Below are positions 1-64,000 of a stretch of 64,000 bases of DNA, in pieces. The stretch comes from Devosia litorisediminis (lineage in GTDB: Bacteria > Pseudomonadota > Alphaproteobacteria > Rhizobiales > Devosiaceae), in NCBI RefSeq assembly GCF_018334155.1, contig NZ_JAGXTP010000001.1, positions 1,116,001-1,180,000 of the forward strand. The letters run 5' to 3'. Both the position numbers and the translations under genes were made by a program. Numbering within the stretch: the first letter of the stretch is position 1; each line of letters starts with the position of its first letter. The notes under the pieces are model-generated. The model made no database searches. It saw only the letters and a list, made by a program, of their open reading frames with translations, and was not told where the DNA came from.

Positions 1-1
1 G

Positions 2-271
2 CGTCGCGCGCTCGTTAAGCAGTATGCTGCAAAGCGTGCAGCCCTCAAGGCCGCGACCAAGGACCAGGCGCTTCCGTCAAACGAGCGTTTTGCAGCCCAG
101 CTCAAGCTTGCTGAACTGCCACGCAATTCTGCGAAGGTCCGTATCCGCAATCGCTGTGAAGTCTCGGGTCGTCCTCGTGGCTTCTACCGCAAGCTGAAGC
201 TGAGCCGTATCGCTCTGCGTCAGCTGGGCAACCTGGGTATGATCCCGGGCCTCGTGAAGTCGAGCTGGTAA
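2..271 (+). CDS. rpsN: 30S ribosomal protein S14, 5'-truncated by the window edge
   Basis: This is the C-terminal 89 residues of ribosomal protein S14, a small-subunit head protein; the start lies outside the window. The reading frame ends with the family's typical arginine-rich tail ([20 protein letters not shown], then a stretch ending KSSW and TAA). The CEVSGRPRG region lacks the CxxC pairs of zinc-binding S14, so this is the zinc-independent form. It is followed after 12 bases by rpsH, as expected in the spc operon. Confidence 0.95.
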
Positions 272-283
272 GGAGAACCGAAG

Positions 284-682
284 ATGAGCTTTTCCGATCC
301 AATCGGCGACATGCTGACCCGTATCCGCAACGCCCAGATGCGTCGCAAGAACACCGTTTCGACGCCAGCTTCGACCCTTCGTGGTCGCGTGCTGGACGTT
401 CTCCAGTCCGAGGGTTTTATCCGCGGCTATTCGGAGACCAAGTTCGAGAACGGCGCTGCTGAGTATGAGATTGAACTCAAGTACTCGGACAATGAGTCGG
501 TTATCCGCACGATCGAGCGCGTTTCGCGTCCAGGTCGCCGGGTATACGCCTCGGTCAAGAATATTCCGCAGGTCGCCAACGGCCTCGGTGTCTCGATCCT
601 GTCCACTCCCAAGGGTGTGATGGCTGATCACGAAGCGAAGGCTGCCAATGTCGGTGGCGAGGTACTCTGCCGCGTCTTCTAA
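284..682 (+). CDS. rpsH: 30S ribosomal protein S8
   Basis: This gene encodes S8, which binds the central domain of 16S rRNA and, in many bacteria, also represses translation of the spc operon. The 132-residue length is normal. The N-terminus ([18 protein letters not shown]) and the C-terminal core ([20 protein letters not shown], then GGEVLCRVF) are typical. An AAGGAG-like ribosome site lies just before the ATG. It sits between rpsN and rplF. Confidence 0.97.
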
Positions 683-719
683 GGCGCGGTAAGACGATTA
701 CTCAAAGGTAGAAGTTAGA

Positions 720-1253
720 ATGTCACGTACTGGCAAACAACCGGTTGCACCGGTCAGCGGCGTTACGGTTACGATCGATGGTCGTACCGTCACCGCAAAG
801 GGCCCTAAGGGCGAGTTGAGCATCGTGCTCATGGATGTCGTTAATGTCGAGAATGGCGCCGATGGCGTCGTCGTTTCTCCGGCCAATGACACGCGCTTCG
901 CGCGCGCCGCCTGGGGTACTACCCGTGCACTGATCCAGAACATGGTCACCGGTGTTTCTGCCGGCTTTGAAAAGAAGCTGGCAATCCAGGGCGTGGGTTA
1001 TCGCGCCGCACTTCAGGGCAAAGATATCAAGCTGTCGCTTGGTTTCAGTCACGAAGTGATCTACGAAGCCCCCAAGGGAATCACGCTGACTGTCCCAGTG
1101 CCGACTGAAATCGTCGTCACCGGTATCGACAAGCAGCAGGTTGGTCAGGTTGCGGCTGAGATCCGTGCATGGCGCAAGCCAGAGCCCTACAAGGGCAAGG
1201 GCGTTCGCTATGCTGGCGAGTACGTCTTCCGCAAAGAAGGCAAGAAGAAGTAA
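720..1253 (+). CDS. rplF: 50S ribosomal protein L6
   Basis: L6 lies near the factor-binding centre of the large subunit. The 177-residue protein starts [20 protein letters not shown] and ends with the conserved [16 protein letters not shown] region followed by a basic tail (RKEGKKK). The 37-base gap after rpsH and the 12-base gap before rplR are in keeping with one polycistronic mRNA. Confidence 0.97.
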
Positions 1254-1265
1254 GGAGCGCCTGCA

Positions 1266-1628
1266 ATGGCTATCAGTGCAAAAGGTGCGGAACGCCGCAA
1301 GGCTCGTGTCCGCAAGGCGCTCAAGGCTCGTGCCTTCGGTCGTCCCCGTCTCAGCGTTTTCCGCTCGGACAAGAATATCTACGCTCAGATCATCGACGAT
1401 GCGACCGGCCGTACGCTGGCTTCCGCTTCGACGCTCGACAAGGACGTCAAGTCCGGCCTCAAGAACGGTTCCACCGCGGCCGCTGCTGCAACGATCGGCA
1501 AGCTGATCGCCGAGCGCGGTTCCAAGGCTGGCGTTGGCGAAGTGATCTTTGATCGTGGTGCGTACATCTATCATGGCCGTGTGAAGGCCCTTGCAGACGC
1601 TGCCCGTGAGGGCGGCCTGCAGTTCTAG
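1266..1628 (+). CDS. rplR: 50S ribosomal protein L18
   Basis: L18 binds 5S rRNA in the central protuberance. The 120-residue product has the usual basic N-terminus ([14 protein letters not shown]), then the [20 protein letters not shown] core and the C-terminal [20 protein letters not shown] motif. An AAGGAG ribosome site lies directly after the rplF stop. Confidence 0.97.
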
Positions 1629-1650
1629 AACACGGCGAGGAAAGAAAATT

Positions 1651-2181
1651 ATGAGAGACGTTCAAGAGCGCGACAGCGAATTCGTCGATCGCCTGGTCCA
1701 CATCAACCGCGTGGCTAAAGTGGTCAAGGGCGGCCGTCGTTTCGGCTTTGCAGCACTCGTCGTTGTCGGCGACCAGAAGGGCCGCGTTGGCTTTGGTCAC
1801 GGCAAGGCACGCGAAGTTCCAGAAGCAATCCGCAAGGCAACTGAAGCTGCCAAGCGCACCATGATCCGCGTTCCGCTGCGCGATGCACGTACGCTGCACC
1901 ACGATGTGCAGGGTCGTCACGGCGCCGGTAAGGTCATTCTGCGTGCAGCCGTTCCCGGTACCGGTATCATTGCCGGTGGTCCGATGCGTGCTGTGTTCGA
2001 AACGCTTGGTATCAACGATATCGTTGCCAAGTCGCAGGGCACTGCCAATCCGTACAACATGGTGCGGGCTACCTTTGATGCGCTCAAGCGCGTTGATAGT
2101 CCACGCTCGGTTGCTTCCCGCCGTGGCCTCAAGGTTTCGGAACTTCAGGCTCGCCGCGGCGAGTCTGCGGTCGAAGCTTGA
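1651..2181 (+). CDS. rpsE: 30S ribosomal protein S5
   Basis: S5 is a decoding-fidelity protein of the small subunit. I chose the ATG at 1651 ([20 protein letters not shown]), giving 176 residues, because GAGGAAAG lies just upstream. A longer frame opens at 1591 but would run into rplR. The N-terminal double-stranded RNA-binding domain ([19 protein letters not shown]) and the C-terminal domain ([18 protein letters not shown]) are both intact. Confidence 0.96.
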
Positions 2182-2203
2182 TCGCTGAGATCAGGAGATA
2201 ATC

Positions 2204-2392
2204 ATGGCTGAGAAGAAAACCATTGTCGTCAAGCAGGTCGGCTCGCCGATCCGTCGTGACAAAGTGCAGCGTGCGACCCTTATCGGTCTCGGGCTCAACA
2301 AGATGAACAAGCAGCGCGAGCTGATCGATACGCCTGAAGTGCGTGGCATGATCAACAAGTTGCCGCACCTCGTCCGCGTCGTCGGCGAGTAA
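2204..2392 (+). CDS. rpmD: 50S ribosomal protein L30
   Basis: This is a 62-residue L30 with the family's [20 protein letters not shown] segment and the C-terminal [13 protein letters not shown] motif. An AGGAG ribosome site lies 7 bases before the ATG. The gene falls between rpsE and rplO, its standard position in the spc operon. Confidence 0.96.
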
Positions 2393-2409
2393 GAGAGAAG
2401 GTCTTTCTG

Positions 2410-2910
2410 ATGACCCGTTTGAACGAACTTCGCGACAATCCAGGCGCAAACAAGATCCGTATGCGCATTGGTCGTGGTATCGGCTCTGGCAAGGGCAAGA
2501 CCGGCGGTCGTGGTGGCAAGGGCCAGACGGCACGCTCCGGCGTGGCGATCAACGGCTTTGAAGGCGGCCAGATGCCCCTTCACATGCGTATGCCAAAGCG
2601 CGGCTTCAACGCTTTCAATCCCAAGGATTGGAATGAAGTCCGCATTGACCGCATCCAGGCCTACATCGACTCCGGCAAGCTTGACGCCAAGGCTGTCATC
2701 GACGCCGAGGCTCTGATTGCTGCTCGCGTTATCCGCCGCGCCAAGGACGGTGTCCGTCTGATCGGTTCGGCCGGCTTCACGTCCAAGAAGGTGACCTTCA
2801 AGGTCAACTACGCGACCAAGGGTGCACTGGCTGCTGTTGAAGCTGCTGGCGGCAAGGTCGACGTTATCGAGGCCAAGGCGCCTTGGAAGAAAGCCCCACG
2901 CGCCGAGTAA
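2410..2910 (+). CDS. rplO: 50S ribosomal protein L15
   Basis: L15 is an assembly protein of the large subunit that contacts 23S rRNA through a long extension. The 166-residue sequence has the N-terminal [17 protein letters not shown] and the glycine-rich [15 protein letters not shown] stretch, then the [18 protein letters not shown] motif. It is the last ribosomal protein gene before secY; an attenuator-like hairpin follows. Confidence 0.97.
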
Positions 2911-2921
2911 TCCACTTGGCT

Positions 2922-2957
2922 GGGCGTACCCGACTTGATGGTTGGGTGCGCTCTTTT
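2922..2957 (+). terminator. Attenuator-like hairpin between rplO and secY
   Basis: The arms GGGCGTACCC (2922-2931) and GGGTGCGCTC (2944-2953) pair over ten positions with two G-U wobbles and are followed by TTTT. It lies in the 130-base gap between rplO and secY, so it could lower secY-adk transcription relative to the ribosomal genes. The short U-run suggests partial termination. Confidence 0.5.
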
Positions 2958-3040
2958 GGTTTGTTGCGTTAGGGATGTGGTTCGTCTGCATCCCGAAACG
3001 TTCCGAGCGCACCTGGCCTTGAAGCCATAGGGAGCGATAC

Positions 3041-4378
3041 ATGGCGTCCGCAGCCGAACAGCTGGCACGTAATCTCAATTTTTCGACCTTCTCGAAGGCG
3101 AAAGCCCTGCAGCAGCGCATCTGGTTCACACTGGGAGCGCTGCTTGTCTATCGACTGGGCACTTTCATTCCGGTTCCGGGTATTGATCCTGATGCATTCG
3201 CTGCGACCTTTGCGCAGTCGGAGCAGGGGATCCTGGGCATGTTCAACATGTTTGCCGGCGGTGCCGTGCAGCGCATGGCGATCTTTGCCCTCAACCTGAT
3301 TCCCTACATTACCGCGTCGATCGTGGTGCAGGTCGTGGCGACTGCCTCGCCGCGCCTTGAAGCTCTCAAGAAAGAGGGCGAGTCCGGTCGTCGCAAGATG
3401 AACCAGTACACCCGCTATCTGGCGGTCGTGTTCTGTGCGGTGCAGGCCTATGGCGTTGCGGCTGGTCTAGAGGCCAGCCAGGGCGTTGTGCTCAATCCAG
3501 GCTGGTTCTTCCGCATCTCGACCGTGATCACCCTGGTGGGTGGCACGATGTTCCTGATGTGGCTGGGCGAGCAGATCACCTCACGTGGTGTCGGCAACGG
3601 TATCTCGCTGATCATTTTCGCCGGTATCGTGGCCAATCTGCCATCGACTGTCGTGCAGACGCTTGAGCTGAGCCGTACCGGGGCCATCGCACCAATCGCC
3701 GCCTTTGGCGTGCTGGTGCTGGCGCTGGTGGTGATTGCCGCCATCGTGTTCTTCGAGCGTGCCCAGCGCCGGTTGCTGATCCAGTATCCAAAGCGCCAGG
3801 TTGGCAACAAGATGTTCCAGGGCGATACCTCGCATCTGCCGCTCAAGCTGAACACGTCGGGTGTTATCCCGGTGATCTTTGGCTCGTCGCTGCTGCTGTT
3901 GCCTGCTACCATTGCGTCGTTCGCGGCGCAGGGGGATGCGCCACAGTGGCTGCAGGTGGTCACGGCACTGCTGGGCCGCGGTCAACCGCTCTATCTGGCC
4001 CTGTTCGCGTTCTTCATCATTTTCTTTGCCTTCTTCTACACGGCGATTGTGTTCAATCCGACAGAGACGGCCGACAACCTCAAGCGCTCCGGCGGTTTCA
4101 TTCCGGGTATTCGCCCGGGTGAGCGGACGGCCCAGCACATCGATTACGTGCTGACACGCATTACGGTTGTTGGTGCGCTTTACCTGACGGTGGTGGCATT
4201 GATCCCTGAGGTCGTGCACAACCAGCTTGCAGTCAGTCAGTTCATCGGTGGCACATCGCTGCTGATCATGGTGACGGTGACCCTTGATACGGTGAGCCAG
4301 ATCCAGAGCCATCTGGTTGCCCAGCAATATGAGGGGCTGGTCAAGAAGTCCCGTCTTGGAGGAGGCAAGCGCCGATGA
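3041..4378 (+). CDS. secY: Preprotein translocase subunit SecY
   Basis: SecY is the pore-forming subunit of the inner-membrane Sec translocon. The 445-residue protein has about ten hydrophobic segments, the early [16 protein letters not shown] loop, the plug-region [20 protein letters not shown], and the cytosolic loop [20 protein letters not shown] that contacts SecA or the ribosome. Its stop overlaps the adk start by four bases (ATGA), so the two genes are translationally coupled. Confidence 0.98.
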
Positions 4379-4944
4379 GGTTGATTCTGCTCGGACCACC
4401 GGGTGCAGGGAAGGGGACTCAGGCCAAGATCCTGGTTGAGGCCTATGGTATCCCGCAGCTGTCCACTGGTGATATTCTGCGTTCGGCGATTGCGGCCAAG
4501 ACCCCATTGGGGCTCGAAGCCAAGGCGATTGTGGATCGCGGTGACCTGGTCAGCGACGCTGTCGTCAATGGCATTGTGTCAGAGCGTCTCGACGCTGAGG
4601 ACTGCAAGCCAGGTTTCATTCTCGATGGCTTCCCGCGCACCATTGCGCAGGCTGAAGCACTCGACAAGATGCTGGTAGACAAGGGCGTCAAGCTAAACGC
4701 CGTTATCGAGATCAAGGCCGATGCCGACGAACTGGTGCGCCGCGTTATTCAGCGCGCCAAGGAATCGGGCGGAGCCCGTGCTGACGACAATGAGGAAGTG
4801 CTGCGCAAGCGCCTTGGGGTCTATCAGGAACAGACAGCGCCACTGGTTGCCTATTACGCCGATGAGGGTCTGCTCAAGACCGTTGACGGCATGGCACCGG
4901 TCGACGAGGTGACCGCGGCCATCAAGGCTGCGATTGCTCACTAA
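4375..4944 (+). CDS. adk: Adenylate kinase (short-LID form)
   Basis: This enzyme interconverts ATP, AMP and ADP. The P-loop is GPPGAGKGT (residues 7-15); the AMP-binding QLSTGDILR and DGFPRT motifs follow. At 189 residues it is the short variant: the LID region around residues 125-140 ([10 protein letters not shown]) lacks the long insert of the roughly 214-residue E. coli enzyme and has no zinc cysteines. It overlaps secY by four bases. Confidence 0.97.
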
Positions 4945-4965
4945 AGTTTGGGCTTGACTTGGCGG

Positions 4966-4994
4966 TTGACTCCGCTGAATCGAGCCCTTAAAGA
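4966..4994 (+). promoter_or_regulatory. Probable promoter for the rpsM-rpsK-rpoA-rplQ operon
   Basis: A TTGACT hexamer (4966-4971), a 17-base spacer and TAAAGA (4989-4994) match the housekeeping sigma-70 consensus well. They lie in the 175-base gap between adk and rpsM, suggesting the alpha operon has its own promoter and a leader of roughly 120 bases. Confidence 0.55.
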
Positions 4995-5119
4995 ACCGCT
5001 TCAGTCTCATGGATTATTGGGCTGGATTCGGTTCTCCAGAATGTTGGGGTCGGATTCCGGTCCCTTGTTGTTTAATGGCGCCAGCCGTGATGGTTCGCGC
5101 TGAATGAAGGAGAGCAGAC

Positions 5120-5488
5120 GTGGCTCGTATCGCTGGCGTCAATATCCCGACGAACAAGCGCGTTGTCATCGCGCTGCAGTATATCCACGGGATTGGCGAC
5201 AAGTTCGCCCTGGATATCTGCACTCAGGTTGGCATTCCCGTTGAGCGTCGTGTGAACGAACTCACTGACGCGGAAATCATCCAGATCCGTGAAGCTATCG
5301 ACCGCGACTATGTCGTGGAAGGTGATCTTCGTCGTAATGTTGCGATGAACATCAAGCGTCTGATGGACCTGGGCAACTATCGTGGCCTGCGTCATCGTCG
5401 TGGTCTGCCCGTTCGCGGTCAGCGCACGCACACCAATGCTCGTACTCGCAAGGGTCCGGCAAAGGCGATCGCTGGTAAGAAGAAGTAA
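5120..5488 (+). CDS. rpsM: 30S ribosomal protein S13
   Basis: S13 lies in the small-subunit head and contacts the P-site tRNA and the large subunit. The 122-residue protein begins [20 protein letters not shown] and carries the [20 protein letters not shown] motif and basic C-terminal tail. AAGGAG lies 8-10 bases upstream of the ATG. It opens the alpha-operon block. Confidence 0.97.
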
Positions 5489-5512
5489 GAACCCGATTTT
5501 TGGGTTCTTCGA
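5487..5512 (+). terminator. Intergenic hairpin after rpsM
   Basis: AAGAACCC (5487-5494) and GGGTTCTT (5502-5509) form a perfect eight-pair stem around GATTTTT. No real U-run follows, so it is probably an mRNA-stabilising or weakly attenuating element within the operon rather than a full terminator. Confidence 0.4.
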
Positions 5513-5571
5513 TGTAGCTGCCGGGGCAAGCTAAGGCTAACGGCAGCGCTGATATCGAATTGAGGAATTTG

Positions 5572-5964
5572 ATGGCTAAGTCTGAGACAACGCGCGTCAA
5601 GCGCAAGGAACGCAAGAACATCACTTCGGGCGTTGCCCATGTGAATGCTTCGTTCAACAACACCATGATCACCATCGCTGACATGCAGGGTAACACGATT
5701 TCGTGGTCCTCTTCGGGCGTGATGGGTTTCAAGGGCTCGCGTAAGTCGACCCCTTATGCAGCCCAGGTTGCTGCTGAAGATGCTGCCAAGAAGGCTCAGG
5801 AACACGGCATGAAGACCCTTGAGGTCGAAGTGCGTGGTCCAGGTTCGGGCCGTGAATCGGCGCTCCGTGCGCTGCAGGCTGCAGGCTTCAACGTCACTTC
5901 CATCCGTGACGTCACGTCGATCCCGCACAATGGCTGCCGCCCGCGCAAGCGGCGCCGCGTCTAA
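5572..5964 (+). CDS. rpsK: 30S ribosomal protein S11
   Basis: S11 is a small-subunit platform protein. The ATG at 5572 is preferred because GAGG lies six bases upstream; a TTG at 5560 in the same frame would add four residues. The 130-residue protein has the [20 protein letters not shown] core and the C-terminal [18 protein letters not shown] signature. Confidence 0.96.
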
Positions 5965-5982
5965 TCTAGACCGTTTAGAGAG

Positions 5983-6016
5983 CTCCCGGCCGATTGAATG
6001 GGCCGGGAGTCTTATT
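5983..6016 (+). terminator. Hairpin between rpsK and rpoA
   Basis: CTCCCGGCC (5983-5991) and GGCCGGGAG (6001-6009) form a perfect nine-pair stem with a nine-base loop followed by TCTTATT. The stem is strong but the U-run is poor. It may partly attenuate transcription into rpoA or protect the upstream mRNA. Confidence 0.45.
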
Positions 6017-6070
6017 GCGTTTGCGGCGGAGCGGCTCGGGCTGGAGCCGCGATTTTGAAAGGACATAACC

Positions 6071-7090
6071 GTGACGATCCAGAGGAACTGGCAAGAACTG
6101 ATCAAGCCGACCAAGCTGGAGATTGTTTCGGGCAGCGACAACGCGCGCGTGGCCTCGGTAGTTGCCGAGCCACTTGAGCGCGGTTACGGGCTTACCCTTG
6201 GTAATGCTCTGCGTCGCGTGCTGCTGTCGTCGCTTCAGGGCGCGGCAGTGACGGCAATCCAGATTGACGGCATCCTGCATGAATTCTCCTCGCTTCCAGG
6301 CGTGCGGGAAGACATCACCGATCTCGTGCTCAACGTGAAAGAAATCGCGCTGAGCATGGGCGGCGAAGGCCCAAAGCGCTTGGCTCTGTCCAAGCAGGGT
6401 CCGGGTGCTGTAACGGCCGGCGACATCAAGGTCACCGGCGACATCGAAGTGCTGAACCCCGAGCTGGTGATCTGCCATCTCGATGACGGCGCCGAGATCA
6501 ATATCGAGTTCACCGTCGACACCGGCAAGGGTTACGTTGCCGCTGACAAGAACCGTCCCGAAGACGCACCGATCGGCTATATCCCGGTCGACTCGCTGTT
6601 TTCGCCAGTTCGTCGTGTGAGCTACAAGGTTGATGCGACCCGTGCCGGCGAAAGCCTGGACAAGGACAAGCTGACGCTGCAGATCGAGACCAATGGTGCG
6701 GTCACGCCAGAAGACGCCGTGGCTTTTGCTGCGCGTATTCTGCAGGACCAGCTGTCGGTATTCGTGAACTTCGAAGAGCCCAGCAAGGAAAAGGCCCAGG
6801 ATTCGGTTCCTGAACTGGCCTTCAACCCAGCGCTGCTCAAGAAGGTTGATGAGCTCGAGCTGTCGGTTCGTTCGGCTAACTGCCTGAAGAACGACAACAT
6901 CGTTTATATCGGCGACCTGATCCAGAAGACGGAAGCCGAGATGCTGCGGACACCGAATTTCGGCCGCAAGTCGCTCAATGAAATCAAGGAAGTCCTGGCA
7001 CAGATGGGGCTTCATCTCGGAATGGACGTTGTCAACTGGCCACCCGAGAATATCGATGACCTCGCCAAGCGCTATGAAGATCACTATTGA
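6071..7090 (+). CDS. rpoA: DNA-directed RNA polymerase alpha subunit
   Basis: The alpha subunit dimerises to start RNA polymerase assembly and binds UP elements and activators. The 339-residue protein has the assembly domain ([20 protein letters not shown], about residues 37-56), a linker near residue 245, and the C-terminal domain ([20 protein letters not shown], then [17 protein letters not shown]). The start is GTG at 6071, with AAAGGA 8-13 bases upstream. Confidence 0.98.
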
Positions 7091-7122
7091 TCGCGCGCTG
7101 CCAAGCACTTTAGGAGACCACC

Positions 7123-7548
7123 ATGCGCCACGGTAATTCAGGTCGCAAACTCAACCGGACTGCCAGCCACCGCAAGGCCATGTTCGCCAATATGTCCGCC
7201 GCGCTGATCAAGCACGAGCAGATCGTCACCACGCTTCCAAAGGCCAAGGACCTGCGTCCTATCGTCGAGAAGCTGATCACCCTGGGCAAGCGCGGCGATT
7301 TGCACGCTCGCCGTCAGGCGATCGCTCAGATCCGTGACGAAGGTCAGGTTGCCAAGCTGTTCGCAGTGCTTGGCCCACGCTACAAGGAACGCCAGGGCGG
7401 CTATATCCGCATCATGAAGGCTGGTTTCCGTTATGGCGACAATGCACCACTGGCCGTGATCGAATTTGTTGATCGCGACGTCAATGCCAAGGGCCTCGAT
7501 AGCGGTCCTGTGCATGTTCGTGACGACGATGAGAACGAAGCAGCGTAA
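7123..7548 (+). CDS. rplQ: 50S ribosomal protein L17
   Basis: L17 lies near the exit tunnel of the large subunit. The 141-residue protein starts [20 protein letters not shown] and carries the [17 protein letters not shown] region, plus an acidic tail (DDDENEAA) beyond the roughly 120-residue core. It is the last gene of the alpha operon and is followed by a strong terminator. Confidence 0.97.
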
Positions 7549-7571
7549 GCTTCGCTCACATTAGACATTTG

Positions 7572-7610
7572 AAGGCGGCTGCGGTTCACTCCGTGGCCGC
7601 CTTTGTTTTT
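7572..7610 (+). terminator. Rho-independent terminator of the ribosomal/rpoA operon
   Basis: AAGGCGGC (7572-7579) and GCCGCCTT (7596-7603) form a perfect eight-pair stem, with further CGG/CCG pairing inside, followed by a T-rich run to 7610. It lies 24 bases after rplQ and only 15 bases before the next start codon. Confidence 0.85.
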
Positions 7611-7624
7611 GGCGGGGAGGGCGC

Positions 7625-8665
7625 ATGCGCAGAAATCTGGTGTTGGTGACGGGCGCCAGCGGCTTTGTTGGCAAATGGACGGTCATCGAACTCCTGCGTG
7701 CCGGTTATTCCGTTCGAGGGGCATTTCGCTCTGCGGAACGGGCGGAGAGCGTCAAGCAAGCCGTGATTGCGTACTTGGGCGACGAGGTGCTGTATCGTCT
7801 GAGCTTCGTCAAGCTCGACCTGATGCTGGACAATGGCTGGGCCAAGGCCATGCTCAAGGTCGATGCTATCGTGCATACGGCGGCAAAGGTGGTTACGCGC
7901 GAACCCAAGGATCCAGGCAAGGTCGTCGGGCCTGCTGTTGAGGGTACGGAGCGGGTGTTGCGATTTGCAACGCGGGCCGGCGTGCGACGCATCGTGATGA
8001 CTTCTTCGGTTGTCACAATCGGTTATGGCCATGGGCCGCGACGCGGGCCGCATATCTTTAGCGAGACTGATAATACCGAGCTTGATGGAATAGGCTTTCC
8101 TTGGGCCTATTGCGTGGCCAAGACCAAAGCCGAGCGCGTCGCCTGGGCCTATGCGCGCAATGAAGGGCTGGAGTTGACGACAATTCATCCGGGTGCGGTT
8201 CTGGGGCCCGCACTGGACGGTTATGTCAGCCCCTCCTTGCGTCTGGTCTCAGGTTTGCTCAATGGGTCAACACCAGCCCTGCCGCATTGCGGTTTTTCCA
8301 TCATTGATGTGCGCGACGTGGCGGCCCTGCATGTTGCGGCGCTCAACCATGATGCGGCCATTGGCGAGCGCTATCTGGCAGCCTCGGACTATGTGAGTTT
8401 CTCGCAGATCGCGCAGATGCTGGCGGCGTCGTATCCGGCGCAGAATGTTACCCGGAAAAAAGTGCCAGACTGGGTGATCAAGCTGCTGGCGCGCTTTGGT
8501 GGGCCGTCACGGTTGATTGCCAATGATATCGGCAATGAGAAGCACTACACACGCGACAAGGGTGAGGCTTTGCTGGGCCACCCATACCGCTCGGCCGACA
8601 GCGCCATTCTGGCTGCCGCCGAAAGCCTCTTTGCCTTGGGCCTGCTTGAGCGGCATTCAGGCTAG
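7625..8665 (+). CDS. Extended SDR-family NAD(P)-dependent epimerase/dehydratase
   Basis: The protein (346 residues) resembles dihydroflavonol-4-reductase-like extended short-chain dehydrogenases. The Rossmann motif is TGASGFVGKW (residues 9-18); the catalytic Tyr and Lys are Y162 and K166 (AYCVAKTKAE), with a Ser pair at 127-128. The substrate cannot be inferred. A GGGAGG ribosome site precedes the ATG, which begins just after the rplQ terminator, so expression may rely on readthrough or on a promoter inside the upstream operon. Its TAG stop overlaps that of the pseudogene on the other strand. Confidence 0.85.
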   Translation: MRRNLVLVTGASGFVGKWTVIELLRAGYSVRGAFRSAERAESVKQAVIAYLGDEVLYRLSFVKLDLMLDNGWAKAMLKVDAIVHTAAKVVTREPKDPGKVVGPAVEGTERVLRFATRAGVRRIVMTSSVVTIGYGHGPRRGPHIFSETDNTELDGIGFPWAYCVAKTKAERVAWAYARNEGLELTTIHPGAVLGPALDGYVSPSLRLVSGLLNGSTPALPHCGFSIIDVRDVAALHVAALNHDAAIGERYLAASDYVSFSQIAQMLAASYPAQNVTRKKVPDWVIKLLARFGGPSRLIANDIGNEKHYTRDKGEALLGHPYRSADSAILAAAESLFALGLLERHSG

Positions 8666-9201
8666 GGGCCGTCCAGCCCCCAGGCGTCATAGAGCCGATT
8701 AACCTGTCGCAGCGAACGGCAGGTCACCAACGGCAGCCCGCTCGGAGCGACCATGGCGTGGTAGCGGTCATAGCTGTTGCGGGTTTTCCAGATCCAGTGG
8801 ATCATTGACCATTTCAGACTGTCCTGCGCCCCTTCAAGACTGCCGGGGCGATGCCTTTCGAAAAGGGTGCGGCGTATTTAGCGGGCAAAGCGCAGTGTGT
8901 AGTGTTCATCAACGAGGATGGCGCCAGTCGCGCGGGCCAGCCGTTCGGCGATCAGCCCGCTGTAATTGCCATCCATGATCCAGGTTTCCTGCGCGATGGC
9001 GTCACGCTGCAGGCTGTGAAACGCCGCCTTGGGTCGCGCCACCCAATCGGTATTGGGTTGGTGGTGCAACTGGTCCAGATAGACAGGGGGCAGGTGCTAT
9101 TTCTCGCTGATGGCCTTGCACAGCGTGAACTTGCCTGCATTGGTAGGACCCATGATGACGATGCGCGGCCCCAGGCTTTCCAGCGGCATAATGTCAGCCA
9201 T
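8662..9201 (-). pseudogene. FlaR-like P-loop (topology modulation/adenylate-kinase-like) gene with two in-frame stops
   Basis: Read on the minus strand from ATG 9201, with a GAGGGA ribosome site, one frame of 180 codons gives a recognisable P-loop kinase-like protein of the FlaR/'DNA topology modulation' family. It contains MGPTNAGKFT, LDQLHHQPNTDW, WIMDGNYSGLIAERL and RRTLFERHRPGSLEGAQDS. It is interrupted by TAG at codon 35 (9097-9099) and TAA at codon 108 (8878-8880). In addition, the Ser/Thr after the Walker A lysine is Phe25. There is no frameshift; length and end match the family. I judge it a decaying gene. Confidence 0.85.
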
Positions 9202-9216
9202 TGATCCCTCCCAAAG

Positions 9217-9248
9217 CAAAATGGCCATCCCGTTGCCGGAATGGCCAT
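9217..9248 (-). terminator. Terminator of the decarboxylase gene
   Basis: On the minus strand ATGGCCAT-T-CCG pairs with CGG-G-ATGGCCAT around a GCAA loop and is followed by TTTTG. It begins 19 bases after the decarboxylase stop at 9268. The placement fits a Rho-independent terminator that also insulates the pseudogene downstream. Confidence 0.7.
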
Positions 9249-9267
9249 GTAACTGTTGCGCTACCAA

Positions 9268-10449
9268 TTACTCGGGCTGCTGATCCTTGCCGGTATAGGC
9301 TTCCTCGACCCAGAACTGGTCGCGGCGATCAAAGCCGTTGAACGGGGTGAGCGACGCTTGGGTGTAGGCACCCATCAGACCGAATTCGATCCAGTCGTCC
9401 TCATCGATATCGGCCGGCAGGGTGAACACCTGAGGCAGCACGTCATAGCTGTCGCAGGTTGGACCCCAAATGGTGAAATCCGAGAATTCCTGCTCATTGT
9501 CATGCACCCGGGCGCCGCGCCATACGCGAACCGGCGGGGTGAAGTGCATGAATTTGACTTCCATAAGGCTGCCATAGGCACCGTCGTTGACGTACACGGC
9601 CTGGCCGCCGCGCTGATGCTTGACGCGCAACAGAAGCGAGGTTGACGAGGTTACCAGTGCGCGGCCGGGCTCGATGATCAGCTCCGGCTTGTTCTTGTCG
9701 CCGAAATGGTCGTTGACGGCGTTGCCGATGGTCTCGAAGTAATAGTCCATTGGCGGCGCTTCGCTGGTCGGGTAGGGGGCGGGATAGCCGCCGCCGATAT
9801 TGAGGCGTTTCAGTTCGATGCCGGATTCATCAACGATGCGCGATGCCGCAGCGATGTGGCGCTCATAGGCATAGGCGTCTTCGCACTGGCTGCCGACATG
9901 GAAGCAGAGGCTGGGCGTGTAGCCCATCTGCTCGACCATTGTGACGATTTCGGCGGCTGCCTGTTCCATGACGCCGAACTTGATGCCGAAGTCATAGGAT
10001 TTAAGCGCCTTGCCGGCCTTGAAGCGGGTGGTCACTTCCACATCGCGCGAGGGCGAAACGATCGCGGCCAACTGGTCGAGCTGCTGGGGGTGATCAATGG
10101 TGAAGGAGCGCACGCCGAATTCTTCGTAGGCGCGGGCGATTTCGCGCTTGTTCTTGATGGGGTTGTTATAGTGCATCACGGCGCCGGGCGCGTAGTCGCG
10201 CACCAGTTCCATCTCGGTATTGGAGGCCACGTCGAAGGCCTTCAAACCTTCGCGATGCAGCTGGGCGATAACGTGCGGGGATGGGTTGCACTTGACCGCA
10301 TAGGTCAGCAATCCGTCAAAGCCCTTCTTGAAGACCTTGGTGGCCTTGTGCAGTTCACGTTCAGAGAACAGGAAAGCCGGAAAATCGGGGGCTTCGGCCG
10401 CGATCAGCGCGGAGGTGTTCGGGTAAACGTGTTTCGGCTCGGTGGTCAT
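9268..10449 (-). CDS. Type III (alanine-racemase-fold) PLP-dependent ornithine/lysine decarboxylase
   Basis: This enzyme decarboxylates ornithine, and possibly lysine, to putrescine or cadaverine using PLP. The 393-residue product carries the PLP lysine in LLTYAVKCNPSPHVIAQL, the phosphate-binding GGGYPAPYP loop, EPGRALV, and the active-site cysteine in GPTCDSYDVL. It belongs to the eukaryotic-type ODC/DAP-decarboxylase fold, not the fold-I SpeC family. I start at ATG 10449 (MTTEPKHVYPNTSALIAAE) rather than 10521, because the extra residues look non-homologous and a promoter lies there. It is divergent from the Deg protease. Confidence 0.92.
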   Translation of the reverse strand: MTTEPKHVYPNTSALIAAEAPDFPAFLFSERELHKATKVFKKGFDGLLTYAVKCNPSPHVIAQLHREGLKAFDVASNTEMELVRDYAPGAVMHYNNPIKNKREIARAYEEFGVRSFTIDHPQQLDQLAAIVSPSRDVEVTTRFKAGKALKSYDFGIKFGVMEQAAAEIVTMVEQMGYTPSLCFHVGSQCEDAYAYERHIAAASRIVDESGIELKRLNIGGGYPAPYPTSEAPPMDYYFETIGNAVNDHFGDKNKPELIIEPGRALVTSSTSLLLRVKHQRGGQAVYVNDGAYGSLMEVKFMHFTPPVRVWRGARVHDNEQEFSDFTIWGPTCDSYDVLPQVFTLPADIDEDDWIEFGLMGAYTQASLTPFNGFDRRDQFWVEEAYTGKDQQPE

Positions 10450-10496
10450 GGACGACTGGCCTTTCGGGGCTGGGGAAAGCGAGAAAACGAGCGCTG

Positions 10497-10525
10497 CATA
10501 TAGGGCCGAGTGCCCCCTCACGCAA
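10497..10525 (-). promoter_or_regulatory. Probable promoter of the decarboxylase gene
   Basis: On the minus strand TTGCGT (10520-10525), a 17-base spacer and TATATG (10497-10502) form a plausible sigma-70 promoter, about 50 bases upstream of ATG 10449. Its position argues against the longer reading frame that would begin at 10521. Confidence 0.45.
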
Positions 10526-10541
10526 ACGATTATTTGGCGTC

Positions 10542-10570
10542 AAAATGCGTCACTTGCATGACGCCATTTT
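10542..10570 (+). promoter_or_regulatory. Large inverted repeat in the divergent decarboxylase/Deg intergenic region
   Basis: AAAATGCGTCA (10542-10552), a six-base centre and TGACGCCATTTT (10559-10570) form an 11-pair inverted repeat with one extra base. A further GGCGTCA copy lies at 10537-10543. It sits just upstream of the decarboxylase -35 region and about 80 bases before the Deg start. A dimeric regulator's operator is the likeliest reading. Confidence 0.5.
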
Positions 10571-10651
10571 CATGCCCGATTCCGGGCGTTTGCCTGTCGG
10601 GCGCACGCTTGGGAAACCGGTGTGCCACCACTATGGCTGGAGGTTTGGTTG

Positions 10652-12130
10652 ATGTCGATGCGCACGCTGGTAATGGCCGGAACCGCAATTGCGGTTCTGG
10701 CGATCGGAGGAACGCTGGCCTTTGCGCCGTGGAACGCCCCAAGCAGCGCCCAGACCACCATTTCTCAGCTCAGCGTCGCGCCGCCTGCTAACGTTGTCCG
10801 CGCGGTTCCCACCAGTGATGGTGCGGTCAAGCTGAGCTATGCGCCTGTGGTCAAGACGGTGTCGCCCTCGGTGGTCAACGTCTATGCCACCCGCATCGAG
10901 CAGCAATCGGTGTCACCCTTCGCCAATGACCCGTTCTTCTCGCGTTTTTTCGGCCAGCGGCAGTTCCAGAGCCGGCCGCGCGAATCCCAGTCGCTGGGCT
11001 CGGGGGTGATCGTGGAAGCCGGCGGGGTGATCCTGACCAACCGCCATGTCATTGAGGGCGCTACCGATGTGCGCATCGCGCTCTCGGATGGTCGCGAGTT
11101 TGCCGTCGATGTGGTGATCGAGGACGCCCAGACCGATCTGGCCGTACTGCGGGTGCAGCAGGCGGGCGGTACAGAGTTTCCGGCAATCACCTTTGCCAAT
11201 TCCGATGGTCTGGAAGTGGGCGATCTGGTGCTGGCGATCGGCAATCCGTTCGGGGTGGGTCAGACCGTGACCAGCGGCATTGTCTCGGCGCTGGCCCGTA
11301 CGGGTGTGGAGCGTTCGGATTATGAGTTCTTCATCCAGACCGACGCGGCGATCAATCCGGGCAATTCGGGTGGCGCACTGGTCGATATGGACGGCCATCT
11401 GGTGGGCATCAATACCGCGATCTATTCGCAAAGCGGCGGCTCGGTCGGTATCGGCTTTGCCATCCCGGCCAACATGGCGCGGCTGGTGGCTGACGCGGGC
11501 GTTGCGGGCGGCGAGATCGTGCGGCCCTGGTTCGGTGCCAAGATGCAGGCGGTCAATGCCGATATCGCCGCCAGCCTGGGCATGGCCGCGCCGCATGGGG
11601 CACTGATCACCGAGGTGGCGCCAGATGGTCCGGCCGCGCAGGCCGGCTTTGCCTCGGGCGATGTGATCCTGAGCGTGGACGGGCTGGCCGTCGATGATCC
11701 CAGCGCGTTCAATTTCCGGCTTGCCACGCGGCCCATCGGTCAAACCACCGAACTGGCCCGGCTGCGGAACGGCACTACTACCAATGTGATCTTCACCATT
11801 CAGGCGGCGCCCGTGGCTGACGAAACCATGATCGCACAGATTGATGGCGACTCCCGCTTTGCCGGGACCAGTGTGCGCCAGCTTGACCCGGCTCTGGCCG
11901 AACTCAAGGGGCTTCCCTATGACGCGACAGGTGTGATCATCACGGACATTGCGGCGGGTTCCCCGGCTCAGGCCATGGGGTTGCGCGTGGATGATGTGAT
12001 CATCTCGCTCAACGACATGGCGATGAATACCGCGCAGGCCTTTGCTGATACGGCATCAAAACGCGTACGGACCTGGCAGATCATCCTGCAGCGCGACGGG
12101 CGGGTGACGCGCAGTATCGTCAGCGGTTAG
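10652..12130 (+). CDS. HtrA/Deg-family periplasmic serine protease with two PDZ domains
   Basis: This protease/chaperone acts on misfolded periplasmic proteins. An N-terminal hydrophobic segment (residues 6-25) is a signal peptide or anchor. The catalytic triad is visible as H132 (LTNRHVIEGA), D162 (DAQTDLAVL) and S239 (INPGNSGGAL). PDZ domains follow at about 295-380 and 405-490. I start at ATG 10652, which has GGAGG eight bases upstream, giving 492 residues. It resembles DegP/DegQ/MucD, and the exact orthologue is not clear. Confidence 0.93.
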   Translation: MSMRTLVMAGTAIAVLAIGGTLAFAPWNAPSSAQTTISQLSVAPPANVVRAVPTSDGAVKLSYAPVVKTVSPSVVNVYATRIEQQSVSPFANDPFFSRFFGQRQFQSRPRESQSLGSGVIVEAGGVILTNRHVIEGATDVRIALSDGREFAVDVVIEDAQTDLAVLRVQQAGGTEFPAITFANSDGLEVGDLVLAIGNPFGVGQTVTSGIVSALARTGVERSDYEFFIQTDAAINPGNSGGALVDMDGHLVGINTAIYSQSGGSVGIGFAIPANMARLVADAGVAGGEIVRPWFGAKMQAVNADIAASLGMAAPHGALITEVAPDGPAAQAGFASGDVILSVDGLAVDDPSAFNFRLATRPIGQTTELARLRNGTTTNVIFTIQAAPVADETMIAQIDGDSRFAGTSVRQLDPALAELKGLPYDATGVIITDIAAGSPAQAMGLRVDDVIISLNDMAMNTAQAFADTASKRVRTWQIILQRDGRVTRSIVSG

Positions 12131-12170
12131 TTACCGGTTTGGCGGAATTTGCGATGCCTGGCTGTTCTGG

Positions 12171-12205
12171 TGTTCACTGGCGCGCTCGATCCGCGCTGGT
12201 GAACA
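12171..12205. terminator. Hairpin between the convergent Deg and VOC genes
   Basis: TGTTCACTGGCGCG (12171-12184) and CGCGCTGGTGAACA (12192-12205) pair over 14 positions with two wobbles around a seven-base loop. It lies between two convergent stops (12130 and 12223) and could end transcription or stabilise 3' ends from both sides, although no U-run is present. Confidence 0.55.
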
Positions 12206-12222
12206 GTGATGGCGCGGCGGGA

Positions 12223-12606
12223 TTACGTTGGCGCGTGGCAAACTGCTTCGATGTTGTTGCCGTCCGGGTCGCGCACGAATGCACCATAATAGCTGGCATG
12301 GTAGTGCGGGCGCAGGCCCGGCGCGCCATTGTCGGTACCGCCGGCTGCCATGGCGGCGGCATAGAATGCGTCGACCTCGGCCCGGTTCTGCGCCGAAAAC
12401 GCAAAATGCGCGGGTGGTTTCTGGGCGCCGGCCTCGGTCAGCCAGAAGGCCGCGCTGTCGCGCCCAAAGCCGCCGACCTTGACGCCGCCGGTGTGCTCCA
12501 GTGGCACCTGCAGCAGAAATGAGGCGCCCAGAGGGGCCAGAGCCTGTTCATAGAAGGCTTTGGCCTGGTCAAAATCGCTTACGCTGATGCCGGAATGGTC
12601 TATCAT
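12223..12606 (-). CDS. VOC-family (glyoxalase/bleomycin-resistance fold) protein
   Basis: The 127-residue product has one vicinal-oxygen-chelate domain: an N-terminal metal-type His in MIDHSGISVSDFDQAKAFYE, a central AHFAFSAQNRAEVDAFYAAA, and the C-terminal YYGAFVRDPDGNNIEAVCH, which supplies the usual acidic ligand. Such proteins are glyoxalases, dioxygenases or drug-binding proteins; the substrate is unknown. ATG 12606 begins the domain cleanly; the frame is open further upstream but would overlap the rarA start. Confidence 0.85.
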   Translation of the reverse strand: MIDHSGISVSDFDQAKAFYEQALAPLGASFLLQVPLEHTGGVKVGGFGRDSAAFWLTEAGAQKPPAHFAFSAQNRAEVDAFYAAAMAAGGTDNGAPGLRPHYHASYYGAFVRDPDGNNIEAVCHAPT

Positions 12607-12724
12607 GGTTGTCCCCGTCCAATTGATGGTGACCCTGAGATAGCGTCTGTTACTGACAGGGTGCGTCAGCAGAAGCGCTGCCCCCGGCGCGCTTGGCGCG
12701 ACAAGAATGAAATGATGATTGTGC

Positions 12725-14050
12725 ATGGCCGACCTTTTCGCAGCTGATCCCGATAGCGTCGTTGACAGCGACACTGCCCGCCCGCTGGCTGACCAACTGC
12801 GGCCGCGTTCGCTTGATCAGGTGATCGGGCAGACCCATTTGCTGGGCCCGCAGGGCACGCTGCGGCGCATGATCTCGTCGGGTCGGCTGGGCTCGCTCAT
12901 CCTGTGGGGGCCGCCGGGCACCGGCAAGACCACGGTGGCGCGCCTGCTCGCTGATCAGATCGGCTATAATTTCGAGCAGATTTCGGCCGTTTTTTCCGGG
13001 GTCGCCGACCTCAAGAAGGTGTTCGAGAAGGCACGCTTTGAGCGGCTGAGTGGGCACAAGACACTGTTGTTCGTGGACGAAATCCATCGCTTCAACCGGG
13101 CGCAGCAGGATGGCTTTCTGCCCGTGATGGAAGACGGCACGGTGGTGCTGGTCGGTGCAACCACGGAAAACCCGTCCTTTGAGCTGAACGCGGCTTTGTT
13201 GTCGCGCAGTCAGGTGTTGCGGTTTGAATCGCTGGGCGCCAGCGATCTGGAAGATCTGGTGGGGCGTGCAGAGGCGCTGACAGGGGCAACGCTGCCGCTG
13301 GAGCCAGAAGCGCGGGCCACGCTGCTGACGCTGGCTGATGGCGACGGGCGGGCCCTGCTGGGGCTTGTGGAAGAGGTGCTGGCATCGACCAAGCAGGGCG
13401 AGATGCTCGATGCCGCCGGTTTGCTGACCGTGGTGCAGCGCCGCGCACCCATCTACGACAAGGCAGCTGATGGCCACTACAATCTGATTTCAGCCCTGCA
13501 CAAGACCATTCGCGGCTCCGACCCCGACGCCGCGCTCTACTATTTCGCCCGCATGCTCGACGCGGGCGAAGACCCGCTGTTTCTTGCGCGTCGGCTGATC
13601 CGCATGGCGGTCGAAGATATCGGGCTGGCTGATCCACAGGCGCTGCCGCAGGCCGTGGCGGCGCGCGATGCCTTTCAGATGCTGGGCTCGCCCGAGGGTG
13701 AACTGGCGCTGGCCCAGACCGTGGTCTATCTCGCGCTCGCGCCCAAATCGAACGCGGTCTACACCGCCTTCAAGGCAGCCAGCAGCGTGGCCAAATCGAC
13801 CGGTTCACCGACGCCTCCCATGGTCATCCTCAATGCCCCGACCAAATTGATGAAGGGGGCTGGCTATGGCGATGGCTATATCTACGATCACGATACACCC
13901 GAGGGCTTTTCGGGGCAGCAGTATTTTCCTGAGACCATCGGCCGGCACAAATTCTATGAGCCAGTGGAGCGTGGGGCCGAGCGCGATTATCGCAAACGCG
14001 TCGACTATTTCGAGCGTCTGCGGGCCGCCAAGGCTGACAAGGGTGAATAG
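12725..14050 (+). CDS. rarA: Replication-associated recombination protein A (MgsA/RarA AAA+ ATPase)
   Basis: RarA is a clamp-loader-like AAA+ ATPase acting at stalled forks. The 441-residue protein has the Walker A GPPGTGKTT (62-70), Walker B LLFVDEIHRFN (114-124), sensor VGATTENPSFELN, and the C-terminal tetramerisation/MgsA region (LHKTIRGSDPDAALYY, VEDIGLADPQAL). ATG 12725 is used; a TTG two codons earlier is possible. It is convergent with the patatin gene, with six bases between stops. Confidence 0.95.
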   Translation: MADLFAADPDSVVDSDTARPLADQLRPRSLDQVIGQTHLLGPQGTLRRMISSGRLGSLILWGPPGTGKTTVARLLADQIGYNFEQISAVFSGVADLKKVFEKARFERLSGHKTLLFVDEIHRFNRAQQDGFLPVMEDGTVVLVGATTENPSFELNAALLSRSQVLRFESLGASDLEDLVGRAEALTGATLPLEPEARATLLTLADGDGRALLGLVEEVLASTKQGEMLDAAGLLTVVQRRAPIYDKAADGHYNLISALHKTIRGSDPDAALYYFARMLDAGEDPLFLARRLIRMAVEDIGLADPQALPQAVAARDAFQMLGSPEGELALAQTVVYLALAPKSNAVYTAFKAASSVAKSTGSPTPPMVILNAPTKLMKGAGYGDGYIYDHDTPEGFSGQQYFPETIGRHKFYEPVERGAERDYRKRVDYFERLRAAKADKGE

Positions 14051-14056
14051 AACGCA

Positions 14057-15184
14057 CTAGCGCGACTGCCAGCGCCCATTACGGCCGGCCTGATAGCCGT
14101 ATTGGTAGAGTGCGCTCAGCCATTGCGGGCTGCCAAATACGCTGGTGCTTTCGGGGAAATCTGCCGGAATGGCGGTGAGCCGGAACGCCAGTCCAGCCTT
14201 GCGGGCGGCGTTGTCCAATTGCTCGAGATTGCTGCGCCCGAGATATTTGAGCAGGGTGGGCACGGCGCGCTCGAGCAGTGACATGCTGGAAATCTGCACG
14301 GTGGCCGGGCTGGGAGCAACCACGCCGTTGAAGATCACATAGAGCTTCTGCACGCCGCTGCGGTTTTTGACGAAGGCTTCGTAGCCGCCGGGCATCAGCA
14401 AGACCTGCTCGGTTACCCCACCATCGACATGGAGTTCATCAAAACTCATGCCCTGTGCGGCGACATCGAGCATGACGGGTGGAAATACGCCCGGCACTGC
14501 TGTTGAAGCAAGGATGATCTGGTGCACCAGTTCGAGCCTGTTGGGCAGATTGCTGATGGCGATGGCGCCGATATCCCAGATCATGGGGCGCTGCGCGTTC
14601 AGATTGGTGGTACCGACATAGAGCCGGCGGCCCTGCTTGTGTTCGACCCCAATGGCGTTGAGCGCCTGCGTGTCCACCAGCTTGCGGATGGCATCGAGCA
14701 CCGGGACATTACTCATCACCGAAGGCGCGCCAAACAGGGCGCCCAGGAAATTGGCACCGGCCGAATTGTCCTTCTGGGTCAGGCTCGAGAACACGGTGCG
14801 CAGCCGGGCATCATAGTCCGAGCCGAGAAACGCCATGGGGGCGATCATGGCGCCCACACTGATACCGGTGACCACTTCGAATTCGGGCCGGCCGCCCTTG
14901 TCGGTCCAGCCCACCAGAAAGCCGGCGCCGTACGCGCCATTGATGCCGCCGCCTGAGAGTGTCAAATAGTCGACATCGCCGTCAGGGCCGGGCGCGACTT
15001 GCGCCTGTATTCTGGCGAATTCGTTATCGTCGCCCCAATAGCGTAGGCGCTGATCGGCGTGAATGGTGGCCTCGGCGACCAGTTGGGGTGGAACCTGCTG
15101 CCGTGACTGCAGGGTCGCACAGGCCGAAATGGCCAGCAGGGCCACCATGGCAAGAATGGATCGCAGGGCGGTGCTGATAGTCAC
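14057..15184 (-). CDS. Patatin-like phospholipase lipoprotein
   Basis: This is a predicted envelope lipoprotein (375 residues) with a patatin acyl-hydrolase domain. The signal peptide ends in an ISAC lipobox with lipid-modified C22. The oxyanion GGGINGAYGAG (78-88), nucleophile S109 in the GISVG elbow, and catalytic D254 in the VDGG motif are all present, so it should be an active lipase or phospholipase. The natural lipid is unknown. Confidence 0.88.
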   Translation of the reverse strand: MTISTALRSILAMVALLAISACATLQSRQQVPPQLVAEATIHADQRLRYWGDDNEFARIQAQVAPGPDGDVDYLTLSGGGINGAYGAGFLVGWTDKGGRPEFEVVTGISVGAMIAPMAFLGSDYDARLRTVFSSLTQKDNSAGANFLGALFGAPSVMSNVPVLDAIRKLVDTQALNAIGVEHKQGRRLYVGTTNLNAQRPMIWDIGAIAISNLPNRLELVHQIILASTAVPGVFPPVMLDVAAQGMSFDELHVDGGVTEQVLLMPGGYEAFVKNRSGVQKLYVIFNGVVAPSPATVQISSMSLLERAVPTLLKYLGRSNLEQLDNAARKAGLAFRLTAIPADFPESTSVFGSPQWLSALYQYGYQAGRNGRWQSR

Positions 15185-15298
15185 TGGCTCGGGTCTCGCA
15201 GTTCAGGCTGGCACCCAGGCCAGATGATATCGGTATGCAGGTGGCCAAGCCTTGCATATGGAAGTGTTCAATTGGTTATTGGTGGAGCAGGGCAGAAC

Positions 15299-15679
15299 AT
15301 GCAGGCAATTTTGTTGGTCGGGGCGGGCGGCGCCATTGGCGCGATGGCGCGATTTGGCCTGGCCAGTCTGGTCGGACGCCTGCTACCGATGTCGTTTCCT
15401 TTGGCGACATTGTTGATCAACATCATCGGCTCGGTGCTGATGGGCGTCGTGGTGGGGCTGATGGCCCGCTTCCTGCCGCCGCAGGCTGAAGGTCTGCGCT
15501 TGTTTGTGGCCGTCGGCGCACTGGGTGGTTTCACGACGTTTTCCTCGTTTTCGCTCGATACAATCGTGCTCATTGAGCGCGGCGCACTGCCACAAGCTGG
15601 CTTGTATGTGCTGTTGTCGGTTGTGGTTTGCCTCATAGGGCTTTATCTCGGGCTTTTGATGACCCGAGGCGTGGCATGA
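15299..15679 (+). CDS. crcB: Fluoride channel CrcB/Fluc
   Basis: This small dual-topology membrane protein exports fluoride. The 126 residues form four transmembrane segments with the family motifs GGAIGAMARF (10-19), LLINIIGS and GGFTTFSSFSLDT (phenylalanine-box region). I start at ATG 15299, with GGAG upstream; a longer frame from 15224 lacks family similarity. No fluoride-riboswitch consensus is visible upstream. It overlaps rluC by four bases (ATGA). Confidence 0.93.
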   Translation: MQAILLVGAGGAIGAMARFGLASLVGRLLPMSFPLATLLINIIGSVLMGVVVGLMARFLPPQAEGLRLFVAVGALGGFTTFSSFSLDTIVLIERGALPQAGLYVLLSVVVCLIGLYLGLLMTRGVA

Positions 15680-16662
15680 GTGGCGTTCAACAACGGCAGG
15701 TAGAGAGTGACGAAGACGGCATGCGTCTGGATCGCTGGTTTGCCCACCATTTTCCCCAGCTTGGCTTCGGACGGCTGCAGAAGCTGATCCGTAATGGCGA
15801 GGTCAGGGTCGACAAGGCCAAGGTCACGACCAGCACGCGCCTGTCGCCTGGTCAGACCGTGCGCATTCCGCCCATTGATGATCCCGGCGTCGTCAAGCCT
15901 GTCAAGGTCAACAATGATGACGTCAATACCATCCGGGACATGATCCTGTACGAGGATGACGACATCTACGTGCTCAACAAGCCGCATGGCCTTGCCGTGC
16001 AGGGCGGTACAGGAATGAAGCGCCATCTCGACGGCATGCTCAAGAGCCTGCCCAACAAGAAGGGCGAGCCGCCGCGGCTGGTGCACCGTCTGGATCGTGA
16101 TACTTCTGGCTGCCTGATCGTTGCCAAGACCAAATCGGCGGCCAGCCATTTTGGTGAAGTGTTCCGCTCGCGTTCGGCCCGCAAGATCTACTGGGCTATC
16201 GTGGCGGGCAATCCGCATCCGCAGCAGGGCGAGATTTCGTGCTTTCTGACCCGGCAGTCGACCGACGATGGCGAACAGATGGTCGTGGTCAAGAATGGCA
16301 CGCCGGGTGCCCAGCACTCGATGAGCTATTATTCGACTACGGACACGGCCAGTCGCCGCTTTGCATGGGTCACCCTCAAGCCGGTGACCGGACGGACCCA
16401 TCAGTTGCGTGTGCACATGGCGCAGCTGGGGACCCCGATCATTGGCGATCCTCGCTATTTCAACATCGAGAACTGGCAGGGCGCGCCAGGGCTGAGCTAT
16501 GGCCTGCATCTGCATGCGCGCCGCATTGCCATTCCTCTGCGCAATGGCGATCGTCTCGACATTTCAGCGCCATTGCCACCGCATATGCGGCACAGCTTTG
16601 AAACGCTGGGCTTTGACCCCGATCGCTACAGCGTTGGCAGCGATCCCGAGGACGGCAAATGA
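15676..16662 (+). CDS. rluC: RluA/RluC-family 23S rRNA pseudouridine synthase
   Basis: The 328-residue enzyme isomerises uridines in 23S rRNA. An S4 RNA-binding domain (about 15-75) precedes the catalytic domain with D140 in RLVHRLDRDTSGCLIVAK and the later VTGRTHQLRVHMAQLG motif. RluC is the likeliest orthologue from its length and S4 domain. It overlaps crcB upstream and the HAD gene downstream by four bases each, forming a coupled operon. Confidence 0.9.
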   Translation: MSGVQQRQVESDEDGMRLDRWFAHHFPQLGFGRLQKLIRNGEVRVDKAKVTTSTRLSPGQTVRIPPIDDPGVVKPVKVNNDDVNTIRDMILYEDDDIYVLNKPHGLAVQGGTGMKRHLDGMLKSLPNKKGEPPRLVHRLDRDTSGCLIVAKTKSAASHFGEVFRSRSARKIYWAIVAGNPHPQQGEISCFLTRQSTDDGEQMVVVKNGTPGAQHSMSYYSTTDTASRRFAWVTLKPVTGRTHQLRVHMAQLGTPIIGDPRYFNIENWQGAPGLSYGLHLHARRIAIPLRNGDRLDISAPLPPHMRHSFETLGFDPDRYSVGSDPEDGK

Positions 16663-17321
16663 TCCTTGTCATCTTTGACATGGATGGCACGCTGATCGAC
16701 ACCCAGGCGCTGATCACCGAGCACATGACGGCGACATTTCACGGTCTGGGGCTTGAGGCGCCATCGCCGGAAAAGTCCCGCCGGGTTATCGGGCTGTCTC
16801 TGCCCGTCGCCATGGCGCATCTCGCGGATACGCAGGATGCGGTGCTGGTTGACCAACTTGTAGAAGCCTATCGGGGGCACTACCGCGCATCACTGGTAAC
16901 CGATGCATCACGCGAGGCGCTGTTTCCCGGTGCACTTGATGCCCTCAAACGGCTCAATGCCCGCGATGACGTGCTGCTGGGCATTGCCACGGGCAAGGGA
17001 TTGACCGGGGTGCACCGCATTTTGGGGCTGCACGGTGTGGCCGACTACTTCACCACCTTGCAGACGCCCGATCACAACCCATCTAAGCCCCATCCGGGCA
17101 TGGTCCAGTCGGCGATGGCGGAGACTGGCGTCGATGCTGCGCAGACCGTGATGATCGGCGATACGACATTCGACATTGAGATGGGCGTGGCCGCGGGCTG
17201 CAAGACCATCGGCGTGACATGGGGCTATCACGAGCCGCGCGAACTGATCGCGGTGGGTGCGAGCACCATGATCGACCGCTACGACCAATTGGACGGCGCA
17301 ATCCGTCAACTCGTGGAGTAA
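16659..17321 (+). CDS. HAD-superfamily hydrolase (subfamily IA)
   Basis: The 220-residue product is a phosphoglycolate-phosphatase-like HAD enzyme. Motif I is FDMDGTLIDT with D7 and D9, motif II threonine is in LLGIATGKG, and motif III/IV is KPHPGMVQSA followed by VMIGDTTFDIEMG. The substrate is unknown. It is fused by four-base overlap to rluC and lies four bases before the ATP12 gene, an arrangement seen in other alphaproteobacteria. Confidence 0.88.
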   Translation: MILVIFDMDGTLIDTQALITEHMTATFHGLGLEAPSPEKSRRVIGLSLPVAMAHLADTQDAVLVDQLVEAYRGHYRASLVTDASREALFPGALDALKRLNARDDVLLGIATGKGLTGVHRILGLHGVADYFTTLQTPDHNPSKPHPGMVQSAMAETGVDAAQTVMIGDTTFDIEMGVAAGCKTIGVTWGYHEPRELIAVGASTMIDRYDQLDGAIRQLVE

Positions 17322-17325
17322 GTGC

Positions 17326-18105
17326 ATGCGCGACCAGCTCGAAGACATCCAGAAGCATCTCGATGATGGCTATGGCCGCGCGCAGCACCTGAACAAGGTC
17401 GAGCTGCCCAAGCGCTTCTACAAGGAAGTGGCGGCCGGGCCGGTCGATGGTGGGTTCACCGTGACGCTTGATGGTCGCCAGGTCCGCACACCGGGCCGGA
17501 AGATCCCCGTGATCGTGCCTGCGGCGCCGATTGCCACGGCCATGGCCAGCGAATGGGCCGCACAGGGCGAATTCATCAATCCGGGCACCATGCCCACTGT
17601 GCGCCTGATCAATTCGGGCGTCGAAAGCGGCGAAGACAGCGTGCCCGCTTTTCGCGATGAGATCGTCAAATTCGCCGGTGGCGATCTGCTGCTCTACCGT
17701 GCCGAAAGCCCGCAAGGGCTGGTGAGCGCGCAGGAGCAGCACTGGGACGACGCGCTGGTGCGTCTGGCGCGCCATTTTGGCGTCAGTTTCCAGCCTACCT
17801 TTGGCATTCTGCATCAGGCCCAGCCGCAGACGACGCTGGACCGGCTTGCCGAGGTCCTCGCGAACGAGCACCTGATTTCGCTGACTGCCATGGTGTCGAT
17901 GACCGGCCTGACCGGTTCGGGCCTGTTGACGCTGGGCTATTGGCACAAGCTGATCGACGCCGATGCCGTCTGGGCAGCAGCCCATGTCGATGAGGACTAC
18001 CAGATCACCCAATGGGGTTCTGACGAGGAAGCGGCCGACCGCCGGGCCATGCGCCGGGTCGAGTTCGACACTGCCGTGGCCGTATTGGAGGCGATGCGCG
18101 CCTAG
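17326..18105 (+). CDS. ATP12-family F1-ATPase assembly chaperone
   Basis: ATP12 proteins bind the F1 alpha subunit and help ATP synthase assembly; they are shared by mitochondria and alphaproteobacteria. The 259-residue protein contains PKRFYKEVAAGPVDGGFTVT, DGRQVRTPGRKIPVIVP and the AMASEWAAQGEFINPGTMP segment typical of the family. The TAG stop lies in CTAG (18102-18105), shared with the convergent folK stop. Confidence 0.9.
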   Translation: MRDQLEDIQKHLDDGYGRAQHLNKVELPKRFYKEVAAGPVDGGFTVTLDGRQVRTPGRKIPVIVPAAPIATAMASEWAAQGEFINPGTMPTVRLINSGVESGEDSVPAFRDEIVKFAGGDLLLYRAESPQGLVSAQEQHWDDALVRLARHFGVSFQPTFGILHQAQPQTTLDRLAEVLANEHLISLTAMVSMTGLTGSGLLTLGYWHKLIDADAVWAAAHVDEDYQITQWGSDEEAADRRAMRRVEFDTAVAVLEAMRA

Positions 18106-18548
18106 TGCGCCTTCGCACCACCCGTTGCGATAACCCATTGCGTGGTTTGGGCATCGATCTCCGATAGCGGGTCGGTGACGAAGTCGCGCTCATGGGCGTG
18201 GGGATGGGGCAGGGTCAGCCGTTCGGTCGCCATCCGCAGCCTGTCATAGGCAATGATATCAATATCGATCAGGCGCGGCCCCCAGACCTCCTTACGCACC
18301 CGCCCCATGGCCAGCTCGATCTCCAGCAGGGCATCGAGCAGCGCGATGGGGGCCAGATCGGTGCTGATGGCGATGGCCATATTGGCGAAGTCGGGTTGAT
18401 CAGTCTTGCCCCAGGGGGCGGTGGTCAGCACCGAAGATCGCGCCGTTACACTGATCTCGCGGTGGTTGCCAATGCGTGCCACGGCATCTGCCAGTTGCGC
18501 GCGAGGGTCGCCGATATTGGCGCCGAGGCTCAGCCAGGCGGTGGCCAT
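18102..18548 (-). CDS. folK: 2-amino-4-hydroxy-6-hydroxymethyldihydropteridine pyrophosphokinase
   Basis: HPPK transfers pyrophosphate from ATP to the pterin in folate synthesis. The 148-residue protein has the N-terminal WLSLGANIGDPRAQL, the central FANMAIAISTDLAP, and the catalytic GPRLIDIDIIAYD followed by LPHPHAHERDFV. Its ATG overlaps the folB stop by one base, so folP-folB-folK are coupled on the minus strand. Confidence 0.95.
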   Translation of the reverse strand: MATAWLSLGANIGDPRAQLADAVARIGNHREISVTARSSVLTTAPWGKTDQPDFANMAIAISTDLAPIALLDALLEIELAMGRVRKEVWGPRLIDIDIIAYDRLRMATERLTLPHPHAHERDFVTDPLSEIDAQTTQWVIATGGAKAH

Positions 18549-18934
18549 TAGCGTGCGCTCCGCTGCCGATGCAGCTCAATGGCCGCTTCTCCGCGCACCA
18601 TGGCGATGGGGGCTTCTGGCTTGCGCAGACGAATGATCACCCAGGTGACCGCCTCAAATTCGGAAAACAGATCATCGACGATATTCTGGGCTACCGCTTC
18701 GAGCAGCTTCATTCGCCTGGTCTCGAAGGCCGCTTTGACCACATCGTAGATGTCGGCATAGGAAATGCCCGCGCTGAGCCGGTCGGTGGCCGCTGCTGCG
18801 GTCAGGTCAGTGCCCAGTTCAAGATCGATGAAGAATCGCTGGCCGAGCTTCTCTTCTTCGGCGAAAACGCCGTGATAGCCGTAAAAGCCTAGATCTTTCA
18901 GGATGATACGGTCGCCCGTGTATGGCTCAGCCAT
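18548..18934 (-). CDS. folB: Dihydroneopterin aldolase
   Basis: This enzyme converts dihydroneopterin to the hydroxymethyl-pterin used by FolK. The 128-residue sequence has DRIILKDLGFYGYHGVFAEE, the GQRFFIDLEL strand, the SYADIYDVVKAAFETRRMKL segment and ending IRLRKPEAPI. It lies five bases after folP and abuts folK. Confidence 0.95.
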   Translation of the reverse strand: MAEPYTGDRIILKDLGFYGYHGVFAEEEKLGQRFFIDLELGTDLTAAAATDRLSAGISYADIYDVVKAAFETRRMKLLEAVAQNIVDDLFSEFEAVTWVIIRLRKPEAPIAMVRGEAAIELHRQRSAR

Positions 18935-18939
18935 TGCTG

Positions 18940-19815
18940 TTACCCCAGTTCGGTGGGCGGACCATACAGCGTCGCCTCGGCGACGCGAAGGGCATCGCGA
19001 TTGGCGCGCACATCGTGCACCCGGAAGATGTGACCGCCATTGATATAGCCGAGCACATTGCTGGCGATGGTGCCGGCCAGACGCTGGTCTGCCGGCACGT
19101 CGAGCAGTTTGCCGATCATGGATTTGCGCGAGGTACCCACCAGAATGGCGAAGGCTCCCCGGTGCCGTGCCGTGCCGGCGCAGGCCTGCCGCAGATTGTT
19201 CAGGATGGCGTAGTTTTCCGCCACCGACTTGGAAAAGCCGAAGCCGGGATCAAGGATCAGCCGCTCGCCGCTCAGTCCCGCCTGTTCGGCCTTGCCGATC
19301 GTCGCATCAAAGTAGCGGTTCATGCTATCGGTCAGGGGGGTATCAGGATCGCGCGCCTTGTCCCAGTGCATGGCAATCACCGGCACATCGTAAAGCGCTG
19401 CGACCGACGCCATTTCCGGCGCGCCGCGCAGACCATGCACATCATTGATGATGCAGGCCCCAGCCTGAATGGCCTGGTCGGCGACCAGCGGCTTATAGGT
19501 GTCGATGGAGATCGGGGCGGTTATGCCCTCGGCAATCAGGGCATCGATCACCGGCATGACCCGATCAAGCTCCTGTTGCACACCCACCAGTTCGGCGCCC
19601 GGCCGGGTGCTCTCGCCGCCAATGTCGATAATGTCGGCGCCCTCGGCCAGCATGAGCCGGGCATGGGCCAGCGCGGCCTCGATTAGCTGGTGCTGACCGC
19701 CATCAGAGAAGCTGTCGGGCGTGACATTGAGAATGCCCATGATGCGGGCGGTCTGGCCCAGCTGCAGCGGCGGGCGCTTGGGCAGGGCGATGGTGTGGGT
19801 GCTGTGCATTGGCAA
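18940..19815 (-). CDS. folP: Dihydropteroate synthase
   Basis: DHPS condenses p-aminobenzoate with the pterin pyrophosphate and is the sulfonamide target. The 291-residue protein has the signature GILNVTPDSFSDGG (27-40), ADIIDIGGESTRPGA, ISIDTYKPLVA, INDVHG and LILDPGFGFSKS. It begins four bases after the SLC13 permease stop, so it is probably in that gene's transcript. Confidence 0.95.
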   Translation of the reverse strand: MPMHSTHTIALPKRPPLQLGQTARIMGILNVTPDSFSDGGQHQLIEAALAHARLMLAEGADIIDIGGESTRPGAELVGVQQELDRVMPVIDALIAEGITAPISIDTYKPLVADQAIQAGACIINDVHGLRGAPEMASVAALYDVPVIAMHWDKARDPDTPLTDSMNRYFDATIGKAEQAGLSGERLILDPGFGFSKSVAENYAILNNLRQACAGTARHRGAFAILVGTSRKSMIGKLLDVPADQRLAGTIASNVLGYINGGHIFRVHDVRANRDALRVAEATLYGPPTELG

Positions 19816-19819
19816 GCCC

Positions 19820-21589
19820 TCAGAACGGCCAGACCAGCATCAGCATGGGCACGGCCACCAGTACGACAATCAGCGAGAGCGGGGCGCCCAGTCGCCAGTA
19901 ATCGCCAAACTTGTAGCCGCCTGGCCCCATGACCAGCGTGTTGCACTGGTGCCCGATGGGGGTGAGGAAGTCGCAGCCGGCGCCAATGGCCACAGCCAGC
20001 AGGAAGGCTTCGGGCTGATAGCCCAGTTCGGTGGCGAAGGTCGCCGCGATCGGGGCCATGACCAGCACGGTGGCGGCGTTGTTGAGGAAAGGCGTCACGG
20101 CCATGGCGGCAACCATGATCAGCGCCAGCGCGCCCCACCCGGGCAGGGTGCTGGCGGTCAGTGAGAGCCAGCCGGCGATAATTTCGGTGCCGCCGGTGGT
20201 GCGCAGGGAGTCCGCGACCGGGATCAGGCAGGCCAGCATGATCAGGATGGGCGCGTCGAGCTGGTTATAGACATCGCGCAGCGGGATGGCACGGCTGAGG
20301 ACCATAGCGACGGCCGCAGCGAAGAAGGCGGGCGCCACGGGCACCAGACCCAGCGCCGATGCGCCCATGGCGATGGCCAGAATGACCAGTGGCACAAGGC
20401 CATTGCGAATGCTGCCAAGGCGCAGACCGCGTTCGACCAGCGGCAGGCAATCCCACTCGCGCAGCAGTTCGGGCAGCCGCTTGATGTGGCCCTGGATCAG
20501 GATCACGTCGCCGTTCTGAAAGCGGATCTGGCCAAGTCGTTCGGTGAAGCGCTCTTCGCGGCGGCTGACGGCCAGCAGGTTCAGCCCGGTGCGATCAAAC
20601 AGGGTCAGTTCCTGCGCCGTTGCGCCGATCAGCCCCGAACTTTCACCGATCACCGCTTCGATCACGCCGAAATCGGCCGCGTCCTTGGTGGCCGCACCGC
20701 GCCGCTCGGAGAACACCAGGCCGGACTGGTTGACCATCTTGTCGAGTGCTTCGGGCTCGCCGGCGATCAGCAGGATGTCGCCGGCCCGCAGCTTGGCATC
20801 GGGCAGGGGGGTACGGGGGCGGCCACCGGCACCGACGATGCGGGTCACCATGCCACGCCCATCAGCGAGTGCCTGAATGTCGCCAATGGTGCGGCCAATG
20901 GCCGAGGAATCCTCGGTGACGCGCGCTTCGGTAGTGTAGTTCTTGATCTCGACTGCGCTATCCAGGCCCTGGGTCTCGCGCTGGCGCACGGGCAGGAGCT
21001 TGTAGAACAGGGCCAGAAAGATCACCCCGACCACGGTCAGGGCCAGTCCCACGGGGGTGTAGTCGAACATCGAAAAGGCTTCGCCGGTCAGTTCCATGCG
21101 CACGCGCGAGACGATGATATTGGGTGACGTGCCGATCTGCGTCATCAGCCCGCCCAGTAGCGAAGCAAAGGCCATGGGCATCAGAAACAGCGAGGGCGAT
21201 ACGCCGGAGCGGCGGGCCATCTGGAAGGCAATTGGCATCATGATGGCCAGCGCGCCGATATTCTTGACGAAGGCGCTAAGCACGGCGACCACAGTGACCA
21301 GCAGGATCAGCTGCGCGCGCGGTCCTGATATATTGGGCGCAAAGCGGCGCACTGCCACTTCCATTATACCCGAGCGCGATACGGCAGCGCTGACGATCAG
21401 CGCGCTGCCGACAATGATGACGATATCGTCGGAGAAGCCGGAAAACGCTTCGGCGGGCGAGACGACGCCGATGGCGAGGGACGCAAGCAGGGCGGCCACG
21501 GCCACCACGTCATAGCGCCAGCGGCCCCAGATAAACGCCACCATCATGGCGCCGATCAGCAGGAAGGCCAAGGATTGCTGAAGTGTCAT
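19820..21589 (-). CDS. SLC13-family (DASS) permease with two TrkA-C domains
   Basis: The 589-residue membrane protein has about six hydrophobic helices in each half and two central RCK/TrkA-C domains (about 205-290 and 300-385). Recognisable segments are SGFSDDIVIIVGSALIVSAA, ASLLGGLMTQIGTSPNIIVS and the repeat-like ATVLVMAPIAATFATELG near the end. Substrates in this group include sulfate, dicarboxylates and other anions; this one is unassigned. ATG 21589 (MTLQQSLAFLLIGAMM) begins directly with a transmembrane segment. Confidence 0.88.
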   Translation of the reverse strand: MTLQQSLAFLLIGAMMVAFIWGRWRYDVVAVAALLASLAIGVVSPAEAFSGFSDDIVIIVGSALIVSAAVSRSGIMEVAVRRFAPNISGPRAQLILLVTVVAVLSAFVKNIGALAIMMPIAFQMARRSGVSPSLFLMPMAFASLLGGLMTQIGTSPNIIVSRVRMELTGEAFSMFDYTPVGLALTVVGVIFLALFYKLLPVRQRETQGLDSAVEIKNYTTEARVTEDSSAIGRTIGDIQALADGRGMVTRIVGAGGRPRTPLPDAKLRAGDILLIAGEPEALDKMVNQSGLVFSERRGAATKDAADFGVIEAVIGESSGLIGATAQELTLFDRTGLNLLAVSRREERFTERLGQIRFQNGDVILIQGHIKRLPELLREWDCLPLVERGLRLGSIRNGLVPLVILAIAMGASALGLVPVAPAFFAAAVAMVLSRAIPLRDVYNQLDAPILIMLACLIPVADSLRTTGGTEIIAGWLSLTASTLPGWGALALIMVAAMAVTPFLNNAATVLVMAPIAATFATELGYQPEAFLLAVAIGAGCDFLTPIGHQCNTLVMGPGGYKFGDYWRLGAPLSLIVVLVAVPMLMLVWPF

Positions 21590-21711
21590 TGCGGTTCCAT
21601 AGCAGCCTGTCAGCGCACAACTCAACCCAGAGCGAACGCGTAGACAAGAGACAAAATCGACATGGGCGACTATAATTGGCGGAACGGATTTGAAACTGCG
21701 GCGGATTGGAC

Positions 21712-22638
21712 ATGTCGATGCACCCAAAACAGCTTTTCACCACGCTGGGGCCGTTAACGCGGGATCAGCTGGGTAAGATCCTGCCGCACGAACATGTTTT
21801 TGTGGATTTGCGGACGCCGGACCAGCCGGGCTATGCGCAGGCCGATACCGCGGCTGTGGTGGCGCTGATGGCCCCGCAGATCGAGGCCATCAAGGCGCAG
21901 GGCATCACGGCGCTGGTCGAGTGTTCTACCGGTGGTGTCGGGCGGCGTGCCGATCTCGATCTGGCCGTCTCGCTGGCCACTGATTTCCCCATTGTGGTGC
22001 CCACTGGCAATTACCGTGAGCCTTGGATACCCGACTGGGTTGCGACCGCCAGCGAGGCGGCGCTGGAAAGCTGGATGCTCAAGGAACTCAATGAGGGCAT
22101 CGAGAATACCGGGGTGCAGGCGGCTTGGATCAAGATCAGTGCCGGCGATGACGGCATAACGCCCCTTGAAGCGCGTATATTGCGGGCGGCGGCGCGTGCG
22201 GCCAAGGCAACGGGGGCGGTGATCGGCTCGCATACGATCAAGGGGCGGGTGGTAATGGATCAGCTCGACATCATCGAGGCCGAAGGTGGTCGAGCCGACC
22301 GGTTCATCTCCATCCATACCCAGGCCGAACCTGATTTTGACATGCACAGGGCAGTTGCGGCGCGCGGCGCCTGGATTGAGTATGACCATGTCGGGCGGGC
22401 GCCCGATGACGAGGTGGTGGCGCTGATCCTGCGGGCGCTGGAGGCAGGGTTGGGCAGGCAATTGCTGCTTAGTCACGACCGGGGCTGGTTTGACCCGGCC
22501 AAGCCTGGTGGTGGAGAGCCGCAGCCCTATACGCATCTGGTGGCGCACCTATTGCCCCGATTGCGGGCAGCGGGGGTGGACGACGACATGATCGTGCAAT
22601 TGACCGAAACCAATCCGTTCGAGGCCTATGCCCGCTAG
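21712..22638 (+). CDS. Phosphotriesterase-family metal-dependent hydrolase (lactonase-like)
   Basis: The 308-residue TIM-barrel protein shows the binuclear-metal site of the PTE family: HEH (26-28, ILPHEHVFVD), a carboxylated-lysine candidate in WIKISAGDDG, histidines in GSHT and SIHTQ, and the final aspartate in LLSHDRGWF. Most relatives are lactonases rather than true phosphotriesterases. The spacing KITPLEA...AARAAKATG matches the family closely. It is divergent from the SLC13 permease and convergent with the AraC gene, sharing a CTAG stop. Confidence 0.87.
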   Translation: MSMHPKQLFTTLGPLTRDQLGKILPHEHVFVDLRTPDQPGYAQADTAAVVALMAPQIEAIKAQGITALVECSTGGVGRRADLDLAVSLATDFPIVVPTGNYREPWIPDWVATASEAALESWMLKELNEGIENTGVQAAWIKISAGDDGITPLEARILRAAARAAKATGAVIGSHTIKGRVVMDQLDIIEAEGGRADRFISIHTQAEPDFDMHRAVAARGAWIEYDHVGRAPDDEVVALILRALEAGLGRQLLLSHDRGWFDPAKPGGGEPQPYTHLVAHLLPRLRAAGVDDDMIVQLTETNPFEAYAR

Positions 22639-23489
22639 GCGAAGGCGGCGCGATACTGGCTGGGCGTGGTGCCTTTGAGCGCCTTGAACTGGCGGTTGAA
22701 ATTGGCCAGCGAGTCATAGCCCACCAGCCCCGCGATCTGACCGACAGGCTGGCTGGTGGAGGAGAGCAGGGCACAGGCCCGACCTATGCGCAGGCGGATC
22801 AGATACTGGCTGACGGTCTGCCTTGTGTGGCGCAAGAAGGTGCGGTGCAGGCCAGACGGGCTGAGCGCAGCAATATCGGCCAGTTGCGGCACGGTGAGTG
22901 GCTCGGCGAAATGATCGTGGATATGGCTGAGCACCCGATCGATGCGGCCGCGATCGGTTGCCGCAGGGGCCAGTTCCGGCGCGGTGGCCGAAAGCGGCGT
23001 GGCCGCCCGATCCTGTGCCAGCACAGTCAGCACTCGGACCAGACTGAGAAAGCGATCCACCGCTGGCTGGGTGAACAGGGTCTGGATGAGCGGACGGGCG
23101 GTACTGGCCGTTTCAGGCGAGAACTGCAGCCCTGTTGCGGCTCGGTTGAGCATGGCGGCAACGCTGCGCAACTCGGTATTGGCTGTCAGCCGCTCGGCCC
23201 ATTCGGGCAGGAACCACATGACAAGGGCAGTGTGCGGGGCGCTGCAATCAGCGCGATCAAGAGAATGCCAGGTGTGCGGCAGGTAGGGCCCGATCAGCAC
23301 CAGATCGCCATCGTCATAGCGCCCGATATGGTCACCGATAAACCGTTGCCCCTTGGAGTTCAGTGTCAGGGTCAGTTCGAATTCGGGGTGGTGGTGCCAC
23401 TGAAACGGAATGCCGTCGTCGAGGCGCCGGTTCAGTGTGGCCCAGGACGCGTCATCATCGGGTGAAACATGTTCCAGATAGGGCTTCAT
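22635..23489 (-). CDS. AraC-family transcriptional regulator
   Basis: The 284-residue protein has an N-terminal cupin-like ligand domain (IPFQWHHHPEFELTLTLNSK and the LVLIGPYLPHTWHSL strand) and a C-terminal double helix-turn-helix (LSPSGLHRTFLRHTRQTVSQ, then QIAGLVGYDSLANFNRQFKA). It is divergent from the phytanoyl-CoA-dioxygenase-like gene across 133 bases, the natural candidate target. The effector is probably a small metabolite. Confidence 0.92.
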   Translation of the reverse strand: MKPYLEHVSPDDDASWATLNRRLDDGIPFQWHHHPEFELTLTLNSKGQRFIGDHIGRYDDGDLVLIGPYLPHTWHSLDRADCSAPHTALVMWFLPEWAERLTANTELRSVAAMLNRAATGLQFSPETASTARPLIQTLFTQPAVDRFLSLVRVLTVLAQDRAATPLSATAPELAPAATDRGRIDRVLSHIHDHFAEPLTVPQLADIAALSPSGLHRTFLRHTRQTVSQYLIRLRIGRACALLSSTSQPVGQIAGLVGYDSLANFNRQFKALKGTTPSQYRAAFA

Positions 23490-23622
23490 TTGGCGCTCTG
23501 TCCCCTCGATACGCCAGAATCGTATCAGTATTGGCCTGCTGGGGGCAAGCGAACGCCAGCTTGAGCGGCTAGGCTTCTCTCACAAGCCAAACCCGAATGG
23601 GGACAGGACATGGGAGACCGAC

Positions 23623-24564
23623 ATGCAAGCAGCAGCAACCAAGCGCGACAGCCATCCAACCACCCAGGTGGTGACGACCCAGCTCAAGGACATCGTCAAG
23701 AAGCTGCCCCTGCGGGTGCTGAGCCCGGCGGATTGGGAGCACTGGGTAACCAAGGGCTATGTGATTGTTCGCAATGCGGTTCCACAGGAAAATGTCGAGC
23801 GGCTCAAGGCTTTGCTCTGGGAATTTGAAGAAAAGAATCCGGCAGATCCGGACACCTGGTACACCCCGCAGCGGCGTGATCACATCATGAAGGAGCTCAA
23901 CGGCACCGGCATGGTGGAGATCTACAACCACCAGTTGCTCTGGGACAACCGGATGGAGCAGCGCGTCTATGACGCCTTTGTCGATATCTGGGATATCGAG
24001 GAGCTCTGGACCAGTATCGACCGCGCCAATCTCAATGTCCCCAAAAAGGTCAAGGGTAACCCCAATGGCTTCATCCACTGGGATAGCGACACCTCGCTCG
24101 ATCCGCTGCCCATCGGCGTGCAGGGTGTGCTCAGCCTGGTCAAGCAGGATGGCGATGTGGGTGGTTTCCAGTGCATTCCCGAGCTGTTCTATAATTTCGA
24201 CGAGTGGGTGAAGACCCAGCCGGCCGATCGCGATCCGATGCATCCGGATACCACCGGGCTGACCATCACCAATATCGAGATGGAGCCCGGCGATCTGATG
24301 ATCTTCAATACGCTGCTGGCTCATGGCGTGCGGCCCAACCATTCCGATGGCCGGGTACGCATGGCGCAGTACATTTCCATGTTCCCCGCTGACGAGGACA
24401 ATGCCGCCGAGCGCGCCGAACGGGTGCGGTTGTGGCGTGAACTGGATCACCCGCAGCGCGATGCATTTCCCGGTGATCCGCGCGAATGGGAAAAGAAGAA
24501 TGCCGCGGTCGCCAAACTGACGCCGTTGGGCGAAAAACTGCTCGGCGCGCAGAGCTGGCGCTGA
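23623..24564 (+). CDS. Phytanoyl-CoA dioxygenase (PhyH)-family Fe(II)/2-oxoglutarate oxygenase
   Basis: The 313-residue protein has the jelly-roll facial triad: H152-x-D154 (GFIHWDSDTSL) and H234 (LLAHGVRPNHSD), with R244 or R246 positioned to hold 2-oxoglutarate. The family hydroxylates diverse small molecules; the substrate here is unknown. GGGAG lies six bases before ATG 23623. The divergent AraC gene is the likely regulator. Confidence 0.87.
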   Translation: MQAAATKRDSHPTTQVVTTQLKDIVKKLPLRVLSPADWEHWVTKGYVIVRNAVPQENVERLKALLWEFEEKNPADPDTWYTPQRRDHIMKELNGTGMVEIYNHQLLWDNRMEQRVYDAFVDIWDIEELWTSIDRANLNVPKKVKGNPNGFIHWDSDTSLDPLPIGVQGVLSLVKQDGDVGGFQCIPELFYNFDEWVKTQPADRDPMHPDTTGLTITNIEMEPGDLMIFNTLLAHGVRPNHSDGRVRMAQYISMFPADEDNAAERAERVRLWRELDHPQRDAFPGDPREWEKKNAAVAKLTPLGEKLLGAQSWR

Positions 24565-24616
24565 GCTAAACGACGCGGATGGAATAGTTTTTCTGCCGTG
24601 TCGCCAATTGCGCAAT

Positions 24617-24659
24617 AGCAGGCCTGTCCGAAGCGTTGGTGCTTCTGGAGGGGCCTGCT
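24617..24659 (+). promoter_or_regulatory. Long leader hairpin enclosing the ribosome-binding site of the HPP-CBS gene
   Basis: AGCAGGCC (24617-24624) pairs perfectly with GGCCTGCT (24652-24659), and inside it TCC-GAAGC pairs with GCTTC-T-GGA around GTTGGT. The only good Shine-Dalgarno sequence (GGAGG, 24647-24651) lies inside the fold, close to the ATG at 24670. No U-run follows, so translational control is more likely than termination. Confidence 0.5.
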
Positions 24660-24669
24660 ACATGACGCC

Positions 24670-25896
24670 ATGTCCAGCGTCGTCCCGTTTTTCATGCGCT
24701 TCGTGCCCGGTCTCGCCCCTGTCAGTCTGGGCGAGCGGTTGCGGGCGTCCCTTGGTGCCGTCATCGGTATCGTTATTACCGGTGCGGTCGCGACCCTGGC
24801 GCTGAGCGGCAGTGATGTGCCGCTGCTGATTGCGCCCATGGGCGCCTCCGCCGTGCTGCTGTTTGCCGTGCCGATGAGCCCGCTGGCGCAGCCTTGGTCC
24901 ATCATTGGCGGCAATACTATCGCGGCCCTGATCGGCGTCACCTGCGCCCGCTATATCTCCGATCCCGTGCTCGCGGCAGGTTTGGCCGTGGGCGCAGCCA
25001 TCGCGACAATGATGGCGATGCGGTGCCTGCATCCGCCTAGTGGGGCGGTGGCACTGACAGCTGTGCTGGGCGGGCCTGCCATCACCGCGGCTGGTTATGG
25101 GTTCGTCATCTGGCCCGTGCTGATCAACTCATTGCTGATGCTGGCGGTGGCTTTGGCCTTCAATAATCTGACGGGTCGCCGGTATCCGCATCTCACCCCG
25201 GCGCTTGCAGTCAATCCGCATAGGACGGCTGATGCGCTGCCCAGCGGCCGGCTCGGTGTGTCGACGGCCGATATCCGTGCCGTGTTGGCACAGCATGACG
25301 TGGTGCTGCCGGTGGCGACCGATCAGCTTGAGGACATCCTGCACCGCGCCGAGATGCGCGCGTATGACCGCCGCTCGGCCGGGGTAACCTGTGCGCAGGT
25401 GATGAGCCGCGATGTGCTTTCGGTTGGCCCCAAGACCAGTCTGCGCGAGGCGCTGTGGCATCTGCGTGAGCATCACATCAAGGCATTGCCCGTGGTCGAT
25501 CACGACAATCGGGTGATCGGCATCCTGACCCAGACCGATCTGCTCGACAAAGCCGATTGGGGCATGTCGGCGACGGGTTCTGGTCTGGGGTGGCGCCTGC
25601 GCGCGATAAGCAATTCAGATCGCTCGCTCAAGGGACGGGTGGAGGACGTTATGAGCACGCCGGTCAAGGCTGCTCATCCTGATACTCATATCGCCCAGGT
25701 AGTGCCTTATATGGCCGATGCCGGGCTGCATCATTTGCCCGTCACCGATGATGATCAGCGATTGGTTGGCATGCTGACCCAGTCCGATGTGATGGCCGCC
25801 ATGTATGCAGTGTCGGTCGGCGAGACCGCTTTGGCCGTAGCGCAGACCCCCGTGCGACCGGCCAGAAAAAAGGCGCTGCCCGTGAGCAGCGCCTGA
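24670..25896 (+). CDS. HPP-family membrane protein with C-terminal CBS domain pair
   Basis: The 408-residue protein has an N-terminal HPP domain of about four membrane helices with the family signature HPPSGAVALTAVLGG (HPP at 121-123), and two CBS domains (about 235-290 and 325-385: KTSLREALWHLREHHIKALP and LHHLPVTDDDQRLVGMLTQSD). HPP proteins have been linked to nitrite/anion transport; CBS domains bind adenine nucleotides. The start is uncertain: the spacing from the ribosome site to ATG 24670 is long, and M9 (24694) is an alternative. Confidence 0.82.
   Translation: MSSVVPFFMRFVPGLAPVSLGERLRASLGAVIGIVITGAVATLALSGSDVPLLIAPMGASAVLLFAVPMSPLAQPWSIIGGNTIAALIGVTCARYISDPVLAAGLAVGAAIATMMAMRCLHPPSGAVALTAVLGGPAITAAGYGFVIWPVLINSLLMLAVALAFNNLTGRRYPHLTPALAVNPHRTADALPSGRLGVSTADIRAVLAQHDVVLPVATDQLEDILHRAEMRAYDRRSAGVTCAQVMSRDVLSVGPKTSLREALWHLREHHIKALPVVDHDNRVIGILTQTDLLDKADWGMSATGSGLGWRLRAISNSDRSLKGRVEDVMSTPVKAAHPDTHIAQVVPYMADAGLHHLPVTDDDQRLVGMLTQSDVMAAMYAVSVGETALAVAQTPVRPARKKALPVSSA
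25865..25894 (-). terminator. rimO terminator lying inside the 3' end of the HPP-CBS gene
   Basis: On the minus strand AGGCGCTGC pairs with GCAGCGCCT (25871-25894) over nine perfect pairs around a six-base loop and is followed by TTTTTTC. This is a classic Rho-independent terminator for rimO, whose stop is at 25940. The same bases encode the last residues of the convergent HPP-CBS protein. Confidence 0.8.
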
Positions 25897-25939
25897 TAAT
25901 TTGAGTCCGGAAACAACGCCAAGGCGTTGAAACTGAATC

Positions 25940-27271
25940 CTAGTTCAGAGTCGCGCTGGGCGTGGCGAACAGGTCGTATTCATCGCTGTCAGTCACCAGA
26001 ACGTCGATCATGTCGCCGGGCTTGATGCCGGTGGCATTGGCGATGATGACCTGGCCGTCGATCTCGGGCGCATCCCATTTGGAGCGGGCAATCGCCTTGT
26101 TCTGTTCGGGCTGCACATCGTCCACCAGCACCTGAATGGTGCGGCCGACCTTCTTGGCCAGCTGGCCGGTCGAGACGTTCTGCGCCACTTCCATCAGCCG
26201 TTCGAAGCGATCCTGCATGACATCGTCGGGCACAATGCCTTCGAGTTCATTGGCAGGGGCGCCGGTGACGGGCTCATATTTGAAGCAGCCGGCGCGGTCG
26301 ATTTCGGCTTCCTCGATGAAGTCGAGCATCATCTCGAAGTCTTCTTCGGTCTCGCCGGGAAAACCGACGATGAAGTTCGAACGCACGGTGAGGTCCGGAA
26401 CCTGCTCGCGCCACTTCAGGATGCGGTTGAGCGTCTTGTCCTGATGGGCGGGACGACGCATGGCCTTGAGCACCTTTGGCGAGGCGTGCTGGAACGGAAT
26501 GTCGAGATAGGGCAGCACCAGGCCTTCGGCCATCAGCTCCATGATCGAATCCACATGGGGGTAGGGGTAGACGTAGTGCAGGCGCACCCAGGCACCCAAC
26601 TGGCCCAGTTCCTTGGCCAGATCGTAGAACTTGGCCTTGACCGGGCGGCCACGGTAATTGGATTCGGCATATTTGATGTCGACGCCATAGGCGCTGGTGT
26701 CCTGGGAAATCACCAGCAGTTCCTTGACGCCATTGCGGACCAGACCTTCGGCTTCGCCCAGAATGCCGGCAGCGGGGCGCGAGGCCAGATCGCCGCGGAT
26801 CTGCGGGATGATGCAGAACGAGCAGCGATTATTGCAGCCTTCGGAAATCTTGAGATAGGCGTAGTGGCGCGGGGTCAGCTTGAGGCCTTGCTCGGGCACC
26901 AGGTCGACGAATTTGTTGGGCACGGGCGGCAGGTGCTCATGCACGGCGCTGACCACATTCTCGTATTGGTGCGGGCCGGAGATGGCGAGCACGGACGGGT
27001 GTGTCTGACGGATCAGTTCTTCTTCGACGCCCAGGCAGCCCGTGACGATGACGCGGCCGTTCTCATTGAGGGCTTCGCCGATGGCTTCGAGCGATTCCTG
27101 CTTGGCGCTGTCGAGAAAGCCGCAGGTGTTGACCAGGACGATATCGGCCCCGGCATAGTCGCGGCTGAAGGCATAGCCCTGGCTGCGCAGCGTGGACATG
27201 ATGCGTTCACTGTCGACGAGGGCTTTTGGGCAGCCGAGGCTGACGAGGCCGATTTTAGGCGCTTGGCTCAT
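25940..27271 (-). CDS. rimO: Ribosomal protein S12 methylthiotransferase RimO
   Basis: RimO is a radical-SAM enzyme that methylthiolates the conserved aspartate of S12. The 443-residue protein has the N-terminal cluster cysteines C14, C50 and C79 ([35 protein letters not shown]), the radical-SAM C146-x3-C150-x2-C153 ([18 protein letters not shown]) and a C-terminal TRAM domain. The length and [12 protein letters not shown] motif separate it from MiaB. Confidence 0.96.
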
Positions 27272-27309
27272 GTGAGCTTCTTGTTCCGATGTGGGAAAGG
27301 ATTGCGCGC

Positions 27310-27338
27310 GTCATACAGAGAATTTGATGGTTACGCAA
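27310..27338 (-). promoter_or_regulatory. Probable rimO promoter
   Basis: On the minus strand TTGCGT (27333-27338), 17 bases and TATGAC (27310-27315) give a reasonable sigma-70 promoter about 35-40 bases before the rimO ATG. The rest of the 250-base gap to doxX shows no other clear element. Confidence 0.45.
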
Positions 27339-27522
27339 TGTGACCGCCCCTCGGCAGGTGGGTGGCTGCCGTGCTGTGACCGGCCAGCAGGCTGGCTATG
27401 AGTGCACTGCTGAACAGTGCGTTTGCATTTGAGCCGATATTGGAAACGTTGGCTATGCTCTAGGAGAGCGGCACCGGCGTCATAAATCTGGCGCATCCAA
27501 CCCCGCTCAAAGGAGCCTTGCC

Positions 27523-27897
27523 TTGTTCGATCGTCTCTCCACCTATTCGCCGCAGGCCCTTGGCGTGCTCCGTATCGCGACCGCCCTGCTGTTCATCGCC
27601 CACGGTACCCAGAAGCTGTTTGGCTTTCCTGTAGCGGCCATGGGCCCAACCGAAGGCCTGATGCTGATTGGCGGTCTGCTGGAAGTGTTTGGCGGTCTGG
27701 CCGTGCTGGTTGGCTTCTTTACCCGTCCAGTGTCGTTCGTGCTCAGCGGCATGATGGCCGTGGCCTATTTCCTGTTCCACTTCCCCGGCAGCTTCTTCCC
27801 GCAGGCCAATGGCGGCGACGCAGCCGTGCTGTTCAGCTTTGTGTTCCTCTATCTGGTGTTCGCCGGCCCCGGCGCCTGGAGCATCAACAAGCAGTAA
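27523..27897 (+). CDS. DoxX-family small integral membrane protein
   Basis: The 124-residue protein has four predicted membrane helices and the DoxX motifs LRIATALLFIAHGTQKLFGF and GGLLEVFGGLAVLVGFFTRP. Family members are linked to quinone or redox-related membrane functions, but none can be assigned here. The start is TTG 27523, decided by AAGGAG seven bases upstream; no ATG fits. It is followed by a strong terminator. Confidence 0.88.
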   Translation: MFDRLSTYSPQALGVLRIATALLFIAHGTQKLFGFPVAAMGPTEGLMLIGGLLEVFGGLAVLVGFFTRPVSFVLSGMMAVAYFLFHFPGSFFPQANGGDAAVLFSFVFLYLVFAGPGAWSINKQ

Positions 27898-27917
27898 GCT
27901 TGCCGAATTGAATCAAG

Positions 27918-27958
27918 AAGGCCGCCCAGATGATTGTCTGGGCGGCCTTTTTTCTTTC
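27918..27958 (+). terminator. Strong Rho-independent terminator after doxX
   Basis: AAGGCCGCCCAGA (27918-27930) and TCTGGGCGGCCTT (27937-27949) form a perfect 13-pair stem with a six-base loop, then TTTTTTCTTTC. It also lies just past the stop of the convergent DUF4282-like gene at 27975. Confidence 0.92.
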
Positions 27959-27974
27959 GTGCCGCGCAGCGCGA

Positions 27975-28526
27975 TCAGCTTTTGGCAGGTGGCGTGCGTT
28001 TGGCGGTGCGGCGTGGCTTGTGCGTCTCGCCGGGCTTGGTGGCGGGGGAGCGGGTTGCCGCTGGCTTGGGTGCCGCGGCTGGCTTGGCGCTGGCTGGCGG
28101 GACGTAAGGGGCGGGCTCGGTCGCCGGGGTGATGTATTCATCAGCTTCAGCGTAATCGGCGTCTTCGCCTTCCTCGGCCAGATCCCGAATGGCGTCGCGC
28201 ACCTCGTCGATCAGCGACGAGGAATAGCGCGAGCGGTTGACCGTCTCGCCGCTCTGCTCATGGGTCTTGAACCAGACCAGTAGGGCCTCGCAGGTCACGC
28301 GCAGGATGATGAAGGCCAGCAGACCATAGACGGCGATCTCCAGCAGGCCCCACAGGCCCATGCCAAAGCCGAAGCTGAAGGTCAGGAACAGATGGCTGAC
28401 GGCCCAGAGCAGAATGCCGCCCAGACCCAGCGCATAGAGAATGGGCACCAGCTTGGGCGACAGGATGGCGTCGAGCCGGAACAGGGTCTGGCGGGTGAAC
28501 AGGCGCTTGAGGTCGTCCAGCGTCAT
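27975..28526 (-). CDS. DUF4282-like inner-membrane protein with a low-complexity cytoplasmic tail
   Basis: The 183-residue protein has two membrane helices (about 29-48 and 55-78) separated by a short loop, then a charged segment and a Pro/Ala/Lys-rich tail (about 125-183) that ends strongly basic. The layout 'short N-terminus, two helices, LRVTCEALLVWFK' resembles DUF4282 proteins. No function is known. The repetitive basic tail could bind nucleic acid or cell wall, but that is speculation. Confidence 0.72.
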   Translation of the reverse strand: MTLDDLKRLFTRQTLFRLDAILSPKLVPILYALGLGGILLWAVSHLFLTFSFGFGMGLWGLLEIAVYGLLAFIILRVTCEALLVWFKTHEQSGETVNRSRYSSSLIDEVRDAIRDLAEEGEDADYAEADEYITPATEPAPYVPPASAKPAAAPKPAATRSPATKPGETHKPRRTAKRTPPAKS

Positions 28527-28571
28527 GACGGGCTCCTTGGAAATGGCTTAAAACAGGGTTCGATTCGATTG

Positions 28572-29339
28572 TTACGCAAGTTGGGGGTCGGCGCCAGCCC
28601 CGACAAGGCTTGGCTCGGATGCGTCCACCGTGGGGCCGAAACGGGCCTCAAAGGTCTGCCGCAGCACCGAATCGACCTCGGGCATGGACACCAGATGCCC
28701 CAGATCCTCGAAGCTGGTCACCCCGGCGTCGGAAATGCCGCAGGGCACGATGCCGTCATAGTGACCCAGATCGGGCGACACATTGAGCGAAATGCCGTGA
28801 AAAGTGACCCATTTGGACACCCGCACGCCGATGGCCGCGATCTTGTCCTCGGTCAGCACGCCCTTTTCCGGGCGCTTGACCCAGACGCCGATGCGCGGCG
28901 CCGGCTTGCTCTCGGCCTTGATATTGTGGGCCGCCAGCGTGTCCACCACCCAGTCCTCAAGCCCTTGCACCAGGCAGCGGATATCGCGGCCGCGCTGTGT
29001 CAGGTCCAGCATCACATAGGCCACGCGCTGGCCTGGACCGTGATAGGTGTATTGCCCACCCCGACCCGCATCGAATACCTCAAAGCGGTCTGAGAGCAGG
29101 TCTGCGGGCTGCGCAGAGGTACCTGCGGTGTAAAGCGGCGGGTGCTCGAGCAGCCAGATGGCTTCTTCGGCCGCGCCAGCGGCAATGGCGGCGGCGCGGG
29201 CCTTCATGGCGGCCAGTGCGACGGGGTAGGGCACGGGCTCGGCCGAAATCACCCATTGCACGGGCCGGGCGTCGTTCCGTGCCAATTTGCTACGGATTTC
29301 GCAGTGCGCGTCACCATTTGTTAATGGTTCCATAACCAT
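28572..29339 (-). CDS. lipB: Lipoyl(octanoyl) transferase
   Basis: LipB moves octanoyl groups from acyl carrier protein to lipoate-dependent enzymes. The 255-residue protein has [18 protein letters not shown] (93-110), catalytic-lysine region [19 protein letters not shown] (K166) and nucleophile C200 in DGIVPCGI. About 25 residues before the conserved [13 protein letters not shown] may be an extension; a later start is possible. It is divergent from the FliN-like gene. Confidence 0.95.
29321..29336 (+). promoter_or_regulatory. Near-consensus CtrA-like box upstream of the FliN-like gene
   Basis: TTAA (29321-29324), seven bases, then ATAAC (29332-29336) differs by one base from TTAA-N7-TTAAC. 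It lies about 80 bases before the FliN-like ATG and overlaps the start of divergent lipB. CtrA often controls flagellar genes in alphaproteobacteria, but a one-mismatch match is weak evidence. Confidence 0.3.
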
Positions 29340-29415
29340 GGGTGCCAGAGGATACCTTCACATAAGAGATTCACCGGCACCTTGAGCGGCGCCGCGACGG
29401 GGTTCAGACATATCT

Positions 29416-29649
29416 ATGGGCACATTAGACAATATTGAAGTGGACATCACCGTCGAACTGGGTGCCACGACGATGCCGATCCATCATTTGCTGCGCATGG
29501 GCCGTGGTGCGGTGATCGAACTGGATGCCGGCGAGAACGATCCCCTGTGCATCTATGCCAATGGCACGCTGATCGCGCATGGCGAAGTCAGCGTCGAGGA
29601 CGGGCATTTGCGTGTGCAGATCTCCAACAAAACCTCGCGTCACCGCTAG
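29416..29649 (+). CDS. Orphan FliN-like SpoA-domain protein
   Basis: The 77-residue product is essentially one SpoA (FliM/FliN C-terminal) domain: VDITVELGATTMPIHHLLRM (9-28), GAVIELDAGENDPLCIYANG (31-50), LIAHGEVSVEDGHLRVQI (52-69). FliN forms the C-ring of the flagellar switch. This copy lacks the usual acidic N-terminal extension and stands apart from any flagellar operon in the window, so it may be a divergent FliN or an accessory SpoA protein. Confidence 0.85.
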   Translation: MGTLDNIEVDITVELGATTMPIHHLLRMGRGAVIELDAGENDPLCIYANGTLIAHGEVSVEDGHLRVQISNKTSRHR

Positions 29650-29686
29650 CCTCTCCACAGACATTTCCAAATCTCGATTTAAGCGC

Positions 29687-29715
29687 TTGAGGTTACGACA
29701 GACCTTTGCTACATC
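29687..29715 (+). promoter_or_regulatory. Probable promoter of tRNA-Leu
   Basis: TTGAGG (29687-29692), a 17-base spacer and TACATC (29710-29715) precede the tRNA by about 40 bases, in a suitable position for a housekeeping promoter. Confidence 0.45.
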
Positions 29716-29754
29716 CCCACTCGCTTCGCCCGGTGGGCGTGGCTCTACCAGAAT

Positions 29755-29841
29755 GCGGTCGTGGCGGAATTGGTAGACGCGCAGCGTTGAGGTCGCTGTG
29801 GGGTAACACCCGTGGAAGTTCGAGTCTTCTCGACCGCACCA
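29755..29841 (+). tRNA. tRNA-Leu (anticodon GAG)
   Basis: The acceptor arms GCGGTCG (29755-29761) and CGACCGC (29831-29837) pair perfectly and are followed by an encoded ACCA end. The D-arm contains AATTGGTAGA; the anticodon stem CAGCG/CGCTG holds the loop TTGAGGT, giving anticodon GAG (CUC/CUU codons). A long variable arm (TGGGGTAACACCCG) and the T-loop TTCGAGT confirm a class II leucine tRNA. Confidence 0.97.
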
Positions 29842-29866
29842 TCATCTCCGGATGATACGAAAAAAT

Positions 29867-29893
29867 GGGCTGCCCCTCGGGGCGGCCTTTTTT
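29867..29893 (+). terminator. Terminator of tRNA-Leu
   Basis: GGCTGCCCC (29868-29876) and GGGGCGGCC (29879-29887) pair over nine positions, one a wobble, and are followed by six Ts. The tight TC loop may open by a pair. It lies 26 bases after the tRNA. Confidence 0.8.
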
Positions 29894-30018
29894 GTTTGCG
29901 GTGGGTGCAGATTCGGTCCTGCTGCAGATGCAGGGAAGCTGCGCATTCCATCCCGATTGCTTTGTTTCTGGCGCCGCACTAATCCTAGCGAATTCAGCTG
30001 GTGCGGTGCGCTCCCAAA

Positions 30019-32265
30019 ATGTCGAAAAACTCTGAAAAGCCGCAGGGCATGGGCACTTTTGGCGGGGTGTTCACGCCCAGCGTGCTGACGATTCTGGGCC
30101 TGGTACTGTTCTTGCGGCTTGGCTATGTCGTGGGCACGGTGGGGCTGTGGCAGACGCTGCTGATTATCGGATTGGCCAGCCTGGTGTCGGTGCTCACCAG
30201 TATCTCGCTGGCGGCGGTGGCCACCAATATCGAGGTCAAGAGCGGCGGGGTGTACTACATCATCTCGCGCACGCTGGGCGTGGCCTATGGCGGGGCCATC
30301 GGGCTGGTGCTGTTTGTGGCGCTGGCGGTCTCGGTGGGGTTTTACTGCGTCGGCTTTGCCGAGGGCGTCACGGCGACTTTTGACATCACCACGCCCTTTG
30401 CTGCGCAGGGCATTGCGGCGGCCGCGGTGCTGCTGATGGCGGTGATCGCCTGGTTCGGCTCGGATCTGGCGACCCGGGTGCAATATGTCGTCATGGCCTT
30501 TCTGGTGTTTTCGCTGATTTCCTTTGGCATGGGCGCCTGGGGGCATTGGGACAATTCGCGGCTGGTTGCTGCGTTGGGTCCAAATCAGGGCTGGATCGGC
30601 TTCTGGCCAGCCTTTGCCATCTTCTTTCCAGCGGTCACGGGCTTCACCCAGGGGGTGAACATGTCCGGTGATCTGGCTGATCCGGTTCGCAGTATTCCCC
30701 GCGGCACTGCCTATGCGGTAGGCCTTTCCATCCTTGTCTATGTCGTGGTGGCGGTGCTGCTGGCGGGCGCGGTGCCACGCGGTATCCTGACCTTCGACTA
30801 TGGCGCCATGCGCAATGTCGCCGCGTTCGGGCCGCTGATCGATGCGGGAATTTTCGCTGCCACGCTGTCCTCGGCGCTGGCGTCGCTGATGGGGGCCCCA
30901 CGCATCCTGCAATCGCTGGCCAAGGACAAGGTGTTTCCGTTCCTGGCCGTGTTCGGGGTCGGGCATGGCCCGAGCGACAATCCGCGCAACGGCATTTTGC
31001 TGGGCACGCTGATCGCGCTGGGCACGGTGGCACTGGGCAATCTCAATGTCATCGCCTCGGTCGTGGCCATGTTCTTTGTGGTGACCTATGGCCTGCTCAA
31101 TTACGCGACCTATTTCGAAGCCAGCGGTCGCAGCCCGTCCTTCCGGCCGGCGCTGAGCTGGTATGACCCGCGCCTGAGCCTTGTTGGCGGTCTGGTATCG
31201 CTTGGTGTGATGCTGGCGATCAATCTGACAGCGGGGCTGGTGGCCATAGCGGTGATCTTGGCGGTCTATCAATATCTGCAATCGACTGCGACCGAGTCAC
31301 GCTGGGCCGACGGGCAACGCTCCTATGAGCTGCAGGCGGTGCGCGACAATCTGCTGGCAGCGAGTGCGCGGCCCGAGCATGCCCGCGACTGGCGTCCGCA
31401 AATCCTGGCTTTTTCCAATGATGAAGCGCGCCGCGAGCGCCTGCTGCGCTTTGCTGCCTGGATTGAGGGTCATAGCGGCCTGACCACGGTGATCCGGATA
31501 TTGGAGGGCAAGGGCAGGCGGGCCCGGCGCGAGTTGGCCCTTGCCGAAAAGGCGCTGGAGCGCGATCTGGCGGCCAAGGGGCTGACGGCGTTCCCGTTGG
31601 TGGTGTCAGCGACCGATCTGGATGTTGCCGTGCCGGTGGCCGTACAATCGGTGGGGATCGGGCCCACCCGCATCAATACCGTGCTGCTCAACTGGCTTGA
31701 TCCGGCCAAGCGCACCGAGGATCCCGAACAGGCAAAACGCTTTTTGGGTAATCTGCACGCCTCGTTCCTGCTGGGCTTCAATCTGGTGGTGTTTGATGCC
31801 CATGAGGATGATTGGGAACGGCTGACCGCGACCAGGCCTGCCGCGCGCACCATCGATATCTGGTGGTCCGACAATGCGACCGGTCGGCTGATGTTGGTGC
31901 TGGCCTATCTGATGACCCGCAATACCGATTGGCGCGGTGCGCCAATCCGGGTGATCACGGCGGATGCCGAAACTGATGTCGACCTGCGCCAGGCCGAGCT
32001 TGAGGAAGAACTCAAATCGGTGCGCATCGCGGCCGAGGTCATTGTTCTGCCAATCGGGGACGACCGGCTGGAAGGTTTGATTGGGCAATCAGCCGATAGC
32101 GCCATTGTGTTTGTGCCGCTGGGTATTCGCGAGCAGGAGTTCACCGACTGGTTGGGCACGCCGCTGGCCAACATCCTGCCGCGCCTGCCAATTGTTGCGC
32201 TGGTGATGGCCGCCGAGGAAATGGACCTTTCTGCTGACCCTGATCAGGCGGAGATCTCCGACTAG
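30019..32265 (+). CDS. Cation-chloride-cotransporter-like (SLC12/APC superfamily) permease
   Basis: The 748-residue protein has about 12 membrane helices (to about residue 420) and a roughly 300-residue soluble C-terminal domain. It resembles animal Na-K-Cl cotransporters: FTPSVLTILGLVLFLRLGYV near the N-terminus and MGAPRILQSLAKDKVFPFL followed by GPSDNPRNGILL. The last part resembles the cytosolic regulatory domain (TRNTDWRGAPIRVI). Transported ions are unknown; amino acids are also possible. No ribosome site is evident, so ATG 30019 is tentative. Confidence 0.83.
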   Translation: MSKNSEKPQGMGTFGGVFTPSVLTILGLVLFLRLGYVVGTVGLWQTLLIIGLASLVSVLTSISLAAVATNIEVKSGGVYYIISRTLGVAYGGAIGLVLFVALAVSVGFYCVGFAEGVTATFDITTPFAAQGIAAAAVLLMAVIAWFGSDLATRVQYVVMAFLVFSLISFGMGAWGHWDNSRLVAALGPNQGWIGFWPAFAIFFPAVTGFTQGVNMSGDLADPVRSIPRGTAYAVGLSILVYVVVAVLLAGAVPRGILTFDYGAMRNVAAFGPLIDAGIFAATLSSALASLMGAPRILQSLAKDKVFPFLAVFGVGHGPSDNPRNGILLGTLIALGTVALGNLNVIASVVAMFFVVTYGLLNYATYFEASGRSPSFRPALSWYDPRLSLVGGLVSLGVMLAINLTAGLVAIAVILAVYQYLQSTATESRWADGQRSYELQAVRDNLLAASARPEHARDWRPQILAFSNDEARRERLLRFAAWIEGHSGLTTVIRILEGKGRRARRELALAEKALERDLAAKGLTAFPLVVSATDLDVAVPVAVQSVGIGPTRINTVLLNWLDPAKRTEDPEQAKRFLGNLHASFLLGFNLVVFDAHEDDWERLTATRPAARTIDIWWSDNATGRLMLVLAYLMTRNTDWRGAPIRVITADAETDVDLRQAELEEELKSVRIAAEVIVLPIGDDRLEGLIGQSADSAIVFVPLGIREQEFTDWLGTPLANILPRLPIVALVMAAEEMDLSADPDQAEISD

Positions 32266-32413
32266 TCGTCCGAGGCGGCCTGGGCGACACTTCTTGGCGG
32301 TTCTGACGAAGAATTCACTGCAAGGGTCGGAAATCGCTACGGCAAAGCTGGCGGATCATGGGCTGATTGGTTACAGCTGAAGAGCCCCGTAATCCCGGCG
32401 AAAAGGGCCTCCC

Positions 32414-33829
32414 GTGATCACAGACCCCGACAGCACCTCCGGCGAAGAGCCCGGCATCGATCCCAATGCCTTTCGCGATGATGATGATCGCATCAGTCCG
32501 CACTGGCTGGAGCGCTTGCGCGCCTTCCTGATTGCCGGGCGCAGCGAAGACATCGCCACGGTCATGCAGCCGCTCTATTCGTCCGATGTCGGCGATGTGC
32601 TGGAATCGCTCGATGCCGATGAGCGCCTGTTGCTGGTCCGCCTGCTGGGCGAGAATTTTGACTATTCCGCGCTGACCGAGGTCGATGAATCGATCCGCGT
32701 CGAGCTGATGGAAGAACTGCCCAACGCTGAAATCGCGCGCGGTATGGCCGGGCTCGACAATGACGACGCGGTCTTCATCCTCGAGGACATGGAGCAGGTC
32801 GACCGCGACGAGGTTCTGGCCAAGCTGCCGACCTTTGAGCGGCTCAGCCTCAAGCGCAGTCTGGACTTCCCCGAAGATTCCGCCGGTCGGCGGATGCTCA
32901 CCGATTTCATCGCCATTCCGCCCTTCTGGACGGTGGGTCAGACCATCGACTATCTGCGGCGCGAGGTCGATCTGCCGGATGAATTCTACCAGATCTATGT
33001 GGTGGATGCGTCCTACTCGGTGCTGGGCACCATCCCGCTGGACAAGTTCATTCGTGCGCCACGCACCACATCGATTGAATCGATGATGAACACCAATCTG
33101 GTGCTGGTCGACGCCAATGAAGATCAGGAAGAAGCCGCCCGCGACTTCGAGCGCTACGATCTGGTCGAAATCGGCGTGGTGGATGAGAGCAATCGTCTGG
33201 TCGGCGTGCTGACGATCGATGACATTGTCGACGTGATCCACGAAGAGGCCGATGAAGACATCAAGCTGCTCGCGGGTGTGGGTGACGAGGATATTTCTGA
33301 TTCCACCGCCGATACCGTGCGCAGTCGTGTGCCGTGGTTGATCGTCAATCTGTTCAGCGCTGTGATGGTCTCCATGGTGATCGGGCTGTTCAATGCCACC
33401 ATCGAGCAGATGGTGGCGCTGGCCGTGCTGATGCCGATTGTCGCCTCCATGGGCGGCAATGCGGGCACCCAGACCATGACGGTGACCGTGCGGGCGTTGT
33501 CGATGCGCGAACTCGATGGCCGCCGCCTGCGCCGGTTGATCACGCGCGAGATGGTGGTTGGCCTGTTCAACGGCGTGATTTTTGCCGTGCTGATCGGGCT
33601 GGTCACCTGGCTGCGCTTCAACAATCTGCAGTTGGGCGGGGTTATCGGTCTGGCCATGGTGATCAATATGGCCGTGGCGGGGACAGCCGGAATTCTCATT
33701 CCGCTGACGCTCGACAAGTTCAAGGCCGACCCGGCGATCGCTTCTTCGGTGTTTGTGACCACTGTCACCGATGTCGTTGGGTTCTTTGCCTTTTTGGGCA
33801 TTGCCGGGCTGTGGTTCGGGCTGTTCTAG
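32414..33829 (+). CDS. mgtE: Magnesium transporter MgtE
   Basis: MgtE is a Mg2+-gated channel. The 471-residue protein starts at GTG 32414 and shows the cytosolic N domain (about 40-150, LPNAEIARGMAGLDNDDAVF), the two CBS modules (about 150-275), and five membrane helices with the pore signature MPIVASMGGNAGTQTMTVTV. All parts are intact. It is downstream of the cotransporter-like gene with a 148-base gap in which I see no clear Mg2+ sensor. Confidence 0.95.
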   Translation: MITDPDSTSGEEPGIDPNAFRDDDDRISPHWLERLRAFLIAGRSEDIATVMQPLYSSDVGDVLESLDADERLLLVRLLGENFDYSALTEVDESIRVELMEELPNAEIARGMAGLDNDDAVFILEDMEQVDRDEVLAKLPTFERLSLKRSLDFPEDSAGRRMLTDFIAIPPFWTVGQTIDYLRREVDLPDEFYQIYVVDASYSVLGTIPLDKFIRAPRTTSIESMMNTNLVLVDANEDQEEAARDFERYDLVEIGVVDESNRLVGVLTIDDIVDVIHEEADEDIKLLAGVGDEDISDSTADTVRSRVPWLIVNLFSAVMVSMVIGLFNATIEQMVALAVLMPIVASMGGNAGTQTMTVTVRALSMRELDGRRLRRLITREMVVGLFNGVIFAVLIGLVTWLRFNNLQLGGVIGLAMVINMAVAGTAGILIPLTLDKFKADPAIASSVFVTTVTDVVGFFAFLGIAGLWFGLF

Positions 33830-34003
33830 CGCCGTTTCACCCCCTTCAGAACGCGACTCGAAGAGACGTTCACGCCTGTGGACTGTGGCAACATCGCCGC
33901 TTGCAAAGCTTTTATGACGCGGTTAACGATTTGATACCGGACCTTGCGGGGACAGCTTTGTCTTCCTATTTGTCCGGAGTGAACGGCTGACAAGGAGCGA
34001 TTT

Positions 34004-34105
34004 ATGCGTGGTCAACCGAGAGCCACTTTGTGGCGTGCAGCAAGCTGGACAATGGTTTGCCTGCTCTCGATGGGATTGGTTTTCTCCGTGGTTGCTGGCG
34101 TCTAG
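34004..34105 (+). CDS. 33-residue predicted membrane microprotein
   Basis: A 34-codon ORF starts at ATG 34004 behind an excellent AAGGAG ribosome site (33992-33997). The product begins with a basic segment (MRGQPRATLWRAASW) followed by one hydrophobic helix (MVCLLSMGLVFSVVAGV) that ends the protein. A strong terminator follows 31 bases later, so it looks like a monocistronic unit. I do not recognise the family. It could also be a leader peptide, but no regulated gene lies before the terminator. Confidence 0.55.
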   Translation: MRGQPRATLWRAASWTMVCLLSMGLVFSVVAGV

Positions 34106-34136
34106 GCGCTGGAGTTATTCACTTTCAAAAATTCAG

Positions 34137-34172
34137 GAAGGGCGCCCGGGCCACTTGGGCGCCCTTCTTTTT
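34137..34172 (+). terminator. Strong terminator after the 33-residue ORF
   Basis: GAAGGGCGCCC (34137-34147) and GGGCGCCCTTC (34157-34167) form a perfect 11-pair stem with a nine-base loop and then TTTTT. It ends 15 bases before the DUF1489 start. Confidence 0.9.
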
Positions 34173-34186
34173 GTCTGGAGTTGCGG

Positions 34187-34612
34187 ATGATCCATATGAT
34201 CAAGCTGTGCGTGGGCGTATCGAGCTTTGAAGAGCTCGAGAGCTATCGCAATGAGCGCGCCCATTGGTGGGATGCCGATTACGGTGAGGATGTGCATGTC
34301 CACCGCACCCGCATGATGCCCAAACGCGCTGCGGAGATGGAGGGGCAAGCCTCGATCTACTGGGTGATTGGCGGGCAGGTGGTGTGCCGCCAGCCTATCC
34401 AGCGCCTGGCGCCCTATACCGATCCCGAGGGCAAGAATTACTGCGACATCATTCTGGCCCCAGACCTGATCCGCACCGTCCCCTATCCCAAGCGGCCCTT
34501 TCAGGGCTGGCGCTATCTCAAGCCCGACGATGCGCCGCCCGATCTGGGCGCCAATGAGAACGCAGATTCGCTGGCGCTGGCTGCCGACCTCGCCAAATTG
34601 GGACTGATCTAG
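34187..34612 (+). CDS. DUF1489-family protein
   Basis: The 141-residue protein matches the alphaproteobacterial DUF1489 family: MIKLCVGVSSFEELESYRNE, the RTRMMPKRAAEMEGQASIYW core, and FQGWRYLKPDDAPPDLG near the end. Function is unknown. ATG 34187 is chosen because CTGGAG lies six to seven bases upstream; a TTG at 34181 would overlap that site. Confidence 0.9.
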   Translation: MIHMIKLCVGVSSFEELESYRNERAHWWDADYGEDVHVHRTRMMPKRAAEMEGQASIYWVIGGQVVCRQPIQRLAPYTDPEGKNYCDIILAPDLIRTVPYPKRPFQGWRYLKPDDAPPDLGANENADSLALAADLAKLGLI

Positions 34613-34615
34613 GGG

Positions 34616-34635
34616 TTAAGATCGGTTAATCTTAA
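34616..34635 (+). repeat. Inverted repeat before mipZ1
   Basis: TTAAGAT (34616-34622) and ATCTTAA (34629-34635) are perfect inverted arms around CGGTTA, directly after the DUF1489 stop. The right arm overlaps the first half of the CtrA-like box, suggesting a compound operator rather than a terminator. Confidence 0.45.
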
Positions 34636-34647
34636 GCGCCTGTTAAC
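34632..34647 (+). promoter_or_regulatory. Perfect CtrA-like box upstream of mipZ1
   Basis: TTAA-GCGCCTG-TTAAC matches the alphaproteobacterial CtrA consensus TTAA-N7-TTAAC exactly. It lies 54 bases before the mipZ1 ATG, a typical promoter-overlapping position. Binding is inferred from the motif only. Confidence 0.55.
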
Positions 34648-34700
34648 CATAGCAGCCCTTGTTAGCAGTGTGCGTTTGAGCACTGATTTGGGGGGCGACG

Positions 34701-35549
34701 ATGGCGCGAAACGGTGCGCATGTCATAGTGGTCGGAAATGAAAAGGGCGGGTCGGGCAAATCGACCACCGCCTTTCATCTGGCAATCTATCTGCTGCATG
34801 CTGGCCACCGGGTGGCCAGCATTGATGTGGATAGCCGCCAGCAGACCTTTACCCATTATGTCCGCAACCGGCGCGCCTATGCGCAGGAGCGCGGCATCAA
34901 TCTGCTCAATCCGCAGCATTTTCATCTGCCATCGGCTTGGGGCGACTCGCGCCGCGAGAACGATCAGGCCGAGTTCGACGTGTTCCGCCGCGCTGTCAGC
35001 GAAGTGGAAAACCGCGCCGACTTCGTCATCATCGATACGCCCGGCTTTGATACCAATCTGACGCGGCTGGCCCATTCGCTGGCCGACACGCTGGTGACGC
35101 CGATCAATGACAGTCTGATCGACATCAATGTGCTGGCGCGGGTGGACGCGGAAACCGGTGTGCCAGTCGAAACCAGCCATTATGCACGCCTTGTGCAGCG
35201 GGCGCGGTCCGAACGCCTGTCAGTGACTGGCGAGAGCGTCGACTGGGTGCTGGTGCGCAACCGCATCTCCATGCTCGGTTCGCGCAATGCAAGGCAGGTG
35301 CATGCCACGCTTGATGCCATTGCCACGCGCTTTGGCTGCCGGGTATCGGATGGCATTGCCGAGCGGGTTATCTTCCGTTCGCTGTTTTCGAGCGGTCTGA
35401 CGGTGTTTGATCCGCTCGATAGCGAGGGGGGTGGCGAACACGCCAGCGTCTCCCATGTCGCGGCCCGGCAGGAGTATCGCAACCTGGTGGGTGCGCTCAA
35501 TCTGCCCATCATTCAGCGCGCGGCCGAACCGATGCGGCTGTCGGCCTGA
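34701..35549 (+). CDS. mipZ: MipZ-type division-plane positioning ATPase, first tandem copy
   Basis: MipZ is a ParA-related ATPase that forms a bipolar gradient and inhibits FtsZ away from midcell. The 282-residue protein has the deviant Walker A NEKGGSGKSTTAFHLAIYLL (13-32, with K15 and K20), the SIDVDSRQQTFTHYVRNR segment, and Walker A'/B region FVIIDTPGFDTNLTRLAHSL. All ATPase residues look intact. The next gene is a close paralogue; a CtrA-like box lies upstream. Confidence 0.9.
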   Translation: MARNGAHVIVVGNEKGGSGKSTTAFHLAIYLLHAGHRVASIDVDSRQQTFTHYVRNRRAYAQERGINLLNPQHFHLPSAWGDSRRENDQAEFDVFRRAVSEVENRADFVIIDTPGFDTNLTRLAHSLADTLVTPINDSLIDINVLARVDAETGVPVETSHYARLVQRARSERLSVTGESVDWVLVRNRISMLGSRNARQVHATLDAIATRFGCRVSDGIAERVIFRSLFSSGLTVFDPLDSEGGGEHASVSHVAARQEYRNLVGALNLPIIQRAAEPMRLSA

Positions 35550-35557
35550 TCACGCGT

Positions 35558-35574
35558 TAATCGTTTAACGATTA
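35558..35574 (+). promoter_or_regulatory. 17-base perfect palindrome upstream of mipZ2
   Basis: TAATCGTT-T-AACGATTA is a perfect eight-base inverted repeat around one base, in the 95-base gap between the mipZ copies. Its symmetry suits a dimeric DNA-binding protein. It is AT-rich in a GC-rich context and does not fit the CtrA spacing. Confidence 0.45.
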
Positions 35575-35644
35575 TTCACCATTGGCACGCTTGCAAGCCT
35601 GCGCCGAAGGCCGGACAATTGCGCTCGGGTTTCGGGAGTGAAAA

Positions 35645-36553
35645 ATGGCCGGACATGGCGTCCATGTCATCGTTGTAGGTAATGAGAAAGGCGGGTCGGG
35701 CAAGTCCACGACGGCCTTCCATCTGGCGATCTATCTGCTCTATCAAGGCTACAAGGTGGCCTCGATCGACGTGGATAGCCGCCAGCAGACGCTGACCCAT
35801 TATGTGCGCAACCGCCGGGCCTGGGCCAAGGGGCGGGATCTGCGGCTGCCCCATACCACCCATTTCCATCTGCCGGTGGCGCGTGGCGACTCGCTGCGCG
35901 AGAACCACAAGGTCGAGTTCGACCTTTTCCGCCAGGCGGTGGGGGAGGTTGAGCACGATGCCGATTTTGTTGTGATCGACACCCCCGGCTTTGACACCAA
36001 TCTGACACGGCTGGCCCATTCGCTGGCCGACACGCTGGTTACCCCGGTCAATGACAGTCTGATCGATCTCAACGTGATGGCGCAGATTGACCCGGTCACG
36101 GGTGAGCCGCGTGAGATGAGCCACTATTCCCGCCTGGTGCAGCGGGCGCGCTCGGAGCGGCTGGCGATTGATGGGAGAACCGTTGACTGGGTGCTGGTGC
36201 GCAACCGCATCTCGATGCTGAGCTCGCGCAATATGCGGCAGGTTCAGACCATGCTGGAGCGGATTGCGCTGCGGCTGGGTTGCCGGGTGGCTGACGGGAT
36301 CGCCGAGCGCGTAATCTTCCGCTCGCTGTTTCCGGCGGGTCTGACGGTATTTGATCCGCTCGACGAGGACATGCTGGGCGGCGTGCCGTCAATGTCCCAT
36401 ACCAGTGCGCGACAGGAATATCGCAATCTGGTGGAAGCGCTGCACCTGCCTGTCAGCGAACGGGCCGAAGCGCGCAAGGCGCTCTCGGCAAGCCTGTCGC
36501 CACACAAGGATGGATCCCAGCGCTTCGTGCACATGCTCAATAGCGAAATCTGA
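35645..36553 (+). CDS. MipZ-type division-plane positioning ATPase, second tandem copy
   Basis: This 302-residue protein is visibly homologous to the upstream copy along its whole length, with the same Walker A (NEKGGSGKSTTAFHLAIYLL) and IDTPGFDTNLTRLAHSLADT stretch. It differs in the residue 55-75 region and has a longer C-terminal tail (about 20 residues, LSASLSPHKDGSQRFVHMLN). Both copies appear functional. Their division of labour is unknown; both or either may regulate FtsZ. Confidence 0.88.
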   Translation: MAGHGVHVIVVGNEKGGSGKSTTAFHLAIYLLYQGYKVASIDVDSRQQTLTHYVRNRRAWAKGRDLRLPHTTHFHLPVARGDSLRENHKVEFDLFRQAVGEVEHDADFVVIDTPGFDTNLTRLAHSLADTLVTPVNDSLIDLNVMAQIDPVTGEPREMSHYSRLVQRARSERLAIDGRTVDWVLVRNRISMLSSRNMRQVQTMLERIALRLGCRVADGIAERVIFRSLFPAGLTVFDPLDEDMLGGVPSMSHTSARQEYRNLVEALHLPVSERAEARKALSASLSPHKDGSQRFVHMLNSEI

Positions 36554-36564
36554 GGGCAGGCGGC

Positions 36565-36834
36565 CTAGCGGTCGCCTACATTGAGCTTGAGTGCGCGGGC
36601 ACCGCCAGGTGCAAACACGTCGATATCCACATTGACGGGATCCTGCACCATGCGGCGCGTGCGGGCCGACATGGCCATCACAACACCGAGCAGGTCACCC
36701 ACACCGCGCTTGCGCGGCATCATGCGATCGGTAATTCCGGCCAGCACGCGATTGCGCGCGGCCATATCTTCATTGAGCAGACTCGAACGACCCACAAAGT
36801 TGGCCAGCTCGGTCAGGGCAGTACGTTCGCTCAT
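36565..36834 (-). CDS. Conserved-looking hypothetical protein (89 residues)
   Basis: I do not recognise this protein. It starts MSERTALTELANFVGRSSLL behind GGAG eight bases upstream. It has no signal peptide or membrane helix, a basic middle (DRMMPRKRG), and an ending predicted to be beta-rich (VNVDIDVFAPGGARALKLNV). Codon use looks like that of its neighbours. It is convergent with mipZ2 and lies 86 bases after the carboxypeptidase gene on the same strand, so they may share a transcript. Confidence 0.6.
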   Translation of the reverse strand: MSERTALTELANFVGRSSLLNEDMAARNRVLAGITDRMMPRKRGVGDLLGVVMAMSARTRRMVQDPVNVDIDVFAPGGARALKLNVGDR

Positions 36835-36920
36835 TGGGCTACTCCAAACACAGGCACCAATTTGCTTCCCCTATTGGCCAGTGGCTCCGTGGCCCTGGCT
36901 CGTTTTCTTGTCGTCTCAGT

Positions 36921-38516
36921 TCAGCTCTGCATTGCCAGGCATGCCAGGTTCTGCTGCTTGAGCTGGTTGCACATGGCGGTCGCATCGTCGCGGCCACCAA
37001 AGCCGATGAAGCGGGCGCGGTAGAACACGCTGCCATTCTTTTCAAAGCGCTCCACATAGGAGCGGAAGTCACCCAGATTGCCGGCCTTGCCAGCGGCATC
37101 GGCCAGCATGGCGCGGGCGCTGTCTTCGGATGGACCTGCGCCGATCTGCACGACCCAGCCGCCGGGCGCGGGGGCTGCGGCAGCGGTCTGCACGCTGCCC
37201 GAGGTCAGCAGGTCGATAGGCTGGCTATTGGCCTGGATCGGTGCGGGGGGCTGCATGCCCAGCGGCGCCGATGGTGTGGTCTGGCCGAGCGCAGCGGGCG
37301 GCGCGCCCAGATTATAGGTATCGCTGAGCCAGGCGCCGATGACGTCTTCGCTGGGATAGGCCGGCTGTGGCGCCTGGGAAGGCGCTGCAAGCGTGTTGGC
37401 GGCCTGTACAGCAGGCTGCAGACCCAGATCGGCGGGCATGGGTGCCGGTACCGGTGCAATGCTGGCCACGGCCACCTGTGGCGCGACTGGGGTCAACTGC
37501 GCCTGTGGCTGGGCGCCATTGGCAGCAACCAGCTGCGCCAGACGGAAGCCGGGCAGGGGCATGGGCATGACAAAGACGGGGGCAGCGGCGGGCGACTGGG
37601 CGACAGCCACCTGGGTGTTGCCCTGACGACCCGGCATCGGGATCATGGCGGTGCGCAGATAGTCGCCGCGGCGGCCCTTGGTCAGATAGGTCGACACCAG
37701 CTGGCGAACCTTCTCGTCACGCGAGGCGGACGAGTTGAAGCCAAAGGCAACGATCACGATGTGGCGATTGTCCTTGCGGGCGGCGGTGAGCAGGTTGGAC
37801 CCTGCGGCGTTGATATAGCCGGTCTTGATGCCGTCCACAGCGCCCATATAGCCCAGCACGCGGTTATGGTTGCCATAGGTCTTCTTGCCGTAGCTGAAGC
37901 TCTTGGTCTGGAACAGTTCATAATAGCTGGGGAAGTGCTGGTAGATGGCGATGCCCAGAATGGCCTGGTCGCGCACTGTAGTCAGCTGAGCGCCATCGGG
38001 CAGGCCCGAGGCGTTGCGATAGGTGGTGCTGCGCATGCCAAGGGCTCGGGCCGTTGCCGTCATGCGCTTGGCGAAATTCTCTTCGGAGCCCGAGATGTGC
38101 TCGGCGATGACGCGGGCCATATCATTGGCCGACAGGGTCACCAGCGACTTCATGGCGTCTTCCACCGTAATAGTGGAGCCAGCGCGCAGGCCAAGTTTGG
38201 TCGGCACGGCCGCGGCGGCATGGGCCGAAACGGTCATCTTGGTGGAGAGTTTGAGGTTGCCTGCGCTCAGTTCCTGGAACAGGACATAGAGCGTCATCAC
38301 CTTGGCGACCGAAGCGGGGTAGCGCTTGCTGTCGGCTGCGGATTCATACAGCACATTGCCCGACTTGGCGTCGACGACAATGCCGGCATATTTGCGGAGG
38401 TTTTCGATTGCCTGTGCCGGTGCAGCAGCATGTGCACTGACCGCCAGGGCAATAAGGATTGCGGCAAAGGCGCGGACAAACGCGACGCGCCATGGGGTTT
38501 TCGCCTGGGAAGCCAC
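36921..38516 (-). CDS. D-alanyl-D-alanine carboxypeptidase (PBP5/6 type) with SPOR domain
   Basis: This periplasmic penicillin-binding protein trims peptidoglycan pentapeptides. From GTG 38516 (GGAG six bases upstream) it has 531 residues: a signal peptide ending near AQA36, the active sites S69-x-x-K72 (PASVAKVMT), S129-A-N131 and K231-T-G, a long Pro/Ala/Gln-rich linker (about 285-445), and a C-terminal SPOR domain (about 450-531, GGWVVQIGAG). SPOR domains bind denuded septal glycan, so it probably acts at division. A TTG four codons upstream is an alternative start. Confidence 0.92.
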   Translation of the reverse strand: MASQAKTPWRVAFVRAFAAILIALAVSAHAAAPAQAIENLRKYAGIVVDAKSGNVLYESAADSKRYPASVAKVMTLYVLFQELSAGNLKLSTKMTVSAHAAAAVPTKLGLRAGSTITVEDAMKSLVTLSANDMARVIAEHISGSEENFAKRMTATARALGMRSTTYRNASGLPDGAQLTTVRDQAILGIAIYQHFPSYYELFQTKSFSYGKKTYGNHNRVLGYMGAVDGIKTGYINAAGSNLLTAARKDNRHIVIVAFGFNSSASRDEKVRQLVSTYLTKGRRGDYLRTAMIPMPGRQGNTQVAVAQSPAAAPVFVMPMPLPGFRLAQLVAANGAQPQAQLTPVAPQVAVASIAPVPAPMPADLGLQPAVQAANTLAAPSQAPQPAYPSEDVIGAWLSDTYNLGAPPAALGQTTPSAPLGMQPPAPIQANSQPIDLLTSGSVQTAAAAPAPGGWVVQIGAGPSEDSARAMLADAAGKAGNLGDFRSYVERFEKNGSVFYRARFIGFGGRDDATAMCNQLKQQNLACLAMQS

Positions 38517-38528
38517 CCGATACTCCAA

Positions 38529-38939
38529 CTCTTACTCTCGGGCACTTCTGTGCCCGTACGCAACTACAACAACACAAAACTCAGGTCGGTCCGGGGAGCC
38601 CCACGCGCCCAGCTCGACCATGAATTTCCAAGTTCTACGTTGCGCCCCGTTACTATTCCGTAAAATGCCACCGATTTCCGGCAGGGTGTTGAAACGGTGT
38701 CACGCGGTCGTGATCAGGCAGGCGTGGTTGCGGTGGAGACGCCGGGCTGTGAAGGGTGTGTGCAGGGCAGTGCAGGGGAACAAACCGGACGCCATGGCTC
38801 GACGTTTGCGGCGTTCAGACCCGGTGCTTTTTGCCACCTCACAAATTCGGGAAGTATGGGCCCTTAACACAGCGCCGATTTTGCCTACATAATGACACTC
38901 ACCATGCTGCTTCGTTTTCCTCACGACAGATGTATAGCC
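38529..38939. other. 411-base intergenic region between the divergent carboxypeptidase and clpS genes
   Basis: No convincing gene is visible. It contains a perfect hairpin CGGGCAC-TTCT-GTGCCCG (38539-38556) in the carboxypeptidase leader and a candidate clpS promoter, CTTAAC (38863-38868) with TACATA (38886-38891) 17 bases away. A small open frame at 38756-38950 has no family features or ribosome site. Confidence 0.5.
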
Positions 38940-39344
38940 ATGAACTTTGACGATCGCCTCGCCATGACCGATGCGGTGCCTGCGGTTTTCCGCCAGGTGC
39001 CCATGCCTGCCAGCGCGGGGCCCAAGGATGATGAACCCGGCAAGGGTGACACCGACACCGGGACCATCACCAAGACCCGGCCCAAGACCAAGCGCCCGAG
39101 CCTGTATCGGGTGCTGCTACTCAATGACGATTACACGCCGATGGAATTCGTCATTCTCGTTCTGCAGGACGTCTTCAACAAATCGCGTGAAGACGCCATG
39201 CAGATCATGCTGCACGTTCACCAAAAGGGGGTGGGTGAGTGCGGCGTATATCCATACGAAGTCGCTGAGACCAAGGTCACACGCGTCATGGATACGGCAC
39301 GCAAGAACCAGCATCCGCTGCAATGCGTGATGGAAAAGCAATAG
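38940..39344 (+). CDS. clpS: ATP-dependent Clp protease adaptor ClpS
   Basis: ClpS delivers N-degron substrates to ClpAP. The core (about 50-134) carries [20 protein letters not shown], the acidic N-degron pocket, and [20 protein letters not shown]. Before it lies a long, charged, probably disordered N-terminus. The start is uncertain: ATG 38940 is preferred because a candidate promoter overlaps the earlier ATG at 38892; M9 (38964) is also possible. clpA follows after nine bases. Confidence 0.93.
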
Positions 39345-39353
39345 GAACATCAT

Positions 39354-41696
39354 ATGCCCTCATTTTCTCGCGGACTTGAAAAGGCTCTGCATCAGGCAAT
39401 GAACCTGGCGCGTGAGCGGAACCATGAGTTCGCAACGCTCGAGCACCTCTTGCTGGCCCTGACCGACGACCGTGAAACGATCGCCGTTCTGACCGGCTGC
39501 GATGTCGATGTCGACGCGCTCAAGAGCGACCTTGAAGATTTCATCAATGAAGAGCTCGACAGCCTGATCGTGCCCAATGGGCAGGATGCACGGCCGACGG
39601 CGGCTTTCCAGCGCGTGATCCAGCGTGCTGTCATTCACGTCCAGTCATCTGGTCGCGAAGAGGTTACCGGTGCCAATGTGCTGGTGGCGATCTTTGCCGA
39701 ACGCGAAAGCCATGCTGCCTACTTCCTTGAACAGCAGGACATGAGCCGGCTGGACGCGGTCAACTTCATCAGTCACGGCATTACCAAGTCCGGTCCCAGC
39801 GAGGAGCGGAAGATCCATGGCGCCGAGGACGGCGAGAACCACGGGGAAGGTGGTGCGGAAGCCAAGAAGACCTCTGCTCTGGCCGATTTCTGCGTCAACC
39901 TCAATGAGAAGGCTCGTGCCGGCAAGATCGATCCGCTAATCGGTCGTGATGCCGAACTGCGCCGGACCATTCAGGTGCTGTGCCGCCGTTCCAAGAACAA
40001 TCCGCTCTATGTCGGTGATGCCGGCGTCGGCAAGACTGCCATTGCTGAAGGTCTGGCCCGCAAGATCATTGAAGGCGATGTGCCTGAAGTGCTCAGGGAG
40101 GCGGTCATCTATTCGCTCGATATGGGCTCGCTGCTGGCGGGTACCCGCTATCGCGGTGATTTCGAGGAACGCCTCAAGGCCGTGATGAAGGAGCTCGAAA
40201 AGCTCCCCAACTCGGTGCTGTTCATTGACGAGATCCACACCATGATCGGTGCCGGCGCCACCTCGGGCGGCGCGCTCGATGCGTCCAACCTGCTCAAGCC
40301 AGCGCTGGCCAGCGGGGCGATCCGGTGCATCGGTTCGACCACCTACAAGGAATACCGCCAGTTCTTCGAGAAGGACCGGGCTCTGGTCCGTCGCTTCCAG
40401 AAGATCGACGTCAACGAGCCGTCGGTTCCTGATGCCATCGAGATCGTAAAGGGTCTGCGGCCTTATTTCGAAGAGTTCCACAAGATCAAGTACACCGATG
40501 ATGCTCTCAAGGCAGCGGTGGAGCTGAGTGCGCGGTACATCAATGACCGCAAGCTGCCTGACAAGGCGATCGACGTGCTCGACGAGACCGGCGCCAGCCA
40601 GATGCTGGTGAGCGAAGACAAGCGCAAGAAGGTCATTGATGTCGAAGACATCGAAGCCACCATTGCCACGATTGCGCGCATTCCGCCCAAATCGGTCTCC
40701 AAGTCCGATGCCGAACTGCTGGGCAGCCTTGAGCAGAACCTCAAGACTGTCGTGTTCGGTCAGGATGCGGCCATCACCGCGCTATCCTCGGCGATCAAGC
40801 TGGCCCGTGCGGGTCTGCGCGAGCCCGAAAAGCCCATCGGCTCCTACCTGTTCACTGGTCCGACCGGCGTGGGCAAGACCGAAGCGGCCAAGCAGCTTGC
40901 CGATACGCTTGGGGTGGAACTGCTGCGCTTCGACATGTCCGAATATATGGAGCGTCACACTGTCAGCCGTCTGATCGGTGCGCCTCCGGGCTATGTCGGG
41001 TTTGACCAGGGCGGTCTGCTGACCGATGGCGTCGACCAGAACCCGCATTGCGTGGTGCTGCTCGATGAAATCGAGAAGGCCCATCCCGATCTCTACAACA
41101 TCCTGTTGCAGGTGATGGATCACGGCAAGCTGACCGATCACACCGGCAAGTCGGTGGATTTCCGCAATGTCATCCTGATCATGACGTCCAATGTGGGCGC
41201 CATGGAGCTGGCCAAGAGCCCGATCGGGTTTGGGCGCAAGCGCGAGCAGGGCGACGATGAAGAGGCGATCAACCGCCTGTTCACGCCGGAATTCCGCAAC
41301 CGCCTGGATGCGATCATCTCGTTTGCACCGCTGCCACGCGAAGTCGTGCGCCGCGTTGTCGAGAAGTTCGTGCTGCAGCTTGAGGGCCAGCTGGCCGAGC
41401 GCAATGTCACCATCGTGCTGCAGCCAGAGGCCGCCGACTGGTTGGCTGAACGCGGCTATGACGAGCATATGGGTGCCCGTCCGCTTGGCCGGGTCATTCA
41501 GGAGCACATCAAGAAGCCACTGGCCGAAGAGGTGCTGTTTGGCGAACTGGTCAATGGCGGCACGGTCACCGTGGCCGTGGTGGGCGAAGGCAAGGAAGCC
41601 AAGCTTGAGCTGATCGCGGCCCCGCCGCGCGCCGCCAAGCCCAAGGCGCTGCCCAAGCCCAAAAAACCCAAGGCAACCGCGACCAAGAGCTCGTAG
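39354..41696 (+). CDS. clpA: ATP-dependent Clp protease ATP-binding subunit ClpA
   Basis: ClpA is the AAA+ unfoldase of ClpAP. The 780-residue protein has the Clp N-domain repeats (to about 140), the first AAA+ module with GDAGVGKTA, the second with GPTGVGKTE and GAPPGYVGFDQGG, and the ClpP-docking IGF loop (KSPIGFGRKRE). The C-terminus is a Lys/Pro/Ala-rich tail. It is cotranscribed with clpS and ends in a strong terminator. Confidence 0.97.
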   Translation: MPSFSRGLEKALHQAMNLARERNHEFATLEHLLLALTDDRETIAVLTGCDVDVDALKSDLEDFINEELDSLIVPNGQDARPTAAFQRVIQRAVIHVQSSGREEVTGANVLVAIFAERESHAAYFLEQQDMSRLDAVNFISHGITKSGPSEERKIHGAEDGENHGEGGAEAKKTSALADFCVNLNEKARAGKIDPLIGRDAELRRTIQVLCRRSKNNPLYVGDAGVGKTAIAEGLARKIIEGDVPEVLREAVIYSLDMGSLLAGTRYRGDFEERLKAVMKELEKLPNSVLFIDEIHTMIGAGATSGGALDASNLLKPALASGAIRCIGSTTYKEYRQFFEKDRALVRRFQKIDVNEPSVPDAIEIVKGLRPYFEEFHKIKYTDDALKAAVELSARYINDRKLPDKAIDVLDETGASQMLVSEDKRKKVIDVEDIEATIATIARIPPKSVSKSDAELLGSLEQNLKTVVFGQDAAITALSSAIKLARAGLREPEKPIGSYLFTGPTGVGKTEAAKQLADTLGVELLRFDMSEYMERHTVSRLIGAPPGYVGFDQGGLLTDGVDQNPHCVVLLDEIEKAHPDLYNILLQVMDHGKLTDHTGKSVDFRNVILIMTSNVGAMELAKSPIGFGRKREQGDDEEAINRLFTPEFRNRLDAIISFAPLPREVVRRVVEKFVLQLEGQLAERNVTIVLQPEAADWLAERGYDEHMGARPLGRVIQEHIKKPLAEEVLFGELVNGGTVTVAVVGEGKEAKLELIAAPPRAAKPKALPKPKKPKATATKSS

Positions 41697-41711
41697 CGTA
41701 ACCTAGAAAAG

Positions 41712-41739
41712 AGACCCGGAGCGATCCGGGTCTTTTTTT
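41712..41739 (+). terminator. clpSA terminator
   Basis: AGACCCGGA (41712-41720) and TCCGGGTCT (41725-41733) form a perfect nine-pair stem with a four-base loop, followed by seven Ts. It lies 15 bases after the clpA stop. Confidence 0.93.
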
Positions 41740-42035
41740 GAGGGCCTAGAGGGGGCAGCTTTGGGTGGATTCCCGACAGTTCGCTTCTGGAACGGTCACC
41801 CGGAAAAGTAGACCTCCGGTGATTGGCGCGTTCGGGACCGGGCGGTCATCAAAGGCCAGGCAAGCGCATCAGTTCTTGAGGGCTCCCGGAGTGGCAGGCC
41901 GCTCAGCGCCATGTCTGGAAGGCAGAGCTGGGCGTCGTTTCGAATGAAGAGCATCTCACCCGGATTGCTTTGGCCGTTCGAACAGACATGGAGCAGACAA
42001 AATGTCACTTCCGTGCAAATTCCCAAATGACCGCA
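41740..42035. other. About 300 bases without a recognised gene between the clpA terminator and the LysR gene
   Basis: Short open frames exist on both strands but none has a ribosome site or family motif. A frame on each strand stays open for about 70 codons, so it might be a remnant of a lost gene at the edge of the accessory patch. I cannot name it. Confidence 0.35.
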
Positions 42036-42920
42036 TCACTCTATCAACGCCTCCAGCCAATCCAGAAATACCCCCAGACGCCGCAGGCCGGAGACGCGCG
42101 TCAGATACAGGGCAGAGATAGCCAGCGGTTCGGCCTGCAGTTGACTGGGAAATAACTCAACCAAATGCCCCGCAAGGATATCCTCTTCGATCATGAAGTC
42201 GGAAAACCGCGCGATACCCAATCCACCCAAAACCATCCGGCGTACGGCTTCTCCATTACCCGCGGTCATGGCGGGCGGCACCGTTACGGGTTCGGCCAGA
42301 CCGGCGAAGTGCAGCGTGTTGATGTGATCTGGCGCAGCGAAACGCACTTGCTCCAGTTGGGCGAGGTCAACGGGCGTCTCAGGCCATCCGTGGCGATCCA
42401 GATATTCCGGTGTGGCCACCAACTTCCATGACGTGCGCCCGAGTGGGCGGTGCAACATATCGCTATCGGGCAGCTGGCCAAGCCGGATAGCCACGTCTGC
42501 GTGGCTGCCAATCAGGTCCACCACCGTATCCGTCATGTCGATAGACAACTGGATCTCAGGATACTTGGCGTGAAACTCGGCCAGGCGCGGGGCGAGGACA
42601 TGTAGGACGTAAGGAACTGGTGCGTTGACACGCAGCGGTCCGGCCGGGGCCTGTCCACTGGTCGCGATCTCTTGCAGGGTTTCACTGCGGTCCAGGATCT
42701 CGCGCGCCTCAGCCAGTACGGCAGAGCCTTCGGGGGTAATTTCGATTGATCGCGTGGTGCGGCGCAGCAACGCGACCTTCAACTGCTCTTCAAGCCGCGT
42801 GACTGACCGGCTGAGTGTTGAGGCAGACACGCCCCTGCGCCGCGCGGATTCAGCAAAGCCGCCATCATCGACGATCCCGACAAAAGCGGCCAAATCCCCC
42901 ATGCGCAGCAATTCGTGCAT
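42036..42920 (-). CDS. LysR-family transcriptional regulator
   Basis: The 294-residue protein has the N-terminal winged helix-turn-helix (FAESARRRGVSASTLSRSVT, then RRTTRSIEITPEGSAVLAEA) and a periplasmic-binding-like effector domain (PLRVNAPVPYVLHVLAPRLA and DVAIRLGQLPDSDMLHRPLG) of the AphB/DmlR-like type. ATG 42920 is preferred; the frame is open 25 codons further up. It is divergent from the MFS gene across 93 bases and is its likely regulator. Confidence 0.93.
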   Translation of the reverse strand: MHELLRMGDLAAFVGIVDDGGFAESARRRGVSASTLSRSVTRLEEQLKVALLRRTTRSIEITPEGSAVLAEAREILDRSETLQEIATSGQAPAGPLRVNAPVPYVLHVLAPRLAEFHAKYPEIQLSIDMTDTVVDLIGSHADVAIRLGQLPDSDMLHRPLGRTSWKLVATPEYLDRHGWPETPVDLAQLEQVRFAAPDHINTLHFAGLAEPVTVPPAMTAGNGEAVRRMVLGGLGIARFSDFMIEEDILAGHLVELFPSQLQAEPLAISALYLTRVSGLRRLGVFLDWLEALIE

Positions 42921-43013
42921 TTTCTGCAAAGATCTGTTCCAAGCTTGCCTGTTCTCGCAATAGATAGCGGCTGGCATATACGGCGTCGACATCAAATTTG
43001 TTGGAGAAAACCG

Positions 43014-44195
43014 ATGCCACTAGCCCTCTGGGCGCTGACCATCAGCGCTTTCGCAGTCGGAACGACCGAGTTCGTTATCGTCGGCTTGCTTCCCACCATT
43101 GCTGCCGATCTCGGCGTCTCAATCCCATCCGCTGGCCTACTGGTCAGCCTCTATGCGCTTGGTGTAACCATCGGAGCGCCGGTGTTGACAGCGCTGGCTG
43201 ATCGAATGCCCCGCAAGACGCTGCTATTGGTCTTGTTGGCGCTGTTCATCGTCGGTAACGCCTTTGCCGCCTTCGCGCCGGATTATAATAGCCTTGTCAT
43301 CGCGCGCTTTATTACGGGCTTGGCTCACGGCGTGTTCTTTGCAATTGCTTCGACTATCGCGACAGATCTTGTGGAGCCTGAAAAGGAAAGTTCAGCCATC
43401 GCGCTGGTATTTCTTGGCTTGACCGTTGCGCTGGTCACCGGAGTGCCATTGGGCACCTTTATCGGTCAGAATTTCGGTTGGCAGTCCACCTTCCTGGGCG
43501 TCGTCGTGCTTGGCGTGATCGGCTTCATCGCCTCAGCCCTGCTGTTGCCCGCCAGGCTTAGCCGTACTGCATCGCCGGGACTAAAAGCGCAGTTGCAGGT
43601 GCTGACCTCACCGCGCCTGCTGCTGGTCTATCTGATCACGGCTGTCGGTTATGGCGGTAACTTCATTGCTTTCACCTTCCTTGCGCCGATGTTGAACGAA
43701 ATCACGGGTCTGTCTGCGGGCGCGGTGAGCCTTGTGCTGCTGCTCTACGGTGCATCTGTCGCCGTGGGGAACATCGCAGGCGGCAAACTGGCTGACCGTA
43801 TCGGTGCGGTGGCGTCCTTGACCGTGATCTTTGTTGGCCTTGCGATATCACTGGTCGCACTCGGTGCGGCCCTCACCAGTCCGATTGCAGCCATCGCGGT
43901 TGCAGCCTTCTGGGGCGGTTTTGCCTTTGCCAACGTGCCGCCGCTGCAATCTTACGTCGTGCAAATCGCACGCGAGGTCTCTCCGGGTGCGGTTGATGTG
44001 GCGTCTGGTCTGAACATTGGTGCGTTCAACCTCGGGATCGCCGGGGGCGCATGGGCCGGGGGGCTTGTGGTCGAAGGCATCGGCCTTGCCGCTGCACCCT
44101 ACATCGCCGCTGGTGTGGTGTTTGTGGCGATCGTTCTGGTGCGCCTGTCGGGTGGCCTGAACGCGCCAGACCCCCAAGCCGTCGCAGCCGAATAA
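43014..44195 (+). CDS. MFS transporter of the DHA1/AraJ-like family
   Basis: The 393-residue protein has 12 predicted helices and motifs of arabinose/sugar/drug exporters: WALTISAFAVGTTEFVIVGL at the start, the loop 2-3 motif ALADRMPRKTLLL, and FITGLAHGVFFAIASTIATD. ATG 43014 is fixed by TTGGAG upstream; the longer open frame from 42915 runs into the LysR gene. Exported substrate is unknown. It is divergent from the LysR gene, a common regulator-exporter pair. Confidence 0.92.
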   Translation: MPLALWALTISAFAVGTTEFVIVGLLPTIAADLGVSIPSAGLLVSLYALGVTIGAPVLTALADRMPRKTLLLVLLALFIVGNAFAAFAPDYNSLVIARFITGLAHGVFFAIASTIATDLVEPEKESSAIALVFLGLTVALVTGVPLGTFIGQNFGWQSTFLGVVVLGVIGFIASALLLPARLSRTASPGLKAQLQVLTSPRLLLVYLITAVGYGGNFIAFTFLAPMLNEITGLSAGAVSLVLLLYGASVAVGNIAGGKLADRIGAVASLTVIFVGLAISLVALGAALTSPIAAIAVAAFWGGFAFANVPPLQSYVVQIAREVSPGAVDVASGLNIGAFNLGIAGGAWAGGLVVEGIGLAAAPYIAAGVVFVAIVLVRLSGGLNAPDPQAVAAE

Positions 44196-44199
44196 CCTC

Positions 44200-44235
44200 G
44201 CTCGTCTCGCCGCATCATGGTGCGGCGAGACGAGC
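44200..44235 (+). terminator. 15-pair perfect hairpin directly after the MFS gene
   Basis: GCTCGTCTCGCCGCA (44200-44214) and TGCGGCGAGACGAGC (44221-44235) are perfect inverted arms around TCATGG, starting five bases after the MFS stop. There is no U-run, so it may block 3' exonucleases or act as a non-canonical terminator. Confidence 0.6.
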
Positions 44236-44358
44236 CAATGACATGGAGCTTCGTGTCATGTCCGCCCTGAATCTGATCTGAAAAGCCCGCCTGACCAACC
44301 CTCGGGCTGGTGTTGACGTGGGAATGGCCTTTGTCAGTCAACTCTGGATGGAGACTTC

Positions 44359-44580
44359 ATGCCCAAGACAACCAAAATTGCTCTTGCTGCGTTCATCACC
44401 TTTTTCATGGCCCCGATCATTGGTGGTGTGATGGGGTTCATCAATGCCGGATCTGCTTTGTTGGCCCATTGGCCGGCGTCATTCATCATGGCCTGACCGG
44501 TCGCCTTTATCGTCAGTCAGGTCGTGAACCCGCTGGCGTTCAAGCTGGCCTTCATGGTGGCGCCGTCACGCAAGGCGTAA
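44359..44580 (+). pseudogene. DUF2798-like small membrane protein gene interrupted by TGA
   Basis: From ATG 44359 (GGATGGAG upstream) the frame encodes MPKTTKIALAAFITFFMAPI, a first helix, then stops at TGA (44494-44496, codon 46) in the context FIMA-stop-PVAFIV. Without that stop the same frame continues for 27 more codons (PVAFIVSQVVNPLAFKLAF) to TAA 44578-44580, giving a complete two-helix DUF2798 protein of 73 residues. A tryptophan is expected at the stop (compare the family's AWPVAF). A single TGG-to-TGA change therefore explains it. Confidence 0.78.
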
Positions 44581-44661
44581 CGTTGGGGTTACGGATTGGT
44601 TTGGGGCGGGCGGTTTGCAGTCCGACCCCGACTGCTCAGCCAGCAAACCTATCTGTGGGGC

Positions 44662-45315
44662 TCAGGCCATGACCTTGGCGGGGCGGCGCGCGATAAAGGC
44701 AATCATAAAGCCGAGATAAACCAAAGCGGGGACCAGCAGGGCGTTGATGCCGAGCATGGCATAGCCCAGTCCGCCGATCAGCGCCCCGATCATCAGTGAG
44801 TTCCAGACCAGCAGGTGCTGCAGCCAGCGCCAGGGTGGCGCCAGTCCGCGCAGCGCACGGGCGAAGTCCTGGCCGGCGGCAAATAGCGTACCGGTCACGA
44901 AGGTTGTGCCCAACCGCACGGAGCCGGTGGCCGGCAGAATGGCATTCTGCGCGCCCGCGCCAGCAGCCAGCACCAGCATGAACTGGGTTGCCGGAAAACC
45001 CAGCATGGCCAGCGCCAGGGTCAGCAGCACGCTCGCCAGCACCAAAGCTGTGACCGCGCCCGATCCCCAGCGGGCCCCCGCCAGCAATGCCAGCATCGAG
45101 CCAATAAAGCTGCCGATCACAAACAGCAGCACCAGCGACGCAGCGGTCGCGGCGATGGACCAGCCGCCATGAGCCAGCGCGTCACCGAGCTGGGTGGTGT
45201 TGCCACTCATAAAGGAGGTGTAGTGGCCGCCCAGTTCGATGAAACCGATCGCGTCGGCGAAGCCGGCAGCAGCAGTCAGCAACAGCCCCAGACTTAGTTG
45301 CGGGGTGGGGGTCAT
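44662..45315 (-). CDS. YoaK/DUF1275-family membrane protein
   Basis: The 217-residue protein has about six membrane helices and the DUF1275 motifs AAAGFADAIGFIELGGHYTS and FMSGNTTQLGDALAHG at the start, then GAGAQNAILPATGSVRLGTT and TGTLFAAGQDFA. The function is unknown; homologues are widespread small transporters or channels of undefined substrate. It is divergent from the 32-residue microprotein. Confidence 0.9.
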   Translation of the reverse strand: MTPTPQLSLGLLLTAAAGFADAIGFIELGGHYTSFMSGNTTQLGDALAHGGWSIAATAASLVLLFVIGSFIGSMLALLAGARWGSGAVTALVLASVLLTLALAMLGFPATQFMLVLAAGAGAQNAILPATGSVRLGTTFVTGTLFAAGQDFARALRGLAPPWRWLQHLLVWNSLMIGALIGGLGYAMLGINALLVPALVYLGFMIAFIARRPAKVMA

Positions 45316-45420
45316 CGGGCTGGCGACATGGTGGTGAGACTCGCTGAGCTGAGGGTGATCAAAGACTGGTCGCTTCGATCCCGTGCGGCAAGGGTTTTGC
45401 GGCTTGCGTGCATCTCGATG

Positions 45421-45436
45421 TTAACAGTCTGCTAAC
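45421..45436 (+). promoter_or_regulatory. Near-consensus CtrA-like box upstream of the 32-residue ORF
   Basis: TTAA-CAGTCTG-CTAAC differs by one base from TTAA-N7-TTAAC. It lies about 40 bases upstream of the -35 element of the LexA-like promoter. A single mismatch makes it only suggestive. Confidence 0.3.
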
Positions 45437-45474
45437 CAGTGACCGCCAATCCCCGCTGTTCCCGCTAGTCACAC

Positions 45475-45503
45475 TCGACAGGAACAAACATCGAACGTAT
45501 AAG
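45475..45503 (+). promoter_or_regulatory. Sigma-70 promoter with a LexA-like direct repeat in its spacer
   Basis: TCGACA (45475-45480), exactly 17 bases, and TATAAG (45498-45503) make a strong promoter. The spacer contains GAAC-N7-GAAC (45482-45485 and 45493-45496), the reverse complement of the GTTC-N7-GTTC box bound by alphaproteobacterial LexA; a third GAAC follows at 45503-45506. A repressor bound here would directly block polymerase. Confidence 0.6.
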
Positions 45504-45530
45504 AACATTATAGCAACACGGGAGACGACG

Positions 45531-45629
45531 ATGCTCACTTTCATCAAGGACTTTGCCGCATTCGTTACGCTGGGCGCCTTCACGATTGGTTCGCTCACCT
45601 GGATGGATATCATTGCCCGACTCGTGTGA
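45531..45629 (+). CDS. 32-residue predicted membrane microprotein under a LexA-like promoter
   Basis: ATG 45531 is preceded by GGGAG and starts a 33-codon ORF. The product begins MLTFIKDFAAFVTLGAFTIG and ends WMDIIARLV: a short amphipathic start, one membrane helix (about 8-25) and a short tail. It begins about 20 bases after the predicted transcription start. Size, topology and SOS-like control recall Caulobacter SidA, a 29-residue SOS-induced division inhibitor, but I see no sequence proof of homology. It is 67 bases upstream of dnaE on the same strand. Confidence 0.6.
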   Translation: MLTFIKDFAAFVTLGAFTIGSLTWMDIIARLV

Positions 45630-45651
45630 CGCTGGCTGTGGATTGCGGCAT

Positions 45652-45677
45652 CGGGGCGGTATGATAATCGCCCCGAG
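45652..45677 (+). repeat. Hairpin between the microprotein and dnaE
   Basis: TCGGGGCG and CGCCCCGA are perfect eight-base inverted arms around GTATGATAAT. No U-run follows, so it would not fully separate the microprotein from dnaE; it may trim expression or stabilise the small mRNA. Confidence 0.5.
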
Positions 45678-45696
45678 CCGGTCATAAAGGTTCACC

Positions 45697-48600
45697 ATGC
45701 ACGGCCCCGGTTTTATCCATCTCCACGTTCACTCTGCCTATTCCCTGCTTGAGGGTGCGCTGCAGCTTGAGACCATTCTCAAACTCGCGGCCGCCGATGA
45801 GCAGCCGGCGCTGGGTATTGCCGATACCGGCAATCTGTTCGGGGCGTTGGAGTTTTCCGAAAAAGCCAGCAAGAAGGGCATTCAGCCGCTGGTCGGGGTT
45901 GAACTGGCGATTGATTTTGCGGCCAGCGAAGAGCGCGTCAACGAACGCGGCCACATCGCCTGGAGCGGCAAGTCCAGCGTGGTGCTGCTGGCCCAGAGCG
46001 AGGTGGGTTTCGGCAATCTGTCGCGACTGGTTTCGCAGTCCTATATTGAAGGCGACGGGGGCACGGCGCGGGCACAACTGGACTGGCTGTCGCGGGAGCG
46101 GCTCGAGGGGCTGATCTGTCTCAGCGGCGGCCCTGAGGGGGCCATCGACATGGCCTTCGCCCAGGGGCAGGATGCCAATGCGATCAAGCGGCTGGACCGT
46201 CTGGCGGAGCTGTTTGGCGAGCGCTTCTACATCGAATTGCAGCGCCATGGCCGGGTGCAGGAAGCAGCCGTGGAGCCGCGGCTGGTGGATTACGCCTACC
46301 GCAAGGGCATTCCTCTGGTCGCCACTAATGAGCCCTTCTTCAAATCGGCCAAGGAATTTGAGGCGCATGATGCGCTGCTGGCGATAGCCGGCGGCACCGT
46401 GCTGGCCCAGACCGAGCGGCGCAAGCTGAACGATCAGTACTATTTCAAGACCCGGGCCGAGATGGAGGCGCTGTTCTCCGATCTGCCCGAGGCGCTGAAC
46501 TCCACGGTCGAGATCGCCCAGCGCGTGTCCTACCGACCGCAGACCCGCAAGCCCATCCTGCCCAAATTCGCCGCAGCGCCAGATCTGAGCGATGAAGACG
46601 CCGTGGCGGCCGAGGCCGACGCGCTGCGCGCCATGGCAGAGGAGGGGCTGCGCAACCGCCTTGAAGCCACAGGTCCGGCACCCGGCAAGACCGAGCAGGA
46701 ATACTGGGAGCGACTGGAGTTCGAACTCGACATCATCCAGTCGATGAAGTTTCCGGGCTACTTCCTGATCGTGGCCGATTTCATTCGCTGGTCAAAATCG
46801 CAGGGCATTCCGGTCGGTCCCGGCCGTGGTTCGGGTGCTGGCTCGCTGGTGGCTTATGCCACCACCATTACCGACCTTGATCCGCTGGCCTACAATCTGC
46901 TGTTCGAACGCTTCCTGAACCCAGAACGCGTTTCGATGCCCGACTTTGACATCGATTTCTGTCAGGATCGGCGCGAAGAAGTCATTCGCTACGTGCAGCG
47001 CAAATACGGCACCGAACAGGTCAGTCAGATCATCACCTTCGGTACGCTGCAGGCGCGCGCTGTGCTGCGCGACGTCGGGCGCGTGCTGCAAATGCCCTAT
47101 GGCCAGGTGGACCGCATCTGCAAGATGGTGCCCGCCAATCCGGCCGACCCCTGGTCGATCGAGCGCACCATGACCGAGGTCCCCGAATTCAAGGCGCTGA
47201 GCGAAGAAGACGAAACCGTGGCCGATCTGGTGGCCATCGGCAAGAATCTCGAAGGTCTGTTCCGCCACGCCTCGACCCACGCTGCCGGTATCATCATTGG
47301 TGACCGGCCGCTGCATGATCTGGCGCCGCTTTATCGCGATCCGCGCTCGGACATGCCGGTGTGCCAGTACAATATGAAGTGGAGCGAGGCCGCCGGCCTG
47401 GTCAAGTTCGACTTTCTGGGCCTCAAGACACTGACCACGGTGCAGTACGCGGTCAACATGGTCAATCTGGATGGCGGCAGCTTCCGGATTGAAGATATCC
47501 CGATCAACGACAAGCCGACCTACGAGCTGTATGCGCGGGGCGACACGTTTGGCGTGTTCCAGGTTGAGGGCGCTGGCATGCGTCGGGCGCTGCTCGACAT
47601 GAAGCCCGACCGGTTCGAGGACATCATCGCTATCGTGGCGTTGTATCGTCCCGGTCCAATGGACAATATTCCGCTGTTCTGTGACCGCAAGCATGGTCGC
47701 GAGGAGGTGGAATACCCGCATCCAGAGCTGTCCAAGGTGCTCGACGAGACCTATGGCATTATCGTCTATCAGGAACAGGTGATGCAGATTGCGCAGCTGC
47801 TCAGCGGTTACTCGCTGGGTGAAGCCGATATGCTGCGCCGCGCCATGGGCAAGAAGATCAAGGCTGAGATGGACGCGCAGCGCGAGCGTTTCCGCGAAGG
47901 GGCGATCAAGCACGGTCTCAAGCAGTCGCTCGCCGACACAATTTTTGACCTGCTCGCCAAGTTCGCCAATTACGGCTTCAACAAGAGCCATGCCGCAACC
48001 TACGCCCTGGTGAGCTACCAGACCGCCTATCTCAAGGCGCATTATCCGCACGAGTTCCTGGCAGCGTCGATGACGCTGGATATGGGCAATACCGATAAGC
48101 TGGCCGAGTTCCGCAGCGAAGCCAAGCGCAACAAGATCGAACTCGTACCGCCCTGCGTGAACCGCTCACAGGTGGTGTTCTCGGTCAAGGACAAGGCCAT
48201 TCTTTATGGCCTGTGCGCGGTCAAGGGCGTCGGTCGCCAGGTGGCCGAGCACATCATCGAGGTGCGTGGTGATACCCCGTTCAAGGACCTGGGTGACTTT
48301 GCTCGCCGGGTTGATCCGCGCGTGCTGTCCAAGCGGACACTGGAAACGCTGGCGAACGCCGGTGCGTTTGATGATATCGTGCCGCGGCGCGAAGTGGCCT
48401 TTGCGGCCATCGAAACCGTGATGGGCATGGCCCACACGCTGACCGCGGAGCGCAATGAAGGTCAGTGGAACATGTTCGACGCTGGCGAGCCTGAAACGCT
48501 GCGCCTGCCCGAAGGGGTGCCGAACTGGTCCACAACCGAACGTGCCGACCGTGAGCTTTCGGCCTTTGGCTTCCATCTGTCGGCCCACCCGCTCGATGCC

Positions 48601-49152
48601 TATTCCGACATGTTCGACAAGCTGCGGGTGCAGCGTTGGGGTGATTTTGAACGGGCCGTCAAGGATGGCGCCTCGGCGGGACGTCTGGCCGGGACCATTA
48701 GCGGTCGGCAGGATCGCCGGACCCGCAAGGGAACGCCGATGATGATCCTGACGCTGTCCGATCAGTCGGGCAGCTATGAAGTGATCGCGTTTTCCGAGCA
48801 GATTACCCAGTTCGGTGCCATTCTGCAGCCGGGCAAATCCGTGATCCTGCAGGTTGGCGCGGATGAGCGCGCTGAGGGCGTGAGCCTGCGGCTGCTGTCG
48901 GCCGAGCCCATTGATGGCATTGCCGAAAAGATCGACCGGCGCCTGACCGTGTTTGCTGCCAGTGCTGCGCCCCTGGGATCTATCAGTGCCCAGCTCAAGC
49001 GGGGCGGGGAGGGATCTGTCAATTTCGTGGTGATCCGCGATGGTGGTGCCCGTGAGTACGAGATCGAACTGCCCGGCACCTACCTGCTGACAACGGCCGT
49101 CGCCGGGGGGATCAAGGCGCTTGAAGGCGTGACGGATGTCCGCTTCCACTGA
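45697..49152 (+). CDS. dnaE: DNA polymerase III alpha subunit (replicative DnaE1)
   Basis: This is the catalytic subunit of the replicative polymerase. The 1151-residue protein has the N-terminal PHP domain (FIHLHVHSAYSLLEGALQLE), the palm with GPGRGSGAGSLVAYA and the catalytic aspartates in MPDFDIDFCQDRREEV, fingers and helix-hairpin-helix region (LYGLCAVKGVGRQVAEHI), and a C-terminal OB fold (AGTISGRQDRRTRKGTPMMI). Length and PHP sequence indicate DnaE1, not the shorter SOS polymerase DnaE2. Confidence 0.97.
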   Translation: MHGPGFIHLHVHSAYSLLEGALQLETILKLAAADEQPALGIADTGNLFGALEFSEKASKKGIQPLVGVELAIDFAASEERVNERGHIAWSGKSSVVLLAQSEVGFGNLSRLVSQSYIEGDGGTARAQLDWLSRERLEGLICLSGGPEGAIDMAFAQGQDANAIKRLDRLAELFGERFYIELQRHGRVQEAAVEPRLVDYAYRKGIPLVATNEPFFKSAKEFEAHDALLAIAGGTVLAQTERRKLNDQYYFKTRAEMEALFSDLPEALNSTVEIAQRVSYRPQTRKPILPKFAAAPDLSDEDAVAAEADALRAMAEEGLRNRLEATGPAPGKTEQEYWERLEFELDIIQSMKFPGYFLIVADFIRWSKSQGIPVGPGRGSGAGSLVAYATTITDLDPLAYNLLFERFLNPERVSMPDFDIDFCQDRREEVIRYVQRKYGTEQVSQIITFGTLQARAVLRDVGRVLQMPYGQVDRICKMVPANPADPWSIERTMTEVPEFKALSEEDETVADLVAIGKNLEGLFRHASTHAAGIIIGDRPLHDLAPLYRDPRSDMPVCQYNMKWSEAAGLVKFDFLGLKTLTTVQYAVNMVNLDGGSFRIEDIPINDKPTYELYARGDTFGVFQVEGAGMRRALLDMKPDRFEDIIAIVALYRPGPMDNIPLFCDRKHGREEVEYPHPELSKVLDETYGIIVYQEQVMQIAQLLSGYSLGEADMLRRAMGKKIKAEMDAQRERFREGAIKHGLKQSLADTIFDLLAKFANYGFNKSHAATYALVSYQTAYLKAHYPHEFLAASMTLDMGNTDKLAEFRSEAKRNKIELVPPCVNRSQVVFSVKDKAILYGLCAVKGVGRQVAEHIIEVRGDTPFKDLGDFARRVDPRVLSKRTLETLANAGAFDDIVPRREVAFAAIETVMGMAHTLTAERNEGQWNMFDAGEPETLRLPEGVPNWSTTERADRELSAFGFHLSAHPLDAYSDMFDKLRVQRWGDFERAVKDGASAGRLAGTISGRQDRRTRKGTPMMILTLSDQSGSYEVIAFSEQITQFGAILQPGKSVILQVGADERAEGVSLRLLSAEPIDGIAEKIDRRLTVFAASAAPLGSISAQLKRGGEGSVNFVVIRDGGAREYEIELPGTYLLTTAVAGGIKALEGVTDVRFH

Positions 49153-49515
49153 TTGAAGCGTGGTGTCTGCCGTCCTAGACGACGGTGATGTGGCTGTCAT
49201 GTCGGGTTCACTGGCTGACTGCCTTGGTGCGAACGCTTGTTGTGCGCTGATCACGACGTGTCAGTGCTTCGGGCGTTTGTCGTCTGCGTGTCGTGCGGCC
49301 CGCCGGTTTGCTTTCGCAAGGAATGGGCGTGGGGCAGGGCTTATCTCACTTGCCCTTTTTAGAGACATCGCCTATATCGCGCTTGCGTTTGACTGCGTGT
49401 CAGCGCGATTTCACACACGAGGCAGGCTTTTCGGGGAACCGAAGATCCATCCGGTGGCGGGATACCGTCGCAGCGCCTTGTGGAGGCATCAACCGGTAAA
49501 CAAGGAGCAGCCCAC
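49153..49515. other. 363-base leader/intergenic region before rpsB
   Basis: No gene is supported here. It holds small hairpins around the dnaE stop (CGCTTC/GAAGCG, 49141-49160), a weak GGGCA/TGCCC stem followed by five Ts near 49333-49360, and a promoter at 49350-49378. The remaining roughly 130-base leader has a CCGGT/ACCGG closing pair just before the ribosome site, possibly an S2 autoregulatory fold. Confidence 0.45.
49350..49378 (+). promoter_or_regulatory. Probable rpsB-tsf promoter
   Basis: TTGCCC (49350-49355), 17 bases and TATATC (49373-49378) resemble a sigma-70 promoter, giving an rpsB leader of roughly 130 bases. Confidence 0.45.
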
Positions 49516-50331
49516 ATGGCACTGCCCGATTTCTCTATGCGTCAATTGCTTGAAGCTGGCGTCCACTTTGGTCACCAGAAGCACCGCTGGAACCCCAAGA
49601 TGGAACGCTACATCTTTGGCGTTCGCAACGACATTCACATTCTCGATCTGAGTCAGACCGTGCCGGCTCTGAGCCGCGCCCTGCAGCTGATCAGCGACAC
49701 TGTTGCTGACGGTGGCCGCGTGCTGTTCGTTGGTACCAAGCGTCAGGCTGCTCCGCTGGTAGCTGATGCTGCCAAGCAGTCGGCTCAGTACTTCGTGAAC
49801 TCCCGCTGGCTCGGCGGCACGCTGACCAACTGGCAGACCATCTCGAACTCGATCGCCCGCCTGCGTACCCTGGAAGCCATGAGCGAAGACGAACTCGCTC
49901 TGCGCACCAAGAAGGAACGCCTGATGATGAGCCGCGAGCAGGAACGCCTTGAGCGTGACCTGGGCGGCATCAAGGACATGGGCAACCTGCCATCGCTGCT
50001 GTTCGTGATCGACACGAACAAGGAAGCCAATGCGATCAAGGAAGCTCGTCGTCTGGGTATCCCAGTTGTGGCTATCGTTGATACAAATTGCGATCCCGAC
50101 ACTGTCGATTATCCGATCCCGGGCAATGACGATGCGTCGCGCGCACTTGAACTCTACGTGTCGCTCGTCGCCAAGGCTGCCATTGACGGCATCGCCCGTT
50201 CGTCGTCCGACTTCGGCGCCGATCTGGGTGCTGTTGAGCAGGCTCCTGCAGAAGAACTGCCAGTTGAAGCAGCGCCTGCTGTTGAAGCTGCCGCAGAAGC
50301 ACCTGCTGCCGCTGAACCAGCCGCCAAGTAA
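49516..50331 (+). CDS. rpsB: 30S ribosomal protein S2
   Basis: S2 joins the small subunit late, near S1. From ATG 49516 (AAGGAG eight bases upstream) it has 271 residues: [60 protein letters not shown], and the [20 protein letters not shown] region. The tail is Ala/Glu/Pro-rich (about 240-271), common in alphaproteobacteria. A longer frame from 49480 is not supported. Confidence 0.97.
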
Positions 50332-50368
50332 GTTCGCTACGACGAACTCTATATTGATTTGAACCATG

Positions 50369-50389
50369 CGGCCCCCTCAGACGGGGCCG
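50369..50389 (+). terminator. Intercistronic hairpin between rpsB and tsf
   Basis: CGGCCCC (50369-50375) and GGGGCCG (50383-50389) form a perfect seven-pair stem. There is no U-run; such hairpins commonly sit between rpsB and tsf and may set their ratio. Confidence 0.45.
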
Positions 50390-50404
50390 CCAAGAGGTGA
50401 CCCC

Positions 50405-51334
50405 ATGGATATCACTGCAGGAATGGTCAAGCAGCTTCGCGACGCGACTGACGTCGGGATGATGGACTGCAAGAAGGCCCTGGTCGAAAACAATGGCGAC
50501 ATGGAAGCAGCAATCGACTGGTTGCGCACCCGTGGCTTGTCCAAGGCTGCCAAAAAGGCTGATCGTATTGCCGCCGAAGGCCTGGTCGGCATTGCCGCCG
50601 ATGGCAAGAAGGCTGCCGTTGTCGAAGTGAACTCGGAAACTGACTTTGTTGCGCGCAACGAGCAGTTCCAGACCATCGTCGACAATATTGCCAAGCTGGC
50701 GCTCGACGCTGACGGCGACGCTGCCAAGCTCGGCGAAATGCCGTTCCCAGGCGCCGGTCATTCGGTTTCTGCCGAGTTGAACGAAGCCATCGCCAAGATT
50801 GGCGAGAACATGAACCTGCGTCGCACTGAGGTTGTCTCGGTCACTGATGGCGTGGTGGAAAGCTATGTCCACAATGCCGTCAAGGCAGGCCTGGGCAAGA
50901 TCGGCATTCTGGTTGCACTGGAATCGACCGGCGACAAGGCTGCGCTGGCCACTCTGGGCAAGCAGCTGGCAATGCACATTGCAGCCACCAACCCGCTTTC
51001 GATCGATCCCGAAGACCTCGACCAGGACGTTGTGGCGCGCGAGCGCAGCATCATTCTCGAGCAGGTCAAGGAATCGGGCAAGCCCGCTGATATCGCCGAA
51101 AAGATGGTCGATGGCCGTATGCGCAAGTACTTCGAAGAAGTCACGCTGCTGGCACAGACCTTCGTGATCGATGGCGAGACCAAGGTCCGCGATGCGATCA
51201 AGAATGCCGAGAAGGATGTTGGCGCCCCGATCAAGCTGACCAAGTTCGTGCGCTATGCGCTGGGCGAGGGCATTGAGAAGGCCGAGAGTGACTTCGCTGC
51301 TGAAGTGGCTGCCACTGCCGGCGTGAAGAAGTAA
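50405..51334 (+). CDS. tsf: Elongation factor Ts
   Basis: EF-Ts exchanges GDP on EF-Tu. The 309-residue protein starts MDITAGMVKQLRDATDVGMM at ATG 50405 with GAGGTGA upstream. It has the EF-Tu-contacting TDVGMMDCKKAL motif and the VNSETDFVARNEQF strand, then two core subdomains. It follows rpsB and ends in a terminator. Confidence 0.97.
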   Translation: MDITAGMVKQLRDATDVGMMDCKKALVENNGDMEAAIDWLRTRGLSKAAKKADRIAAEGLVGIAADGKKAAVVEVNSETDFVARNEQFQTIVDNIAKLALDADGDAAKLGEMPFPGAGHSVSAELNEAIAKIGENMNLRRTEVVSVTDGVVESYVHNAVKAGLGKIGILVALESTGDKAALATLGKQLAMHIAATNPLSIDPEDLDQDVVARERSIILEQVKESGKPADIAEKMVDGRMRKYFEEVTLLAQTFVIDGETKVRDAIKNAEKDVGAPIKLTKFVRYALGEGIEKAESDFAAEVAATAGVKK

Positions 51335-51446
51335 CGCCTTTAATGATTGCGGGTGGGCCCAAGGGCCCGCTCGCCGTTCTCCCGCCTGCCTTGATTTGGC
51401 CCGGGATCGAGCACAAAACCCTGTCTAAACTTGTTTCGACTGGTGT

Positions 51447-51472
51447 AGCGCTTTCTTTTGAAGGCGCTTTTG
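51447..51472 (+). terminator. tsf terminator
   Basis: AGCGCTTTC (51447-51455) and GAAGGCGCT (51460-51468) pair over nine positions with one wobble around TTTT and are followed by TTTTG. A GGGCCC-AA-GGGCCC hairpin also lies nearer the stop (about 51355-51368). Confidence 0.65.
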
Positions 51473-51536
51473 CCTTAGTGTCTGCCGGGCCGCCGGATTC
51501 GGTGCCCCACCGCTTTTTTCCGTAAGGGGTTCGTCG

Positions 51537-52256
51537 ATGGTGCCTGCCTATAAACGCATTTTGCTCAAGGTGTCGGGTGAGGTGCTGGCCGGGGACCAGT
51601 CTTTCGGCATTGAACCCGAATTTCTCCAGTCCGTTGCCAAGCAGATCGCTGATGCCGCCAAGAACGGTTCGCAGATCGCTATTGTTATCGGTGCTGGCAA
51701 TATTTTCCGCGGTATGGCTGTTGCGGCCAATGGCACTGATCGCGTGACCGCTGACCTGATGGGCATGCTGGGCACGGTGATCAATTCACTGGCCCTGAGC
51801 AATGCCATTGCCCGCCAGGGCATCAAGTCAAAGGTGTTTTCTGCGCTGAACATGCCCTCGGTCGCCGATAGCTTCACGGCACGCGCCGCCAAGGCTGCGC
51901 TGGATGAAGGGTTTGTCGTGGTGTGTGCCGGTGGTACCGGCAATCCGTTTTTTACGACCGATACGGCAGCGGCGCTCAAGGCCATCGAACTTGACTGCGA
52001 CGTGTTGCTCAAGGGGACCAAGGTGGACGGCGTCTATTCAGCCGATCCCAAGAAGGATCCCAATGCGACCCGCTATGATACGATCAGCTATGATGACGTG
52101 ATCGGTCAGAATTTGAAGGTTATGGACACAGCCGCATTCGCGCTTGCTCGTGATAATGGCTTGCCGATAATCGTGTATGCGCTTGACGACGAAGCCGGTC
52201 TGGCCGGTGTGCTGGCGGGGACTACCCGCTCTACGCGCGTTGGCTTGCCGCTCTAG
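51537..52256 (+). CDS. pyrH: Uridylate kinase
   Basis: PyrH phosphorylates UMP for pyrimidine nucleotide supply. The 239-residue protein has the amino-acid-kinase fold motifs [35 protein letters not shown], and [20 protein letters not shown], then [20 protein letters not shown]. It opens the pyrH-frr-uppS-cdsA-rseP block. Confidence 0.97.
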
Positions 52257-52273
52257 ACTGGAAGGACGGAAGA

Positions 52274-52828
52274 ATGGCCTATAACCTGGACGACCTCAAA
52301 ACCCGCATGCAGAAGTCGATTGCATCACTGCGCGACGAACTGGCTGGTTTGCGAACCGGACGGGCAAGCGCCAGTCTGCTCGAGCCCGTGACTGTTGAAG
52401 CCTATGGTTCGCGCATGCCGCTCAATCAGGTGGCGACCGTTACCGTGCCAGAGGCCCGCATGCTCAGCGTGCAGGTCTGGGATCGTGGTATGGCCAATGC
52501 CGTTGAAAAGGCAATCCGCGATAGCGGTCTGGGTCTGAACCCGATGGGCGAGGGGCAGATCATTCGCGTGCCGCTGCCCGAACTCAACGAAGAGCGCCGG
52601 CGCGATCTGACCAAGGTTGCCCATACCTATGCTGAAGCTGCCCGTGTTGCGGTGCGCCATATTCGCCGTGACGGCATGGACGCGCTCAAGAAGGCCGAAA
52701 AGGATGGCGATCTGGGTCAGGACGAGGCACGCTCGCAGTCCGATCTGGTACAGAAGGCCACCGATGCTGCTGTCGCTGATATCGATCAGGTCGTGGCAGC
52801 AAAAGAAGCGGAAATCATGCAGGTTTGA
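52274..52828 (+). CDS. frr: Ribosome recycling factor
   Basis: RRF splits post-termination ribosomes with EF-G. The 184-residue protein has [40 protein letters not shown] and [20 protein letters not shown] plus the long charged helices of domain I. The length is normal. It is 17 bases after pyrH. Confidence 0.97.
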
Positions 52829-52857
52829 CGCAAACCCGCTGCGCTGGGAGGGCGTAG

Positions 52858-53619
52858 ATGTCTATTGATCCAGCCATCGTCGCCGAACCGGTGCAGCGGT
52901 CGCCTTTGCGCGTGCCGCAGCATCTCGGCGTCATCATGGATGGCAATGGGCGTTGGGCAACGGCGCGGGGCAAGCGCCGAACCGAAGGCCATGTCGAAGG
53001 GGTCAAATCCCTGCGCAAGATGGTCGAGCTGTGCATCACCTATGGCGTGGGACATCTGACGGTGTTCAGTTTCTCGTCGGAGAACTGGAGCCGGCCGCGC
53101 GAAGAAGTATCCTTCATCTTCAATCTGCTGCGGCGCTTTGTTGCCTCGGATCTGCAGCGACTGATCCGCAACAATGTCCAGGTGCGGATCATTGGCAGCC
53201 GGGATGGCCTTGAGCCCTCTTTGGTGCGCCTGATTGAGGACGTCGAAGCCAAGACAGCCGGCAATACCGGGCTGGTTCTGGTGGTCGCCTTCAATTATGG
53301 CGGCAAGGCCGAAATTGCCGAAGCAACACGACGCATCGCCCGCGAAGTGGCGGCCGGCCGGTTGTCTGCCGATGATATCGACGAGACCACCATCGAGGCG
53401 GCGCTTTATACGGCTGGTTTGCCCGATCCCGATTTGATCATCCGGACCAGCGGCGAACAGCGCATTTCCAATTTCCTGTTGTGGCAGGCGGCATATGCCG
53501 AGTTTGTCTTTGTGGATGAGCATTGGCCTGATTTTGATGAAGCCAGCTTTGTGCGGGTGCTCGAGACTTTCTCGCAGCGTGACCGGCGGTATGGCGGCAT
53601 CGGGACGGAGCAGTCTTGA
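52858..53619 (+). CDS. uppS: Undecaprenyl diphosphate synthase
   Basis: UppS makes the C55 lipid carrier for peptidoglycan and O-antigen. The 253-residue cis-prenyltransferase has HLGVIMDGNGRWATARG with catalytic D28, TVFSFSSENWSRPREEV, and the C-terminal PDPDLIIRTSGEQRISNFLL. GGGAGG precedes the ATG. It overlaps cdsA by four bases (TTGA). Confidence 0.96.
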   Translation: MSIDPAIVAEPVQRSPLRVPQHLGVIMDGNGRWATARGKRRTEGHVEGVKSLRKMVELCITYGVGHLTVFSFSSENWSRPREEVSFIFNLLRRFVASDLQRLIRNNVQVRIIGSRDGLEPSLVRLIEDVEAKTAGNTGLVLVVAFNYGGKAEIAEATRRIAREVAAGRLSADDIDETTIEAALYTAGLPDPDLIIRTSGEQRISNFLLWQAAYAEFVFVDEHWPDFDEASFVRVLETFSQRDRRYGGIGTEQS

Positions 53620-54476
53620 GTGATCCCAGCGAGCTTGGTTCAGAACCCTCCGGCGGTCGCCGCAGCCTGTGGTCAGATCTCGGTCCGCGGCTGATTTCCG
53701 CGATGGTCATGATTGCGCTGACCGTGGCGGCGCTATTTGTCGGCAGCTATTTCTTCGCCGCGGTCGTCGGTGCTGTATTTGCCGGCGCCTATCGCGAGTG
53801 GGAAACCATGGTCTCGCGTGCGCCGCTCACGCCGACGGGTATGGCGCTGATCGGCATTGTTGCCTTGTCTGGCCTGGTATTTCCGCTGTTTGGAGCCCTT
53901 GGCAGCCTGACGGTGATTGCCATTGGCTGTGTCATTGCATTGTTGGCTCGTGGTGAAGGCATGTGGTGGCGGGTCCTGGGCCTGCTGATCTATGGCGCCA
54001 TTATCATCGCGGCTCTTGTCATGCGCGGCGACACCATGGCCGGTGTGTGGGCCGGGCTTTATCTCGGCACGGTGGTGTGGATGACCGATTCCGCGGCGTT
54101 CTTCACCGGCCGCCAGATCGGCGGCGAGAAGCTGGCTCCGGATATCTCACCGGGCAAGACATGGTCGGGGGCTCTGGGTGGCCTGGCGCTCGGCACCGGG
54201 GCAGGGCTGGTGATCTGGATTTTAGCGACGGATTCCCCGTGGTGGATCGGCTTGGCGTTGTCAGCAGCGATCAGCGTTCTGGGCCAGTTGGGCGATTTGA
54301 GCGAGAGTGCCGTCAAACGTCATTTCCGGGTCAAGGATAGCGGCGACATCATACCGGGGCATGGCGGGCTGATGGACCGACTGGACAGCCTCACATTTGG
54401 CGTGTTGCTGGTGTTGCTGGTCGGCACACTTCATCTCGGCTTCGGCTCCGTCGCTGAAGGGCTGCTCTACTGGTAG
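53616..54476 (+). CDS. cdsA: Phosphatidate cytidylyltransferase
   Basis: CdsA makes CDP-diacylglycerol for phospholipids. The 286-residue membrane protein has about eight helices and the signature SAVKRHFRVKDSGDIIPGHG followed by GLMDRLDSL. The start is TTG 53616, decided by GGAG five bases upstream and by coupling to uppS. No dxr gene follows; rseP is next. Confidence 0.95.
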   Translation: MSDPSELGSEPSGGRRSLWSDLGPRLISAMVMIALTVAALFVGSYFFAAVVGAVFAGAYREWETMVSRAPLTPTGMALIGIVALSGLVFPLFGALGSLTVIAIGCVIALLARGEGMWWRVLGLLIYGAIIIAALVMRGDTMAGVWAGLYLGTVVWMTDSAAFFTGRQIGGEKLAPDISPGKTWSGALGGLALGTGAGLVIWILATDSPWWIGLALSAAISVLGQLGDLSESAVKRHFRVKDSGDIIPGHGGLMDRLDSLTFGVLLVLLVGTLHLGFGSVAEGLLYW

Positions 54477-54510
54477 ATTGGCGCAAGGCGCCGACTGCAC
54501 AAGGAAGACA

Positions 54511-55647
54511 ATGTTCGAATTCATCTACTGGCTGCTCTCCTACGTCGTTCCGTTTCTCGCGGTCCTGACCGTGATCGTGTTCGTGCACGAGATGGGTCAC
54601 TATCTCGTTGCCCGCTGGAACGGCATCGCCATCCAGACTTTCTCGGTCGGCTTTGGCCGCGAGTTGTTCGGCTGGGACGACCAGCACGGGACGCGCTGGC
54701 GTATCTCCGCGATCCCGCTGGGCGGCTATGTGCGGTTTGTCGGCGATATGGATGCCGCCAGCACGCCGGACCGTGAGGTGATCGCCAAGGCCGACCCAGA
54801 GTTGTCCAAGCGACTGTTTGCCAACAAGAATGTCTGGCAACGCATCTCTGTTGTGCTGGCCGGTCCGGTTGCCAACGTCATTCTGACTTTCGTCATTCTG
54901 TATGCGCTGCTGCTTGGCTATGGCCGCTATACCATCCCGCCTGTCGTGGGCACGGTGATTGCTGAATCACCTGCCGCAATGGCTGGTCTGGAGCCGGGTG
55001 ATATTATCGTCTCGGTGGATGGCTATACGGTGCGTGGCTTTGAGGACTTCCAGCGTCTGGTCGCCACCAGCCCTGAGCGGCCGGTGACCATCGAACTGGA
55101 ACGCGGCAGCAGGCTTGAGACCCTGGTGCTGGTGCCTGAGGCCACCGAGGTGGAAGACAGGTTCGGCAATGCGCAACGGATTGGCCGAATCGGGGTGAGC
55201 CGCGACGTCGCTGAAACCGATGTAACGCTCTATCGACCCAGCCCAATTGAAGCGATTGGTATGACAAGCGAAGAAATAAGCTTCATTGTGCAGCGTACCG
55301 CCGCTTTTCTTGGTGACTTCTTTGTGGGACGCGGTGATGTCGAGCAATTGGGTGGACCGGTCAAAGTTGCCAAGGTTTCCGGCGAGGTTGCGACTCTGGG
55401 AATCGTCGCACTCATAAATCTGACGGCTTTGCTTTCGCTAAATATCGGAATTTTCAATCTTTTACCGGTACCCATGCTCGACGGCGGTCACCTCATGTAC
55501 TATCTGGTGGAAGCTGTTCGAGGGCGTCCACTCAGCACGAAAGTTCAGGAAATCGGCTTCCGTATCGGATTTGCCCTTGTCCTGAGCCTCATGGTGTTTA
55601 CGCTCTTTAACGATACGGTTTTTGCTCATCTGGGAATTCTGCGTTAA
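54511..55647 (+). CDS. rseP: RIP metalloprotease RseP (site-2 protease)
   Basis: RseP cleaves transmembrane regulators such as anti-sigma factors and remnant signal peptides. The 378-residue protein has zinc HExxH in VFVHEMGHYL (H26, E27, H30), one PDZ domain (about 145-215, GLEPGDIIVSVDGYTVRG) and the third ligand in NLLPVPMLDGGHLMYYLVEA. ATG 54511 with AAGGAAG upstream is preferred to an earlier open frame. Confidence 0.96.
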   Translation: MFEFIYWLLSYVVPFLAVLTVIVFVHEMGHYLVARWNGIAIQTFSVGFGRELFGWDDQHGTRWRISAIPLGGYVRFVGDMDAASTPDREVIAKADPELSKRLFANKNVWQRISVVLAGPVANVILTFVILYALLLGYGRYTIPPVVGTVIAESPAAMAGLEPGDIIVSVDGYTVRGFEDFQRLVATSPERPVTIELERGSRLETLVLVPEATEVEDRFGNAQRIGRIGVSRDVAETDVTLYRPSPIEAIGMTSEEISFIVQRTAAFLGDFFVGRGDVEQLGGPVKVAKVSGEVATLGIVALINLTALLSLNIGIFNLLPVPMLDGGHLMYYLVEAVRGRPLSTKVQEIGFRIGFALVLSLMVFTLFNDTVFAHLGILR

Positions 55648-55659
55648 CGCTCAGTTAAC
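55644..55659 (+). promoter_or_regulatory. Perfect CtrA-like box between rseP and bamA
   Basis: TTAA-CGCTCAG-TTAAC (55644-55659) matches TTAA-N7-TTAAC exactly and overlaps the rseP stop codon, about 130 bases before the bamA ATG. A second, one-mismatch copy (TTAA-N7-GTAA) lies at 55739-55753. The prediction is from motif only. Confidence 0.5.
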
Positions 55660-55734
55660 TTAGGTTCGTAAGGTGTTGCAGGAATACAAGAGCACCAAGC
55701 ATTTGCTAACCGCGACAGGGCTTACGCCTTGTCC

Positions 55735-55764
55735 TTGGTTAAAAAGGCGGTAAAACGGTGTAAT
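55735..55764 (+). promoter_or_regulatory. Possible bamA promoter
   Basis: TTGGTT (55735-55740), 18 bases and TGTAAT (55759-55764) lie about 25 bases before the bamA ATG. The spacing and -10 match are moderate. Confidence 0.35.
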
Positions 55765-55787
55765 GGAGTTAGTCTTGGGGGAGCGCT

Positions 55788-57971
55788 ATGCATGGCGATT
55801 CCTTGGGCATGGTCGCAGAAGGCAATAACAATATGATCCACCCCACCAAGTTGATGCGCGGCGCATTTCTGGCGCTAGCGATACTGGGCGCAGCACCGCT
55901 CGCAGGTCCCAGCATCCCGCTTCTTGGCGCTGCGACGGCTCAGGCGCAGGAGCAGCTGGTCGGCTCGGTATTGTTTGAGGGCAATCGCCGCTTCACCGAT
56001 GCGCAGCTTCTGGCAATGGTCGATGTGTCGGCTTCCGGCATTTTCACTCAGCAGCGTCTCGCATCCGATATCGAGAGTATTCGCCAGGCTTATGACCGCG
56101 ATGGTTTTCTGACCGTATCGGTCACCTCGCGGACCGAGGCGACTGTTGATGGTCGTGTCCGTGTTATTTTCGTTGTCAATGAAGGTGATCGCGCGGGTAT
56201 CGCGGCAATCAACTTCACCGGCAATAATTCTATCCAGGGCGGCAACCTCAAGGGTGCCATGCTGACCAAGGAAACCGGCATTCTGAGCTGGTTGTTCAAA
56301 GATGACGGCTATGACGAGCAGAAGCTTGCAGTCGATCGCGAGCGGATCCGTCTGTATTACGCCAATCGCGGTTTCCCTGATGCTCAGGTGACGTCAGTCG
56401 GTGAATACGATGCGGCTCGCAATGCCTATTTCATCAACTTCACCATCAATGAAGGCCAGAAGTACAAGTTTGCCGGCGTCGGTATCGAGACCAGCATTCC
56501 CGGCCTGAATACAGATGCGCTTCGCGGCACTGTGCAGACAGGTGAAGGCAGTCGTTATTCCGTGAGCGAACTGCAGTCGACGATCGAGGACATGTCCTAC
56601 GAAGCGACTACGCAGGGTTACTCCTTTGCTGATGTCCGGGCCCGTCTGGATCGCGATGTTGCCAATGGCACATTCAACGTCACTTACCTGGTCGATGAAG
56701 GTCCGCGCGTCTATGTTGAGCGGGTCAACATCACCGGCAATGACAAGACCCGCGACTTCGTTATCCGTCGTGAGCTGGAGTTTGCTGAAGGGGACCCCTT
56801 CAACCGTGCACTGGTGGTTCGTGGCCGCAACAACATTGACGCACTGGACTACTTCTCGTCCGTCAGCGTGACGACAGCTGCTGGCTCGGCTCCTGACAAG
56901 GTGGTCATCAATGTCGCTGTGACTGAAAAGTCCACCGGTGAGTATGGCGCCACTGCAGGCTATTCGACGACCGATGGTATTTTGGGCGAGGTCTCACTGA
57001 CCGAACGCAATTTCCTGGGCCGTGGTCAGTATCTGCGCGCAGCCATTGGTGCATCCCAGGCCGGGCGTACGTTTGATTTCTCGTTCACCGAACCCCGTTT
57101 CATGGGCTTGAAGGTCTCTGCCGGCATTGACGCGTATCACCGCATCAATGAGGAAACGACCAGCACGTTCTATGGTTCGCAGGCGACCGGTGGTCAGTTG
57201 CGTGCCGGTATCCCACTGACGTCCGACTTGTCGTCGACGGTGTTTGCCGGTCTCGAGCGCAAGATCATTACCGACGTCAATGACAACCCGACATACCAGT
57301 CATCGCTGGTGGTGGATGGTCAGGAATTCAACAAGGCCTATATTGGCTACACCCTGACCTGGAACGGTTTGGATGATGTCAAGAAGCCAACTGAAGGCCT
57401 CTATGCAACGTTCACCCAGCAGTACATTGGCTGGGACCATAATCTGGTGAAGTCCGAAGCTCGCGCACGTTATTTCGTGCCCGTGGTGGAAGACAGCGGG
57501 ATTGTTGCGAGCTTGAAAGGTCAGGCTGGCGTGATCAATGATCTGAGCGGCAACGGCGTTCATGCGGTTGAGGCGTTCAATCCTGGTACGCAGTTGATCC
57601 GTGGCTTTGAAGGCCGGGGCCTTGGTCCACGTCTGCAGAGCGGTGAGTATCTTGGTGCAACCATGTATGCCGGTCTGTCTGCCGAGATCAGCTTTCCGAT
57701 CCCGGCTGTGCCTGAGAGCTATGGTCTGAGCGGCGCCCTGTGGGCCGATGCGGCCTGGGTTGATGGTCTGCCACGGATTGGCACTGGCAGTGCCGCACTG
57801 TCCAATGTTGATGCGGGCAGCCAGGACGCTCCATGGCGTACTTCGATCGGCGCGTCGCTGATCTGGGACAGCCCATTTGGTCCTCTGCGTGGCGATTTCG
57901 CCCACGTGCTGAACAAGTCGACGTCGGACCGTACGCAGGTCTTCCAGCTTTCGCTGCAGACTCTGCTCTAG
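55788..57971 (+). CDS. bamA: Outer-membrane protein assembly factor BamA
   Basis: BamA is the central insertase for outer-membrane beta-barrels. The 727-residue precursor has a signal peptide cleaved near ATAQA53, five POTRA repeats (about 55-400, first VGSVLFEGNRRFTDAQLLAM), and a C-terminal 16-strand barrel with the VRGF-like loop (QLIRGFEGRGLGP) and terminal aromatic-type strand (RTQVFQLSLQTLL). ATG 55788 has GGGGGAG upstream; the long n-region makes M8 or M16 possible alternatives. Confidence 0.96.
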   Translation: MHGDSLGMVAEGNNNMIHPTKLMRGAFLALAILGAAPLAGPSIPLLGAATAQAQEQLVGSVLFEGNRRFTDAQLLAMVDVSASGIFTQQRLASDIESIRQAYDRDGFLTVSVTSRTEATVDGRVRVIFVVNEGDRAGIAAINFTGNNSIQGGNLKGAMLTKETGILSWLFKDDGYDEQKLAVDRERIRLYYANRGFPDAQVTSVGEYDAARNAYFINFTINEGQKYKFAGVGIETSIPGLNTDALRGTVQTGEGSRYSVSELQSTIEDMSYEATTQGYSFADVRARLDRDVANGTFNVTYLVDEGPRVYVERVNITGNDKTRDFVIRRELEFAEGDPFNRALVVRGRNNIDALDYFSSVSVTTAAGSAPDKVVINVAVTEKSTGEYGATAGYSTTDGILGEVSLTERNFLGRGQYLRAAIGASQAGRTFDFSFTEPRFMGLKVSAGIDAYHRINEETTSTFYGSQATGGQLRAGIPLTSDLSSTVFAGLERKIITDVNDNPTYQSSLVVDGQEFNKAYIGYTLTWNGLDDVKKPTEGLYATFTQQYIGWDHNLVKSEARARYFVPVVEDSGIVASLKGQAGVINDLSGNGVHAVEAFNPGTQLIRGFEGRGLGPRLQSGEYLGATMYAGLSAEISFPIPAVPESYGLSGALWADAAWVDGLPRIGTGSAALSNVDAGSQDAPWRTSIGASLIWDSPFGPLRGDFAHVLNKSTSDRTQVFQLSLQTLL

Positions 57972-57994
57972 CCATAATGGCGTAAAACAATTCT

Positions 57995-58024
57995 TTGAGC
58001 CGCGGGGCGGTAGCGCCGCGGCTC
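57995..58024 (+). terminator. Hairpin between bamA and lpxD
   Basis: TGAGCCGCGG (57995-58004) and CCGCGGCTCA (58015-58024) form a perfect ten-pair stem. No U-run follows, and the lpxD start is 20 bases away, so partial attenuation or mRNA stabilisation is likelier than full termination. Confidence 0.5.
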
Positions 58025-58043
58025 AATGCATTTAAGTGACATC

Positions 58044-59072
58044 ATGGTCGACACTCGTTTTCATCGCTTTGCCGGCCCCACCACGGTCGGCACCCTTTTA
58101 AGAGCGCTTGAGCGCAACGATCTGTTGCAGGATTTAGCAGCGCCCGACCTGATGATCGATGGTGCAACTGACCTCGATGTGGCCGGCGCCAACGATTTCG
58201 CCCTTGCTGCCCATGTCAGCTACACCGACGCTCTTAAATCTACTGCTGCTGGTGTGGTCATTGTTTCTCGGGCCTTGGCTGATGCCGTTCCTGAGGGCTG
58301 CGTGGCCCTGGTGTGCGACAAGCCGCATCATCTTTTCGCTGATGTCCTGGACTATCTCTATCCCAACAGCACGCGCAGCGTGATTGCCGGCGGTCGTGAT
58401 GATCTGGGCGAGCCGGTTTTCGAAGCTGATGTGGTGATCGGCACCAATGTGGTGCTCGGACAGGGCGTCGAGATTGGTCGTGGTTCGATCATCGGGGCGA
58501 ACACGGTCATCGGGGCTGGTGTCACCATTGGTCGCAATACGACCATTGCCGCCAACTGCACCATCGATTGTGCGCATATCGGCAATGGCGTGGTGATTCA
58601 CTCGGGCACGCGTATTGGCTCTGAGGGCTTCGGCTGGCTCGATTTTGGTGTGTCCAATCGCAAGTTGCCACAGTTGGGGCGCGTGCTGATCCAGAACAAT
58701 GTCGAGATTGGTGCCAATGCAACGATTGATCGCGGCGCTCTTGGCGACACGATGATCGGCGAGGGCACTAAGATCGACAACCTTGTCCAAATCGGCCACA
58801 ACTGCCGTATTGGTCGCAATTGCATTATCGCGGCGATGTCGGGCCTGTCAGGTTCGACCATCGTTGGCGACGGGGTTCTGATGGGCGGCGGCGTTGGCAC
58901 ATCAGGGCATTTGGAGATTGGTGCGGGGTCGGTCGTTCATGGCCGCGCCGCCGTCACCAAGGACTGGCCTGAGGGCTCTAAGCTTGCCGGGGCACCTGCC
59001 CAGGACATTATGGATTTCTGGCGAGAGATCGCCGCTATGCGCAAACTATCAAAAGGGGTTAAGCGGGGATGA
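58044..59072 (+). CDS. lpxD: UDP-3-O-(3-hydroxyacyl)glucosamine N-acyltransferase
   Basis: LpxD adds the N-linked acyl chain in lipid A synthesis. From ATG 58044 it has 342 residues: an N-terminal uridine-binding domain, left-handed beta-helix hexapeptide repeats (about 110-290, [20 protein letters not shown]), and the catalytic-site region [23 protein letters not shown] 58026 in the same frame would add six residues and sits right against the hairpin. It overlaps fabZ by four bases. Confidence 0.95.
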
Positions 59073-59533
59073 CCGAGAGCACCGAGCTCACAGCAATGAG
59101 CATTGCCGAGATCCTCACGGCCCTGCCGCATCGCTATCCGTTCCTGATGATTGACAAGATTATCAAGATCAATGGCGATGAGACGGCGGTTGGGGTCAAG
59201 AACGTCACGTTCAACGAGCCGATCTTCCAGGGGCATTTCCCCGAGAACCCGATTTTTCCGGGTGTCCTGATCATTGAAGGCATGGCCCAGACCGCTGGTG
59301 CGATTGTGATCAAACACGATTCCAACAGCGGCAAGAAGAACATCGTTTTGATGCTGGGGGTCGACAAGGCCAAGTTCCGCAAGCCAGCGGGTCCAGGCGA
59401 CGTGATTGAATTTCACATTGCCAAGATCCAGCGTCGCCGCAATGTCGGCCGGTACAAGGCCGAGGCCATCGTTGACGGTACGGTCATTGCCGAGGCCGAA
59501 ATCACGGCAATGATTGTCGAGGCGACTTCGTGA
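59069..59533 (+). CDS. fabZ: 3-hydroxyacyl-ACP dehydratase FabZ
   Basis: FabZ dehydrates 3-hydroxyacyl-ACP and competes with LpxA for the same substrate. The 154-residue hot-dog protein has [20 protein letters not shown] and the catalytic His/Glu in [20 protein letters not shown]. It overlaps lpxD upstream and lpxA downstream by four bases. Confidence 0.96.
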
Positions 59534-60339
59534 GCCTAGCGATCGTTCATCCGACAGCTCTTGTCGGTGCCGGCGCGCAGTTGGGCCAAGGCGTCAAGAT
59601 CGGACCGTATTGTATTGTGGGCGACAGGGTCGTGCTGCATGACAATGTCGAGCTGGTTTCTCACGTGTCTATTGACGGCAATACCGTGGTCGGTGCGGGT
59701 ACGCGGATTTACCCGTTTGCTTCGGTCGGCCACGAGCCGCAGGATCTGAAGTATCACGGTGAAGCCTCACGGCTGGAAATCGGTGAGCGTTGCGTTATTC
59801 GCGAGTCGGTCACCATCAATCCGGGCACTGAAGGCGGCGGCATGCTGACCAAGATCGGCAATGAATGCCTGATCATGGCCAGTGCGCATGTGGCTCACGA
59901 CGCGATCATTGGCAACAATGTGATCATGGCCAACTATGTCGGCATCGCTGGTCATTGCCAGATCGGTGACAATGTCATTTTTGGCGGCACTTGCGTCATC
60001 CATCAGTTCACACGCATTGGTGCACACGCCTTTATCGGCGCGCAATCGATGGTTGATGGCGACATCATTCCCTACGGCATGGCTGTGGGTAATCGTGCAT
60101 CGCTGACCGGTTTGAACCTGGTTGGTCTCAAGCGCCGCAAGTTTGATCGTGAAGCGATCCACCGGCTGCGTGCGGCCTACCGGCAGATTTTCTCAAATGA
60201 GGGAACACTGCGCGAACGGGTCGAAGATGCCGCTGACCTGTTCAAGGAAGATGCGCTGGTGCAGGATGTGGTGGCCTTCATCATGGCGGCCTCTGACCGG
60301 CCGATTCTGACACCACGCAACGGCCAGTCCTCGGAGTGA
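59530..60339 (+). CDS. lpxA: UDP-N-acetylglucosamine acyltransferase
   Basis: LpxA catalyses the first acylation of lipid A. The 269-residue protein begins at GTG 59530 inside the fabZ stop and is built of hexapeptide repeats (LGQGVKIGPYCIVGDRVVLH), with the active-site histidine in NYVGIAGHCQIGDN and HQFTRIGAHAFIGAQSMVDG. The alpha-helical C-terminal domain starts near 190. Confidence 0.96.
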   Translation: MSLAIVHPTALVGAGAQLGQGVKIGPYCIVGDRVVLHDNVELVSHVSIDGNTVVGAGTRIYPFASVGHEPQDLKYHGEASRLEIGERCVIRESVTINPGTEGGGMLTKIGNECLIMASAHVAHDAIIGNNVIMANYVGIAGHCQIGDNVIFGGTCVIHQFTRIGAHAFIGAQSMVDGDIIPYGMAVGNRASLTGLNLVGLKRRKFDREAIHRLRAAYRQIFSNEGTLRERVEDAADLFKEDALVQDVVAFIMAASDRPILTPRNGQSSE

Positions 60340-61184
60340 GGAACAAGGTGGCGGGACGGCTCTCGATCTTTGCGGGGACCGGGGCTCTCGTTCCCCACAT
60401 TGTCGAGGCAGCATTGAGCGGCGGGTACAAGGTGCAGGTGCTGACCCTGGCGCCGCGCGACGCAATCCCGGGCATCAAGATGATCAACGTTGATCTCGAC
60501 AACCCGCTTGGCATCATCTGGTCGCTCAAGGTGTTTCGTACCACGCAAATTGCCATGGCCGGTGGCATCCACTTGCCAGACAAGGCGCGTGAGGGACTGA
60601 TCCGGTTTGCCAATGGCAATGTCGATACCGGCAACGTGGTGGCCGAAGCGCCGGTTGGTGATGCCGCGCTGGGTGCGTTGGCAAAAGTACTCAAGAACAT
60701 GACCGGTGCCGACATGATCGGGGTGCATGAATTGTCCCCAGATCTGCTTGCTGGTGAGGGCGTCATTGCCGGCGCTGGATTTGACGATCACGCCGCCGCT
60801 TTATTCGCATTGGAAACAGCGCGGGCCATCGGAATGCTCGATATCGGACAGGCGGCGGTGACGTCAGGGCGCCGGATCATTGCCGTTGAAGACATTGGTG
60901 GCACCGATGCCCTGATCGAACGCGTCGGGGCGCTGCGCGCGCGCGGGCTGGCAGGCAATGGCAGTACCCCGCTGATCCTGGCCAAGGCCATGCAGCCACA
61001 ACAGGCCGGGTTCGTCGATTTGCCGGCCGTGGGGCCGCGGACGGTTACTGGCTGTGCCGCGGCCGGCATCGCGGCAATTGCGGTCGAGGCTGGGCATAGT
61101 CTGGTGCTGGAGCGCGCTGCGCTTCAGGCCGCCGCCAAGCAGCACGGCGTGGTGGTCCTGGGGATGACTCTTGACCATGGATGA
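60336..61184 (+). CDS. lpxI: UDP-2,3-diacylglucosamine diphosphatase LpxI
   Basis: LpxI (DUF1009) removes UMP from the lipid A precursor, replacing the LpxH of gammaproteobacteria. The 282-residue protein has RLSIFAGTGALVPHIVEAAL, then GADMIGVHELSPDLLAGEGV and PAVGPRTVTGCAAAGIAAIA, typical of the family. The start is GTG 60336, overlapping the lpxA stop; GTG 60348 is an alternative. Confidence 0.94.
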   Translation: MRNKVAGRLSIFAGTGALVPHIVEAALSGGYKVQVLTLAPRDAIPGIKMINVDLDNPLGIIWSLKVFRTTQIAMAGGIHLPDKAREGLIRFANGNVDTGNVVAEAPVGDAALGALAKVLKNMTGADMIGVHELSPDLLAGEGVIAGAGFDDHAAALFALETARAIGMLDIGQAAVTSGRRIIAVEDIGGTDALIERVGALRARGLAGNGSTPLILAKAMQPQQAGFVDLPAVGPRTVTGCAAAGIAAIAVEAGHSLVLERAALQAAAKQHGVVVLGMTLDHG

Positions 61185-62307
61185 GCCGCTCAAGCTTTTC
61201 ATTCTGGCGGGTGAACCATCGGGCGATCGGATTGCTGCCGATCTGGTGGCGCGGCTACAGCAGCGTGTGCCGCTGGCCCTTGCCGGTGTAGGCGGTGACG
61301 AACTCAGCGCTCTGGGGCTTCAATCACTTTACCCCATGAGCGATCTGTCCGTGATGGGCATTAGTGATGTGTTGCGCCGACTACCGCTGCTGCTGTGGCG
61401 GGTTGAGCAGACCGCGCGCGCCATTCGGGCCGACAAGCCGGACATTGTTGTGCTGGTTGACGCGCAGGATTTCTCCAAACTGGTGGCCAAGCGCCTGAAG
61501 GCGCTCGGCTATGCGGGGACGGTCATCCTCTATGTTGCACCGTCGGTTTGGGCGCGGGCGCCTGAACGGGCCGCCAAGCTCGAGCCGCTGTTCGACGAAG
61601 TTCTCGCGGTGCTGCCATTTGAGCCTGCGGTCATGCGGAGCCTGGGCGGCCCGCTCACCAGCTATGTGGGGCATCCGGCTCTCGCCGAAAGGCTGGAACA
61701 GGCTGATGGGGCCGAGAAGGGACCGCTGGTGTTGTTGCCAGGGAGCCGCGAGGGTGAGTTGCGTCGACATCTGCCGCTATTTCGGTCCGTTGTGGCGCAA
61801 CTGGCCGAGCACCCCGTCATTGATGGTGTAGTGATCCCGACGTTGCCATCACTGGCAGCGCGCATTCAAGGCGAAGTTGCTGACTGGCCTGTGCCAGTGG
61901 CTGTGATTGATCAGCGTGGCGATCGCCGAGCCCTATACGGGCGGGCTGTTGCGGCGCTGTCAGTGGCTGGCACGGCAACGCTGGAACTGGCATTGGCCCG
62001 CGTGCCAATGGTGGTGAGCTATGTGATGGATGGGCACCAGGCGCGGGTCTTCGACAAGCTGGGGCGCCCCATAATTTCTCTGCCCAACATCATTCTGGAT
62101 CGCCCCGAAGTCAGCGAGCTGGTGCAGGCCAAGCCGGACGCAGACGCCATCGTTGCCAGTCTGTGCGCATTGCTGGACAACAAAAAAGCCCGCCAGGACC
62201 AGATATTGGCCTTTGGCGAGCTTGTCGAATTGATGGTGGCGGGCAGCGGCGACTTTCCCCGTCAGGATCCAGCGGACCGGATCCTGAGCTATTGGTCTGC
62301 CGCTTAG
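61177..62307 (+). CDS. lpxB: Lipid-A-disaccharide synthase
   Basis: LpxB joins two acylated glucosamines in a GT19 reaction. The 376-residue protein has [20 protein letters not shown], the [20 protein letters not shown] segment, [15 protein letters not shown], and [23 protein letters not shown] 61177 overlaps lpxI by eight bases. Its TAG stop overlaps the gltA TAA on the other strand in TTAG. Confidence 0.95.
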
Positions 62308-63593
62308 CGGGCGTCGACCTGCTTGTAGTCGCGGGCTGGCGAGCCATCATAAAGCTGCCGTGGGCGACCAATCTTCTTCTGCGGATCGCCGATCATTTCC
62401 TTCCACTGGGAAATCCAGCCGACGGTGCGGGCGACAGAGAACAGCACGGTGAACATCGACGTCGGGAAGCCAATCGCTTCAAGGATGATGCCCGAGTAGA
62501 AGTCCACATTCGGGTAGAGCTTGCGCTCGATGAAGTATGGATCTTCAAGCGCGATTTTCTCGAGTTCCTGCGCCACCTGCAGCGTGGGATTGTTGTGCAC
62601 GCCGAGCAGGTCAAGGACCTCCTTGGCAGTCTTCTGCATCACGGTCGCGCGGGGATCGAAGTTCTTGTAGACGCGATGGCCAAAGCCCATCAGCTTGAAC
62701 GGATCGCTCTTGTCCTTGGCGCGGGCAATGAACTCAGGAATGCGATCGACGGTGCCGATTTCCTTGAGCATGTTGAGCGCAGCTTCGTTCGCGCCGCCAT
62801 GGGCAGGGCCCCACAGGCAAGCCACACCGGCTGCGATACAGGCGAATGGGTTGGCGTCGGACGAACCAGCCAGGCGAACGGTAGAGGTCGAGGCGTTCTG
62901 CTCGTGGTCTGCATGCAGGGTGAAGATCAGGTCCATTGCCTTGGCAATGGTTGGGTTCACCTCATAATTCTCGGCCGGAACCGAAAAGCACATGTGCAGG
63001 AAGTTCGACGCGTAATCGAGATCGTTGCGTGGATACACGAAGGGCTGGCCGACCGAGTATTTGTAGGCCATGGCCGCGATCGTTGGCATCTTGGCGATCA
63101 TGCGGATCGAGGCGATCTCGCGCTGCTGCGGATCGGTGATGTCGGTGGAGTCATGGTAGAACGCTGCCATGGCGCCGACCACACCGGTCATGATGGCCAT
63201 TGGATGGGCATCGCGGCGGAAGCCACGGTAGAAGTAGTGCATCTGCTCATGCACCATGGTGTGACGTGTCACCAGTTCATCGAACTCGACCAGTTGGGTC
63301 TTGTTGGGCAGTTCGCCGTAGAGCAGCAGATAGCAGACTTCTATGTACGAAGCGTTTTCCGAGAGCTGATCAATGGGATAGCCGCGGTAGAGCAACTGGC
63401 CCTTGTCACCATCGATATAGGTGATGGCACTGTCACAGGCCGCCGTGGAGGTAAACCCCGGGTCGTACGTAAACATGCCGGTCTTGGCGTATAAGGTGCG
63501 GATGTCGATGACATCCGGACCAACGGTGCCAGACAGAAGCGGGAATTCGTGGGTCTGATCCCCGATGACGAGTTTGGCGACTTTATCGGTCAT
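62304..63593 (-). CDS. gltA: Type I citrate synthase
   Basis: This enzyme condenses acetyl-CoA and oxaloacetate at entry to the TCA cycle. The 429-residue protein matches the hexameric, NADH-sensitive Gram-negative type: [20 protein letters not shown], the active-site histidines in [20 protein letters not shown] and [14 protein letters not shown], plus [23 protein letters not shown] ribosome site precedes ATG 63593. The gene is convergent with lpxB. Confidence 0.97.
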
Positions 63594-63608
63594 TTAGCTC
63601 TCCTCGAA

Positions 63609-63654
63609 GGCCCCGGAACCCCAATTGGAAAGGGATTTCGGTAGGGTCGGGGCC
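63609..63654 (-). repeat. Inverted repeat in the gltA leader
   Basis: GGCCCCG (63609-63615) and CGGGGCC (63648-63654) are perfect seven-base arms around 32 bases that also contain GAACCCCAATTGG. It lies 16 bases upstream of the gltA ATG and could fold in the gltA 5' leader. Function is unknown. Confidence 0.3.
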
Positions 63655-63718
63655 GTGTATGTGGCAGTCACATAATTACCGGACAGGTATCAGCTTTTGC
63701 TGTCCTGAGGCAACTGAT

Positions 63719-63737
63719 GGGTAAGCAAGGCTTACCC
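63719..63737 (-). repeat. Short hairpin after gltX
   Basis: GGGTAAG (63719-63725) and CTTACCC (63731-63737) form a perfect seven-pair stem around five bases, 12 bases after the gltX stop. There is no U-run on the minus strand, so it is at most a weak terminator. Confidence 0.35.
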
Positions 63738-63748
63738 TGCTATTAGCA

Positions 63749-64000
63749 CTAGACAGCGCTGATTTGATCCTGAAGGCGCGCCATTGCTTCGTCGCGACCG
63801 ATCAGCACCATAACCTCAAAGATGCCTGGTGAGACAGTGCGTCCGGTCAGCGCAGCCCGCAATGGCTGTGCCAGTTTGCCCAGCTTGAGGCCCTTGGCCT
63901 CGGCCAGGGTGCGCATGGCAGCGTCGATGGCAGGCACCGACCATTCATTGAGACCGTGCAGCATTTCGGCCATGTCACCAAGCACGATGCGCGATTCCGG
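63749..64000 (-). CDS. gltX: Glutamyl-tRNA synthetase, C-terminal part only
   Basis: The last 83 residues of a class I GluRS-type synthetase are present; the rest lies beyond the window. The anticodon-binding domain signature KGLKLGKLAQPLRAALTGRT followed by SPGIFEVMVLIGRDEAMARL is diagnostic. Many alphaproteobacteria carry two gltX copies, one of which may charge tRNA-Gln; that cannot be judged from this fragment. Confidence 0.92.
   Translation of the reverse strand, partial: PESRIVLGDMAEMLHGLNEWSVPAIDAAMRTLAEAKGLKLGKLAQPLRAALTGRTVSPGIFEVMVLIGRDEAMARLQDQISAV

Follow-up and report, generated by a model that had tools for sequence, protein, structure and literature searches.

The window, which is the whole stretch of 64,000 nucleotides of Devosia litorisediminis DNA that was analysed, carries on its + strand a short open reading frame (ORF) with its own promoter, followed by dnaE. 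The short ORF (45531..45629) starts with an ATG at 45531 and ends with a TGA at 45627-45629. Its 32 residues contain one hydrophobic stretch, as read from the sequence, and it is annotated here as a putative SidA-like membrane peptide with a single helix. The gene for the DNA polymerase III alpha subunit, dnaE (45697..49152, +), was identified by its Pfam domains and begins 67 nt after the peptide stop; its product has 79% identity to DnaE of Devosia sp. BIN32, the closest named match found, and nearer records may be absent. Upstream of the peptide ORF we found, all on the + strand, a Shine-Dalgarno-like GGGAG (45520..45524), a -10 element TATAAG (45498..45503) recognized from the sequence and the genus alignment, and a -35 element TCGACA (45475..45480), the two promoter elements being separated by 17 nt. 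This spacer is filled by a LexA-type box of the form GAAC-N7-GAAC (box 1, GAACAAACATCGAAC, 45482..45496, +), and a candidate second box with one mismatch, GAAC-N7-CAAC (45503..45517, +), overlaps the -10 element and the start region. A CtrA-like element, TTAA-N7-CTAA, kept in the genus, lies farther upstream (45421..45435, +). The earlier note on this DNA had described the promoter, the repeat in its spacer, the GGGAG and the 32-codon ORF, and all of them were found in place. A further genus-conserved stretch (45440-45474, TCCCCG and its neighbours) separates the CtrA-like element from the -35 element.

The LexA box of Caulobacter is GTTCN7GTTC according to the accessible part of one report (PMC9578287), and this alphaproteobacterial motif, GTTC-N7-GTTC on either strand, is present at the window promoter. 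A short motif may also arise by chance, and a random motif before a random ORF has to be weighed at this point. Both strands of the window together hold four matches to GAAC-N7-GAAC versus 1.44 expected, in line with the earlier note, which had warned of about two chance matches per 64 kb. Since 4 of 100 shuffled sequences also reach four matches, the bare motif is weak evidence. The other three matches are inside longer ORFs (46906, in dnaE; 16161; 60203), and the whole genome has 116 exact matches versus 60 for a reversed control. Being frequent enough for chance, the motif needs comparison between genomes to carry weight. Among genus members with an intact ORF, the best box in the 75 nt 5' of the ATG is exact in 29/36 and has one mismatch in 7/36, whereas control windows of 75 nt farther upstream on the same strand are exact in 0/659 and have one mismatch in 13/659. 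This conservation raises the motif above chance. A fortuitous occurrence is rejected by the conservation tests on the box, the ORF and the class-wide dnaE upstream regions; with ORF, box and neighbour conserved in genus, family and class, we give it next to no credence. The earlier note had regarded loss of the repeat from a conserved promoter as evidence against LexA control; such loss was found in part, as seven of the 36 genus members have no exact box, and all seven retain a box with a single mismatch.

The genus promoters contain four GAAC-like words whose starts are 11, 10 and 11 nt apart (the alignment leaves out L044 and L045, and the codon, box and CtrA counts leave out L045). The first word is GAAC in 36/36, the second in 28/36 and the third in 34/36, while the fourth is CAAC or AAAC in 32/36 and GAAC in 1/36. 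This pattern usually yields one exact box plus a second one with one mismatch; boxes with no more than one mismatch average 2.0 per promoter. In the 36 promoters the hexamer ending 2 nt before the box is always xTvGAC-like (CTGGAC 17, CTAGAC 7, CTCGAC 4, ATAGAC 4, GTAGAC 2, GTGGAC 2). Some distant loci (L120, L134, L135, L138, L139, L149 and L291) have, near the GAAC-N7-GAAC of the peptide gene, another exact box that is inverted (GTTC-N7-GTTC).

The near-CtrA box that the earlier note placed upstream proved to be real. A YTAA-N7-YTAA match occurs 60-180 nt before the ATG in 35/36 genus members versus 0/385 control windows, the last match per locus being CTAA-N7-CTAA in 28, CTAA-N7-TTAA in 4 and TTAA-N7-CTAA in 3. 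The CtrA operator consensus is TTAA-N7-TTAA, so that the dominant CTAA forms make the element a variant of it. Its conservation in the promoter sequences suggests that the SOS gene may be gated by the cell cycle as well. In other genera of the family (L095-L098, L101, L110, L111, L113-L115) the word GATTC, presumably a methylation-type word of the GANTC kind, recurs upstream of the promoter.

The same genome offers further places where the motif can be compared, and the earlier note had proposed lexA, recA and imuB. Two exact boxes precede the lexA gene (identified by TIGR00498 with 177.7 bits), at 62 and 37 nt from its ATG. One exact box was found at a RecA-like ORF, and another box lies about 0.8 kb ahead of the IMS domain of a gene that reads as ImuB-like. 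Other ORFs behind boxes we take to be ssb, uvrA, rmuC and radical-SAM repair-like, these names and that of the RecA-like ORF being given by eye with no tool. A further box, GTTCGCTGTTTGTTC, is located about 100 nt before an ORF that, by eye, we take to be radA-like (G000:C1:1995628, L058). The boxes at lexA, the RecA-like ORF and the other repair-like ORFs fit the motif being the SOS operator of the organism. Together with its conservation before the peptide ORF, putative SOS control of the peptide gene is well supported by comparison of these sequences.

Conservation of the ORF itself was also found. A DNA search of 61 genomes recovered the region in 37/37 genomes of the genus and in 0/24 from other families, with the ORF intact in 36/37; the earlier note had proposed to look for box and ORF in related genomes. 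Over 35 comparisons, intact genus copies differ from the window by 166/41/421 bases at codon positions 1/2/3, a bias indicating that the ORF evolves as a protein. In the remaining genus member (L045; G024, about 1540-2800) the ORF breaks off after its seventh codon, where an insert of about 1.27 kb carrying terminal inverted repeats interrupts it, and the promoter is intact; this natural disruption implies that the peptide is dispensable in that member. A peptide profile matched in 124/136 family genomes at E<=1, covering 13/16 genera, which rules out an ORF restricted to the genus; the best E exceeds 0.01 in seven of these 124 genomes, three of which (G146, G152 and G147; L129-L131) also have the box and dnaE. 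Of 46 loci from other family genera, 37 have an exact best box and 9 one that deviates at a single position.

The downstream neighbour is constant as well. For the window peptide and its near relatives, dnaE follows in 95/97 loci, a set that includes six weak matches from two further families (f19 and f41), and the exceptions are L098, where the contig ends, and L099. The f19 and f41 loci (L134-L139) were chosen from many weak matches because the same short ORF was repeated within one family, and 6/6 have an exact box. This linkage, with only 67 nt between both genes in the window, raises the main rival to a checkpoint function: the ORF may be an upstream ORF in the dnaE transcript, a leader whose boxes raise DNA polymerase III after damage and whose product itself does little. 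A strong hairpin in the peptide-dnaE gap of the window (45651-45676, -33.5 kcal/mol, with 5/200 shuffles as good) would suit a leader; it is not the same in relatives, and we rejected it as a conserved regulator. Ribosome profiling combined with proteogenomics has reported a novel small ORF, sORF25, at the same place in the 5'-UTR of Sinorhizobium meliloti dnaE1; it belongs to eleven 5'-UTR sORFs that, in the authors' view, could partly serve as uORFs (PMC10117765, accessible part). Against a leader stand the selection on amino acids seen in the codon positions and the putative hydrophobic helix, as well as SidA, whose gene occupies the same place and which works as a protein according to the available part of its description (PMC4211646). 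On balance we consider the leader unlikely, and read-through from the SOS promoter may still raise dnaE besides the role of the peptide. The likeness to sORF25 is one of position; it suggests translation at the orthologous place, and in Neorhizobium a matching ORF stands at the sORF25 place before dnaE. In the accessible main text of PMC10117765 the terms "SOS" and "SidA" have 0 occurrences.

The reading that we prefer, a membrane peptide of the SidA type, required a closer comparison with SidA, the peptide by which Caulobacter arrests cell division upon DNA damage. SidA has one hydrophobic helix and the window peptide one hydrophobic stretch, a putative helix. Both have a LexA-type box just upstream and dnaE downstream, and SidA and the window family have in common a basic-acidic pair at residues 6-7, Ala10 and Phe17, at equal distance from the Met. 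Their sizes are similar, 29 residues in SidA and 32 in the window peptide, which is longer by three. They differ in the Trp, which is residue 19 in SidA and residue 24 in the window peptide, where Asp26 follows. The NCBIfam model of SidA, NF033228, has a cut-off of 35 bits and exceeds it in 1/387 genomes of a class draw. In the family of that genome, which we call Caulobacteraceae from its SidA and the named loci L328 and L330, the model is above cut-off in 55/89 genomes and matches in 78/89 at E<=0.1. Here dnaE is found in 30/30 SidA loci. The SidA ORF was read in 28 of these, where its start lies 121 to 226 nt ahead of dnaE; the other two gave no ORF in the searched range. Position before dnaE as a criterion for SidA comes from the loci read here and is not a published definition. 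An exact box is present in the 75 nt before the ATG of 19/28 SidA ORFs, and a SidA-like ORF also precedes dnaE in the two named Caulobacter loci, where the boxes have one mismatch.

At the profile level, hhalign of the window family (set A3) against SidA (set A2) gave 87.1%, over 18 columns of the N-terminal half only. A second set of 19 other Hyphomicrobiales peptides (A4), a subset picked by hand from box-following ORFs before dnaE together with the f19 and f41 loci, gave 90.5% against SidA, and the two Hyphomicrobiales sets, A3 and A4, gave 97.6% against each other; of 200 column shuffles of SidA, none was as good against either set. A profile built from SidA only reaches E<0.01 in 7/939 dnaE-upstream ORFs (nested starts counted), five of them behind exact boxes and two from Neorhizobium, with L290 being one of the seven. 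The SidA profile scores at least 5 bits in 28/76 distinct family peptides, 9/760 shuffles and 4/361 background hydrophobic ORFs, two of these four coming from SidA-model loci and one of them being a real SidA. The window peptide by itself has 0.5 bits with the SidA-only profile and no match to NF033228 at E<=10; the best family member has 15.1 bits, below the 35-bit cut-off, and this model matches 1/30 family peptides (E 0.016) and 1/19 A4 peptides (E 0.0062). A direct family label was also sought for the window peptide and given up, as no Pfam model matched and no NCBIfam model was above cut-off. The homology with SidA is therefore one that holds at the level of the family profile and not for the window sequence alone, and the claim is drawn from place, promoter and profile together rather than from a single sequence. 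Judged from these features, the window ORF is probably a homologue of SidA at the same chromosomal place and with the same promoter type. The earlier note had proposed an analogue of SidA under LexA; this is borne out, and the place before dnaE, the promoter type and the profile similarity extend it to a probable homologue.

A small SOS-induced membrane peptide may have another target; it could depolarise the membrane, as E. coli TisB and DinQ do, or resemble YmiC. TisB is a LexA-controlled single-helix peptide with a different role. YmiC belongs to enterobacteria as a small membrane protein of unknown role, and its NCBIfam model (NF041484) gives weak profile matches to the family peptides that are commoner than those of SidA (8/30 vs 1/30, best E 9e-4); with the window peptide it scores 12.9 bits, the cut-off being 42. 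DinQ likewise is a LexA-controlled single-helix peptide of similar size with another role (PMC3567139, accessible part). However, the place before dnaE is common with SidA, and the profile similarity is to SidA and not to column-shuffled SidA, so that we regard a different target as improbable. Outside this class, YneA, ChiZ and SosA of Gram-positives and mycobacteria are work-alikes, being SOS-induced division inhibitors that span the membrane once. FtsW is the target of YneA, and low-confidence models also put ChiZ and SosA on FtsW (PMC13396833, accessible part). YneA and ChiZ each have a LysM domain outside the cell, SosA has an extended helix, and no kinship of the window peptide with them is claimed.

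The arrangement is not confined to Devosia. Across the Alphaproteobacteria, GAAC-N7-GAAC on the + strand 20-500 nt before dnaE occurs in 22/79 named loci (a set that includes Devosia and Caulobacteraceae), 17/40 further Hyphomicrobiales families and 3/40 other families of the class. In the same three sets, eleven permuted words on the same strand occur in 0-3/79, 0/40 and 0/40, GAAC at other spacings in 0-4/79, 0-3/40 and 0-1/40, and the box in the opposite orientation in 8/79, 1/40 and 3/40. The counts are not independent, because several loci come from related genomes; the named and unnamed dnaE sets contain close relatives and partly overlap, L319 and L279 being apparently the same contig stretch. 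A profile made from the window family and SidA (A3 plus A2) was run on ATG ORFs of 24-60 codons before dnaE outside both families; of 180 loci sampled, 173 had such ORFs, 677 distinct ones in all. E<0.01 was reached by 22/677 ORFs, and 20/22 of these are behind an exact box versus 41/655 of the others (Fisher p 1e-20, a nominal value given the related genomes among the matches), or 19/21 without L290, a family-like genome that was part of A3 and hence of the profile. The two matches without an exact box are Neorhizobium, each with two one-mismatch boxes. At E<1 a matching ORF is found in 18/74 named loci outside Devosia and Caulobacteraceae, L290 included, among them Bradyrhizobium, Ancylobacter, Roseibium, Ahrensia, Aureimonas, Maricaulis and PS1-clade genomes. 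No exact box with such an ORF behind it was found in the named Rhodobacterales-like, Rhodospirillales-like, Mesorhizobium and Bartonella loci, and Commensalibacter has a box before dnaE and no such ORF.

From this distribution we lean towards the view that a LexA-controlled inhibitor of the SidA type directly before dnaE is an old module across much of the Alphaproteobacteria (Hyphomicrobiales, Caulobacteraceae and several further groups). With products of about 26-47 residues that change rapidly and escape every annotation model, it would have been overlooked. The module of Devosia and its relatives would also include the CtrA-type element, and DNA damage and cell-cycle signals would meet at one promoter. 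We found no report of a class-wide pairing of sidA and dnaE in the literature searched, which comprised accessible parts of PMC4211646, PMC12700426, PMC4117421, PMC9578287, PMC13384398, PMC13396833 and PMC10117765 among others, the original 2011 description of SidA lying outside the search.

Taking these lines together, the peptide is likely to be an SOS checkpoint peptide of the SidA type in a longer, Hyphomicrobiales form. We infer LexA binding, induction by damage, membrane insertion, the divisome target and with it the checkpoint function. Without damage, LexA would occupy one or two direct-repeat boxes, located between -35 and -10 and around the start, and would block RNA polymerase. Upon damage, RecA on single-stranded DNA would promote self-cleavage of LexA, the promoter would open and the 32-residue inner-membrane helix would be made. 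By homology with Caulobacter SidA, the peptide would then bind the late divisome (FtsW and FtsN) and keep septal wall synthesis inactive until repair is done. In Caulobacter, according to the available part of PMC12700426, constitutive sidA expression makes cells without lexA filament; the same source counts sidA among the early SOS genes and ranks its promoter above that of uvrA in strength. Low-confidence models place SidA on TM7 of FtsW (PMC13396833, accessible part).

A common view is that SOS division inhibitors arose separately in individual lineages and that SidA belongs to Caulobacter. The conserved place before dnaE together with the conserved operator may offer a route to such peptides where sequence search fails, and in Bradyrhizobium, Ancylobacter, Roseibium, Devosia and others it points to a candidate checkpoint after DNA damage. 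For sORF25 of S. meliloti it would also suggest a role open to testing. Furthermore, these peptides vary naturally in helix length and in where the Trp and Asp stand, which may serve as a data set for how they hold the FtsW/FtsI/FtsN complex.
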